The position numbers and the translations under genes were made by a program. Under the pieces are notes generated by a model. It was not told where the DNA came from. It searched no databases and was given only the letters and a program-made list of their open reading frames with translations. A DNA stretch of 64,000 bases from Polytrichum commune (taxonomy: Eukaryota; Streptophyta; Polytrichopsida; Polytrichales; Polytrichaceae): assembly GCA_950295325.1 (NCBI GenBank), contig OX485807.1:23345666-23409665 (forward strand), written 5' to 3'. Each line of letters starts with the position of its first letter. Within the stretch, counting starts at the first letter, position 1. Positions 1-64,000 of the stretch are shown here, one piece after another.

Positions 1-142
1 TCCCATCCTCGCGAATTTTGCAGAAAAAATCTCGTTTCCGACATGAAGAACAACTCATCTTAGCCGTCTCGATTTGCCACAATTCATGTGTTCCCAAGGC
101 AGTCACTTGTAGCATTAGGTGGATTTAATGTATTGAAGGTTC

Positions 143-2573
143 CTAAAGAATTAGAGATTCATCAGCAAGATCCTGGCGATTGGAATCACAGGCATTGATC
201 TGATCACGAACCTGCCTCTTCTGATCCTGTGATGTATTCTCTAGGTGTAAATGACATCCCCGATGAAACTTTGGTCAATACTCCACGGAGGCAACAATGT
301 GATAAGTTGCCCAATGTTCCTTGTGATGCGTGTAGCACCAAGTGGCGTAAATTTATATTGATAGTGCCAACAGGATGCAAATGCATATACAGGATCCTGG
401 AAATTGGAGTGAAATAGGCATAAATGTGATCCATCACGAACCTGTCTCTTCTGATCCTCTGAAAAGTAGTGCAACCCAGATTCAGCTTGATGTCGCCGGC
501 CTCCTCCAGGATCACCAGCCCCATCCAGCAGCTTCATGAGTTGTACAGGAGGACGGGTCTGATCCAGGGACGTCGGTGACGAAGCGGTTGCCGAATTGCC
601 ACGCCCCTCCATCAACATTACTAAAGCTATGCGCGCATCGAACTCTCTCCGGCACATCTCCCACTCAGTCTCCAGCTTTTGTTTTGCGGAGCTGAAGCTG
701 GTTTGGCTATCATGCTGCTCCCTCACTGTGTTCTTCAGCTCCACAGCGGAATGAAGCCATAAATTGTTACCATTTTGCAGTTGCCCTCCTCGCCAGAAGC
801 TCAGGTCTGCACATTCCTTGGTTTTTTTCAGAAATCGTCTAATAAATAAAGTCCCAGTCTTCAATGAGCACATGATTCACAATCTACCAGCCAGCTGTCG
901 CATCGACCACCAGAATTCCACTTAAAGCAATTATATTTAACGCACTAATTAGAACTAGCTAGCAGATATTATGCGTCATAATGAAATAGAGCAACTGAAT
1001 CTCAAATCTGTCCAAATCGTTTCAAAACATCACAGATTTCTTCTTGCCATGTTAGGACGAACAAACTAGTGTTTTGACTGCAACAACAGATGTGAAACTT
1101 TACAAGTGCCTGCCGTTGGTTACATACTTTTTGAACTGAAAGGGCTTGGTGGAAACCTACCCGTTTGAGCATTCTCGTCATTTTTCATGCTCCTGTACAT
1201 CTGTTACAACCATGTTTTCAGATTTCAATCTTAGTATTAAACTCATTGATGACATCCATGGATTCAACGCCTGGCATATCAACCCACACATGTTCTCAAG
1301 AATTGACTTTCGAGCAAGTCTGTCATCAATATACTTTAGAGTTCTGAATTCATGAGGGGGATCCAGCAGAGTCGGTGGCGATGAACAGATGAAGAGGCAT
1401 TAAAACGGAATGAACAACTTCAGAAGACTCCAAAAAGTTGGATTCGTCATTCAACGTTTGACATCTGTCTTTGAGGAGTGATGCATTCCTGAGGTAATTA
1501 TAAAGCTACTGTAATTGAAGAATGAGGCACTAGGTAATAGAGTTGAAGACCTGAAGATGGCTTTTCACATGGGCGATGGTAAGGCCCTTGACATCCATGA
1601 GTTGCAGGACCATCTTGGGTGTTGCTTCTGCACCACAAAATATAGTACAACCCATTATCAGCATAACCCTCTATTTCGGTCGTGCAATGTTTTGCTTAAT
1701 ACTAGTAGGTAGCAGTACTCTAGATATGGAAACTACTGCAATAAATGCATCATCAGTCTATGGCTACTTCTCGGAATTGTACGTGGATCACTTCGCCACC
1801 GTCCAGTTGACGTCCTGAACTAGTAACACGCACTAGTACTGTACCTAAGGCAGGACCCGGTAAAAACATCATATACTTCTTCCGATTTCCACGAAGAGGT
1901 TAATGTACCTATTCGTTTATCAGAGAGTCATGTAAATCAATAGAAGATTCAAAATCTCCTTTTTTCTTAACCCAATAAGAGTCCAGTGCATGTGCTTCTC
2001 CGAGAGTGGACCACGATAACACATGAATTGGCACTACTGGACAATGTGATTCAAAGGGAATCTGTCAGTCTGAGATATGCCGCCTGCAACTCTTTGTCAA
2101 TCTGCAGATCAAGCAGCAATACTGCAGATTCACCTTGGCAGGCCCTCTTCAACCTTTTCCCTCTCTACTTACATGATCAATTACTAGGTTGTCTTCGCTG
2201 AACCTTGCTTACACTGCAGATAGACCTCCCACTATATGGCTACTTAGACTAGCTAGATTTGAATACCAAAGGTTTTGGGCTGCTTACTCTCTTGACCACC
2301 GAGACGTTCCACGGCCAGCACAAAGCATTGGTGCAAGTCGGCTGTCCAGCGTAGCCTGGGCAATCTGGAACGCACATACTGCCGAACTTTCCCTCTTGTG
2401 CCGAGCCTCCTGATTCCATTCCCAGATGGATCCTGTGCGTTGGTTGTGGACGTGGTGTTACTCTCAGAGGAAAACTCCTCTGACGATCCTGGGGGACTCG
2501 CTCGATTGCTCACCCCTCTCTCGGCCCTCTCAATGTTGTTGCCATCTTGACCCTGTCTCCGGAGAAAAGCCAT
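143..2573 (-). CDS. GARP / MYB-like (SHLQMYR-type) transcription factor, five candidate exons
   Basis: Probable nuclear DNA-binding regulator. Exons joined by hand: 2573-2288, 1627-1551, 1200-1161, 806-391 and a tentative last exon 226-143, giving about 300 aa; all junctions are GT-AG and keep frame. The single GARP/MYB repeat spans residues 62-127. It runs from VRQYVRSRLPRLRWTADLHQ in exon 1, through KATPKMVLQLMDVKGL and IAHVKSHLQ in exon 2, to MYRSMK at the start of exon 3, and splits where G2-like genes usually split. A Ser-rich linker precedes it; exon 4 carries a short helical, charged stretch (ETEWEMCRREFDARI) of the kind found after this domain. The start ATG at 2573 is the first in frame after a stop. 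The domain is certain; the 3' end is not, because the last coding segment is tandemly duplicated (about 387-461 and 157-231). No other gene lies close. Confidence 0.85.
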
Positions 2574-4800
2574 TTGCTTGTGAATCAAAACCCGGGGCTA
2601 AGGTTTGAGCAGCTAGTGCATGCAGAAGATTTTGAGCTACATGCCACCAACCTCACAAGTTGATGATGATCTCCGGCAGATTCAACTCAACTCAACCCAA
2701 ACCTCTCTTGCAGACAAGTTAATAATTTCCTCGCTCACTAAGTATACTAACAGTAGAAGTAAGTCTGGTGAAGGGATGGATTTTTGATCTGGATGTTTAC
2801 AGAAGCCTTAAGAACTAGTGGAGGGCTCTGCAAGGAAACCCGATTCGGTTTTATCTTGAATCAGAGTGCTGCAGACGGCCGGGGTGCAGACAGAAGAAAT
2901 AGAAGAAAAAGAAGAAAAAGCGGTGGGGGTGTGTGTGGTCTGGCTTGCAACGCACATAAGGTGGGTTGGGTTGGATGATGAGCTAATGCTTAGGTGAGTC
3001 GAGAGATCAAGAGTGGCTAGAGGTGTCGCTTCTAAATCTGTACCTATTTTTGGGGAATATGTCCGAACTGGGGAAAGTCGCCGACTAATCAGAGTGAAGA
3101 ACCTGCTATTATAAGAGTCAACCGATGCATGTTGATGATGTCGAGAACATGCATTCCGGCCAACACGAGTGGGACAGAATGAATTTGGCTGGAGAGCCAC
3201 ATACACACGCACCCTCACTGCTTTCTGGGAAGAATAGAATAGAATGGAATGTTGGGCATGAGACGACCAGGTCCAGATTAGTTGCTCAGTAGCCACCTTC
3301 CGTCGAACCACCCACGCGCTTGCAGGACAAGCAGCAGCTGATCACCATCCTGAGCTCACACGCCCAAGCCTGCGAGCAGCCTTGAAGCGTGAAGTGCAAG
3401 CAAACTGCCTACAGCTAGCGAAGCTTCTACTTCGTTGATGAACAACATCATCATCATCATATCTCCTCCACCCACGTCGATGTCATTGATGAATCATTCT
3501 TCCTCCACACACCAACTCCCACATTTTTCCAGCTACCCAAACGGGTGGGGACGTGGGGTGGCGTGGGGTGGGGTTGGGGTTGGGGTCGAGGTTGGGTTAA
3601 CTTCACTTCACTGAACCCTCTACCGCAGCTTACTGCAATACTAGTTAGTAGAAGGCAGGCTTGACTCTCCTAGCTCCCACTTTGCACGTGTGACCAGATT
3701 CTACTACGCCATCACCAACCTAAAGCTTTCTATAACTACAACAACATCGATCGACAGCACCTAATCCGGCAGGCTGCAAGATATAATTCTACTAATCACC
3801 ACCAGATAAGCTAGTGATCTTTCTGATCACATCACCTACAACATCGGTAGAACTAGCGGCAAAAGCCACACGAGATGATGGTCGATGGAAACCCCAGCCT
3901 AGCCTGCTGGTGGGACTAACTTAGTTACACATGAGCTTCAAACGGGCGATGATGCAAGAATGATTCATTCGGATAGCTAGCTGTGGGTGCACCAGTTTCT
4001 GCGCCAGACAAAAAAAGCCGACCAGGTGACCCCTAGCTAGCTCAACATGCTAGGAGTAACGACGACGACTACGACGACTACGACTCCCGGACCCGCCGTG
4101 GCGACAACCCTGTTGTGTCGTGACTCATAACTCCCTCCTCTAAGTTCTTGCAGGGCTCTTCTTCTTCTCCTTCTGCTTCGTCCACTCGGTAACTTGTCAC
4201 AGTACGACTGCTTCCACACTAGCTAGCTAGCTAGCTACCCAATTCTTTCTTGCTTTCTTTCTTGCTGTTCCTCCATCCGTGAACTTAGCCGAAGGTGTCC
4301 CGAAGCTGCTGCTGGCGCGAGGACTAGACGACGATCCGCAATTCCTCCCTCTGCTACCTGACCGACCGGCTATACGTTCCAGAGACTCTCAAACTCAGCT
4401 TTCTCTTTTCTCTTGCTCTTTCCTCTCAGCGTCTCGACTTCCTCTTTCCCGGCTTTCGCTACCCCCCTAACTTGGGCTTCCTTCGCTGGGCTTGCCTTGG
4501 AGAATTCCTTCCTTCCGAACTTAATTCCTGTATAAAGGGAGTAAGCTACCCATTCCTGGAATCCTCAGGCTTCCATCCAAGTTCCGGGGGGCGGGCGGGC
4601 GGGCAGGCAGGCAGGCAGGCTTTGGGATTGTTTTCTTCTTCTTCGTCTTCGTCTCCGTCTTCTTCTTCTCCTTCTCCTTCTCCTTCTCCTTCTCCTTCTC
4701 TTCCCTGTCCGTCGTCCTCTGTCCGTGGGGACCCACCAGCGCTGGACTTTCCGGGCGTCACTGCTTATAAATACACCAGTGGAGCTAGGTAGCCTGAAGG
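2574..4800. promoter_or_regulatory. Upstream region of the GARP gene with pyrimidine-rich tract and TATA-like box
   Basis: No coding frame is supported. The plus strand from about 4140 to 4720 is strongly pyrimidine-rich and includes a CTT/TCC microsatellite at about 4628-4705 and short GGC/GGCA runs at 4587-4620. TATAAATA lies at 4766-4773 and reads as a TATA-like motif on both strands. If the GARP leader is long or contains an intron, its transcription start could lie here; the sequence alone does not decide this. Confidence 0.35.
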
Positions 4801-5640
4801 AAGGCTGGAAGCCTTTGTATGTACACGGCCTGCCTGCTCCCCAGCACCCCCTGCCACCGTTTTGACCCGGGGCCTACCCTACCCTACCCTACCCTTCCCT
4901 TCCCTTCCCTAGCCTGCCCCGCCCTGCCTTAGGCCAAGAGTGTTAACAAGGGTGGCCAACGAGTTTACGTAAAGCCCCTCCCCTCAGCAGGTTGTCCAAC
5001 GGGGATTTGGGCGAACCAACCCAACCCATACCCTCGTTCCTTGTTGGATGCCTAAACCCTTGCCTTCAAGGAACTAGTGTACGGGTTGGTTCGTCCCAGC
5101 CCCCAACGGGTTAATGTTCGCTACCAACTTGTCGATGCTTTTCACCCGAGAATGCCTCCTCTCTAGGGCATTTTGCAAACAAGGATCATCCCATAGGTTT
5201 TGGTCTACTTAATCTGGAGGGCTAGGCTTACCTTATCTTACTTTACCCTAAATGCAAGCATGTCCCGGCCCGTCCTGTCCTGCCCTAGGCGTGTTAGCAA
5301 TGTTAGCAAGGGTGGGTTTACGTAAAGCCCCTCGGATCTCGACAATTTTCATTCATTATACATGGGCGCGTTATAACATGTAAATGACGACCTTTAGGTT
5401 TCTTGGTGTGTCATTTTCAATGTATAGCATTCAGTGTCAGTGCTTTGCAATGGATAAGGTATGTTCTCTCTAGGGCATTGAACGATCAAAGGTCATTCCT
5501 CTGGCTCTACCCTCATGAGGGCCTTATTCCCAAAACACCTTGGGGCTCAATTTTTACTCACTGAACGCAGATAGGTAGTGTGCACATTGAAGTCCAACAA
5601 AAAGAACAATGTACAACATAATATTCTAGGTAAAAAGTTC
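4801..5640. other. Intergenic, low-complexity CCCTA/CCCTT runs and a short diverged direct repeat
   Basis: Runs of CCCTA and CCCTT occur at about 4876-4920. A segment containing GTTTACGTAAAGCCCCTC occurs at about 4961-4980 and again at about 5313-5333, each after a similar tract (GTTA-CAAGGGTGG), so this is a diverged direct repeat. A short inverted pair lies between them (GAACCAACCC against GGGTTGGTTC). No gene is seen. Confidence 0.4.
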
Positions 5641-6035
5641 TAACAGTGGAAACTTCAAACAATTACACTCTATCAACTATTTACCATAATCATTAAATAC
5701 TTTGCTCTACACCGTTTATGGTAGTTAGTGTCACACCTAATAGTTTCACTTACCCTATTATGGGGACCTATGTGCAGGTTACTTCAATAATCAGCAACTT
5801 GACCATTAGTGTAACCTCAAATACTTGACATTACTATCCTTACAAATATCTTAATATTAGTATGCTCAATATGTTTAGGTTATAATGATGTTATTTATGT
5901 TGATAAAAAATACCATGTTGACAAGTAGTAAATGTGAATACAATTCTAGGCGTTTGCCAACCTAGTTTAGATTGTTTGCCAATAACGTACATCACACTAA
6001 ATACCATAAGCGATGTTGGGTGTAGTGCTAACAAG
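5641..6035. repeat. Diverged dispersed repeat, copy 1
   Basis: This block is a diverged relative of 8281-9460. Matching landmarks in the same order are a TTATGGTA-TTAGTGTC start, a CCCTATT segment, GGTTAC then ATCAACAA-like text, ATATCTTAAT-AGTATG-TCAAT and, further on, a TTGACAA-TAGTA segment and a CTAGTTTAG segment. The second copy has extra sequence between these blocks. The element type is not recognised. Confidence 0.5.
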
Positions 6036-8280
6036 TTTGCTATAACTTTTCTTAGACTTGCCATTTCTTGTTGAGTGACTTGCTCGACCCCCTTAATCAA
6101 TGCCCGCCCTACCCACCTCTACCATCTCTAGATTCTGCAACACCAAATTCAGTGGCACACCTAGTAGCAAGCACCGAGAAATGCACACGCAACTTAATTA
6201 CAGCAACTCTAGGTTGGTGGGTTGCCTCTACCAAAGAGGAACCTTGCTTCATGGACAAAAGCAACCCTTAATTGCCTAAATGTCCCAAAGTGAGACTCCC
6301 AAGAAATAAAATGCTTGATCATAAAATTTCATTATTAGTTATCTTGTAATGTGGGTGAGGCTTGGGCTTTATGTGGTCCCTCTTCTCGATCAGACCTTCA
6401 AATTTGATTGGTACATGGCAAGGCTTGTAATTGAGAATAGACGTCAAAAGATATCTTACAACATGATATGAAATTGCACTATGTGCTCAGGGCTTAAACA
6501 TTTTATGGGTACACTTGTTAACTCAACTTGGAAGGTCTATGTGATCATTTAAGAAGAGAGGGGATTCTTTTTATTGACCTCATGTAAACTCTGCATCTCA
6601 AATCAAATTGTAAATCTTAAGAATATAGTCTTTGAGGTTTGAAGAAGTAAACTAATGAGAAAATTCCAGAGTCAATACAGTAGACATAAATTATTGTGGG
6701 CTTGGAAGTGCCAAGAATTGGGCACATTGGGGTCACGTATCCGGCACACACCTTGTGCTCTAGCATTGTCAACTATGTCCTCTCAAGAGATAGTTTGTCA
6801 ACTTGATCACTCCAACATTTTTCTTGCAACTTTTCACCAGTCTAGTAGGTTATGTAAGGTGGCCAATTTTATCAAGGTTTTCATCAAAACCTTAGAACTT
6901 GAAATTATGGAGACATTTAATAGTTTTTTCCTTTTCATGAATTCATCAAAGAAGACTATATATATATTCACACACTATGTTTTAAACCATATGATTGTGA
7001 TCCTTTGTATGAAACTGATGCCTATTGTATAATGACAACTTCTCTTTTGTGGTGATTCTTAAGAATCTCTCAATGTTATTCTAGAACATCTTAGAAATTG
7101 CTTTGCCCTTCGTGCCTTTAAAAACAATTCGAGAACTCCATAACAAGTTGACAACATGTTTCCTCCACTTTTGTAGAGGGAATAATAGGAGCAATGAAGA
7201 ATATACGTGATCCCAATGAACAATAGGTCGCTTACTAGTTTGATATTAGATAGCTCTAGGTCACCAAATTTGTTTACTCAAATAATTTCTTGCCAAATGG
7301 AGTTGCAGTGGACAAGTTGCAACAAATGGTAAGTTGTAATGAACACCCTTCCTTCTAGTGACATACTACGTGATTAAAGTACTTTGGACTTTTAGTGCTT
7401 GGAAATATATTTCTATACGGGAATTTGGAAAAGACCCACATAAGCATGTTGCACAAATTGATTAATATCTACATAAGATTCACTATGCGAGTATGTCCAT
7501 TCTCTATGTGCACGTTTATTGTTTGCAATCATATATAAACTAAACCCCAACTTGGGCGTTTGGGGGTTGTTTTCAACTAAATTGAATGTCAAGAAATTAA
7601 AGCATGAGTTCACGGTGATGTCATTAAAATCTTAAAACCTTTGTCTTCTGGACTTTGACAACAACCATGTTTTATGTTGTCATTAATGTGACCCACTCCA
7701 CATTTGACTTTAATTTTGAGTCTTCAAATAACCAGTAAACCTTTTTATAACACCAAATATGGCTGCCTATGTAGATTATGAATGCATCAAGAGTATTATG
7801 GTACATATGTGAATAATCACAATTACTTGAAGGTTAATAGTTTTAATGAATTCATAATTACACATTGTAAAAACAAAATGCGTTAAACTAAAATTTAATC
7901 AAAATTGTCAATAGATAGATTCATAAATAGATAAATATGAAGCATTAACTCCCAATGTATAAAGGAACAAACATGAATAAAGAGCCTCTTAAGTTTGCCC
8001 ACATGTCAATGTCCACTTTCAGGAGTAGGCTTATTTAAAAATGTTAGTAGAATAATGATAAATTATAATAATATGTCTTTAACTAAACTTTTAGTATTAA
8101 TTATCAACTCGGAGTTCATAATCAGCGTGGTCCATTCAACATGTAACGTACCTTTCTCTGCACCCAATCTTCTCCTTAAATTATACCATTGAGAGTCATA
8201 ACACATATCCCTAGCTCCATATATCAACAGCAAATTCACACTAATTAAACCACATCAGACTACATTGTTCAATTGATGCC
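6036..8280. other. AT-rich intergenic, no supported gene
   Basis: Short open frames occur on both strands (the longest 125 codons near 6655-7032). None shows a recognisable domain, splice structure or start context, and the sequence is AT-rich throughout. I see nothing functional. Confidence 0.5.
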
Positions 8281-9460
8281 TACTAAATATAGGGTTTGCA
8301 GATTTGATCATTTGCTTCTACTTTTGAACTCCAATATTTATGGTATTTAGTGTCCCATGGTTAATAGTGTTCCTAACCCTATTTTGAGGTGTATGCTAGG
8401 TTACACTAATTATCAACAATTTCTTTATTAGTATCACCTCATGACACTTGGCGTTTACGTAATCTTTCTAATATCTTGGCATGAGTATGTTCAATAATGT
8501 TATGAGGTGCATGCCTATGTTACGCAATGGTCTACAAGTTGACTAAAGTGTACGCAAACGGCACCTGGCATTAGTAACCTCAAGAATATATTCCTCTTGC
8601 ATACTAAAATGTAAACACATGACACTTGACATAAGTATGCTCAAGAATATCTTCCCCTTGGACGCAAGCACAGTCAAGTGGATAGCCCCAGTACCCTCCA
8701 TAAGTTTAAGTGAAGGTGATTCAAAACGATATACTAACTTTGAATTTTCTAAAGGAAAAAATCATAAACATTTCAAAAACACATTGATCTACAAAGCCAA
8801 GCAATCTATGTTGTCAAAAGAAATTCAAGAAAATTGTAAGTAGGTGATATTGAGCAAGTAATTGTTTTTAAATTCATTAAAATATGATAAAATAAAATAA
8901 AAGTTTTTGTAATGCTACCTTCAGTTTTACAATGAATTCAAGGAATATGGAAAAAATCTAACTTCAAAAATATTTACGGTCATGAAATCTACGTCCAAAA
9001 CCAGGTTTAGCCATTACCTTTTGAGCATCACTTTTAATGACATATTTTGAAGATCTCATCTTAATATTCTATGTTTGAGTATCTAACACAACAATAGAGG
9101 CCGCCATGCAAAAAAATCTAATTCGAACAACACTTTGCTACTTCTATAAGGTGCTTGACCAAACACTTTATGGTTTTAGTATACCCGAGCATTTTTTCCA
9201 AACACTTGACCGTGCTTGCTCCCCTTTGCATACTAAAACACAAGACTATCATCTCAAGTATCCCAATGTGCTATGCTAAATGTCATAAAGTTAAATTAAA
9301 TTTTTTTTAACTCAATATAAAAAGTAACTTGTGTTGACAAATAATATCATATTGACAATTAGTAGACATAACACTTTGAGACCTTTAGGCATCTAGTTTA
9401 GGCCACTCGCAAATATTGTATGTGACACTAAATGCCATCAATGGCGTTGTTGCAAGATCT
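8281..9460. repeat. Diverged dispersed repeat, copy 2
   Basis: Second copy of the repeat at 5641-6035, in the same orientation and longer. The first block (about 8335-8500) and the last block (about 9340-9460) match the two parts of copy 1. The intervening sequence is unmatched and may be a later insertion, or may be missing from copy 1. Confidence 0.45.
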
Positions 9461-9567
9461 AGAAAGATGAAATGTTCCGAGTTGAAACTATGAAGTATTA
9501 GCTATATATTACACAATTAAGTAAAGATATCAAATCATGAAAGACATGTAAGGACATTGACTCATCC

Positions 9568-10190
9568 TCGGGGAGGTCACTAGCGAAATCGTAAAAACAA
9601 TGTGCGATAAAAAATAAGGTCTAATATATTCATTATGAATAAATTTTACATTAAAAATACATATAATATAGGGGGTTTTAAAATAATGAAACATGTTTAC
9701 ATGTAAAATACCATCACATATACTGGCCTCTTTTATCTAATCAATACATGTAAAATAGCGTGGAAACAAAAACTAGGGGTAGCGGGTCTAAGGTAGGGTT
9801 TGTGCTAGTGGATAAAAAGAGGTAATTTTCTGTTGAAAAAACTTGGATTGATGACGTCGCAGGCTGGTTGGCTTGAACGTTACTAAACCAACGTATCCAA
9901 TGTGGAGTTAATGTTCTCCACCTATGTGCCGGGAGGGAAAATTTCAATGCATTGTTTGAATTGCAATCTTCTTTGCACTTTTCTTTTGCAATATATGTAA
10001 AATAGGGTATTTTAAAATGATTCCCCCAAATTTTTATAAATATTTCTAGGGTGTATTAAAATACAAGCATTTACCTTTGATTTGAAAATATCATACTCTA
10101 TAATATTTTATGCAAGTTAAATAGCCCCCCAATAAATAGGTCTTGAGCGCACGTGTATGCATCAATATAAGAGGGAGTGACCTCCCCGAG
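9568..10190. mobile_element. Non-autonomous TIR transposon (623 bp) with 8-bp target-site duplication
   Basis: The element starts CTCGGGGAGGTCACT and ends with the inverse (GTGACCTCCCCGAG). Both sides are flanked by the identical 8-mer GACTCATC (9560-9567 and 10191-10198). GCACGTG lies close inside the right end. The interior is AT-rich with no transposase. It belongs to the same family as 26830-27238, 54007-55911 and 62275-62685, whose ends read CACGGGG(A/G)GG. The 8-bp duplication suits hAT- or P-like enzymes; the superfamily is not settled. Confidence 0.85.
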
Positions 10191-10199
10191 GACTCATCA

Positions 10200-13100
10200 T
10201 TGTGTGACCCTGACCACTTGCAATGGCCACTTCCATCTTGATTAATGCAATTGTGCAAAGAGCATTGAGCCTCACATCCTAGTCCACATTAGTGATGTGG
10301 TGTGAATGAACCTTGTGTGGCTGCAGGCATGGTGCATCTGGACCATCGATTCACCAAGGCCTATCCAAGGGCCTCAATGATCCGCGTTGGCATTGGGGCT
10401 AGGGAAAGTGGATGCCACCTAGGCAGGTGGGCCAAAACTTGACAGGATCTAGGTAGTGCGTTGGAATGTAGAATAAGCTATTGGAATACGTTTTGCCTAG
10501 GTAAGGGTTGTAAGAAACTAGACATGGCCAGATATGTAGGTAAGCACACTAAATATAGTATTTAGTATCATATGGTATTCTATGTCACTTTGGTAACTTT
10601 TCATATGACACTTCTTATGAATAAGTAAACAAATATTGTCATGGATGATGGATGAGTTCATCCATTGGCCAAAACTTACCTTCTCTTGTCAGCAACTTCT
10701 GATAACATATTGTCATGGATGATTGAAAGTTGGATGGAAAATCACTTGGTAAATGACAGTAATTACAACACTCTAAATCTATAATCCCCCAAAAAATTAC
10801 AAGAAATGACAAATAATGATGGATTAACATTTAGTGTTGGTGACACTACACCGAGGTTTACAATTAGTATTGACTCAGCAAGACAATTAGAATTGGTGAC
10901 ACTGATATGATATTTAGTGTAGCTATGTCAGGCAAGCCGTTAAACCCCCCTCAACCCTAGTTATACAAAGCGTCCATCTTTTTTAGAAACCCTGAATCAG
11001 CTGGAAATTATAAAACCACAAAATGGATGAACCAGGAAAGACCCGTGTGGTAAGTCTTGGGTCGATGAGGTTACGAGCTTCCAAGGAACCAAATATTTGC
11101 CTTGCCTAGGTCAAGTCTTTTTGAAGCAGGGAGTTAGCACTGCATGCAATGAGGAATCTACAATAACTGTACAGTGCTTGATGCTTTGGCTTGCAAAAAC
11201 TGAAACAACCTCTTGAAAATCTGCCACATGGCAGTCTTGCATTGGTTGAAACCCACCCCAATCTTCAGGAAAAAAGATGAACCAATAAACAGCTCCATGG
11301 TAATCTTGAGGTGAGGGAGGGAATTATATCATATACGAACGTGCCTCTCATCCATCTAACATAAAAACTGGACCCCCCCCCCCTATGTAGGTTTGTTGTC
11401 AATTTAACTTAAATGATCTCGAGTACACTAGTTTGGGGTCCCTCCCTAATTTCGGTGTCAAATCAGCTTTAAAAAATAACCTCTGGATTGCATACTATTT
11501 AGAGTACCATGCCAATGCCTATCCCAATTCAAATCCAACATTCTAAGTTTCTAACCATCCCTAACCCCCCTCCTAGAATACCACCCACTACACCACCCAA
11601 AACTCTAATACACACTTCAATGAATTCACCCACGAGTCCCTATACTACCCACCTAAATGCAAGACCAAAAGCCAGAGATCCAATAATTAAAATCCTAAGG
11701 CTAAATCCTATAACAAGATGTCCAAATCACCCCTAGTCTAGTGCACAAATAGTGGTCATTCACTGTTTTCGGTTTTTCTACCTTATGGTCCTAGCATATT
11801 GAATTGGGACAAAGAATGAATATTTGTGTAGGAGCTCACTATCATCAAACTACCGGTAACTCCACAATGACATTAATATATCCACTTTCTCTAGCCTTCC
11901 TCCAACATAACAATACTCATGCTAGGGTGGTCTTAGCTCACTTTTCTTTTGGGGAGGCTAAGTCCAGGCCGAACAACATCTGCTTGAACAACGGATTTGA
12001 TTAAAGTTTTTTTTAAGTCTAATCCACCCTGATGTCGGCGTTTGACCTGGTAGGCAAGGTTGTGACCACATGGGCCTTGGGAAGACTGGCATGTTAGAAA
12101 ATATTACAAAATCAAATAATGCTAAATCAAAACATTCAACTGCCAATTCAACGTGTCCGGATGAACAACACCAAAATTGAATACTATTCATTTTATAAAG
12201 CATTCCCAAAATAAAAGGGGCATTATGCCCATGTTATTCCTGGCCCCACGGTGCACGAGCCTACTGTTGAATAGTGTTGTGAATTGAACAAACTACTACA
12301 GCCTAAAGTACAAAATTACAAATATATACAAAGCCAATCTTAAATATAAATTTAATGAATTTCTTGCCTAGCTCATGAGCTAAACATGCAGTCACGACTA
12401 AAAGAAGACAGCCATTGGAAGTTGGGAGGGGAGGTATATCATAAATGTTGAAGTGATCCACTCTTGAGCTTATATCAATGAATAAAATATGGGAAAGTTG
12501 TCAGAATGAAGCCCAAATCGAGAAAACCCAACCGAAACGCAAGTGTGAGATTCCTCAGACAATGTCCTGAAAATCCGAGGATTTCATACTCAGTATTGGG
12601 TGCGGGGCCGCAGGTGGGAGGGGAGGGAAGTAATAATTTACTACTGTCTGGACTCCGCTTGACTCCGATTGTATAACTATTTTTACAGAAAATCTCACAC
12701 TTCCCAAAAATAGATAATATTTTCTGTGAAATTAATAATCACGAGCAGAAAAATTGTCCACTTCCTTTCAATGCCTTGCAACTGCAAATTCACAGGCCCA
12801 GGGCCCATAGTAACTGAGACAATGTGGGACATGAATTCCTATTGTCAAGCCTCCCAAAACCCAAGAATTGGGAATTTAGGAGCTTCAAACAATAATCTGG
12901 AGTCTGCACTGCTTCCTTTTGCCAACACATGCCAGATCCAAAGATGAATTCAGCAGCACTTTTTATTTGTACCCCCCCTCCCTGATGAAGCCATCGGATT
13001 TATTCCAAATTACGGGATATTCATTCCAATTTCCCAATTGTCTTGTGGTGGTTGTGCTTTGTACCATGTTCATAACAGGTATCTGGAAGTACTTTGACTT

Positions 13101-15420
13101 TTTCTTCCAGACGTACAATCGTGCTTGCCCACTTAGTTGATTGGCTTTTGAACTAATATACCCCAAAAACTCGTAATATACCTGCAGGTACACAGGGTAA
13201 ACAGATCTCCGACCTGATGTGCAGGAAGAAGCTTATAATATATAACTTATGCAGGCAGTGCGGCCCCAGAACTCAACACTAGATCATTACAATTTGAAAG
13301 TCTCCAACTTGCCTTGACAGGACCAGATTAATCATTTAGACACCTTAAAGCTGAGCCCGACTTCCTTGTACGGCAGAAGAGTCATTGACGTTATTCTGGG
13401 GCTCATAAAGCATCATTTGTGGATGTCTTTTCTAACCTTGCTGCGCCTGGCCCACCAACATTATGTACTGTATTGCCCCTCACCTCACCTCCACCTCAGT
13501 CACTGCTTCTCGTTTGCGTCCGGAAAGCCGCGGGTCATAACACCATTCACTTTCTCCTTGTTTACTGCATGTTCTAAAATACTAGGAAATACTGTTTATA
13601 GGTCTGATAGGACACCAAAAGAATCATCTGCTCAACAAGACAGAATCCAAATCCACAGTAACATTCAATATGCCATGACATCAATTTGCAAGCACAACCT
13701 GCAAGCGCTCATTGGTTCCAGGGCACATGTTTGTGTAGTAGTAGGAGTTGTTGTTCATGTTGTGGCTTGAGCAAAAGGTACTGTCCAATATCTATTGAGC
13801 CATGTGTGCTGTTGGTGATGGGACAACAACATCCTCAACTAAAAGCCGAATTTCAAGCCACCCTGGCCCATGTGTGTGATGGTGTCAACTTACGATCAGA
13901 CGTGGAAAAGGGCCAGGGCAGGGCAGGGGGGGCTTTTGATCATGCTGGGTGGGAGCTCATGAGGAATATGTACTTATTATTTTTATTATTATTATTATTC
14001 TGGATAGAAATCGTGTTGATGGGGGCGAAAAGTCGTAGTAAAGAGGTGTAGCTGGTGGGCACTGGGGCACCAGAAAGACAGGGTCTGCCTAATTGAATTC
14101 CAACAATGTGACATTGGCTGACAGAATTTCATGGCACGTTGGGTCGTCCCCATATATTCCACGATATGGCCGGAGTGACACATAGAATAGCTTACCAAAG
14201 GGGGGAAGGAGGGGGAAAAAAAGGAAAAAAAAGGAAAAAAGGACGTTTGCTTCCTCCAGTGGCCCTCAAGAGAATTTGGGAGAAGATTTTGTCCTTTACC
14301 ATGACCCATAGGATTTGATCATCCAATTCAGGAGCATGTTACACATTCCAATCTCTCTATATATAATAGTTGAAGGGATCGGAAAATTTCAGTACAACCT
14401 GCCTCCCACCTCCCCCCTCCCCAAAGATCAAAAGTTGTTGTACTACATTCAGACCCAAAATATCATTTACTGAAAGGAAATGGGTTGCTTTCCAAGTAGG
14501 TAGGTTATTAAATAACGCCCTGTAATTTCCTCACCTAGCTACTCTGTAGTACATCTTTTATATATAAACGAATAAGCCCCGTCAGCTCCTCAGAGAGTTG
14601 AGTGCCCAATGTCAAAGCTGCTCATAGAACACTTGATGGCAGTATTTACTTTTCGGCAGTATTTGCTCAAGTACATATATTCTCCCACAGGACACGTATT
14701 AATAAGTAATAATGAGTAATTAGTCCTGCCTCACAATTCATGACCTCAAATTTCCTCCTAATTCGTGTGCCACTCCGCCAGCTCGCTTGTCCACTAAGTG
14801 AGTAACGCTAGACTATTGCTCCAAGAGTTATGTAAAACCTATCAAAGGCAGGACTCAGGCAGTTGATCTGCCACTGTAATTACCAGAAAAGTAGGACTTA
14901 AAAGGCATGAATAGGAAGTTGAAGATGTTCTGGTGGGAGGGGGAGTGAACCCCCAGAACATGACAGGATGAGCATCATAGGTATATATCTGGCACCCAGC
15001 TGCCAGGCAGGGTCAAAACTACTCATTGAATTGCCATATTGTCAACGTGCCTTCAACGTGCCATGTCCCTTTGGTGAGGAGGGATAAGCAGCTGGGAGCC
15101 TGGGAGTGGGAGTGGGAGGGAGGTTCTGCTTTGCCCAGGCCAGCAGCAAGAAGCTGGTAATGTAGAACTGCTGGAGCTGGTAAGGAATCAGGCAGGCTGT
15201 TGGACACACCGACTCCCCCTCATCACTCCTGGGGTAAATAGAAAGATAGGTCACATATGTGATGCCAATAAAACATGGCACACCATTCCAGTGTGCAGAA
15301 TGAGGTTGGAATGACAGTCACCTACACCATAAACAACACTGATCAACCACAGGAATGACAGGGCCGGTGAGGAGGGGAGCATTGCACCTCATCATGAATC
15401 TTGCTAAAGTATGTACCTAG
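10200..15420. other. Intergenic, no supported gene
   Basis: Several short open frames (up to 134 codons near 13366-13770) show no domain and overlap on both strands. A C-run (11372-11381) and purine-rich A/G stretches near 14205-14240 are low complexity. No transposon end or RNA gene was recognised. Confidence 0.4.
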
Positions 15421-15437
15421 CTCTCTCTCTCTCTCTC
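15421..15437. repeat. Short (CT)n microsatellite
   Basis: Uninterrupted CT dinucleotides; no further context. Confidence 0.8.
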
Positions 15438-15738
15438 TACAGTAGTAGCCCAGGTGACATCACCTCCACAGTGATGCCTCCCCTCCCAATTTTTGGGGTG
15501 TGGTCCCACCAAGGTGAAGAACTTAGGAATTCTCCTGAGTCATGTTCTGCTTATTACACCCGGTTATAACTTAGGGTATGTGGTTGTTCGTAGGTTCGTT
15601 TTGCATATTCTCCAACTTCTACCGATCAGAATTACACAGCGAAATGTGTGTTGCATTAGCGAATCTACGATGAAACATCAGCAAAAGTCAGTTTGAGCAG
15701 TGGACCGCTCCTGATTTGATTGTGGTAATCACAAGTGC

Positions 15739-15826
15739 ATGTTTGTCGACTACTTACTAAATACATATGTATACTATCGCATATGTTTGTCGATTACTTA
15801 CTAAATACATATGTATACTATCGCAT
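15739..15826 (+). repeat. Tandem duplication, 44-bp unit x2
   Basis: Two adjacent 44-bp units starting ATGTTTGTCGA. They differ at only a few positions, so the duplication is recent. Confidence 0.9.
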
Positions 15827-15829
15827 GTG

Positions 15830-18800
15830 GAGTAGTTGATAAATTTGAAGACGTAGTCCAATCTCTTTTAAACATGTAACATTTTGTGTTTTTTCTTTCA
15901 TCCTCACCTAACCACATACCAATCAAATATGGATGTCTGATTAAGAAAAAGTAACCGCATAACACCCCCATACCTTGTATGTCAAGTTACTAAGATCATA
16001 TATTCTAAGAACTCAGGAAGCATATGAGATCTCTTCATAACATCACAAATAGCGCAAGGAGCTGGATGTGGAGCCGTAGGGCTCACATTTCCTCCTCAAA
16101 ACAGCTAACAAACTTCATATTGCACATGCAAGAGGCATTCTCTGCCACAGACGAAGAGATTTTAAGTTTTTCTTTTATCCCCTCACAGGCAAACTTGTTG
16201 CAATCGCGTGATCGATTCGCTCCCATCATCTCAAATGTTAGGTATTTATCTGTACAGATGCTCCTCCTTGTGAAGCAAGTTATGGAGGTGGATTAATGTA
16301 TAACCTGCCCACATCAGATGCAATTAGCTGCTTATTTACCACCGATTGGCCGGTATCAAGATGGTGTAAATATTCGACCAGGAATGATTAGTGGATGAAG
16401 TGGAAGTAGTAGAAGTCGCACTAGTAGTGGTCACTTTGAAGACTTCAATGTCGTCTTTTGTGGACCTCTTTCGTTGGGGTTGAGTCACATTCCTCGCGAA
16501 TATGAGAGGAAGCTCGCCGAGATTGGAAAGCAAAGCTCAGCAGATCTGAGTGAAAAGTGAAACGCTTAGGGCAGTCTCGACTTGTTTGATGCATGGTTTG
16601 AAAGTGATGATGCATGCATGAATTAAGATAAGCTAGCATGTATCCAAAGTACATTATTCTTCCCCTGCTGCACTAGGCTGGAGATGAAGGCAATATTGGG
16701 CGGGCCTTATTCGGCTACTTACTTATTCAGACACCTATATTTTTTTAAATACTATCGTGATTAGATGTGGATCTAAGAATGGACACAAAATAGACACCTG
16801 TTTAAAAGAGGTTGAACTACATTCTCAAATTTTGTTAACTATTCTAGACTCAATAGTCAACATAATCGAGGGAATCTATATATGTGTGTGTATATATAGA
16901 TTCATTCAAAGAATCAACACACGTGCATTTATGATAATGTTAAAAAAATTAAAGAAGGTCCAATATTCAATCCGGTTTTTGCTGATGCTTCATCATAGTT
17001 TTACTAATGCAACACAAGTTACATTACGTAAATATGTTTTTCAGAAGATGGACCACATGTAAAACTAACCAAGTAACACCCATATTTACACCTTAGTGGT
17101 TGAGTGTCAACAAGCACCCACTAAGACTTTTTGCACAAATCTCGGCTGCCTACCCTTTTGTGCAAGTTTGACGTCTGGCTGCCCTTGGCTGCTGCAGAGT
17201 CTCGACCTGGTGGCCGCTAGTACTCATCTGAGCACATGGTACGTGATGGCCTTCTAGTTCTACTTCTTCTCACTATTGTACAGAAAGTTCTACCAGCCTC
17301 CCCCCCCCCCCCCCCCAGCAGTCATAAATATATTTATTGATTGATTGATTGTTAGTAATTTAGATGTGGCCCTATTGTGGACACTTTAATTTGAACTTTA
17401 CATACAATGTTGGCTCATGGATCAGATGGGGAATTCTCTCATCTACTAAGCAATTGCATAACACCAAGATTGTCATTTCAGACCCCAAAACCAGAGTTAC
17501 GGAGATGACAAAGTGAAGATTTTCTTACTTTTTGAACGATCATCACATAGACCCTCCCAATTGCGTTAACTCTTGAATCTAGAATGTTTTGATGTCCATT
17601 CTTTACAATAAGGCTTGTCATATACCACTCAACTATAGGTATCTGACTATAAAGAAGAGTGGCGACATAAGGCCCACATAGGTTAGCAACCCTGAAATAT
17701 GTGCCTGATGCAGGCAGCAAGTTTTGGAAGCAAGCAAGCACGAGTCTCAAGTCTCAACAGTAGAGCTACACAAGTTAGCAGTCTTCCAAAAATTGGGTTA
17801 ATCGACATGTATTTTAAGGCTCATTGACGAGCTGGGTGACGTAATAATCTTGTAAGAGTGAATATTAATTGTCAGACTTGCTGCAGCCGTTACTTTTGCA
17901 ACTGTATAACTTCGCAATATAAATTACTGGACTCTACAGGACCCTGCCGAAGCTATCTAAGTTACTTACAATATTTTGGTGAGCTATTCAGTCTGGATCC
18001 GGCCTCCCAACTCTCTCATCAAGAGGTGGAATAAAATTTATGCATGTGGCTCTCCCAAGTTTCCACAGTACTACATAGTAGCCGTTCCAAAGCAAGCCTG
18101 AGTTTGAATCCATCACCTCGCCTACTGCAAAGGGTTAAGGTAGCAGGTGTTCACAAGTACCTTTCGAGTTGAAATTTGCTTTAATTTGTTCGGAAGACAA
18201 ACTTTCTTGCTATCCACCTTCACGTGAGCCTCGTGTGCATGTGGCCAAAATTTTATAAACCAACCGCCCCTGCCAACCGTGATCCGTGAAAGAATTGGAA
18301 CTAGAGGACTCTGCCTGCCTGCCTGTGATCTTGAGATTATAATCATTATGTTCAGAGTTTGGTTTGCTCTTTGTTGTATAGCAGAAAAATGAGGAGGTTT
18401 AACGTAGTCATGAGCCTCTATCAGTTGAGTTGATTATATCAGCCAACCTCACGGGGTTCTACTGAGCTCCGAATTATTTTGATGTTCAAATGTAAATCTT
18501 TTCACCTAACCACTTTTCAATATTTCCAGATCTGTTTGTTAGGAGGCAGCTCATCCATTGAATGATCTTATCAGTGAATTAATGCAGCTTAGGATTAACC
18601 TCCTCCTCCCATGACCTTGCTTTGACGGATCATATTGTCTGCAATCCTAAGACAATTCCAAAAATGACGATCATTCTCAGGCTCCTGTCTGCAACCAGCT
18701 TATTCTTCTCGAGTTTTCCCACCACCCCACATCGACTTGATGCTTTTTAGTCACTTTTAACATAATGTCAAAGCGTAGTAGTCATGATCATATCATTAGA

Positions 18801-19000
18801 CTGCAAGTCTGCATCAGGCTGGCTCTCTTCAGGGTCAATACAAACCTGGCCTTGGCAGGAGATGAGTGGGATAGTGGAGACTCAAGCAGGTCATGTCGGT
18901 CAACCACAAAAAAAACTCTGCCATTCCGAGATTAAACCCATGCCAAGGTTATCTCTGGCATTTACTTGACATGCCTGTCATAAAGGCCGGCCCTCACAGA
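15830..19000. other. Intergenic, no supported gene
   Basis: Short overlapping frames only (up to 101 codons). A 17-nt C run lies at 17300-17316. No protein domain, RNA gene or transposon end was recognised. Confidence 0.4.
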
Positions 19001-19003
19001 GCC

Positions 19004-19503
19004 TGAGCTCAAGCTCAAGCTTACAAGTTTGGTGGGCCAAGGTAAAAAGCATACAGACTCTTATATGTGCCTAAAGGTGGAGCTTTGGTTCCTCCTTATT
19101 TTGGATCGATTTTCAAGTTCAGGCCCAAACTTGAACTTGTACTTGACATGACTACAAGTTGAAGTTCGGGTTTAAGCTTGAGAATCAATCCAAAAAAAGC
19201 AGGGACACCCACCTGAGACAAAGCTCCACCATCTTCGACACATGTAAGAACTTATTTGTGCCTAATGATGGAGCTTTGGTTATTCCATATTTTGGATTGA
19301 TTTTCAAGTTCAAGCCCAAAGTTGAAGTTTTAGTCATTGGACTTGACATGACTACAAGTTGTAGTTCACGTTTACATTTGAAAATCAATCTAAAAAAGCG
19401 GGCACACTGACCTTGAGACAAACCTCTACCATCTTAGGCACATGTCAGAGCTCAAGTTCTTTTACCTTGGCCCACCAAACTTGCAAACATGAGCTAGAGC
19501 TCA
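19004..19503. mobile_element. Foldback-type element, 500 bp, with about 45-bp imperfect inverted ends
   Basis: Left end TGAGCTCAAGCTCAAGCTTA and the inverted right end TGAGCTCTAGCTCATGTTTG continue into a shared AAGTTTGGTGGGCCAAGGTA. Between them lie two tandem units of about 185 bp (about 19060-19240 and 19243-19430). Each carries an inner inverted pair around TTTTGGATTGATTTTCAAG. The transcript of either strand would fold into multiple stems. No target duplication could be assigned and there is no coding capacity. Confidence 0.6.
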
Positions 19504-19509
19504 AAATGT

Positions 19510-22500
19510 GTGTGGAAACCCTAATAGTAGCTGTTGCCAAGCGACCTAATCAGCTCCTTCCAGTGGGCCATGTGTTGTGTTCTGCTTTGACATTGCAGCT
19601 TCCAGAGTGCTCCTCAAGAAACTTGGCTATGAGGATGTTTCCAAGTGTGCGTAATGTCAAACCAAGGCAGAATAGAATTCATGCTTATGAGAAATATTTG
19701 AGAAGTAAACGATGAGCATCTAAGTGAAGTCATTACCCAGAGTCTAGCTTTGCTAGATATCATAGAAAAGCTATGTGTTGACATCAGATGCAAATCACGG
19801 GTTTTCCCACCCCCCATTCAATTTTTGTCTTTTTTTTAATTTGACTATTTCCATACCACAACCACCGTCACTCTTGATCATGAACGAAAACAGGTTCAAA
19901 GAAACCTAAGCTCCTGCTAAGTGTACTTAGCTAGCAGCCAGGGTAACTTTGGACTGTCATGGCAAAGCAATATGAAGAATTAGCAGGAGACTATGTACAG
20001 ACAGCACTACCGTATAACATTGGAGGATTCTCTGGCTACAGAGGCACCCTGGTTTTCGACCTATGATCTACATTCCAAAAAATTAACAAAATATCCTTCG
20101 TTTGTCCACATAAAATGAGTGATCATGCATGTCAGGTCACACTGGGACCTGCCAGGGTTTCATTATAATCACTGCATCCCCAAAATTCTTAACAAAGAAG
20201 AATGTGCAAACCAAAGAGACAATAATAATAACCTACGTGATAGCTGTTTGTGTGTCAAATTGCAGAGCTTCTGAAGAGCACTGTAAGCCAACATTCAGAT
20301 TCAAGACCTAATAATGTGGTGCTACTCTCCACTCCCCTCAGAAAATTGTTTCATTCAGGTGCAAGGCTCCATTGCAACTATCCCAGTGCAGAATAATTCA
20401 ATACCTATCTGTGGGAGATTAATTGTACATTACCAAGCATGTTTGGAGATCTATAAAGTGTGAGTGGTGGCTTTAAGTTACCAATGTTATTGAGAAAAGT
20501 GACACATTCGGGAAGGCATTATAGATGATCCCAATTACCCCATCTTACATACAAAATTTTAACCACTGACAAATGATGTTACCATCCCTTTCTACGGTTC
20601 CCACCGTGTACACGTTAGATATATGGTGTTGTGCAGAACATCCCCCAATATTTCAGCTATTCATTGACTAAAATCCTGACAAAGTCAGTTTTGTTGTTAT
20701 TCATCAGGCGTTTTAATGTAGACTGTAATATCTCAGAAACGAAGAATTCCTCTGCCCAACGTCAGTGCCGGTGGCAGACGTTACCAGAGATATTCCTGAC
20801 ATCGCCAGATGCTTAGTACACCTTATGTACAGGGCAGGGCAGGGCAGGCGGGAGGACAGGCAGAACCAAGCAAGCAAGCAAAACCCCAGCAGCTTTGAAA
20901 AGGTTTGCACGAATCACAGGAGAAAATTATTGTACTGCAAGCTCGTGTCGATCAGACATAACAAAGTGTTCCTCATACCTGGATTGAATGATAGCCCCTT
21001 GTTAGCTGACACCTCTGATCTTGGGTGATAGATTTTCTCATCGTTTGCAGATTCTGCAACTCGGATGAATGGGAGCTGTAATTTTCTTCACATGAATTAA
21101 CTAGGCACCAATGATCCATTGCGTTGATGTCAGAACCCTCCACTTCAACATCAAGGTTTCAATCACTAGCATACAAGATTGATTCAACTGAAGAGAATTT
21201 TACTTCGTCGCAAGGAGTTGTGCCAGATGAATGAACAAGGCTACTCAGTGCAATAAGATCTCACAATTTAGGATGTTCCTAAGGGTTTTAGGGTTTAGGG
21301 TTTAGAATCCAAGAGAATTTGTGTCTCCATCGACCACCTTCAGGAGTAGTTAGTAACGGTGCTAGATTGATAAGTGCTTCTGAGTTAGATATATACAATT
21401 ATTGTGTCTTCTTGAGAATCCCAAGGGCCTGTGAGGAATTGTTGGCAGTTCATAGCAAAAAAACAATTGCTAGAGTAACATCATCAGCCAGAACAATTCA
21501 TTTGCAGACCAAGTCTGTCATTTACCAGGCAGAATGTATCATTCAAATAATATGATGTTCTAAGACCAAATCCGACATGACAATAAAACCAACACTTCCG
21601 TCAAGTGTGCAGGAAATTGCAAAATGACGATGCAAACTCGGAGGTCTTAGAATCTCTTCGAATGCAGCTTCCATCAAGAGAAATAAAGCTGAGAAACCTG
21701 CCCTCGTTATAAACTAAAGCCTGCTCTAGTTAAATCACAATTGCAGAATTCTTCTCACAAGATGGAAAACACACCACATAACTCAGATCCAGAGATTGAT
21801 AGAGGAAAATGTGAGCTTGCCCTTTTGAAGTGGCTTTCAATAGTTTCTTGTACAAAAGGGTAGCAAGTGTGGGGAAGCCAAAATGTGGATTTTTTCCACA
21901 ATTCTGATGAACTGAAGTATTCTTCAGATCTAGCTGCCACACCACACATGTAACACTTTCAGCATAAGAAGGCAACATACATATATTTGTACTGATAATC
22001 TCTGTGTATAATATGCCTCGGATAAGCGTACTCAGAAGAGAGGATTTTTGAATTCTCAAACCCATGCCATTGAATTGAGCCCTTTCCCCTATGAATTGCT
22101 TTGAATGATTTCTAGCATTATCACCTTGCTTCCATTGCCAGCCTGCTGCTCCTCAAGGATTCCAATCTGGACATCCAACAAATGTGAGCAATCCTTGCAG
22201 ACTTTGTCTCTGCCTCTGAACGTTCAGAACATGGTCTGCAGTAAAATTGAACATGGTCTCAAATCCATAGGCTGAGTTCAAATCTTTCCTTGAAATTTGA
22301 CATCACAATCTTGAACGATACCAACTAGAAATCAACGCCAAAACTTCACCTTCGGAGACTCGACTTCACAGTAATTAAGATCTTCATTTGAATCCTGACA
22401 CACACAGCAACGAATAATTCAAAGATCTGATCAGCCATCTTGATGGTATAAGCTGCTTATTGAATGGAATTGACCAACGTTACTGGATTTTGTGCAGTGA

Positions 22501-23150
22501 TTATTAGCCTACTTGCTAACTTAACCCACACTCTAGATGCCCTAAGTTACCCTATTCATTGACATTCTCCTTAAGACTATTCCAGCCACATCTTTGTAAC
22601 AACTACTTACAATGAGATGAGATGACGCATTCATTCAAAGATTTATCTTTCTTCTTTCATCATGTATGTGGCCCTATTGCAGTGCGGGCACTGCCAATTC
22701 CACAGATAAGGAATTTGGCCGTGGGAATCCGGATTTCAAGTCTATTTATAATTTCTGAAAGCCTTAAAGATTGGACATCTTTAAGTTGAACAAAGGTAAC
22801 GTTGTTCTCATCAAAGCATGACCACCCATCATGTAGCAAACTCAATAGTTGAGGGGTGAATTAATATTAATTGTTTAGGTACCGTAGTCAGCCCCAACTA
22901 AAACTTACAGTTGTTGACCATCAACAACACTGCCAACCTCAGGATTCATCCACCATAACAATTCAAGCTGCATGGTTGCCCGAAACAAAAATTACACATG
23001 TTGGCGTGCCTAAAATAAATAAAATGTGGCATACTTATCTATTTGGATGCCCAAGATATAAATTTTAGCATGCTCGCTCTACAAAAAGAGTTACGATTCT
23101 AGCAAGAAATTCAACCACTCAAACACCAAAGCATAAACCAACCTTCAATT
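19510..23150. other. Intergenic, no supported gene
   Basis: Only short frames (up to 111 codons) without domains. A GGGCA/GGCAG low-complexity patch lies near 20830-20865 and a two-unit telomere-like stretch (GGGTTTAGGGTTTAG) near 21289-21304. Nothing else is recognised. Confidence 0.4.
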
Positions 23151-23157
23151 CAGCCAA

Positions 23158-24737
23158 TTATCCACCTATATTCGAGGGCACCAACCCAAAATTTAAAGGT
23201 ACCTTGGCTAATTTCCTCTTGGCATCTAAGAATCCCAATTTAGCGGCAGTATCTTCATGGATACTAAGGTCGTCCAATAAATATAAATTCAACATTGCAG
23301 CCACATGGTGGTGGTCCATAGTCATCATACGCCACCAACTATAGAAATTTTCTTCAACCAACGTGACAACGTTGTGGGTTAACTTGAAAACATGATTTCT
23401 AAGGCTACATATATGTTTTTCAAGATTCTTCATGGTTAACCAAACCTTACTCATTGTTGACTCTGAGACATCAAAATTACTCTCAATGCTTATAATACCA
23501 TTTCCGACATGTGGAGGTAATTATCGTAACTAGTCCAAAAGTTGTCGTCATTCACATTTGCCTTCATTTTTTGCACCTAAATGATACTTCTCCTTTGATT
23601 GTCATTTTCCCAACTCAGCTTGTTCACATAGGCAGTTCAATTAGGGTGTATAACCATTTGTTATAAAGCATGTCAAACCTTGATGAGTTGATCAATCATA
23701 AGGAAGTTGGTGGCAAATCTCATAGATTCATAAATCTTCAATTCCAAATTGAACAAGTAAATGAGGAAGACCATTGAAGGATATTAGTGGCCTAGATGTA
23801 TTTGACAACATCCTTCACCTTATTCACATCTTCCTTCACCCAATGTTGCTTCCCAATCCTTCAACAACAAGTTCAAGCAATGCACCGCATATACTTGTCA
23901 ATATATGTGTGGCCATTCCTGGCTAATATTGCTAGCCACATTCTTCATGGCCGACACATTGTCGAAGCACACTTGGATGACATTTTTTTAATCCACTCTG
24001 GAAATATTATTTGACCTTAGTGGAAATGTAGTTGGCATCCTTTATGCTACCGGTCATGTCCATGGAACCTAGGATCATGTCGCATGCCAAACAAATTTGC
24101 ATGACGTTCATCAAAGGCCGGTGGACAACATTCTTACCTCTGTCCAAACAAATGGTGCATCCACATTTGTGGATGTATAATTGTGTCTTCAACTCCTTTA
24201 ATTTTTGGCAATTCAATCATACATCATTAAGAAAACTTTTGTACAACCCATAACAAGCTAGTAGTTTGTATAGAATTTTTTTTCCTCATTGGTTGTCTTC
24301 ATCGCCTCAACGAAATATGTGAAATGACAAATAATATCAATGGGCATATTAGCCTCATAAAAGGCTTTTGACCATTTCATATCCAACTCATGTTCATTGA
24401 AATTGTGCATGCCTTCTTTTAGGCCTATTTGATGTTGGGAATGTATGTGCGGTTCGGGAGTCCCCTCAAACAACGCCTCATTTGCTACTGATGGTACAAG
24501 GAACAATGGAGCAATTTCACTTCCTTTTGCATTGGACTATGTATGAAGCTTGTTGTTGGAAGCCAACCACATCGTCTTCCCCGTCCTCAACGTAATCATC
24601 CAAATTTCATTTGGAATTGCCAACCATATAATGCCACATTTGGCAAATAAAGCTTTGACAACCGGCCCTTGATGTTGATACAATGCCACCCCATGCATGT
24701 TGCCCTCATTTTGTATCCCAAATGGATGATCATACAT
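23158..24737 (-). pseudogene. Degenerate hAT-type transposase with DUF659 domain
   Basis: Conceptual pieces on the minus strand fall in the order expected for a plant hAT transposase. A possible Cys-containing N-terminal part lies at 24737-24537. The DUF659 start (ELDMKWSKAFYEANMPIDII) is at about 24390. NVVHRPLMNV followed by DMTGSIKDANYIS lies at about 24140-24020. NVIQVCFDNVSAMKNVASNI lies at about 23985-23925, followed across a stop by VYAVHCLNLLLKDWEATLG. A C-terminal dimerisation-like part (YSWWRMMTMDHHHVAAMLN) lies at about 23340-23280. Stops and frameshifts separate these pieces, so it is dead. The family is identified from the DUF659 pattern (DN-K-A, PHIY, C-VHCLNL-L-D). Terminal repeats were not found. 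Confidence 0.75.
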
Positions 24738-25069
24738 TTCTTCCTATATGGTTATTCCAACTTACAAATCTTTCACTCCATTTGTTTGGATGTTAAAAGT
24801 TTACTCCTTGGGCACGTACAAAGGCTTCCATTCATCTCATATAGCCCACTACCTCTCTCCACTTGCAACGAATACCTAAAGATAGTCAATGTCAAATAAA
24901 GTTAATGAAAATGTTGATTATCATTAAAATGGGGGTTTAGAATACCAGTGCATTCAACCTTTTAAATATTAAAAAAAACAGTTAAAAGACATGTCCAACC
25001 CCATACCAAGCTTATTATGGTGACACACCATTAGAATTGTTTCTAGAAGATGTGGATTGTCTATTGTTG

Positions 25070-25450
25070 TTGACATGGCAGTGGACTACAATATTGACTG
25101 CACCAAGCAATCAACATGCCACAAGCAATCAACTCGTCAATCAACTAACATATCGATTGTTTGATGAAATCAACATGACAATCAACCTAGACAAGTCGAG
25201 TACTCCTAGAAATTGACAAGGCAGTTCACCCAGACAAATCAACTACTCTTAGGAATTGACATGACAGTCAACTTTCATGACTACTCCTAAAAATTGACAT
25301 GCTACTCCACTTTCACATTGACTGCTCCTAGAAATTGACATGACAGTTGAATTTCATATTTGTTGATAGATTTAGACCGACTATCATGTCAACTACACTA
25401 GATCGACTATTGACTAGCAATCAACGACACTAAGTTTATTGCTAACCAGT
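25070..25450. repeat. Diverged tandem repeat (unit about 57-60 bp)
   Basis: Repeated phrases CTACTCCTAGAAATTGACATG and CAGTCAACTTTCA-like text recur at irregular spacing. No coding frame is supported. Confidence 0.5.
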
Positions 25451-25561
25451 AGTTGAGTGCACTAAGTAGCAATTGATTGCGGTGCGAATATCGTCAATTT
25501 TGTGAACATGTTCAAATTGTGTTTGTAACCACAAGTATATTGTGAAAGTTAACACTATTGG

Positions 25562-25897
25562 ATGATGAAAGATGACAAGCCAAAGGGTACCAATAAGGTA
25601 TTTAAGCGGCCTTGTAAAAGGCAAAGGCATTCAAATGTGGGATCAACCAATTCTATGGTACCACATCCCCCCGGTTCGGAAGGCAACATGACCATCCGTA
25701 AAATTGTCCATGCCCATTTGTGTGGGCAAGGAGGAACCTCCAAGGCCTTTGGATCATCCATTAATTATGGGAACCCAAAGGTGAAACTCTCGAAACCTAT
25801 AACAAAAAAGGTCCATAACACCTTCATAAATTGGTATGTACAAAACAATGAGGTTGGCATCAATTGGAAAATTATTTGGCATGTGCCAAAATATTAA
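25562..25897 (+). CDS. Unrecognised 111-codon open frame, possibly TE-derived
   Basis: The frame is Lys-rich at its start (PCKRQRHSN) and has no domain I can name. It lies between a hAT relic and a MITE in repeat-rich DNA, with minus-strand frames overlapping it. A fragment of a transposon gene is possible; so is chance. Confidence 0.15.
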   Translation: MMKDDKPKGTNKVFKRPCKRQRHSNVGSTNSMVPHPPGSEGNMTIRKIVHAHLCGQGGTSKAFGSSINYGNPKVKLSKPITKKVHNTFINWYVQNNEVGINWKIIWHVPKY

Positions 25898-26829
25898 GTC
25901 ACTGATGGATAAAGAATTCGATTGAGAAAGCCACTCTATATGCAATGGTTGGACTTAAATGTATTAAGGATAGAATTCTCACATATTTTGACTTTTGGAT
26001 AAAGATTAAGGCCCAAAATTGAGTTTCAACCTCAAGCAATTGATCAATAATATTTTCCGCCCCTAAAGCAGGTGAGGTGGTGACCCCTTGAGCGGCGAAA
26101 ATACAGGTGTAGCTTATATGATGGGAATTATAGGCCAAAGGGTTCTTCAAGTCGACCAACAAAACAATTCCTTGAAATGAACATAAGTTGGAGAAGTGAT
26201 TAAAGGTGTCCTCCTCATGCCAATTACTGTGGATTTCCAATACAAGTGGTCATCTTGTAGAGCAATAAAAATACGAGGGGGGGGGAGGGGTACGAGATGA
26301 TTGGCAAGGTAAAGATTGAGGATGACGAACATTTGTCTCTAGATATTACATAGGCCCAAAAAAATACAAATCACGGATTTGAAGAAAACTCATATACAAA
26401 CTAATGGTGAGGCATGCGTTTTAAAAAACCCTCATCCTGGTTTAATCAAATTTTGGTTGATCAACAGTTTGTCTTATGCGGGTTACATATTATAAGTGGA
26501 ATGGGGGAACTTTGTGATAAATGCATATCCTAGGTAGAGCGCATGAACCAAATGCCAACTTTATGTTAATGAGTGCAACCAAATGGCAACAATGGGAACA
26601 TGTTCAAAAGTTTAGGGCCAAGAAGGTAAATTGGTTTGGGCTTTGATATGAACCATGTCAAAATTGCACAACAAAAATGTGCAACACGATGATCTTTTCA
26701 TAGACAACATTATGCTCCACTGGTAGTTGAACTAAAGCCTACAAATTGGAGTGTGCAATTGAGGGTGTGTATTGCACATAAATAAGAGTGTTGAATTACC
26801 ACGGCATGCACAAATCAAAAATGCCAAGG

Positions 26830-27238
26830 CACGGGGGGGTCACTCCATTGTCAAGTTGAACACCACGTGCGACCAAAAAAAATCTTCTTTTGGTAAGTTG
26901 CACCACCAAAATGGGTCAAATTTTTATCAATTTTTTTCATGAGTAGATATACACAGTACCTATGACATAGTTAAAAGTGGTAACTAAATTTGATGATTTT
27001 TTTTTTCATAAAACATACCGTTTCTAACTAGAATGACACAGAATTGAACTAAAACAATTACTAAAAAAAATGAAGATGACTAAAAATTTCAAAAAATATA
27101 TACAAAAGATACTATCAATGTTTATGTATATGTAGAAAAAATATCATAAATTTTAAAATTATATATGGCATGTAATATAGGGGTAGCAAACTTTGTCCGC
27201 ACGTGGTGTCAACTTGACAATGAAGTGACCTCCCCGTG
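26830..27238. mobile_element. MITE (409 bp) with about 47-bp TIRs and 8-bp target duplication
   Basis: The ends read CACGGGGGGGTCACTCCATT and, inverted, CACGGGGAGGTCACTTCATT, and continue into GTCAAGTTGA-ACCACGTGCG. The flanking 8-mer TGCCAAGG is exact (26822-26829, 27239-27246). The AT-rich core has no coding capacity and is closely similar to the copy at 62275-62685. Confidence 0.95.
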
Positions 27239-27774
27239 TGCCAAGGAAAACTGGAAAAGAAATTTTTTTGGGTTACACCCACTTTGTCAAGGGTCCACAA
27301 TATGAGACAACAAAATATGGTCAAGCATTACACTAATGTAGTTGAATGTTTTACCGCCGATAAATTTGCACATCAACATTGTGACCATGGTCATGACCCA
27401 AAATCCTATGCCAAGGAGGGTTACAAATATTGGACCATGATTTCAGATCTTTTGTGCAAAGAATCTTTGTAGGGGCATATTAATTTATCGTCGATGATAC
27501 ATCGGATGTAGATGCACCATGTGAAATGATAAACCTGTAAATTACTTGAGGATTGTACTAAGAATGTTTAATCTTCATAGCTTCATAAGAGGGGTTTTCC
27601 TAGACTTAGCATGCACGTATCACTAATATTAACTAGTTTGTAAAATTTTGATAACTTTATGATATATTTGTTATAACACAACATTTTTTTAATATAAAAA
27701 ATTTGTTGAGTCTTCGCTCTCTTTTTATTTTATGTTCCTTAAATTCACATGTTCATTCACATATAGATTTCACT

Positions 27775-28080
27775 ACTTAAATCATCAGTCAACTTCTTAA
27801 CCCACTTCTTGAATTATTAATCAACTCCTTAATCAACTACTCAAATCATTAGTCGACTCCTTAATCAACTACTCAAATCAATAGTCGATTCCTTAATCAA
27901 CTGCTCAAATCAATACTCAATTCATTGGTCAACTGCTAATATGGGCAATCAATTGATATTAAAAGCAATCAAGCATAGGCCGAATACTACTTTGGTAATC
28001 AACCATTTTTATTAACAATAAACCATAAGATCGATTAACGGGTGAATTGTTAGCATAGGTAGTCGATTGCTATCATAAAT
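27775..28080. repeat. Diverged tandem repeat (unit about 33 bp)
   Basis: Repeats of TCAACTACTCAAATCA followed by TAGTCGA-TCCTTAA, clearest at about 27815-27910 and decaying towards 28080. Confidence 0.6.
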
Positions 28081-31000
28081 AATCATTTTTATGTTGAAGT
28101 TATTAAAAACATATTGTGTGGTAAATTTCTTTTTTGTCAAAGTAACGTATGCTAGGCGTCACATCTTGATGTGATGCAACGTAATATTGTCATGTCCCTT
28201 ACAACATAATGTGATGAATAACATGCGATTCACATTCATTTATACATTCATTGATGTAATAATCTTTACATTTTTCAACTACCAACCATAATTTTAAAAA
28301 AATTAACTTAATTTTTAGTTTTTATACTGTTTTATTATTATTCAGAATGTTATAACTTAGAAATGTTGAATTTTTTTACTTTTTTATTATTCTTTGATTT
28401 CCGTACAGCATAAATCAATAGAATCACATGTATCTACAACCTCCACCTCCATTGTTTTTGTTTTTCAGATTTTGAATTTTAACGATAAATGGGGATAAAA
28501 GACTTGCCTAAATTTAATGATTTTTTTACATTTTTTACATTTTACATTATTCCAAAAAAAAATTAATATGTATAAATCCTTTCGTATTGTCATCCGCAAG
28601 ATTTTAAACTTACCAACACTCAATCATTATATACAACAACAACAACTATATATAAATCATATAAAGTTGATTTTCTCATACCTTGATAATCACCATGAGA
28701 TCACAATTTATTAATCTAACGTATTTTGAATAAAATTCACGAGATGGTCAATGATATCCAATAGTTGTTTTAAAACTATTATGTTTGTCAAAACTATTAA
28801 GTAGAACCAAATGGTAAAGTGTTTTCAAAATTAATGTAACATAATATATTGACAAACTCAAATCAAATCCGTATTATGAACTAGACTATCAACGGCAATT
28901 TGACATACATTTGAGATACTTACATTATTTGTAGGCTCTACTTCATTAAAACAATTCTCAACCACTTATTTGTATTCAAAATTAATTGAAGTAAAATCAA
29001 TTAGCTAAGAAAGCTATACAAATGCTTCAAAATACAAAAATAAAATTAAAAATAGAAGGTTATTTACGAAAAAGAGAGTTCAGTAATGATAAGTAAATAT
29101 AGGCAAAGCCTAACAATATGCTATAATTTGAAGAAAGAAACATTATCTTTTATATTCAAGGTATTTTCTATTAAAATAATTATTCCAATTAGATTATTTC
29201 CTTTAAATAAAAAATAAATATATTATAATTGCACAAGGTCATATGCAAAAGATATCAACATGTAATTGGTTGGACTTAGAACATTTAGATCTAGACCGAT
29301 TTTGTCCATACTTTGTAATACATCACGGTGTAAGCAAACTACATTGTTTTTGTTTTTATGTCACACTGCAATTTTTACAATCTATTGATAAGGTATAATT
29401 AATTCTACATCGGTCTTTACATCATTTAAATTATTATTCATGTAAATGATATAATCTTAATAACAAGAGGTATAGAAGGGGAAAAAAATTATCTTACCAA
29501 ATGTTTGCATCGTATAGAAGAATTTTATGTCATTTACACATCCAAGGTTACAATCCTTATGAACATGTATATGGACTAATCATTTCAATTGGTACAGTGA
29601 AAATGTACAATAATATCTTCAAAATTAATGAACATAGCATGGATTAAATAATAGATGTTTGTAGACAATCATATGATATGTTAGAAGGCTTAAGACTTTT
29701 CAAACGCCCACTAAATAGAATACAACAATGAAGTCCGAAATACTTCATAAATATGTTTTTCCATATATTATTTTCATTAAAGTTATATTATGTGATGCAA
29801 AGCATGCTTAAAGATACTCATCTTTAAGAAGAAAAAAAAGAAAAACTATAATTTTATTTTATATCATGACAATGTCACCACTATGGCGTATGTGATGAAT
29901 AGGGCGTTCAATTTGGGCACATGCAAAATAAATAGAGTTTTGGTCTTGAATATGTGATGAATAGGATTATGGGCATGAATAGACTTCATCCACCTACAAC
30001 ATGCGTCAACCATGGAAGTATGTAAAGAAACTCTAAAATTCTCAAAAAAATGGACACTCTGGCTTGCTTTTATGTCATCACTATCATGGTTTAAAAAAAT
30101 GAAGTGGTTTTATGTTTTTCAAGTCCTCGCAAAGTTGCTTCACAAAGGCCTTCTATTCTCCACCATGATTGAGAAATGTTGTACGAAAGGGTCGGCTTCA
30201 CATAGTACATATAAAAAATACTACATGAATATCAAGAACAAAATTGTTAACCAATTTTTTAGGAATTATTGTAGGTACAATGTTTTTAAGGGTTTAACCT
30301 AGGGTTTAACCTAGTATTTTTTATTGCAAGAAGATTCATGCTTAGGATAAGATTTTTTTGAATAATAGGCCAAAAGTGAACTCTCTATAAGGTTTAACAG
30401 TGATGTGAATATTTATAGTCAAGAGTTTAGATCTAAAGCAATTTAAATATGCACTTTGGCTATAGTAGATGTCAGTTTCTAGACTCCTTGTATTGTGTAT
30501 TCATTGTACTCATATTGTCCTATTGTGGCAGAATTATACTCAAAAGAGGTTTTTTTTGTGGACTCAGAGTTGTGCATGTGTTTTAAGTGTAGGTATAAAT
30601 GTGTGTACTCACTTTTGATTCATGTATACAACTCATTAGTAGTATATATTGGACTCTTTAACATTTTGGTGATGTGAGGCCTAAACCCCCCCCCCTTTTG
30701 TGTGCGTCGTAGTCCAGGGGAAGGTTTATAACCTATACATGTGATTTACCTCAGTCAACTCTAATGAATCAAACTCTTGCTTCCCGTGTAGTCATAAGAA
30801 GAATGTGAATCAAAGCCAACACAACAAAAGAACCTAAGCATTGAAAAATGCTTAAATCCTTGAGATCATCATTAACACCACATGATAACACATGTCAAAT
30901 CCCCTCCCTAATCCTACTAATTACCGGCTACTTACTAATGCCGGAATGGCACTACTTACCTAGCCCTATGCCCATTACAGATCTCCACTAATCCCCTAAC

Positions 31001-31085
31001 CCAAGACTAATCTCAGAAAATGCTAATCCCCGCCACTAAACCCATTTCCACTTCCTAAGTACCCAGACCCCTTCCGGCAGCCCTT
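28081..31085. other. AT-rich intergenic, no supported gene
   Basis: Very AT-rich with homopolymer T and A runs. The few open frames (up to 96 codons at 30012-30302) have no domain. Nothing functional is seen. Confidence 0.5.
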
Positions 31086-31088
31086 CTT

Positions 31089-31386
31089 AGTTAGCCCACA
31101 ACTAGTGGGATCCTTATAGGATGTACTGAACCCCTTGAGCCATCTTCAGTCTTGGGCATCTCACTGAGAATCTTACGCTGTTCGGGAAGCCCAGCTGCCC
31201 ATCATCGCCCGTCAAACACTTCGGTGCCACGACCTTCCCTCCGGTCGCTGCGATTCCTCTTAATCTAACACCCTGCCAAGCCTCCTCAGTTAACCCTCCA
31301 CTGGTAGAATTCCTTTAGGATCTACTGAACCTTTTAGGCCGCCTTTAGTCTCGGGCATCTCACTGAGAATCTACGTTGTTCGGGAA
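31089..31386 (+). repeat. Direct duplication of a roughly 100-bp GC-richer segment
   Basis: Copies at 31089-31189 and 31288-31386 share TTTAGTCTCGGGCATCTCAC-like text followed by TGAGAATCT-ACG-TGTTCGGGAA. The two copies sit about 199 bp apart in a region richer in GC than its surroundings (about 30900-32000). It could be part of an old gene or element; the type is not known. Confidence 0.6.
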
Positions 31387-33263
31387 ATCAAAGCTTGGCC
31401 ACCTGCGGCAGTTCCACGGCCGACTTCGGCATTTCATTGCGGCTGCAGCCTGGACTGGTTTTCTGTAGTAGTCTGCCCTCAGCAGCTAAGAGAAATATGC
31501 ACCTGGGTTCAGCTTCAACCAGGACAAACCCGAATTTGAGTGTCTGTCCTGCTCACTACGAATTTTGCTGCACATTTTCAAGCGTTAGTTGAGAACACTC
31601 CCAGCAGTGCGGTATCGAGCTAGCGGAACTCCCTTGTTAGCCTCCTTGGTCCAACAACATTCCCCATTCGAAGACCTCCCTTTCAATTCACATTTCACTC
31701 ACCCCTGAGATTCCTTCCTCCCCCTTCTGTTCTATCACTGCCGTTCCACTGCTCTCCAAATTTCCAACCCAAAATGATGTTGTTCTTCTGGGGGGCCTGG
31801 CCATTGGCCTAAAGCACACACATTTCCATCCAACCTTCGTTCTCCTCCTCATTCCGGCACACCCTCTACCTTCCGATCCCAGCTGCCGCCATCCTTTGCC
31901 GCCTCAGTCATCTCTCTCCTTGAACTCCCCTGGATCCCCTTACCCAACTGCCAGCCGTTCCCCACGGCTGGATTTCTCTAGGTTACAGTATCTAACGCCT
32001 AAAACGAACAACAGCCATCACCCAAAACAAATGGTGGCCATGCCCTGAATGAAGAGTGGCCATGCCCTAACTTGTTGATTTAAAGCCCAACCACACCAAT
32101 CCCAGCTCAAGACTTACCCAATTTAATAAGTAGCCCTCACACTAATTCTTCATTTCTCATCAACTAAATGCAACATTCCGGCTAGCACCTAATTCCAATC
32201 AAAACCAACGACTAACTCTTTTTATGTTTTTGAATAACTAATATAATTTCAACATCAAATACTAACAATTTTTAAGGTTTAACACACATGTGGGCACCTT
32301 ATTTGGGCTCACAGGTGACTATGTTGGGGTTGAGCATGTAACACATCTCAGCAAGTTAAGCCAAATTGATTCGCGGAGAATTTAATAAAAGGCTCGAAAG
32401 ACATCAACCAAGATAACAAACAAATACCAACATATTTTCATCTAGATAATGTAGACGTGTCCACGGAAGACCTCTATGAGGCAATGGGAGACATCACCAA
32501 GCAATTTTTTAAGCTAAACAAGTTCAAAAAAATTGATATGAATGAAGGGGGGCCAAGTATAAACCACGGATGCTACACCATTCACCCTATACTGCCACCA
32601 CCTTTGGTACCAAGTTCAATACCATTACTACCAAATTCTACTATACTTGCTCCAATACCTCCACCAAGAGGATTTTGGCCTTCCATACAAACCACATACC
32701 TACTGTATTGGTAATAGCCCAGTACCAATACACCCTTTTCCATTTATTAAGAAGGTACCAATACCCATATCGGAAAAAAAAACACCCATATCCGATTTTT
32801 GATAACAACGTTATCCGGATGCTTACTTAAAAACTTTCAACAAAGTGGCCACATAAAATAGCATAAATAGCGTACTCAACCAAAAAGAAATTTAGCACCA
32901 ACTTGAGAGAATTGTTTGGAATGCCTAGCGGTTATACCCTGCAAAATACTTGGCAATTATCTTAGAATGCCTTTTTGAGTTTGAGAATGCACATACTAGA
33001 TATGGTTTGCAATATATTATACAAGGGAACAAGGTGTTGGACCTTAGCAGTTTGATACTCAAAGGTTCAATATTAGTTGATACTACCAAGATGAGAAGGA
33101 TCATAGTGAAAGAGGACAAATATGCAATAATATAGACATGAGGAAGGGTCCCACCCACCCTCCGGATTTTTACAAGGTACATGGATATGTGGAATAATGG
33201 TTTGGCCTCTAAACATGAGGATGTTTTAAGAAATAATATAACTATGCTTGAATGTAAGCATAG

Positions 33264-33313
<50 letters not shown>

Positions 33314-34249
33314 AGAGCCTCCCTTGGATTGATGAGGTGGTTTTTGATAGTAGAAGGAACTGGCCCTTTAAGGACATAATTTTGAAAAATTGATTTGATA
33401 TAAAGGTTTCCTTGTTCATGTGTGAATGTACATGTGTAGAATATTCAACATTAAGAGTATTAAGGCGAGTTTTTAAAACTAAAGCACGGGGCACCATGAG
33501 CAGAAAAATCCTACCTTTAAAGGGACAAATTAAAATCCAACAAGTAACCAATGCCTTTGGTCCTAAACCTTGAATCCTATGTCATTAGGTCAAGACCCTT
33601 ATTACCAAACTAGGAGGTCCCGGTTATTGTGTCTGAAGTATTGGTTGTAGGCCCTTGAGCATTGATTGCCTAATTTGGGCATTGGGTAGTACACAAACTG
33701 ATTGCTAGCCATGTTGTCGACTAATTTCAAATATGATATGATGTGGAAGGGCATGTTAGGGGACTAGAACTAGCCCCTAATCAGTAAGTGAGCCAAAACT
33801 CATGTTAAGAAGGTTAAAAAGAATGGGGTTTGGAACCCTTGGAAACCAAGGGCGAAAGGAGAGGCAAACAATTAAGATCTTTGATTTGGATTTCTTGCTT
33901 CATGCAAGTCAACCTCTATTCCCAAAGTTGGTGATGGAGTTGCTTAACAAAATAGATGACTTTGGTTCAGGTGTGTTTTGTGGTTGACCTAATGTTTGTG
34001 ACCTTCTAAGCCCTCCATCTAACACACCACCTCCATTCGAGTGTGTGATGAGCTTCCCTCTCATAGGCTTTGGATGTGAGTACAATTCGATCCAACGGTG
34101 GGAGTTGTCACTGGTGCAGTAGTTGCTAGTGGAGAGTGAGGAATGGGTTGTACTAGACTATGTTCAAAATATCTGCAACCTTGTGGAATGTCAATACATA
34201 TTACACATCCTATTTTTGAAAATGATGGTATACAAAACCTAAGAGAGCT
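31387..34249. other. Intergenic, no supported gene; contains (CT)n 33266-33311
   Basis: A 46-nt CT microsatellite at 33266-33311 generates spurious Arg/Glu- or Ser/Leu-repeat frames on both strands. The 85-codon frame at 32457-32714 ends in a Pro-rich stretch and is not supported by any domain. Confidence 0.5.
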
Positions 34250-34396
34250 GTCAAAATTGTGAATGGTCTGCCTCACGTGTGCCCATGCCACCAACCAAAT
34301 CCAAGGAGAGGGTTAGTAATGCACACGAGGTGAATAACAACAAATTAAAACCCAATTGTTATCTATGTCACACAAACAAAAACAACATAATCATAA
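34250..34396 (+). repeat. Left half of a resident repeat split by the 14.9-kb element
   Basis: Nearly the same as 57327-57445. Shared text includes GTCTGCCTCAC-TGTGCCC, ATGCCACCAACCAAATCC, CACGAGGTGAATA and CCCAATTGTTATCTATGTCA. The match stops where the CACTA-containing inverted repeat begins. Confidence 0.8.
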
Positions 34397-34424
34397 AACA
34401 CTATATTCGTTAAATTGAGACTTT
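34397..34424 (+). repeat. Left terminal inverted repeat
   Basis: A 28-bp sequence containing CACTATATTCG at its third base; exact reverse complement of 49259-49286. Confidence 0.9.
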
Positions 34425-34926
34425 CTCTAGTCTCAAATTAATATATGGATCAAAGAACTTGAAGAGGCCCGAAACTATATTGTCAACAATCTCAATTATA
34501 TTATATGTTCTAATATCCCAAATCTATGATGTGCGGACATAAGCACATATGGTAGAGCACTCGACACCAACTTCATCAACAAAAACACATTGGGTAGAGC
34601 ACTCCAAACAAGTTTCACCCAAAAAACATATAAACTGATTTCTATTATTAGCATGCACAATAGAATATAGACATTGCAACATACAAAGTGCATGTAATAA
34701 ATGCATATTTCTTCATTCGACAATATAGTCCCAAACATAATAATAAGATGAACTTCATTTTTTTTTGAAATATAGTAAATGGATATTCATCCAACTCCAA
34801 ACAATATAGTATTCGTAAGTTCTACCCAAACTCTGCCCCAATTTTGAAGAGCACACATATGTGTAATTTATATTGCTATAATTACATATTAAACTATAAT
34901 CATGCTAACACAATCCTACCAACTTC
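34425..34926. other. Left subterminal region of the element
   Basis: Non-coding, AT-rich. It holds a short diverged direct repeat around GGTAGAGCACTC (about 34551 and 34595). It is also the 3' flank of the DUF7869 gene. Confidence 0.4.
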
Positions 34927-37900
34927 TCATTCAACGTGGGTTGCTTCTTGTGCAATCCGAGCAAGGTTGTCTTTTGCAAAAGTTATGTACTTTTGAGGGA
35001 TGGACACTGATCCACTATGGTTTTTCCGTGGTTTCCATGCTATGAATATGGAATCTGTATCTACCCAAGATGGACCGTGCTCAGAATCCACCTTCCACCG
35101 AAAGTTAGGGTTTGTATCCCAGCCTGTATAATGCCGAATCACATCTTCATTCCTTGCTGTCGGTCGATAGTACTCCACTTGTATCTGTCGAAAATGAGGG
35201 CTGGAAGTTACAAAATTGGGTTTGGACAAAGCTCTTGCCACCCACACTGGCTTTGCATATGTCTCGTCTCCAGGACGTAAAATGAGCATATAACCTTCAT
35301 GACAATCCACTGCAATGCGGAAAGATGGTGGTGGACGACTACTAGCCGGCCCCACGTAATGGTCGTCCACATCAAACTCCTCTCGAACCTCTCCATTTCC
35401 CAAAAGACTAGGCTCCGAAGCTTGTACATCGACTCGTGTTTGTGGCCAAAATCCATGCCTCAAAGTATGAGGGCTATCTTGGTGGAGGTCTGCCAAGGCG
35501 GCACGAACACGTGTCCAATAATGTATCCAACTCCCATAACGATGCCAACATGATCCGCCAACATCCGCTATTTTCAAACTCTCCCAATATTGTATGAAGC
35601 CTGATATACCTTTCAAAATATCCTCCAAATTCTTCATGGCTATTGGCTTGCAAGGCCTAGGCTCCCCATCCGGTAACATGGTCTTTCCATCCGCATCCAC
35701 GCGCCACACAAGAAGACCCTCCGGCGGGCTCCAGTCTTGTGTCGTGCACAACAACTTGTATTGCATGGCCGGGACACCATCGTCACGCATATAGAAGCGG
35801 AATTGTTGTGCCTTCGTATGCCCGATCAATCGGTGAGCTCCACTTCGAATATAAGGTTCTATAAATGCCTTGAAGTCTGGCACCTCCTCAATCATATGGG
35901 GGATGACCGGAACGTTATCCAAATCCATGTACGACTTCATCAATAACGGGATTGTAGGGAAATCCTCCTCCCGCAACTTCATGCTCCACCGCCCAAAAGA
36001 TGCATCAATATCATCGTGCGTGTGGCCTACCAATAGGAAGGACACAAAAACCTCCTTGAAAATGCCTTTCGCAACCAACAACGACCAATATGCAAAAACA
36101 TATCTACTTTTATTGTCCTTGGCACAATTGTCCAATTGGACACGCAAAGTGGGAGGCAACTTTTTGGCAATCACGGGATCACTGGGTGGCTCTGGCAACG
36201 AATGAAAGCATACATCTTTTCCATCCAACAACGCTTCATATAGAGGTGTTGAACCCGTGTTTTCAAATAACAATCCTGAAGAATAGGCTGGCGGTTTCTC
36301 TAAATCACGTAAAAGCCTTGCAAATGACCCTATTGTGTGGTTTGAATCCGCTGGATACAAATCAAGAGCATAATGAGCAAACTTGACATCACCGTGTCCA
36401 TGTGCAATCATTCCTGTAATGCCAACCCAACGTGATTAGATATAATTAAACCATTTTGAGTGAATCCATGTTCTCAAGTACATCACGGAATAAAAAACCA
36501 CAACATTTAGGATATGTCATGACATTGTTTCGAAGTTCACCTGTAACCGATACAGGCAACTTAAAAAACCCATCCGTGGCCTTGATTCGATTTGCAAAAC
36601 ATGGGGAGGCTGTTTTGGCATGGTCCATTTTATCATGGATGACCGTAAGAACCTCCAAGGGCCTGGAGATGGACAAAGCTCTATTTGTGTAATAATCATT
36701 ACGGTGTGCCTCTTGCATGTTTACGTGCTTGAAATAGTTCAATTGATGCGCTGCATATGACTCGGTACCCATCGTGTGTGCATCCCGGAGGCGCTTCAAC
36801 TTCTCGCAATTAGAGCACCTGGCAAATTTGTCCCCTTGTCTTTTTGTAATGTATTCGCTAAAGTTTTGTTTCTTAATTGCACTCAATTTTGACAATGAAA
36901 TTGGCTCCAACCCAATCTTCTCGCCAACTGCATTCACGTCCAACAATATGTCTTTCCATTTTGTGCCTGTGGGAAGAACTTTCTCCACAACCTTTTCACC
37001 GGTTGTGAGCGTGCGTGTTTTGTGCGGCATTGCATCGGCAAGGGGGACAATGATGGTTGCTAGAGTGGCCGTTGCTTGCCTTGTTGCTTCCCTAGGCTTC
37101 TTTAAACCCACATTACCATGGTGACGGGACCGGCGGCCTTCCTTGGCATAAGCAGCTTGTCGATAAAAGTCCGCTTTCGACACACCGTGAATGGTGTACC
37201 ATGCCTTACAACACACGTCCATGCTTTCAATGGTGATGACCTTGCGACCCATCCCATTCACATGTATCGCCCTATGGACATCAAGTTTTCTTGTGGATCT
37301 TAGACGGAAATCTCCAAGCCACATTTCTTCGCGGATGGCCTTCAATTTATCCCTTGGAAACAATTGGCAACAACGATGCACACAACAATCCTTTGTGGCA
37401 ACTTCTCTAATGGACTCCTCCCCGAGCAACCTTTGACGTTTACAATCAGTTGCAGACGGAGCAGGACGTGCCAATGTATCGTACTTTCTTTGACCCTTGC
37501 GCGGCCGCATGTTTGCTTGCACCTCCTTTTCGATTTGCATGTGTCGTTGCTCATGTTCACGCAAGCTAACTCCATCAATTGTGACATTCCTCAACGGCCA
37601 CCTGCGGAGGGAGAACCTATGAGTGGGATCCACCTCGGAATGAACGACCGACTCCAATATGACAACCCCAACGTCCTCGGTGCCAAGCGGGTTTTCATCA
37701 ATGCAATCTTGCGGATGGGTGTTACGGCAAATCCCCTCCGCCACAACAACTCCACTATCGTTAAGAAGTATCACCTCCAAATTCACCCACGAAGCCCTTG
37801 AAAGTCCCGTACATTCAACAATGGGACACTGCGGTACGGAAGACGAAGGTAAATCCAAATGATCTTCATCCGCACTGTCAGCCATAGTAGCCTCCCCGAC

Positions 37901-38005
37901 AATGTCTAAGTCATCATCAGATGCAGATGGCCAAGTGGCCATGTCATCAGATGACCAATCCCCAATTTCACTAAACCCATCCATTCTGCCTACACACATG
38001 AACAT
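34927..38005 (-). CDS. DUF7869-type RNase-H-like protein (putative transposase), two exons
   Basis: Exons 38005-36541 and 36413-34927 join across a 127-bp GT-AG intron (GTGAAC...TTACAG). This restores the continuous sequence LPVSVTG then MIAHGHGD and gives 983 aa without stops. An acidic N-terminus is followed by Cys/His-rich patches (CCVHRCC at 207-213, CSNCEK at 397-402) and then the conserved core: HDKMDHAKTASP (457-468), LDNCAKDNKSRY (582-593) and VGHTHDDIDASFGRW (617-631). The acidic residues D458/D461, D583 and D625 would suit an RNase-H-fold DDE/D active site. DUF7869 proteins are multicopy, transposon-associated proteins of unproven function; calling this the transposase is inference from its position. 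The first ATG may be 38005 or 37984 (MDGFSEIG). Confidence 0.75.
36414..36540 (-). other. Intron of the DUF7869 gene
   Basis: The reading frame on each side continues for a few dozen codons or less into this stretch. Splicing at GT (36540) and AG (36414) removes two frame-breaking stops and gives VSVTG-MIAHG. This is the only join that keeps the family sequence collinear. Confidence 0.8.
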
Positions 38006-40240
38006 TGAACATTGTCAAAAAATCACAAAAATTGTAGGTTCAAATCGAAGACCACAAAAACCATCATATATAAACAAAATTGCAAATACTCAGTGCTCAT
38101 GCCTTTCCCACCTAGTCTCCTTTGGACGTTAATTCAAACCTTCTGACTCAATTTCCCGCTTCTTGTCAATAATAGACAATGTATATTTAGCTTGGCTCTT
38201 CGTTGCCCCAACCATCAAATGAATAATTCAACATATATTATTTAAAGTTGTTACCACCCTAACTTGGTCAACACTATTCTTCAACTCTTTCATAATTAGT
38301 TTTATACATGAATACACCACCACCTTCCCTATTGCCATCTCCTTTCTCCTTTTATCATTGTTGTATTTTTTTCTCACATCCTTACTAATACTAAATTCCT
38401 ATATGTAACTTCCATATATCACCACAGTGGATATTTAGTGTTTGAGTTTACATTTAATGTTACTTACTCTCATAGGGTTAGTAATAGGAAGTGTATGCGT
38501 TCGTTTTAAGTGTATCAAACACTAACTATCATATAACTAAAAAGGATATAAAGATTTTGATACACTACATATGAACGCATACACTGAATACCAATAACCC
38601 TGTGACAATATGTAAGATTATATCTATTAAGGGGTTTTACTCTACTTGTAGTCAAACATTATGGTATATTTCAAACAATATATTGACAAAAGATGTGCAT
38701 GTATTACAAAACTTCATATACTAAAAGTCACTAAAAGTCACTAAATATAATAGTTAATGCAATTACTTACACTCTCACATGAGGACTTATATTTTGAAAA
38801 CAAATAATTAATGCCATGACAAACTTGAATAATTTGGCCAACTTTCAATTTCCGCTAGTTAAAAGAACATCTGTTGTGTTGTAATGTGTGCACCCAATAT
38901 TGCTTCATCCTCAAGGCTCCAAGTGTGACAATAACCTAGTACCTATGTGGAAGTCATTAATGGAACCATAAACCACAAATGACATTTGGCACATTCAATG
39001 TTTCAATGATGTTTGAACCTATCGTGAAGTCCCTTGAACTCTAGCAATGTGTGTGAGCAAAACATGCAAAGTTCAAAAGGTATGTCCTCATATCATTCAC
39101 AACATGAAATCTACCTTAAATTAATATATAATATTTCACTATTCCAAATAACATGTTAACATGAACAACATCCTATCTATTATAATCTAGTTCTTATGCT
39201 CTTCTTACCAGGTGACAAGGTTATAGGTTAATATTGTATCACCTACTTGTGAGCACAATATCATTTATTTCCTTTAGTGCGTTCATTCGTGAAAAACCAC
39301 ACATCCATCTTTCACGTTCGTGAATTAGGATGTTGTGATGACATTATACATTTGTATTGGAAACTACAAGCACCAAGGCCCATGTCATTTGACCTATGTG
39401 CCATCCAGTTATGGTTTGTGTTGTTTAGGGTTTAGGGTTTAGGGTTTAGGGTTTAGGCATCATCAAACATCAAATTGAATGTTTAAATGACTTCATATGA
39501 TATGTGAACTCCATGGGGTTGCAGTAGATACATTTGTAATCATTTGTTTCTCCCATGTACTTCAAATGTGAACTTCTAAGTACATATATTAATGTTCACT
39601 CTAATGCTACTTGTTAGGGTATCCATTATAGACTAGAGCATTGTCCTCTACCAACAACCATCATATAAATTACAATACATAATCCTAAACTGTTAACCAT
39701 GTGAATGGTTACCATATTTATATTATTGCACCGTGTAATTGCCTTTGTGGATTGCAATATAATTATGACTTACTCCTCTTAGACTTTGTAACACTCTCAT
39801 ATGATTCCATAAATTACATTATTCATACACCAAAACGATAATGGCTACATTCTACGATGTTATCAATTCCAACGGGTGATCATTCAATTGAACACCATTA
39901 AAATATGAGTTGGCGATGGTGTTAATTTTGTGGAATACCTTAGTCCACGTAGGTTTTTGAGTGGTATTGAATTGCCGCTAATGAATAGCGGGTTAGAAGG
40001 CCGGGGCCGGGCGGCCAAGAGAGGCGCCGGCCCTCCTATGTCCCGCACCTAGGGGCAAGGACAACCAGGAAGGCAATCTGCCTAGGGTGGCAGGTGTCAA
40101 CACCACAAGCCTCGCGGGCAACCACCTTAACCAAGGAGGTGTCGACACCTGGCAGGGTGTTGGCCCGCGAGGCTTCTGAGCCGTTGATGGGCCCGGCGCA
40201 ATCTAATGGCCCGGATTCGAGGGTTTAGGGTGACCCCTTC
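38006..40240. promoter_or_regulatory. Divergent intergenic region with telomere-type repeats and GC-rich promoter
   Basis: Lies between the 5' ends of the two divergent genes. It contains 4.9 units of TTTAGGG at 39424-39457 and another GGGTTTAGGG at about 40220-40230 (telo-box-like). The last 240 bp are strongly GC-rich. They hold two palindromes, GGTGTCAACACC (about 40092-40103) and AGGTGTCGACACCT (about 40137-40150), and an inverted pair AGCCTCGCGGGCAAC / GTTGGCCCGCGAGGCT (about 40109-40123 and 40159-40174). Telo-boxes are common in plant promoters; here they may drive one or both genes. Confidence 0.5.
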
Positions 40241-40835
40241 CGCTCTCTCCTTCTCTCCCCTCCTCTTTTTTCTTTCTCTCTTTTTCTTCCTCTCTTCCTC
40301 CGCGCCAAGCGCCGCTCTTGGAAACGCCGCCGCCGCTTTCCATAGCGCCGCGCCAAGCGCTTCCTTTCGCACCTTTTGCTTTTGTCTTGGTCGCGCCGCT
40401 TCCTTTCATTCTTCTTTCTCCTTCATTCCTGTCCTCCTCTCTGATGCTTCTCCTCCTCTTCTCTCATTCTATTCCTCTTGTTATTGTCTTCCTCTTGTTA
40501 TTCTCTCTTCTTGGTCCAGAGTGTTAGCTTTGAGTGAGTTCGGAGCGGTTTATTGTGTTGAACTCCTTACTTGTTTTGTAAATTTCATGCATGGAGTGAT
40601 TTTAGGTTGAGTAGAAGTGAGCACGGTCGAGTGTGATAGAAAGGTAGAGGTCTTTCAAATTAGGCCTGAGTTTGCAAGAATCAGGGGGTTTGTGAGAAAG
40701 TTTTAGGGTGCTTGAGAGATTCATTGTGTTTCTGAGGTCTTTGTGAGAGTTGTTCTTTAGTGCCACAACAGAGTTTCTGAGTCTGGTTGTAAGAAGCAGA
40801 TTGTGAGAGCAGCTTTCAAGAGTTTGAAAGACAAG
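40241..40835 (+). other. Likely 5' untranslated exon of the ParB/methyltransferase-like gene
   Basis: A CT-rich tract starts at about 40241, typical of plant leaders. The segment ends at AAG|GTAAGC (donor at 40836) and the matching acceptor TTGCAG at 41833 lies directly before the start ATG. A 134-codon frame beginning at 40206 is low-complexity Ser/Leu/Phe and is probably not a protein. Exact transcription start unknown. Confidence 0.45.
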
Positions 40836-41028
40836 GTAAGCAATTTGCATCAGTGCACACAATTTGCATCATTCCCTTTAGGTTCCTGTTACATATACAA
40901 TGCATAAGCATTGTATATGTTGCCGAAGCATTAAACATGCATCTGGAAACACAGTAGTTTGGGGAGACGACCCAAACTCATATTAAAATATAATAAATAT
41001 TTGAATTGCAGCCTAAAATGAACTAAAT

Positions 41029-41193
41029 GTTTGGGTCGATCGACCCAAACATTGCAGCGTCTTGTTTGGGTCGAGCGACCCAAACATTGCAGCGTCTTGT
41101 TTGGGTCGAGCGACCCAAACATTGCAACCTCTTGTTTGGGTCGAGCGACCCAAACATTGGAGCCTCATTATGTTTGGGTCGCTCGACCCAAAC
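41029..41193. repeat. Palindrome array A: five sites, about 35-bp period
   Basis: Perfect-arm sites start at 41029, 41064, 41099, 41134 and 41172. The central dinucleotides are AT, AG, AG, AG and CT. The first is a perfect 26-bp palindrome (41027-41052). Spacers are short and similar (CATTGCAGCGTCTT type), so the unit was amplified in tandem. A decayed copy lies upstream at 40957-40977. Confidence 0.95.
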
Positions 41194-41669
41194 ATTACAG
41201 GGAGAAGAAGTAAACCACATTGTAAAATATAAAAGAACTTTGAAAATGAAGTAAATGTTTGGGTCGTTCGACCCAAACATTGCAGTCTAAAATGAATGGG
41301 TTGAGCTTCCTAAACTTGCAGCCTCATCATGTTTGGGTTGCTCGACCCAAACATTACAGGGAGAAGAACAAACCACATTGTAAAATATAAAAGAACTTTG
41401 AAAATGAAGTAAATGTTTGGGTCGTTCGACCCAAACATTGCAGTCTGAAATGAATGGGTTGAGCTACCTAAATTTGCAGCCTCATCATGTTTGGGTCACT
41501 CGACCCAAACATTACACGGAGAAGAACTAAAACACATTGTAAAATATAAAAGAATTTTGAAAATTAAGTAAATGTTTGGGTCGTTCGACCCAAACATTGC
41601 AGTCTGAAATGAATGGGTTAAACTACATAAATTTGCAGCCTCATCATGTTTGGGTCGCTCGACTCAAAC
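41172..41669. repeat. Palindrome array B: about 158-bp tandem repeat with two sites per unit
   Basis: About three units plus a partial. Sites at 41172, 41331, 41489 and 41648 have centre CT; sites at 41257, 41415 and 41574 have centre TT. Spacing is 158-159 bp in both series. Three CT-series sites carry one substitution each (GGGTtG, GTCaCT, GACtC), all C-to-T or G-to-A. A further degenerate site lies at 41785-41806. Confidence 0.9.
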
Positions 41670-41833
41670 ATTGCAGGGTGACCACCTAAACCATAATTTA
41701 AAATCTAAAAGATCTTTTAAAACGACTTTGAAAATTAAGTAATGTTTGGGTTAATCCTCCAAATGTTAAATGCACATTGCAATACTTTGGGTCGATCGAC
41801 CGAAACTCACAGTTTCGATTTCTTGGGTTGCAG

Positions 41834-44800
41834 ATGGCCCCTAAAAAGAGACCAGGTGAAAGGTGGTTCATGCTCGCGCCAGACCACCTTTGGCAGGAGT
41901 ATGAAACTCCACAGGACGATTCTTACGTCCCAAAAGATGGCGTCGTTCTGGCATGGTCCGTTCAGGTGGTGAAGGCATCCATGTTCAAGCTGCTATTCGT
42001 GGTGAAGGTGGGGACCCACGAGCAGCACACCTGGGCAACGCTGACGGGATGGGAGGTTGCGTCTGTCCAGTCTCTCGGGGACTATGTAGACGTCATACTG
42101 GAGAACTCCGCCGTGCAGAACGTCCACATGTTCATGCACCAGTTCTCCGAGCCCTTCGACCCCCTGTACGCCAAGGAGACCTGCGTCGACCCTGAAACCA
42201 TACAACCGGAGGCCATATTCATAGATGGCAGTGTAACCAACACGAAGGTTGCGAGCAGGTTCACGAAGTTAAAACAGGCCATCACGGTTCTAAACAAGGC
42301 GCTGCAAAGCAAACCCAAGACACAACAGCCTGTGAGGTGGAAGGCACCGACGGAAGAAGGCGCAGGGTCCTCAAGACCACAAACTGTGAGGAAACCGCGG
42401 GCGGTCCCTGTGGAGTCGAGACGGACAAGTACTACAACAACGCCGGCTGATAGCGAGACGCCAACGCCATCAACAAGCCGTCAAACGACCCCTTCCAAAA
42501 GGGGAAGAGAGTCATCGGTGATGACTGACGAGCCTGTTTCCCCGGAGCTCCGGATGCCGAAGCCTGGCCAGGAGGTGGATGCAGGCGAAATACAAAAAAT
42601 AAACACCAACTTCGAAACAAAATGCCTGCACTGCTTCTTCATGGGCAGGGACTTCAAGTTCGAGGTCAACATTGCGCAGTGCCACCTTGCGCCACCCGAG
42701 AAATGTGTCCGAGCCAAGGAGGACGCCTACGTCGACTGGATGGTCGCTCAAATCTTGGGCGGGCAGTTCAAGGACGACAGGCAGACGATTGTTGTCATGC
42801 CACAAGGGTTGAAGAGAATGCCGACGCCTGATATGTGGCCGACAATCTCCAAAGGAGACTTCTAGTTGATTGACGGGCAGCACAGTGTGGAGGCATAAAA
42901 AAAAATCCAGCTGATGACCGAGTGGAACGACCCGAACAACCAGAAGGAGAAACTAAAAGTTTGGAAGGCTTTGGTGGTTTGGTCGGACAACGAGACGGTC
43001 CTCAGCGACATCTCCAGGTTCTTCAACATGGGGAACAAAAAGAGGGCCTATCAGGCATCGTGAATCAGAAACATCATGGCCTCGTGGGAGGTGTGGGAGT
43101 TTTATGGCAGGCCTCCCAGGGAAAGGGAGAATGCTAAAGATAAGAACCCCAAATGGGAGGTGAGTATGTTTGGGTCGACCGACCCAAACTCTTTCATTGT
43201 TTTAGTGTCTTCAACAAATTCATAGTTTGGGTCGCTCGACCCAAACTCTTGCATGGCTTTGTTGTCTTTACCAGGTTTATAGTTTGGGTCGATCGACCCA
43301 AACTGCTGTTTCATTTGTTATTCCATGAGATGTTGTCTAACATGAATTGTTGGCTACGTGTGCAGGACTTCAAATATCAGATGATCAATAAATTCTCCTC
43401 GATAGATAATGCTAGCCACAAGCAAAAAAAATATAACGAGTTGCGAGGAGAAATATATTTGATCACCACGTCCGACTCCGTGTGGGGAAAATGGAGGAGT
43501 GTTTTTGAAAAACACGAGACGGGGGACCTTATGGACCCCGACACCGGCATGCTCTTCAACCAGACTACGCGCTTCAAGCAAATGAAGCCTCTGGTGAGGG
43601 AGTTCTTCAGAGCGCTTCAAGGTCTTTCCGAGACAGAGATGGGAAAAGCGGCGTCCCACATCCTACACGTGGAGACGACGGCGAAGAGATGCTGGGTCCA
43701 CCCCAAGATCGTCTTCACCAAACCCAAGATCTTCGTCCCTTCATGCTACACCATGAAGGAATGGACGGAGAACAGGAAGAAGAAGACGACCATCGTCCAA
43801 GAGCTGCACAAGCTGGTGCCCGAGAAGAAGCTCATCGTGGACGGAGAGGTCGACGAGGCGCACTGGAGGGCCTTCAAAGCCGAATATAAGTTCACCAGTG
43901 CGTCCATGGCGGCACTCATGAGGGAGGCGGGAGACGACTTCCTCAGATCCAAGCTCGTGAAGGGGGGGAGGAACCGGGTGCTTCCCGAACACTCAGCGCG
44001 GGCCTTCTCCAACTTCATAAAGGAGAAGAAGATCGTCAGTTTCGAAGGCGATGCGCAATTCAACATGGTCACCGTCGAGCCTCTCAGGATCCAAGGTTGG
44101 CCGGGCTCTGAGTCCAGGAAGGCGATCAGGACTAAAGCCGGGGACCGCTTCCCCTTCGGAATGATAGACTTCAGGAATATCCCTGGAGCCTCATTCGAGG
44201 GGACTATGAGCACCCCTTTTTACGATGCTTTCTTGTCGAAGTTCGTGGACTACGCCAGCCCCAAATTCAGGGAGGTCGACGTCTGGCTCTGGATTGTCGA
44301 GGACAGGAGGGCAGAGCAGGTTTACGAGATCGTGCGCAAATTGCAGCCGGAGTATGCCGTCTCGAAATCTCACTACGTTGCTGCACCGGCGGAGGGGGCG
44401 TACAACACGTTGAAAGACAAGAAGACGAAGATCGTCAACGTGTTGTGCTTGTACTTCGTGTACAAAGCTGATCTACTTAAGGTGCCCAACCATCCTATAG
44501 CCAGGATGGAAAAGCTCTTCCAAGTCCAAAAAGGGTTGGGTACCAGCAGGAGCTTGTATGACGAGGCGAAGTACGCCAACTACCCCGCGGATGAGCTGCG
44601 CATGGAGTTCTACCTGCGGATGATGAGGACCCTCACCAAGAGAGGGGACTGCATCTTCAACGTTTTCGGGGGATCCAAACCGATTTTTGCAGCAATGGTA
44701 AGCAAAGAACCCTGAAAGCCCTATACGGACGGTTTGGGTCGAGCGATCCAAATTGTGTTTGCCCCTAGTTTGGGTCGAGCGACCCAAACTGTGCACGCCC

Positions 44801-46448
44801 TAGTTTGGGTCGAGCGACCCAAACTGGGTATGCCCATAGTTTGGGTCGCTCGACCCAAACTGTGCATGCCCTAGTTTGGGTCGCTCGACCCAAACTAACT
44901 ATTCTTATTTTATTTTGGATGTCATTTTTCCTTACTCTTCATTAGTTTATACTAATACTATTGATTTGGATTGTGCAGATGTCTGGGTTGAACATCTACT
45001 CCTATGTGGAGGATGCCGATGTTCAATTTTACAGGACCCAGAAGGCACTGGCCAAGAAAATGGACATCCTTGACTGGATACCCGGATCCTACGTTGAAGA
45101 GATAGTCGAGGGGGGCGAGAATCCTTTGGATATGGCGAGGCGAATCAACCCGGGTGAATTCGCCATGCGTGCCCCCGTTCAATTGCCAAAGCCGCTCATC
45201 GGGTTGCATCCGGGCAATCCGTCGATGGGAGCAGGTGGCGAGGTTGGGGAGGAGGGGGGGGAGGAGGAGGAGGAGGAAGCAGAGAAAGTGGAGGGGGAGG
45301 TGGAGGAAGGGGCAACAGGATTCACTCAAGAATCCGAGGCCCCTCAGCGGAAGAAGGCCATGCGGGCTGCCACGCCGCAAAGCAGGCTGGTGCCCGCGTT
45401 GACGGTGGACGACGCGAAGGACATGTACTCGAGGGACGCGACGGCCACCTTCAGGGAGCGGAGAAGGATGAAGGGGAAGAAGCTGTACGGGGACTATGCG
45501 GTGGAGGAGACAATCGCAATAAGCTCAGAGGACGAGGACGACATGGAACTCGCCAAGAGGCTGAGGTCGGATCCTGCCTCCCCCAGAGCGTTCGCCGGGA
45601 ATGTGAGGGTGAAACCGGAGGTCCTCACCGTGGAGGAGGCGAACGCAAAAATGCTCCGAGACGAGGAGCAGCGTGTGCGACTGCAGAGGGCTGCTGCCGA
45701 GGAACCCTCGGTCCGCAACGAAGTGGCGGAGTTGAGGGCTCTCCTGTTGGAGCAGGAGCGGCAAAGGGCGATGGCCCAAACTCCGTCCCAAGCGGAGCTC
45801 ATCACGCAAGTGATCCAGGGCATGCTGGCGCAGGGATTGGTGATGGCTCCCCCGAGTTCATTCCCGCACTTGCCCGCAGGCTTCCCGCCACAGGATATCG
45901 CCCCGCGGCCCACGCTGCAGCATTCCTTCAGCTTCGCACAGTTGCTGCAGCCGCACGCCCGTCCTTACGCGCCCGTCCAGCATGTGGACGACCCCAACCT
46001 TTGGCGCATCCCCGGTGCGTCCAGCTCGTTGGCGCCCCCGCCGCTCCGGCCTCCCATCCTCTCGCCCCCACACCACCAGCGGGACGACCCCCACATGTTT
46101 GGGTCGTCCGACCCAAACAGTGCCGACGTTGCAGCGTCCCAGAGCGACGCTCGCCAAGCAGCAGGGTTTGGGTCGGCCGACCCAAACCCCGTCCCCGACC
46201 AGAGCCCGGTGGACGAGGGCATGTTAGACGTTGAAGGCCCGCAAGGGCCTGGTGATACCTCTACTCCTAACCCAGTCGATGAACCAATGCATGATGCGCA
46301 TGCGGAGGTTGGGTTGGGACAAAGGCCTGACAGTCAGCCTTTGCAGGAGCAGGTTGCGGCTGACGTCGTCGTCGGAGGCGGCGGTGACAGAGGTGGGGCA
46401 GCGCAGGCGATGCCGGCATCAACGTCGTCAAGGCACGACCAAGGCGAG
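41834..46448 (+). CDS. Spliced gene with ParB/Srx-like domain and DNA-methyltransferase-like region; first exon has three in-frame stops
   Basis: Exons 41834-43159, 43366-44697 and 44979-46448 are all joined in phase 0 with GT-AG introns (1376 codons with stops counted). Residues 345-351 read LIDGQHS, the DGQHR-type signature of ParB/sulfiredoxin folds. Residues 865-905 (MRTLTKRGDCIFNVFGGSKP then IYSYVEDADVQFY) resemble the SAM-binding F-x-G-x-G/T segment and following acidic residue of N6/N4 DNA methyltransferases. Residues about 703-720 sit where DPPY is expected, but DFRN is seen. ParB-methylase fusions are known in bacteria and phages. The exon-4 tail holds an acidic run, a SUMO-interaction-like AISSEDEDD, a Glu/Arg-rich coiled coil and a Pro-rich stretch. 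Stops at 42863, 42896 and 43061 break the ParB region. The domain calls are from motifs only. DNA binding and methylation are inferred roles. Confidence 0.5.
42863..43063 (+). pseudogene. Three in-frame stop codons in the ParB-like exon
   Basis: TAG at 42863-42865, TAA at 42896-42898 and TGA at 43061-43063 interrupt a frame that otherwise stays collinear and protein-like to the donor at 43160. Two sit where Trp codons (TGG) would fit the local sequence, consistent with G-to-A changes. Either this copy is decaying or an unannotated splice avoids the segment. Confidence 0.7.
43160..43365 (+). other. Intron with three palindromes at 57-bp spacing
   Basis: Donor GTGAGT, acceptor GTGCAG. Perfect-arm sites start at 43168, 43225 and 43282 with centres AC, CT and AT. 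The spacing is exactly 57 bp twice, with related spacer text (TGTCTT-A-CA). The first site starts 8 bp after the exon end. Confidence 0.8.
44698..44978 (+). other. Intron with five palindromes at 35/36-bp spacing
   Basis: Donor GTAAGC, acceptor TGTGCAG. Sites start at 44732 (decayed, GCGATCCAAAT), 44768, 44803, 44839 and 44874, with centres AG, AG, AG, CT and CT. Spacing alternates 36, 35, 36, 35 bp. Spacers share TGTGCA-GCCCTA. Confidence 0.85.
46097..46187 (+). repeat. Two palindromes inside the coding exon
   Basis: Sites at 46097-46118 (centre TC) and 46166-46187 (centre GC) have perfect arms and are read in frame as FGSSDPN and FGSADPN in the Pro-rich tail. They use the same frame of the palindrome. 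The arms match the intron copies base for base, although many synonymous changes would be free. Confidence 0.9.
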
Positions 46449-46967
46449 GTAATGCACTGACCCCACTCAGTTTGGGTCGGTCGACCCAAACTCCATGGGT
46501 CTTTGTCTTCTTGCCTTGGTCGTGTCCCCTAGCTACCCTAAACTCACACACACGTCGCCCCCCCCCCCCCCGGCACTCGCGCCCTTCGCCACATCCCCCC
46601 GACCATTCGTTCGTCCACCTACCCCGGCTTGCGACGAAGTCTTCATCACGGCGGCCCGTCTCTTCAAATTTTCTTAGATTTAGAAGTAGGCTAGTTTGAA
46701 CGCATCGTTCAACGCGGCTCCCCCCAATCAAAATGTACATAGAGCATTGTATACAATACAATCACCATTTTTGACTCCTATATACTTGTATATTGTGTTT
46801 GAATGTATTTTGTATGCTCTTGTCTCTCTTGTATCCCTTGTTGCACCCCCCTCCAAAATGAATCAATTGGTTTTGTGTTTGCACCAAGAACACTCGTTTC
46901 CTTAATGCTTCGTTTGGACATAGCATGACATAAGTCGCCCACCGTTTTCTCTCGCTCGTATCCGCAG
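46449..46967 (+). other. Intron with one palindrome (46470-46491, centre GT)
   Basis: Donor GTAATG and acceptor TATCCGCAG after a pyrimidine-rich tract. The remaining sequence has a C run at 46557-46571 and no coding frame that I can support. A second acceptor (GAGGGCAG at 47026) would extend the intron to 47026. Confidence 0.6.
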
Positions 46968-47785
46968 GGCTCGGAGCATAGCGTAGCGGCTCCCCGACGC
47001 TCTTCTCCAAGGAGCGCAGAGGGCAGCACGGCGGCCCCCCCGGTTTTACCCGCCCCGCCCCGCCCCCGCTGCCGAAGAAACGATTCCTGGTGTTAGACCT
47101 GAACGGTGTCCTCGTGCAGTGCGTTCATTGCCCTAGGGCCCCCACAGTGCCCTTTTGCAAGCCCGAGGATGCTAATTACGACGGGCCGCCCACGTTCATA
47201 AAGAGCAAGCTAGTTCACCTCCGCCCGTGGCTTCGGACCTTCCTCCAGATCGCCCAACAACGATGGTGGGTGGTCGTGTGGAGCTCCATGACGGCCGAGA
47301 ACACCAATGCGGTCGTGGAGTTCATCTTCAAGGGCATCGAGCCCCCCTGCATGGTCCTAGCACAGGAAGCCTGTAGAATATTGTACACACAGGACGGCAA
47401 AGTCGTCAAAAAACCAAACAACCCCGCTTCCCCCCAATACCTCAAGGTCTTGAAGCCCATTTTTTGGGACCAGCGACCGTCCTTGATAGGCGTCCCCTAC
47501 GACGTCCGCCCCACCCGCGAGAACACGCTCATAGTGGACGACAGCGCCGCAAAGAACATGTTGAACCCGACGGCCAACTTCATAGTGTGCCCTACCTGGA
47601 CGGTCGAGAAGGTCCGGGACCGATTTTTGTTAGACCTTAGTAAATACCTCCAGGCGCTCTGGGGAAGCGGACTTCCCGTAAACAATTTTGTTAGGAATAA
47701 TCCCATAGGCGAGAGATACTTGGATCCACGAGACCATTTGTACAGAGAGTTGTTATCTCACGCGAAATTTAACAAGCTCATTTGA
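46968..47785 (+). CDS. FCP1/NIF-like HAD phosphatase exon
   Basis: Encodes a HAD-fold phosphatase of the plant FCP1-homology type. Motif I is VLDLNGVL (47090-47113), with the usual DLNG of the plant branch. Motif II is WWVVVWSSMT (about 47264-47293) and motif IV is NTLIVDDSAAKN (about 47522-47557). The C-terminus has FVRNNPIGERYLDP and a stop at 47783-47785. With the acceptor at 46967 the frame is shifted relative to motif I in a C-rich tract. With the acceptor at 47026 the join to the previous exon is phase 0 and in frame (HGGPPGFTRPAPPPLPKKRF). So no frameshift need be assumed. Whether the phosphatase is fused to the upstream ParB/methyltransferase-like protein or made separately is open. 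Confidence 0.7.
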
Positions 47786-47928
47786 GACAGTACGTGTGTT
47801 TGTATGTGCGTGTGTGTATATGCGCCTGCCCATTTTGTGTAATTTACGCTTCATATGTATCTTGATTTTCACGCGCTCTATCTCCCCCCTTTTCCTTGGG
47901 TTTTGTTTTGTTCCAATTTTGGCTCCAG

Positions 47929-48738
47929 CGTTTGGAGCCCTCGATTGACGTCGTCAGCGAGTCAGACTTGGGGAGCTTCTTCTACGAGACCGTTTACGAC
48001 GCCGCGTCAACCATCGACTACTCCAAGGAGCCTCTTGACGCCGGCGTCGTCGATAGCCCCCCACCCAAGCAAATCTTCCGGCGATCTGCGTCCCCGTCAC
48101 CGTTCAAAGGCATAAATCGCAAATGCGTCCGGACATCCCCCTCTCGGCCCGGCGGCAGTAGTACACCTCAACGGCGGCTGCGGATGGACGCTCGGCCTAC
48201 GAAGAGTGGAACCCTTCCTATTCCTTTGCGGGATGCCTTGCCCCTCCTCGCCAACTCCGACGGGAACGCCCCCGGTGACAAGGTGAACCCCCCCCAACCC
48301 CCCCAAAAAACATGGTTATCCGCGCATTACAATCATTTTGCACTTAAAAAATGATCGTGTGACACGTTTGGGTCTTCCTCCCTAAACTAACACATGTGTT
48401 CTTGCGTTGACGCGTTGCAGGTTGCTCCCACCCGTAAACCTATGCGGTCTAGTGCGTCCATCGAGTTGGAGCGTTTCTACTCCATGACCAGAAATGCAAG
48501 ACAATCCACTTCATCGTATTCAAATTCTTCGTCGTATAATTCGGGCGGCCGACGGAATACAAAATGTGTTATTGATGGCGTTCACCCCAAGAATGGCTAT
48601 AGTCGCGGGGCGGAGATTTTCAGGAATGTTGAAGCAATGCGAGCAAAAGAAGCTGCAGCAAAAGAAAAAGAGGCAAAAGAAAAAGAGGCAAAAGAAAAAA
48701 AAGCAAAAGAAAAAGAGGTAGTATCCGAGGCTAGATAG
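47929..48738 (+). CDS. Two further coding exons, Lys/Glu-rich tail
   Basis: Exons 47929-48282 (RLEPSIDVVSESDLGSFFYE onward) and 48421-48738 join in phase 0 (GACAAG|GTGAAC ... GTTGCAG|GTTGCT). The second ends in AKEKEAKEKEAKEKKAKEKE and a stop at 48736. No domain is recognised. The phase-0 start after TTGGCTCCAG suggests splicing from an upstream phase-0 exon, i.e. an alternative 3' end to the phosphatase exon, whose own stop lies before this acceptor. The intron between them contains a decayed palindrome at 48366-48387. Confidence 0.45.
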
Positions 48739-48777
48739 GCCATAGTAGGCGTAGGGTTTTGGGCCATAGGCAAGAAC

Positions 48778-49155
48778 ATTTTGGGTCGCACTATCCAATG
48801 CATGTGTGGTGTTAGCATGATATGCATTTTACATGCCATACTTTGTATGTTTTTTTTTGCAATAATACAAGTTAGACATGATTTCCCCTTCCATATGGTC
48901 TAAGGTTTGGATTGCCCTACCTAAACCATCACAAATATGAGTTTGGAATATTTTGTATGCAATATTATATTGGTTAACATATTAACCCTTCAATAAGATC
49001 TATGGCTTGGATTGCCCTACCTAAACCATATTCATACAAGCTCTAATATTTTGTGTGCAATAATATGAATGTTTTAAGGTTTCCCCTTAAATGTGGTCTA
49101 AGATTTGGATTGCCCACCCTAAACCATCACAAATATGAGTTATTTATGGGGTTCT
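48778..49155. repeat. Right subterminal repeats of the element
   Basis: Three diverged direct copies of TTTGGATTGCCC-ACCTAAACC, two of them followed by ATCACAAATATGAGTT, lie at about 48905-48945, 49005-49035 and 49091-49141. A decayed GGGTCG-palindrome half lies at about 48782. Subterminal direct repeats are typical of CACTA-type elements. The core looks like a degenerate form of the palindrome. Confidence 0.55.
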
Positions 49156-49258
49156 TGGTCTAAACACCTGCTTCAAAGTGTTCGCATCTTACAACTTTCT
49201 CCAATATGTGTTCCATTTATCCTTGTTCTTATTTATGTGAATGTCTCAAAATGCCCAA

Positions 49259-49286
49259 AAAGTCTCAATTTAACGAATATAGTGTT
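49259..49286 (-). repeat. Right terminal inverted repeat
   Basis: Exact reverse complement of 34397-34424; ends TAGTG plus TT, followed by ATAA. Confidence 0.9.
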
Positions 49287-49290
49287 ATAA

Positions 49291-49740
49291 GTTTTGTACC
49301 CATGCATATTCAAAATAATATTGAGTATTCTACCTCATCCTTAGTCATTGAGACTTGTGTGACTGAAAAATGAGGTTGTTAGTATACACCACCCACAAGT
49401 CCGCACATTATTCACTAAACCCCAACGTTAGGGTAAACTGCATATGCGGCTTAACCTTGGAAAGGAGGATCTTATGTCTCCTTCCTCTTAATATAGTATT
49501 AGGTAAACATTCTTGTCCATAGATGCATGTTGTTGGATCTATGGTGGATATTACCTAGATAACCCTTTTCAGATCCTAGAGTAATAACTCCTTTGGGGTT
49601 ATGTTGAGAGAGAGAGAGAGAGAGAGATTATTTTTTTCTCCTCCTTTAAATTTTCTTAAACCTTAGATTTGCATCTATTCCTTGTATGTGTGTCATTTCC
49701 TAAATTCCTAGATTATGTGGTGCAATCCCGAAGTGTATAC
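49291..49740 (+). repeat. Right half of the split resident repeat
   Basis: Collinear with 57490-57830. Shared text includes GAGTATTCTACCT, TCCTTAG-CATT, CATATGCGG-TTAACCT, AAAGGAGG, CTCTTAATATA, TTAGGTAAA and a final GA run (49606-49627). After the run, TATGTGGTGCAATCCC also occurs after the GA run at 58995. Confidence 0.7.
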
Positions 49741-50294
49741 ATGTTGAAGAAACCAATTTAACTCATCATTAACCTTATTGTCCAAAAAGAGATAAGGTTG
49801 AGAGTACTTGAAGCTAAACTTGTTTTTCTTGTAAGCTTCATATAAAAGAAGTATGCACTTGTTGCGAATCTCCTTGCTTGCCATCTCCATGTCCACTAAA
49901 TGTTCAACATTTAGCACGTGGCATACTTGTACAAAAGTATCACATACCACTTGTATAGCTTCATGTATTACCATTGGTCTTAGAGGTATTTGATTAAGGC
50001 CCATTTTAAGGGCATGCCTTAATCTTCTATGTTGAATGATGGACAAATCCATAGTTCTAACATGACCTCTATCTTCTCATTGATGTTGTTAGAAATATCT
50101 TCATCAAGGAACTTGCTAAACCTTTTTGAGGAATGACATATGCAATTATCCTCATTATCTTTAAGTGTGGAAACATCAAAGATTTTGAAAATCCGAATTG
50201 GTTTGTAACAATACATAGACATGTTTGGTTGATAACTCCAAGCAAACATTAGATTAAAAAGAGCTAGGACAAATTGAGGAATGGAGAGAAACAT
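49708..50294 (-). pseudogene. Possible Penelope-like element fragment
   Basis: Two overlapping minus-strand frames join across one frameshift near 50050 to give CHSSKRFSKFLDEDI then GHVRTMDLSIIQHRRLRHAL and KMGLNQIPLRP. A GHV-T-DL-II-LR-L-KG pattern is what I recall from the region upstream of the reverse transcriptase in Penelope-like retroelements. No RT or GIY-YIG domain is seen here, so this is a tentative relic call. Confidence 0.3.
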
Positions 50295-51042
50295 GAAGAT
50301 TTCTTAAAAGATTTTTTTCATATTTATCCATTCAAAAGCCATGTTTCTGTAAAAAAAACACGGATAATACCGGTTATGTTTGATGATTTACATTTGGTGA
50401 TAATATTTCTACCTAGTGAATTACGACACGGTTGTCGTTGCTCCCCTAGTATCATATCAAACCTTGGGTAATGTTTGTCAAAATAAGCTTGCCATGCTGA
50501 GGACTTGACTTAATTGAACATCTAAAATTAAAAAGTATAGATTTACACTACAACTTAGACGTTTTCCTCCCACATAAGGACCCTACCCTTGAGTGGAGAT
50601 AACGTTGTGCTGACTAGAAGACTATTGGGATCTACCGTGTTGTTTACACCTAGACTTGTACCCTGGTGGGTACCCTTGGTCTGGGCCATGTTGGTGTCCC
50701 TGCTAGCGTCCCTGCTCCCATACCCTGCATGGTTGAAAAAACTAGGGTTAGGGTTACGAAAGTTAACTCGTCTGCTACCTCTTCCGCGGAAGCCATGGCT
50801 ACCACGAGTTGGGCTACCTCCTCGGCCACTAGGGCTGCTACGCCCTCGTCCGCTCAATAAAGCTCTATCAACTGGGGAGGAATTCAGGTTGATTCTCTGC
50901 TTTTTGAAAGGTGATGGTGTCTTATTGGGTGACGTGGATGTGTAAGGGAGAACTTTGGACCATTGAGCAATCTTTTAATTTTGTTGGCAATAGGTGTCTC
51001 CTTGATGTCAGTGAGTAACCTTTGGCTTGGATTGTTGCGCAC

Positions 51043-52003
51043 CTCTTCATGAGGAGTGCCCGAAACACCATGGGCACAAGGGGGGCCCCAGAGTGACACG
51101 TGGGACTTGTGGCGCCCTTGGTGAGAGGGCCCAAGTGATCCTAATGTGGGGAGGGCCCCGGGCATTGGGAACACCTCCCACCCATGGAGACTAGGAGGCA
51201 CAAGGGTAAGGCTATCAGTTATGCGTATCTTATGGCGTGTAGGTTCTAGAATGCTCAAGAACACCTCAATCGGAGGTGTGAGCTAGGAGTTATGGGACAG
51301 CTAGGAGTCCTGCGACAGCGCCTTGGTACAGCAGTGGCCTAGGAGTGGCTCTCGCGATTGCCAAGGTTTGAACAGGCATAACTTCCTTAGTAATTGCCCA
51401 AATGAGGCAAGTGAGGAATCCAACGGCATCTACGTGAAGCGTACATGAAGATGGAGTGGTTGCTTGTTAGCATCAAAGATCACATAAGGAAGTTATGATG
51501 GTTTGAAGCTGCTAGGGGCTTCTAGGCCCAGCGGCTAAGAGAAAATGTCTACTTGGCCCCAATTCTTGGTAGAGAGACAAAAGGTTTCTTGACGATGGGG
51601 TAGGGGCCCCGCCTAGAGTTCTAGAGGCTTACACGAGTAAGGTGGTGTGGCCTCACCCACCCAAGGCCAAACGGCACGGCCTACATGGGTTTTTGCCCAA
51701 TGTGAGGGCATAGTTACCTAGTATGCTTTGGGTTGTTGTAGTGTTGTTCCGGCAATGCGATGATCAACATAAGATTGGACTTCCATGGATGGAAGTCCAC
51801 ATACAAGAACTAGATACCGATTAAGGGGTGGGTCCCTAAAACAAAGTAGGAGGGTTGGTTCCCTTCTTATGAACTATAAGGTCCAGGGTAGGAGGAGCTA
51901 ACCATCAGCATGGCGGAATGCGAAGGGTTAGCGCTTGTAACCTTTGCTAGACATAAAAATTGGCAAGATTGTTAAGGGGGCTAGCAAGGATTGCGACATG
52001 GAT
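51043..52003 (+). repeat. Dispersed repeat, copy A (possible solo LTR)
   Basis: Collinear with 61478-62806 once the MITE there is removed. Shared text includes CACCTCT-CATGAGGA, TGTGGCGCC-TTGGTGAGAG, GGAACACCTCCCACCCA, CTTCCATGGATGGAA and a final GCTAGCAAGG-TTGCGACA. The length (about 0.9-1 kb) and the ACA end would suit an LTR. No paired LTR, primer-binding site or target duplication was found. Confidence 0.6.
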
Positions 52004-53000
52004 TTTCAGAAAGTTGTATTGCGGCTTTTATCATGTGCTCCTTTTCTATATGGAACACTATAGCCACCTTTACATCTATTATTGCAGGTTCCTTCATCTA
52101 GATTATGAAAGCTGCGAATCTTGCCATAGATTTAGGGCAATTTGGGAAAAAACTTCCAACCTGTTAATCATGGTCCACACCGCGTGATCAAACCATATGA
52201 TGGATCCTTTGCAGCCACTAGTAGCACGTGGGTTGCAAAGGCATCGCATATATGGCCATTGCACATTCCATAGTTCGGAGAGATGTGACTCTTTGCGGTT
52301 ATGACCAGTCGGCAAATTTTGCTTAGTGTGTAGTTTGATCTCCAATGTAGTGCACTTAGAATGATCAAACATTGTTAGCGGAAAAGCATGCATGAGATTC
52401 ATAGGTGCCCTTAACACCCCTATGTTATTCAAAATTTGCTTCCTGCAACACTCAATGTCATTTTCTGAAAATCTTGTTCATGTCTTCCACATCGGGATAG
52501 AAACAGATGCCATCAAATTTGTATTTCCAATCGCCCACATATGATGTTGGAATTCCGCCACTAGTAGCTCAACTCTCCTAGATGGCTTGAGGGGTACAAC
52601 CGGGCCTTTACTAGCGACCATCGTGTCTTTCTGTTTCTCAACCTATGATGATTGTATTATGTCACTGAAATCTTCCAGAGCGCATAAATCGTTATTTGTA
52701 ATTTTCAGTTTGGCTAACAAAGGATGCGAATTGGTACCAGTGGTAGGTTATGGTCCAGCAACAATACGTGCAGACTCATAATTTAATTCATCATCATTCG
52801 CCAGCTTCAAGATGGTCTCCACTTTTTGGGGCAACAACTCGGCTCGGACTACATCCTGCTCATTGTGGTGACATTTGTTACTCCAATCGAAGTAACAACC
52901 CACAAGATTGGCCGGATGGGTGTACTACTCTAGTGCCTCCAAGCAATGACCTTCTAACTCCATAATATAGGAGACCAATGTAGGGCCTGATACAAAAGAT
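52004..53000. other. Intergenic, unrecognised
   Basis: A 109-codon minus frame (52432-52103) with several Cys, His and Trp residues might come from an old element but carries no motif I can name. Confidence 0.3.
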
Positions 53001-53013
53001 TAATGCCAAATAC

Positions 53014-53170
53014 TATTGCATGACACACATGACACTATTGCATGACACGCAAGACATTATTGCATGATACACATGACACTATTGCATGACACGCAAGACA
53101 TTATTGCATGACACGCATGACATTACTGCATAACACGCAGTACGTTACTGCATAACCTGCATAACCTGCA
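53014..53170 (+). repeat. Minisatellite, 22-bp unit x about 7
   Basis: Units of TATTGCATGACACGCAAGAC type, alternating between ACACATGACAC and ACGCAAGACAT variants. It decays into irregular TAATGCA-containing repeats up to about 53440. Confidence 0.85.
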
Positions 53171-53754
53171 GCACATGAATACAAAGTACGAATGCAAAAT
53201 ATTGATGTATAAGACTAATGCAAAACAATAGCGCAAGCCTAACACGAAACGTAATGCAAAGGAATAATACCGAACATAGTGCATGAGAGTAATGTAGAAG
53301 TTGATGCAAGAGACTAATGTAGGGTCTAATACAGAGGGTTAATGCAGCGGACTGATGTAGAACGTAATACAAAAGTTTAATATAGGAGATTGATGCTGAA
53401 AACTAATGCAGATTCCAATGCAAAACGTAATGCAGAAGCCCAATCATTCATATTCCTGTATTTCAACCACTAATTGCATCTGTCTACATGGAGAGAGGTC
53501 AAAGAGAAGAGTTGTGCTAACCACTATAATGTGCGAGTAAGTGAGAGAGAGGGAGAATTCTTGTCCTAACCACTAGAATGAGAGAGTGAGAATGAGCCCC
53601 CGCACTCCTTTCGGGGGACTACCCTTTCCAACCACCAAGTCTTCTTGGCCGTAGATCAAGTCATACCTACATCTAACGGTTGGCCTTACGGCCGCCATTA
53701 TCTAAACCCCTAGATCCAACGGTCTTGGTTTCCCAACCGTTGATCCAACGGCCT

Positions 53755-53998
53755 TCATCCACTCGCCATCTCATCTGTTGACGTCATACTCCGTTCGTTG
53801 CAGTCATCCTCCGTTCGTTGTTGTCATACATTTACACCTTCATCCGCTCTCTATCTCATCCATTTAATATCATCATTTGTTTGTTGTTGTCCTACGTCCA
53901 ACGTCGTTCTGCGCTATCATTCCCTCATTTGACGTCGTCTTACGCTGTCATTCCCTCATTCGACATCGTCTTACTTTGTCATTCATCCCTTCGGCGTT
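53755..53998 (+). repeat. Minisatellite, about 27-bp unit, interrupted by a transposon
   Basis: Repeats of GTCGTCTTACGCTGTCATTC followed by CCTCATT-type text. The array continues after the inserted element at 55912-55975 (TTGTCATTCATCCCTTCGAT). Confidence 0.75.
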
Positions 53999-54006
53999 GT
54001 CCTCCG

Positions 54007-55911
54007 CACGGGGGGATCACACCCCCTTACATTTTGCAACCACGTGCGATAATGGGGTATTTAATGGGGGGATATTTATGCACCTCTCAAAAAAAATTCC
54101 CTCCCTATATGTAGATATAAAGCTACTTTGACGTATTTTTTAAGACCCTATATTTATTTGTAATTGTTTAGAAAGGCTAATTTTTGGCATCATTTTTTTT
54201 ATAAATCGTACAAGTACCAAATAGTATACGGAATACTATAGCATTGCAAAGTTGACTATGTGAGCAACAAACATTCCATAGCATCCATCTTGTCATTTAA
54301 TCGGTTTCAATTAGTTTTACCAATGCTAAACCGTTCAAAATGCCGTTCAAAACACAATCAATAACACTTGGATATTATTTAAAAGATTACCAATAAACAT
54401 GGAGATAACAAAATGTACAAGCTAACATAGAGATGTTGTAAAAACGGATAGAACAAAACAAGAAACACAATCAATTATCATAAAACATGATTTTTTGCAC
54501 AACTATGTACTCCAAAAACAAAAGATTGCATTCAAATGAAAGAAAATTAAATACACAAATTGAAAACATTTACTTCAATTGTGTTCACAAACACATTCAA
54601 CCTTGTACCAAATATTTACAATGTGAAGGGTTAGGATATAACTATGCACCCTCCAATACATGTCAATATCCTCTACAATGTCATGATAAGACTAAAAAAT
54701 TTGCAGAGATTTGCTTAACACCAATGATGACGAATAACTAAAACTAATTGATGGCATGAGGCGGGTAACCTTTGAAGTCTCCAACCACTCCACCAAGTCT
54801 TCTTCCAAGGCAAAGCGCAATCCTCTACGTCTATCACGGTGACGTTGCCAAATGTTGTAGCGCATCATCGATCATCTACAAAAGATTGTTGTAGCAAAAA
54901 TATAATCAATTGAATATTGACATATTAGATACTACTAGCATTACTATGATTACATAATGAAGTTTGTAATTTTATGTTTGAAATCTTCGAAAGAAACCTA
55001 TAATTCTAGGGTTGAAAATGATCATATGAAAAAAGTTGGCTCACATTTCTGAGATGATCCCAGTATCAGCATTTATACAACTCAATTCCAACCTCATGAA
55101 CTTTTTTAAATATTTTTTTCATCTGAGTAATCTCCTAGTTTCCACGACATTAGTTCCAGTTCGATGACAAAATTGGCCTATCGTGGAATGACACTGCAAT
55201 CTCCAGTAGGACCTCGTCCTTTAACTACGAAACCACATGTTACACAAAATCCGAATGACACATCTCATCAAAACGTACACATTTTTACAACTATTGGTAG
55301 CGACATCAGAACATCCCACTCGAGGTAGATGTCTCAAAGAACAAGATACAAGTACAAAATAACTTGGAAAGCATCTCATCTTTCTACGCTCACATTCAGA
55401 TTCTGTAACTCTTCATCTTTCTACACCTCACATTTAGGAGGGCGTCGGAAATCAATAGCATGTCGTCAAAAAACAGACAGTGGAAGGGAAAAATCAAAGA
55501 GTTGGAGTTTGAAATCAATTCTTACCGCATGCAAGCAGAGTAGGCCATTGAAAAGTCACAACATTTCTTCCCCTAAAAAAATCCACAACATTTCCCTCCA
55601 TACTAACGCGTTTCATTCAAATTTGGACAAAATTTACACAATTCTTTATCCAAGTAGTCAAACCCATAATTATTCTATTGATCCTACTACACACATTTGG
55701 GGGGATCCAATATCTAATACCCTATTTTTTCTACTGATTACTAAAATGGAGGAATTATTCACCACCCTATTTTACAAATAATCATGTAGTAGACATATTT
55801 CCAATGCTATGGTAGATCTAACGAATTTGTAAAATTTACCCTCAATGAATTAAATTGACCCTATTTTTTATCCCACGTGGTTTCTAAAATTTCAATAGTC
55901 ACCTCCCCGTG
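54007..55911. mobile_element. TIR transposon (1905 bp), long non-autonomous member of the CACGGGG family
   Basis: Starts CACGGGGGGATCAC and ends AGTCACCTCCCCGTG. It is flanked by the exact 8-mer GTCCTCCG (53999-54006, 55912-55919). CACGTGCGA lies near the left end and CCCACGTGG near the right, as in the MITEs. A 150-codon frame at 55329-55781 lacks any domain; no transposase is visible. Confidence 0.85.
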
Positions 55912-55975
55912 GTCCTCCGTTGTCATTCATCCCTTCGATGTTGTCTTTCGCTGTCCTTCATCCATTGTCTACATT

Positions 55976-57326
55976 TCTTCATACTAACTAATTAACCTAA
56001 ATACAATTTCTATTCACTGACTTCCTTTATACTTAGGCCACAAATGTTAATCCAACCGCAAGCGATTTGATTACTTCACGTGGGTAAATAATAACATGTT
56101 TCTAAAAGATAAAAACTACTTGAGAAGGTTCTACGCACAACCGCGTAGTAACACCTTCTTTGTATCCGCCTATAGATTATTCTTGCTTTATCACTAGCTC
56201 AATTTGGGATAGCACCGGTCAATATAACCAACCGGATTCAAACCCGGGTTGATCTAAACCTAATACCAGTCTCTTATACAACTCGCATCCCCAGGCGGAT
56301 GTCTCAAAAACTAATAGTCACCTATATATTGACTAATTCTAACCACTAACTTCTTCTTCTTTTTTGTAGATTGTGGGTCTTAATTCAATCCGTGAGCGGT
56401 TTGAGTGGCTCACACTCATCCTCCAGCAGTAGCTCAGGTACCCTAGTTTGCGCGGTTTTTTGCCTTTCCAATGTCCATGGCTTATCAAATGTAGCCATCA
56501 CAAAAAAAATGACGTCCAAGACGCAAGATCTAGCAAATCCAACAGGAGAAGAGCATGCAAACCTTCTTCATCAGCATCATTGATCACAGTCAAGTCTGTC
56601 TCTTAAATGTAAGCATGTAGTTCTTGCATGTCGATGGTAGCAAGAGTTGTCTTCACCACTGGTATCAGTGCAGATAGAGGGTTATTGTAACCCATGGCAA
56701 TCAGATCCTCACTCCAAGCCTGGGTTTCCTGCATTGGTTGTTGCACATTGATGCATGTACATCATTAGCAGTAAAGGTTCCATAGATATATATGAGAATG
56801 GTTGGTAGTAGTTTCTACGCTGCTAATGGATGATCTAGAGAGAGTTAGGTTTTTCTTGAGTCGTTCTATGCTTATTGTCAAGCTTAATCCGTTTATATAA
56901 CATCCTCTTATTCAGAGGCCAAATCATTCTTGAACATATCAATGTACCTTTTTTGAAAACTCGGGAGGGTGGGTGGGAGCAAACACCATGACCCAATCAT
57001 TTGCAAAGCTATCCTCTTACCATAGTCATTGTCTCTACTGTGCTTGCATCTAGGAAGGTGTTACATTCTGAAATTAGTGTATACAACTCACAATATTACC
57101 TTTCATTTCACTTTTGTAGAAAAACTACATTATATATCCATGTTTTTTCATATCAAGTTCAGAACGGTAAATGATATAATCAACAAATACTTCAAAGTTC
57201 TACCATAAATCAAATTATGTTATGCGTTCCTCATATCACTCGAATACATTTGCATAAGTATAATCATAATGCACATACTATTCTTGATCAAAGATAATAT
57301 GCAAAACCTAAATATGCCGTCAAGTT
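55976..57326. other. Intergenic, no supported gene
   Basis: Short frames only. A GGTTTGAATCC-like stretch at about 56240 (minus) lacks the rest of a tRNA fold. Confidence 0.4.
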
Positions 57327-57830
57327 TGTGAAGGGTCTGCCTCACCTGTGCCCATGCCACCAACCAAATCCAAATAGAGGGTTAATAACGTACACGAGGT
57401 GAATAGCAGTGGAAACCCAATTGTTATCTATGTCACCCAATTATGTACAACATAAAAATACATTTTGCATCATTGAATATACATATTGTCATAGAGTATT
57501 CTACCTATTCCTTAGCCATTTGAACCTTGTGCACTTGAAAAAAGAGGTAAGTTACACACCCTCTCCACAAGACTTAGTTTGCACAACTTGCACTAATTCT
57601 ATAAGTTACTAAGGGTAAATCGTCATATGCGGTTTAACCTGCGAAAGGAGGCTCTCTTGGCCTCATACTCTTAATATAAATTAGGTAAAGGTTTGTGTCC
57701 ATTGATGTGAAAACCACAATTTATGGTTGATATTTGTTAGGTAACACTAGCTTAGCCCTACAATATTCTTACCCTGGGGTTAGATAAAGTTACTAGAGAG
57801 AGAGAGAGAGTTGTTTTTTTTCAAAGTTTT
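57327..57830 (+). repeat. Uninterrupted copy of the repeat that hosts the 14.9-kb element
   Basis: Its first 120 bp match 34250-34396 closely and its last 340 bp match 49291-49627 more loosely, with the junction at about 57440-57490. It ends in a GA run (57795-57810). It therefore represents an empty site for the giant element. Confidence 0.8.
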
Positions 57831-58394
57831 TTTCAAAACCTCTTTTCATAGGCCTTTTCCATTTTATTTTTCATCAAAATAAAGCAAGGGTGGGTGGGTG
57901 GGATTTTCTCTCATCACAAGTCTATTACTCACCAAAACATAGTATCTGTCATTATAGCCATGAATGTAGTGATATGTTCTACATCATATGAAGTAGTTTG
58001 AGCTTTCAACAAGGAGTATGTATTCTCATTAGAGTGGTTATATATGTTATCAAGTTTTCTTGCTTTCAAATCAAATTTTAATAGCATAAAGTACTAAAAT
58101 GTAATGATGTGTGTCATGTTCACAAAAACACATTACATATGGCAGCTAAGCTCAAAACATAGTCTAGTATGTCACTATATTGTGCATAACAACTATTGTT
58201 TCAACCAAGTAATAAGTTAAGGATGTAATGTGTAAACTTACATACCTCATTTGTATGTATTCTCAATATCTCAACTACTTTCCATAGTTTGTGTACATAC
58301 CAACATACTAGTTCAAAGTAAAATAATAACTTTCACAAATATAAGACATAAAGTGAAAGAATCTCCAAACATGAGTAATGTACTATTGTTGGTG

Positions 58395-58948
58395 TTGAAA
58401 ATGTGAAGAGCTAGCCTCACCTGCACCCGTGCCAACCCAAACATACAATTGTGTGTTAGAAAGGCGTGTGTCAGGTGTCTTTATCTAAGCTCAGTTGCAA
58501 TCCATGTCACACATTTACCTCACCTGTAAAGTCCATTGAATGTTTGTAAATACCAATACTCACTACAAAACAATGAGTATACAAACCTGCTCTTTTGCCA
58601 TATTGTGTAGCTTCTTGGATAGTTTTAGTACACCAAACACCATGCACCTCCACGCTATTCTTGTATCCACATTATAAGCCAAGAGTTTGCTCCTTCAAGC
58701 ATGTAAAAGAGTTTTCACATGGAGGAGCTTAGGGTTTAAGTATTGGTTTAGTAAGGTATAGTGGCCACTTTAGGTCACTAAAAACCCTAAAACGAGGAGT
58801 GTGGTAACTTTTCTTTACCATGGTAAGTTAACTCATGGTTAGGTTTAGTTTATTGTTTTAACTGTGGTGTAGATTATACTAAGTGTCCTAGTCTTAGTAG
58901 AAGGATTTCATCAATTTTTCAAGAGTGTTACAATTAATTATATCTCAA

Positions 58949-58998
<50 letters not shown>

Positions 58999-59035
58999 AT
59001 GTGGTGCAATCCCCATGGATAGTTGTCCTTATCAT
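58395..59035 (+). repeat. Third, more diverged copy of the same repeat
   Basis: Shares AGCCTCACCTGCACCCGTGC-like text near its start, GAGTATACAAACCTGCTCTT in the middle and a 44-nt GA run at 58951-58994 followed by TATGTGGTGCAATCCC. Confidence 0.6.
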
Positions 59036-59642
59036 ATTCACCAATTGGTTGACATGCTCGGTTGTCTACTCATGGTCGATTAGGTGCTTTTAGATTTGTA
59101 TTTCAAAAACTTGACATAGGCCTAACATTAGTCAGTTCCATGCCATGGGAAGACTTAAGGTTAAGTTCATCTAGCAAAAAAAGCGCAAACTCAAATCAAA
59201 GGTTGCAACAACCTCACAAACCACGTGCAAACAACAAACGAATTGATTGAAATCCAATAATACAATGTAATGGGCTATGGCAAATTTCCAACAATCTTGA
59301 ATACAACACATGGAGAGAATCACTACTAAATTGAAACAACATCTAGACAAGGCTCTCATGGAAACAACCGCCTAAACGTCCAACTCAAACAAACAAAGGT
59401 TCGAGTTGATAGTGGTAGAAACGAAATCGATCGGCTATAGATGGCATGGGAGGAAATGGAGCAATTGAATCGCCAACCATGATAAAAAAAAATTAATTTA
59501 AAAAAAGATTGATTGCAAAGGTTATGGAGTAGTTGCAGTTGGCATCACCTCCTCAAAAAAATAGATATGGATGACTCACCAAACCCAGTTTTGAAAGCCA
59601 CATCTCATCCAAAATTGACACCCTCCAATCTCCATCTAATCG

Positions 59643-60122
59643 TTGTCTAGCGCCCCCCCCCCCCGGTCGGTCTGTACTCCCCACCCCAAGCATATTGTCG
59701 CCATTCTCGCTCCCATGTGCCGCGAGCAAGCTCCTCCGCAGCGGAGCACCTGTCGTGGGCGCTCTGGTGTTGGTTTAAGGTTTGGAGGAATGTATTCACC
59801 GATATCCTGGGAGCTCACTATGGAGGTCGATGTTGTGGACCTAGGAAATGAACATGTCCCCTTTGACAAAGATTTAGCTTTTGTCATAGAAGAAACGCTG
59901 AAGGATTTACGGAATGGAGAGGCACCGGTTTCCTATCTAGAGGTTTGTGCAAGTACAACCGCCCAAAAGGACAACAATACGAGATTGGATTTTGGAGGCA
60001 AGAAAGGTTTAGGGTGTGGGATGTCACTCTCGAAATTCTATGAAAAAAGTTGCAGACCCCCCCCCCCCCACCCCAGGCCCTTTGATAGGATTGACATTTC
60101 TTGGAAGGAGAAAACCAACTAG
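59643..60122 (+). CDS. Unrecognised 159-codon open frame
   Basis: The middle part (LAFVIEETLKDLRNGEAPVS onward) has a protein-like composition. The ends are shaped by C runs (59655-59664, 60059-60069). It precedes a transposase relic on the same strand and could be part of it. No domain is recognised. Confidence 0.25.
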   Translation: MSSAPPPRSVCTPHPKHIVAILAPMCREQAPPQRSTCRGRSGVGLRFGGMYSPISWELTMEVDVVDLGNEHVPFDKDLAFVIEETLKDLRNGEAPVSYLEVCASTTAQKDNNTRLDFGGKKGLGCGMSLSKFYEKSCRPPPPHPRPFDRIDISWKEKTN

Positions 60123-60479
60123 GGACGAGGCGGGAGCAAGGATACATGCAAGGCCATTATCCCCAGGACATGCTCCAGAATTTTATTGTTGGTGAGCAGA
60201 ATATGTGAGAATTTATGTGCGCATTCAATGAGGTTCCCAATTTAGGGCACAATGAAGGTACTGTGGATAATGCAAAAGAAAGTAGTTTTCTACCAAAAAA
60301 AAAATGTAAGTTGCACCATGTCATGTTCTCGCTACAACAAATTTGTAAGTTGAAGTTTGCATTTTTATGCATAGGGTTTAGGATTTAGGGTGTCTTAAAA
60401 TACTAGACACTTTTTGTAGACCGTTTTGATGTATTTACATGGCTCTCCAATAGATTCCAGTGCGAGTATGGACCAATAG

Positions 60480-61350
60480 ATAGGACAAAGGAGACAAAGA
60501 ATAAGGTGGACAAGATATTTGCGAACTCTTTGAAGTCAAAGCTATCTATAAACCAAAAGAATGCCAAGAAATGGGATAAGAAGCAAACCAAAAAGGCCGA
60601 CAAGAAATGTGTGAAGCAAACTGCCCTAGAAGCCAAGAAGACGGTGATGTAAATCGCCGCTGGACAAGAAAACAACACCGTTATGCTTGGTTGTACAAAT
60701 ACTATGATAGCTAAATATGATATTGTAAAATGGACAGAAGACAAAAATCGCAATGGACACAACATTCGAAACAAATGAGAATGGTATCCCAATTGCATTT
60801 GTCATAGTATGGAAGTAGAAAGAGTAAAACATTTTACCATGGCTCGAGAAACTCAATGCTCAGTATTGTGTTCTTAAATAAGATTGGCAACCAAGATCGA
60901 TGATTTTTGACAATGTATAGGCTAAGTTGAATGTCATAACGTAAGTCTCCATTGTTGTCATGTCTCTTGTACAAAAATTTGTGTTGTCCTCCACGTTAAT
61001 TTACTTAGTTTTGTGATTTGATTCCACTATTCATGTTATGATTTACAAAAATATTTGGCATAGAGTTCTCATCATACTTTGTCATGAGCATGGTATGAAG
61101 GCTTAGAAAATGAATGCAATTCAAAAAATGAAGGATGAGACCTTACAAGTCCGGGTTTTGAAGATTTTGGAGGATGTGGAGACCATTAACACATTCTAGA
61201 GAGGTGGGATGGTGAACATTGGAGATGGCAAAAATGTGCACAATACTTGAGGTGCCGAATTGAACGGTCCAAAGAGCTAGTTCCATGTATTCTTATAGGG
61301 ACCACGCGAGATAGAATCTTTGGTCACATACGATAAAGCATTGACATCAT
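60480..61350 (+). pseudogene. Probable MULE-like transposase relic
   Basis: A Lys-rich frame (60485-60651) is followed by MDTTFETNENGIPIAFVIVW (60742-60801). After stops and shifts comes WQPRSMIFDNV-AKLNVI (about 60890-60940). D-TF-TN--G-P-A--I and DN-QAE-N-I patterns occur in MULE/SWIM-type transposases. The call rests on these short matches only. Confidence 0.35.
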
Positions 61351-61477
61351 TTGACCTTTTCTAGGTGAACAATATGAAAGGTAAAATATTTGACATATAT
61401 GCTAAAGCTTAAACATGATTGTTACATCTACGCAATCACAGTTCGAGCCTAGTGAGTGTGACAATAACACAAGACTA

Positions 61478-62806
61478 TCCCACACCTCTCCATGAGGAAT
61501 GCCCAAAACACCATGGACATAAGGGGGACTCTGGAGTGACGCCCGGGGCTTGTGGCGCCATTGGTGAGAGGGCCCAGGGCGTTGGGAACACCTCCCACCC
61601 ACGGAGACTAGGACTCATGAAGGTAATGCCATTAGCTATGCGTAGCTTATGGCGTGTGAATTTTAGAATGCTCAAGAACACCTCAATTGAAGGTGCGAGC
61701 TAGGAGATATGGCAATTTGAGTGGGGCGATGTCCTGGGGCAGTGCCCTTGGACAACAGTGACATGGGAGTGGCACCTGGGACTACCTAGGTTTGAGCAGC
61801 CATAACTTCCTTAATACTTGCCAGAATGGGGCAAGTGAGGGGTCCCTTAGAATTTACAAAAAGAGTATATGTTGATAAAGTGGTTGCTAAATAGCATCAG
61901 AGATCATGGGAAGAAGTTATGGTTGTATGTAGCTGCTAGGGGCTTCTAGTCCCAACGACTAAGGAAAAATGTTTACTTGGCCTCAATCCTTGTAGAGAGA
62001 TACAAGGTTACTTGATGGTGGGGTAGGGGCCTTGCCCAAATTCGTAGAGGCTTATATGGGTGAGGCGGCTTTGCCGATCGACCCCACCTAGAGCATACTT
62101 GGCAATTTGCTCTAGGTTGTTGTAGTGTTATTTTGGCAACACGATGATCAACTCAAAGGTGAACTTCCATGGATGGAAATCCACATTAACCATTGGCTAC
62201 TTACTAAGGGGAGAGTCCCGAATGGATGTGTAGGAGGGTTTGGTGACCAAGCCATAAGCTTGGAGGTCCACAGTCACGGGGAGGTCACTCCATTGTCAAG
62301 TTGAAAACCACGTGCAAACTTAAAAAATCTATTTTTTCTAAGTTGCATCAACAAAATGGGTCAAATTTTTATCAAAAAAAATTATGAGTACATATACATG
62401 GTATCTATTACATAGTAAAAATTGATAACCAAATTTGATAATTTGTTTTTTTCTAGAAAACATACCGTTTCTAACTAGAATGATGCAGAATTGAACTAAA
62501 ACAATTACTAGGAAAAATGGAGATGACTAAAAATTTCAAAAAATTATACAAAAGATATTATCAATGGATATGTATATATAGAAAAAATATCATAATTTTA
62601 AAAATTATCTATGGCATATAATATAGGGGTAGCAAACTTTGTTCGCACGTGGTTTTCAACTTGACAATGAAGTGACCTCCCCGTGTCCACAGTATTGGGA
62701 GCTAACCATGCATGTGCGTGGGATGTGCAAGTTAGTGCTCGTGGCACTTGCTACAGTTGGAAAGTAGTCAAGCTAAGTTAAGGAAAGCTAGCAAGGGTTG
62801 CGACAA
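61478..62806 (+). repeat. Dispersed repeat, copy B, split by a MITE
   Basis: Same order of blocks as 51043-52003. The MITE at 62275-62685 interrupts it. Removing the MITE and one 8-mer restores AGGTCCACAGTATTGGGAGC, which aligns with AGGTCCAGGGTAGGAGGAGC in copy A. Confidence 0.7.
62275..62685. mobile_element. MITE (411 bp), sister of 26830-27238
   Basis: Ends CACGGGGAGGTCACTCCATT and its inverse. Exact 8-bp duplication TCCACAGT (62267-62274, 62686-62693). The interior is closely similar to the other MITE, differing by scattered substitutions and small indels. Confidence 0.95.
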
Positions 62807-62809
62807 AAA

Positions 62810-64000
62810 TGGCATCCCAATTTTGAAGCGCTCTAGACACAATGTGGGTAATGTTGGCAAAGAACAAAAGACCATTAAAAACGATTAAGAATTACAATTT
62901 TTTTTAACATTGTATGACAAGGCCAAGATATGTTAGGACAAGCTTGAAGTAACGGATGTTGTAAAATTGAGATATAACAGTTTTAAGAAATTACCGAATT
63001 TGGTGAAGAAGGCAAAGGATGTTGTCAGGATAGCAATGTTATGACTATCCGAATACATTATTCTACATTGCTTATTGTCCTTCAAAAACATCCATCGCCG
63101 TTGTTCTTTATGTGCAACCATTGTTATTATGGAATTTTGATTAGTTACTTGGTTTTTCTTCCTTTAGACAATTTTTTTTCCCTTTAAAGTTTTGAGGCAA
63201 AACTTCCATTTGGAGAAGTACAATTTACATACAAAATTCAACAAATAATATCATAACTTCAAAAAAAATGGCAAGGGCAATGTATCAATGCTCATGTCTA
63301 GTCCTTAGTAGGTTTTCCCTGGTTCAGCCTTATCATGGTTCTACCCTCTCCTAGTTCTATCATGTCCTACTAAAACATCCTAAACCATGTTTCTAAGAAA
63401 AAACACCCAACTCCACAACTGTGTCAACGTTTGCATCGCACTCAACTTTCATCATCTTCTTATGTTTGCATTGTCTTCGTTGCGGTCCTCTCTCATTGCC
63501 TCTTCTCCCTTCATTTCTTCTTTGATCGTCTTTTCTCTCTTTGTTTTTTCTCCCTTTTCTTTTTTGGTGTCTTTTATAATAGAGTCCTCATTGTTGCTAG
63601 AAGACACACCATCTCCAACGTCTCTCACCTTGGACAGTGCATCCATGGTGCATAGTATCTGCAATGCACCAAAATCCAATGCTTCCAAGTTTGCCCCTCT
63701 CATGTCCTCCATGGTCTTAACCATGTCTGTTGGCACGGCCGTCCAATCACATGTCTAGTCCCACCATCCTAGCATGAATTAAGTACCAAAAGAATCTCTA
63801 AGTAGCATCACTCGCAAGAACGACTCTAGGGCCTTATTCCGCCTATCTTTAGAAGCCTCTAACCATAGGTTACAAAGATCATCCTCTTTGTCCAGAGCCA
63901 GCATGTCCAAGGATGTGTTCTAGAAACAAATCCTCATATAAGAGGAGGCCAAGGCCTACATGGATGCAAACCCAATTCTCGTGCTCAAAACCTGCAAATA
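62810..64000. other. Intergenic, no supported gene
   Basis: Short frames overlap on both strands. The 123-codon frame at 63387-63758 lies in a CT-rich tract (63420-63580) whose minus strand reads as a Lys/Glu-rich frame, a sign of low complexity rather than coding. Confidence 0.4.

Follow-up and report, generated by a model that had tools for sequence, protein, structure and literature searches.

Transposon proteins that counter silencing in a sequence-specific manner are known from few systems, and the available sections of one source name VANC from Arabidopsis and TnpA and MURA from maize (PMC10398659). The same sections describe TnpA of Spm as acting on its own element, in correlation with demethylation. 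VANC targets lie in introns and upstream noncoding regions, where tandem repeats of the motif are gained and lost, according to the accessible part of that report (PMC5735166). In algal transposons such as Sola1-1_Ec32 of Ectocarpus, the accessible part of another report describes an accessory protein that combines a ParB-like part with an N4/N6 methyltransferase, accessory genes that are transcribed opposite to the transposase, and ParB-methyltransferase proteins suggested to bind and modify the DNA of their own element (PMC12477816). The string "palindrom" is absent from the main text of that report as available, and its algal passage does not mention palindrome arrays. ParB-methylase fusions also exist in bacteria and phages, as stated in the part at hand of a further source (PMC5512222). 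A conserved target like the palindrome presented below was not found described in the literature searched, which lay mostly outside subscription journals and preprints, and no transposon-related title appeared among the literature matches listed for its 9-letter arm string.

The F1 transposon and its genes

The window, i.e. the whole stretch of 64,000 nucleotides of Polytrichum commune DNA that was analysed, contains a copy of a DNA transposon family, F1. Its ends are the points where homology to a second copy (copy A, contig C7) begins and stops. Exon and splice-site calls in the window are by-eye readings; no annotation exists.

34393..34396 (left) and 49287-49290 (right), unstranded: 4-bp target site duplication ATAA
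34397..49286, plus strand: F1 DNA transposon copy, 14,890 bp, with 28-bp terminal inverted repeats AACACTATATTCGTTAAATTGAGACTTT
34397..34424, plus strand: left terminal inverted repeat, from end mapping against copy A
49259..49286, minus strand: right terminal inverted repeat, from end mapping against copy A
34927..38014, minus strand: DUF7869 gene, presumed transposase, two long open frames (34927-36435, 36446-38014)
38099..38100, unstranded: junction where a 1.6-kb segment is absent (977-2597 of copy L039 missing, flanks aligned)
41834..43162, plus strand: accessory gene exon 1, with a LIDGQHS (ParB/DGQHR-like) motif near the exon end
43369..44697, plus strand: accessory gene exon 2, subject to purifying selection
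44982..46446, plus strand: accessory gene exon 3, from the reading of frames and splice sites
46982..47782, plus strand: downstream exon with a NIF/FCP1-type phosphatase domain (PF03031, E 2.1e-15)

Copy A is flanked on both sides by CATT, and F1 elements thus show 4-bp target duplications in 2/2 copies (ATAA, CATT), with termini reading AACACTATATTCG. The DUF7869 gene, identified by a Pfam match to PF25273 (E 4.7e-43 on 34930-36435), lies on the minus strand and is divergent from the accessory gene on the plus strand; no match for DUF7869 was obtained in the literature searched. The 1.6-kb segment missing from the window copy carries a 78-bp palindrome array in copy A. Accessory exon 1 of the window copy contains three in-frame stops, none of which interrupts this frame in L039 and L041. 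For exon 2, dN/dS amounts to 0.05-0.08 in four pairs between subfamilies I and II, and 95 genome-wide matches were scored among 1230 candidates. A third accessory group, 41% identical, includes loci at C6:18793700 and C1:10936911. The phosphatase-domain exon is probably part of the accessory gene, judging by splice-site reading alone.

Palindromic sites in the window and in the genome

Perfect and near-perfect palindromes in the window fall into the following groups, all unstranded.

41030..41805: site group 1, 5' leader intron, with eight palindromes perfect and four mismatched at one position of the 20-bp core
43169..43302: site group 2, 3 perfect palindromes, intron 2
44733..44894: site group 3, 4 perfect copies and 1 one-mismatch copy (20-bp core), intron 3
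46098..46186: two in-frame exonic palindromes 69 bp apart, at 46098-46117 and 46167-46186
46471..46490: perfect palindrome in the intron after exon 3, an exact pattern match

The pattern TTTGGGTCGNNCGACCCAAA matches exactly 18 times at 41030-46490, compared with 0 expected from 100 dinucleotide shuffles, and the outer G...C is present in 18/18, so that the 18 palindromes with perfect 10-bp arms of the original prediction are confirmed. For the decayed copies, which it put at "about six", the analysis gave five in which a single position of the 20-bp core is mismatched (41332, 41490, 41649, 41786 and 44733) and a relic with three mismatches at 48780. The sites had been assigned to the introns and exon of one gene. 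This holds within the window, where 16 perfect copies are intronic (5' leader intron included) and two lie in a coding exon (46098 and 46167), translating in frame as FGSSDPN and FGSADPN. It does not hold for the genome, in which 9,731 exact palindromes occur in 408 Mb (reversed-pattern control 0), 9231 of them with full 10-bp arms; allowing up to one mismatch gives 12519 copies. Exonic sites of this kind are in range in 28 of 30 F1 copies, and 46 of these 52 sites are perfect. Viral-contig and genome-contig collections contained no exact match to the 22-bp palindrome.

The predicted linkage to mobile elements is supported. All nine clusters read in the first 3.5 Mb of contig 1 sit in F1 or in a second family, F2, and no cluster at a host gene was seen in this small sample. 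Sites with a C directly outside the arm lie within 16 kb of an F1 or F2 gene match in 88 of the 100 listed (random at most ~4%), and 12 have no such gene nearby, both counts being among the gene matches listed. In both families the arrays occupy introns and the space between two divergent genes, and in F1 also one exon. Contrary to the original idea, the motif does not belong to a single element, since F2 shares it while carrying another transposase. F2 is a MULE-like family with 9-bp target duplications in 2/2 copies with both ends read; its transposase-like exons, on the minus strand opposite a plus-strand accessory gene, have no Pfam MULE match, a weak SWIM match (E 0.076) and no DUF7869 match. 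Transposase genes and element ends differ between F1 and F2. A viral-contig search yielded no F2 relatives.

Arm conservation and the centre rule

Intron 2 was compared across the distinct rows of 30 F1 copies, including L014 (subfamily I, with an arm mutation), together with L042 and L043 of subfamily III. On this comparison the palindrome arms are under selection, because between subfamily III and subfamilies I and II the arms differ by 0.4-2.7% and the spacers by 44-49%, at a distance where synonymous sites are saturated between II and III (exon 1, raw proportions: synonymous differences 77-79%, nonsynonymous 8-9%). The individual values for arms versus spacer are 2.7% vs 47% (I-L042), 1.0% vs 49% (I-L043), 2.0% vs 44% (II-L042) and 0.4% vs 48% (II-L043). 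Between subfamilies I and II, 1.4% of arm positions (69/4760), 52% of centre positions and 26% of spacer positions are different; within subfamilies the contrast is weaker (I-I 1.9% vs 5.0%, II-II 0.8% vs 5.5%). CpG content follows a similar division in F1: the spacer of the 78-bp array in L039 has 2 CpGs vs 70.6 expected, with TG and CA in excess, and its 17 sites hold 34 CpGs. Units within one array are not independent. Observed and expected CpGs in other F1 array spacers are 2/71.3, 11/43.1, 2/50.9 and 1/12.9. In five F2 arrays spacer depletion is weak (9 observed vs ~21 expected), and F2 palindromes have lost some CpGs.

It had also been argued that duplication is insufficient to account for the conserved arms. 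The window arrays are in part tandem duplications, with units of 35, 57 and 159 bp, and arrays gain or lose units between closely similar copies at unit periods of 32-159 bp; to this extent duplication has been at work. The argument stands in that the arms are common to arrays whose units otherwise differ.

The 2-bp centre, by contrast, is not free as originally described. Among the 9731 exact copies, RY centres number 5678, RR and YY together 4015, and YR just 38, all of them CA/TG with TA and CG at 0. Owing to this rarity of YR, at least one half of the site almost always reads GTTTGGGTCG-purine. The rule is strand-symmetric, with RR in 23 and YY in 18 distinct contexts on the gene strand, and is followed by exonic and intergenic copies as well. 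A C directly outside the arm is found at 137/18462 half-sites, and a search of the DNA read gave no arms spaced by anything except 2 bp. Sites with YR centres are near an F1/F2 gene marker in 11 of 38 cases and away from one in 27, among the gene matches listed. The centre rule and its strand symmetry fit a protein dimer on double-stranded DNA rather than an RNA hairpin. Serine recombinases use a 2-bp core, and core sites of this type were considered for the palindrome and then dropped.

Accessory proteins

An accessory gene in divergent orientation is present in each family and encodes a ParB-like DGQH/DGNH motif, LIDGQHSVEA in F1 and IWDGNHRFFA in F2, with DGQYN instead in copy L042. This short motif is the basis of the putative ParB assignment: scans of the accessory exons against Pfam, PHROGs, NCBIfam and PADLOC gave no ParB domain, and AlphaFold2 run without an alignment on the ParB-like stretch and exon 2 of the window copy reached a pLDDT of 33. 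An hhalign comparison of the F1 and F2 accessory proteins was not significant (P 0.26) and paired the DGQH motif region alone. The C-terminal part of the F2 protein matches PF01555 (E 3.7e-4; 20.9 bits, under the Pfam cut-off of 26.7) and PADLOC MTase_II (E 3.8e-4), its placement in one gene with the DGNHR motif being a by-eye exon reading. Pfam gave no methyltransferase match for the F1 protein. The catalytic motif of such methyltransferases is [DNS]PP[YFW], and inspection by eye revealed it in neither accessory protein. Phage look-alikes scored E 0.5 or worse, a tblastn search of phages with the ParB-like part of F2 gave one match (E 5, two records of the same phage), and a PDB sequence search with the methyltransferase-like part of F2 gave one weak, irrelevant match. 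VANC domains DUF1985 and DUF287 had no Pfam match in the F1 and F2 accessory exons scanned.

Possible function of the palindrome

The sites, the selection on them, their link to two families and the centre rule are findings at the level of sequence. What they point to is that the palindrome is very probably the binding site of a dimeric protein, in line with the recognition site originally proposed: arms are far more conserved than spacers, the DNA read shows only the 2-bp spacing and the centre rule is strand-symmetric. Specifically, GTTTGGGTCG-NN-CGACCCAAAC with a centre other than YR would be a docking site on double-stranded DNA for a symmetric dimer. The accessory protein, carried by both families beside different transposase genes, is probably the binder, an estimate raised slightly because of the algal ParB-methyltransferase report as far as it was available (PMC12477816). 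The DUF7869 protein is a weaker candidate, given that F2 shares the sites and that no DUF7869 match was obtained in the transposase-like exons of that family. Once bound, the accessory protein would shield the element from silencing or turn on its genes, the role that VANC plays in VANDAL elements and TnpA in Spm; this use is put forward tentatively, by analogy. Alternatively, it might mark the DNA of its own element, as suggested for the algal proteins, an option weakened because no catalytic methyltransferase motif was seen by eye. With one motif in two families, mutual help in trans is conceivable. As a whole, docking of the accessory protein at the palindrome, used against silencing or in other control of the element, may well be the correct reading. 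Distinctly unlikely is the extended scheme in which ParB-like or methyltransferase-derived proteins load on the common palindrome, spread along the element and exclude the host DNA-methylation machinery, as an anti-silencing system exchanged between superfamilies.

The palindromes could instead be bound by a protein of the host, such as a transcription factor or a chromatin protein, that both families exploit, e.g. for germ-line expression. An identical site in families with different transposase genes, accessory proteins that are not demonstrably homologous, and the C-flanked (12/100) and YR-centred (27/38) listed sites away from element genes, among the genes listed, would all suit such a factor. 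It is nevertheless unlikely, as a host regulator should also have host targets and the clusters read were all in transposons (9/9) with none at host genes, albeit in a small sample. Transposase-binding sites for synapsis or excision, like the subterminal TnpA repeats of En/Spm, would agree with arrays of short symmetric motifs inside a DNA transposon, and Spm TnpA is a precedent for a transposon protein with its own transposon as target in the sections available (PMC10398659). This is quite improbable, since perfect sites in the window copy come no closer than 6.6 kb to the left end and 2.8 kb to the right end and are therefore not subterminal, and since transposase genes and ends differ between the families; decayed relatives do occur nearer the right end.

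Perfect self-complementarity and intronic location might also speak for RNA or DNA hairpins (in splicing, as a small-RNA source or as cruciforms), with structure being kept instead of sequence. Yet 32 decayed sites with 2-4 mismatches include 2 compensated pairs and 3 uncompensated symmetric pairs, the sequence itself is fixed, and the centre rule, which RNA loops would not need, is symmetric on the transcribed strand and extends to exonic and intergenic copies, making hairpins very improbable. Less probable again is that the sites have no function and that the similarity of the arms results from tandem duplication and gene conversion. The gain and loss of array units, their periods of 32-159 bp and the weak arm-spacer contrast within subfamilies are compatible with this, but duplication would homogenise spacers and centres as well, whereas spacers diverge strongly from subfamily III while arms do not, CpGs are nearly gone from F1 spacers and retained in the sites, and no neutral explanation is apparent for the exclusion of YR centres.

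Under the preferred reading of a docking site, one genome displays a probable target down to the single base and in thousands of natural variants, so that its tolerated and forbidden bases can be read, and this site is common to two transposon families. If the accessory protein is its reader, the suggestion that algal proteins bind their own element becomes directly testable, and it would follow that transposon superfamilies can have such parts in common.

Comparison with known systems

En/Spm (CACTA) elements are characterized by 3-bp target duplications, termini starting with CACTA and subterminal repeats. A protein that targets the element encoding it, as proposed here, would be a common feature. 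Unlike En/Spm, F1 carries a DUF7869 gene, its termini (AACACTATATTCG) and 4-bp duplications do not fit the CACTA definition, and its palindromes are long and internal, with perfect sites at least 2.8 and 6.6 kb from the ends of the window copy.

ParB-parS systems and ParB-methylase fusions, the latter as described in the part available of their source, share with the moss elements a DGQH/DGNH motif, a palindromic site and, in F2, a methyltransferase-like C-part. The setting here is a eukaryotic transposon, Pfam gives no ParB match, and any homology is putative.

Compared with VANDAL and VANC, as far as the accessible part of that report goes (PMC5735166), motif arrays are likewise located in element introns and upstream noncoding regions and consist of tandem repeats that are gained and lost; an accessory gene also stands beside the transposase, and F2, with its 9-bp target duplications, may be of MULE type. 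The motif differs, since the palindrome here spans 22 bp and obeys a centre rule and that of VANDAL is the 9-bp YAGTATTAY. Further differences are the missing DUF1985/DUF287 match in the accessory exons scanned, a single motif common to two families, the exonic position of some sites and, for F1, a target duplication of 4 bp in 2/2 copies.

The algal ParB-methyltransferase system, to the extent that its report was available, resembles F1 and F2 in an accessory gene opposite to the transposase and in a ParB-like motif, and resembles F2 alone, and weakly, in a methyltransferase-like part. In the moss elements, which are of DUF7869 and MULE-like type, the ParB likeness is limited to the motif and inspection by eye revealed no catalytic motif, the comparison being one of descriptions. 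Accessory proteins of the ParB-methyltransferase kind are thus known from algal transposons, and a conserved target like the palindrome was not found described in the literature searched.

Palindromic sites and the centre rule

The palindrome TTTGGGTCGNNCGACCCAAA, with 10-bp arms and a 2-bp centre, has 18 exact copies between 41030 and 46490 of the window, where shuffled sequences predict none, and five further copies with one mismatch. All 18 have full 10-bp arms, as the original prediction had it. The window occupies C5:23345666-23409665 of a genome (407.8 Mb in 64 contigs, about 406 Mb in seven of them) that contains 9731 exact sites and 2788 with one mismatch, counts in which the units of any one array do not represent independent events. 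The centre, taken before to be free, is constrained: 5678 sites have a purine-pyrimidine (RY) centre, 4015, by subtraction, RR or YY, and just 38 YR, all of them CA/TG and none TA or CG. A purine follows GTTTGGGTCG in 79% of half-sites, from which arithmetic under independence predicts about 430 YR sites, so that the purine is dispensable in one half-site and hardly ever in both. A C directly outside the arms is also avoided (137 of 18462 half-sites). Read along the gene strand, RR and YY centres occur with similar frequency (23 and 18 distinct contexts). Read from sequence, the centre rule and this balance are the apparent trace of a symmetric protein dimer on double-stranded DNA.

Two transposon families carry the sites

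The window's sites belong to a transposon family, F1, whose copy here is 14,890 bp long and carries the following features.

34397-49286: F1 copy, bounded by 28-bp inverted repeats
Within it, minus strand: DUF7869 gene (PF25273, E 4.7e-43)
Within it, plus strand: accessory gene, whose introns contain most palindromes
46982-47782, plus strand: NIF-phosphatase exon, further downstream (PF03031, E 2.1e-15)

The FCP1/NIF-type phosphatase domain seems to be part of the accessory gene. Introns in the window are GT-AG by eye, and one short run of five telomere-like GTTTAGG units (39423-39457) lies upstream of the accessory gene within the transposon; both features have a plant-like look. Copy A, on contig C7, has the same ends, and both copies read have 4-bp flanking duplications (ATAA in the window, CATT in A). 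In copy A, 17 palindromes repeated in 78-bp units form a 1.3-kb array between the two genes; as this segment is missing from the window copy, which also has three stops in accessory exon 1, the latter is a damaged member. Exon 2 has 95 genomic matches at 89-100% identity, among the 95 scored of 1230 candidates. Another F1 copy lies 92 kb off in opposite orientation (C5:23296864-23298192), with an exon-2 protein 100% identical to the window's. The genome also has additional DUF7869 (PF25273) open frames of 677-692 aa beside the 502-aa type of F1.

The same palindrome is carried by a transposon other than F1, the MULE-like F2, with clusters at C1:438, 462, 2154-2159, 3440-3445 and 3490-3494 kb and an array broken by an insertion at C1:475-478 kb; the assignment rests on part of F2 at 462 kb and on the array at 475 kb. 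Its transposase-like exons match SWIM weakly (E 0.076); palindromes in 32-bp units lie in the apparent intron of that gene, and further ones precede a second gene of divergent orientation. The target duplications are 9 bp long, GTTGGCATG and CTTTTCCAC, in the two copies for which both ends are available. The insert (C1:475.4-477.7 kb; segments L006, L008) has TG...CA termini and what looks like a 5-bp duplication (ACGAC), by eye resembling an LTR element. Another F2 segment has a second array (L047, 6722-7867; about 18 copies of a 64-bp unit) whose consensus contains a different palindrome, CCCTGTGCGTTAACGCACAGGG, in imperfect form; its core GTGCGTTAACGCAC occurs six times in F2 copy M1 and not in F1 copy A. 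F2-like accessory genes include a third group at 41-42% identity (C6:18793700, C1:10936911, C3:55774228 and others).

The palindrome is not confined to one element: all nine listed clusters whose DNA was read in C1:0-3.5 Mb lie in transposons, either F2 or F1 (the latter at C1:616-626, 1180-1190 and 2115-2125 kb). At least two further clusters in that stretch, at 2.416 Mb, with a DUF7869 match about 2.3 kb away, and at 2.474-2.480 Mb, are outside this count. Of the 137 C-flanked sites, 100 are listed, on C1-C5; 88 of these have a listed match to an F1 or F2 gene no more than 16 kb away, a proximity shared by at most about 4% of random places. One of the 12 remote sites, C1:438278, proved on reading to be F2. 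Counting against linkage, only 11 of the 38 YR-centred sites are near a listed gene match; those away from element genes may be decayed copies.

Selection and CpG decay

Sites and spacers were compared in intron 2 over distinct rows of 30 F1 copies and the subfamily III copies L042 and L043. Between subfamilies I and II the arms differ by 1.4% (69/4760), spacers by 26% and centres by 52%; between III and either of them, arms differ by 0.4-2.7% and spacers by 44-49%. The contrast is weaker within subfamilies (I, 1.9% vs 5.0%; II, 0.8% vs 5.5%). This comparison indicates that the sites are under selection. In exon 1, II and III differ at 77-79% of synonymous (saturated) and 8-9% of nonsynonymous positions, and the exon 2 dN/dS of 0.05-0.08 (four I-II pairs) shows that the accessory protein itself is maintained. 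Of 52 exonic sites in 28 F1 copies, 46 are perfect. Paired exact 20-bp cores in subfamily III (C1:1190419/1190488 and 2115829/2115898), one of which lacks the outer base pair, have the 69-bp spacing of the exonic pair and are probably exonic as well. At the second site of intron 3 (L017-L037) the centre is AG or CT only, with spacers nearly identical between copies; the change is an exact inversion of the palindrome, not a set of point mutations. Of 501 centres compared, 42 show it, all at this one site, and no other kind of change occurs.

For the spacers of the 78-bp array, composition predicts 70.6 CpGs but only 2 are present, with TG+CA in excess, while its 17 sites have 34. Spacers of other F1 arrays give 2/71.3, 11/43.1, 2/50.9 and 1/12.9 (observed/expected); five F2 arrays have 9 against about 21, one array being without clear depletion (3 vs 3.6), and some CpGs are missing from the F2 sites themselves. 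In 51 of 71 distinct one-mismatch contexts the change, read by half-site, is G>A or C>T: decaying sites rot like methylated DNA.

Candidate binder and alternatives

What F1 and F2 visibly have in common is the palindrome and an accessory gene of divergent orientation. In F1, exon 1 of this gene contains FWLIDGQHSVEA (DGQYN in L042) and F2 FFIWDGNHRFFA, which we take to be the short motif of ParB/DGQHR-type domains, an assignment that no profile search confirmed. The C-terminal part of the F2 protein matches N6_N4_Mtase under the cut-off (E 3.7e-4) and PADLOC MTase_II (3.8e-4). In phage tblastn it matched 24 records, of which the 15 listed are 14 annotated as methyltransferases or methylases and one unannotated record, all at E 0.5 or worse; in F1 a similar stretch is seen only by eye, with no match in the profile search. 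Bacteria have ParB-methylase fusions, according to the available part of PMC5512222. In algal transposons (Ectocarpus Sola1-1_Ec32), accessory proteins combining a ParB-like and an N4/N6-methyltransferase part have been reported, with the suggestion that they act on their own element (PMC12477816).

This protein class, supposing that F1 and F2 are members of it, is already known, which slightly raised our expectation that the accessory protein binds the palindrome, from a little better than even to reasonably probable, and slightly lowered that of a host factor, now rather unlikely. RNA loops would not leave such a strand-symmetric centre pattern. The most likely reading is that the palindromes are dimer-binding sites for the element-encoded accessory protein, which, once bound, could act in anti-silencing or gene activation. 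The main alternative effect is that it marks its own element with 6mA or 4mC, although a catalytic methyltransferase motif was not seen by eye.

Comparison with known systems

In the literature searched, which included few subscription journals and preprints, we found no description of a long palindrome whose base code can be read and which two transposon families, each with such an accessory gene, have in common. That element proteins target motif arrays is already known, and so, separately, is the accessory-protein class. In the available part of PMC5735166, Arabidopsis VANC21 removes methylation from VANDAL21, to which it binds at short motifs in noncoding sequence, introns included, and these motifs spread via tandem repeats; Spm TnpA and MuDR MURA are further demethylating element proteins, as far as the available part of PMC10398659 goes. 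The layout of the palindromes is the same as in VANDAL21, but motif and protein are different, and the palindrome system is set apart from VANC and Spm as a member of neither.
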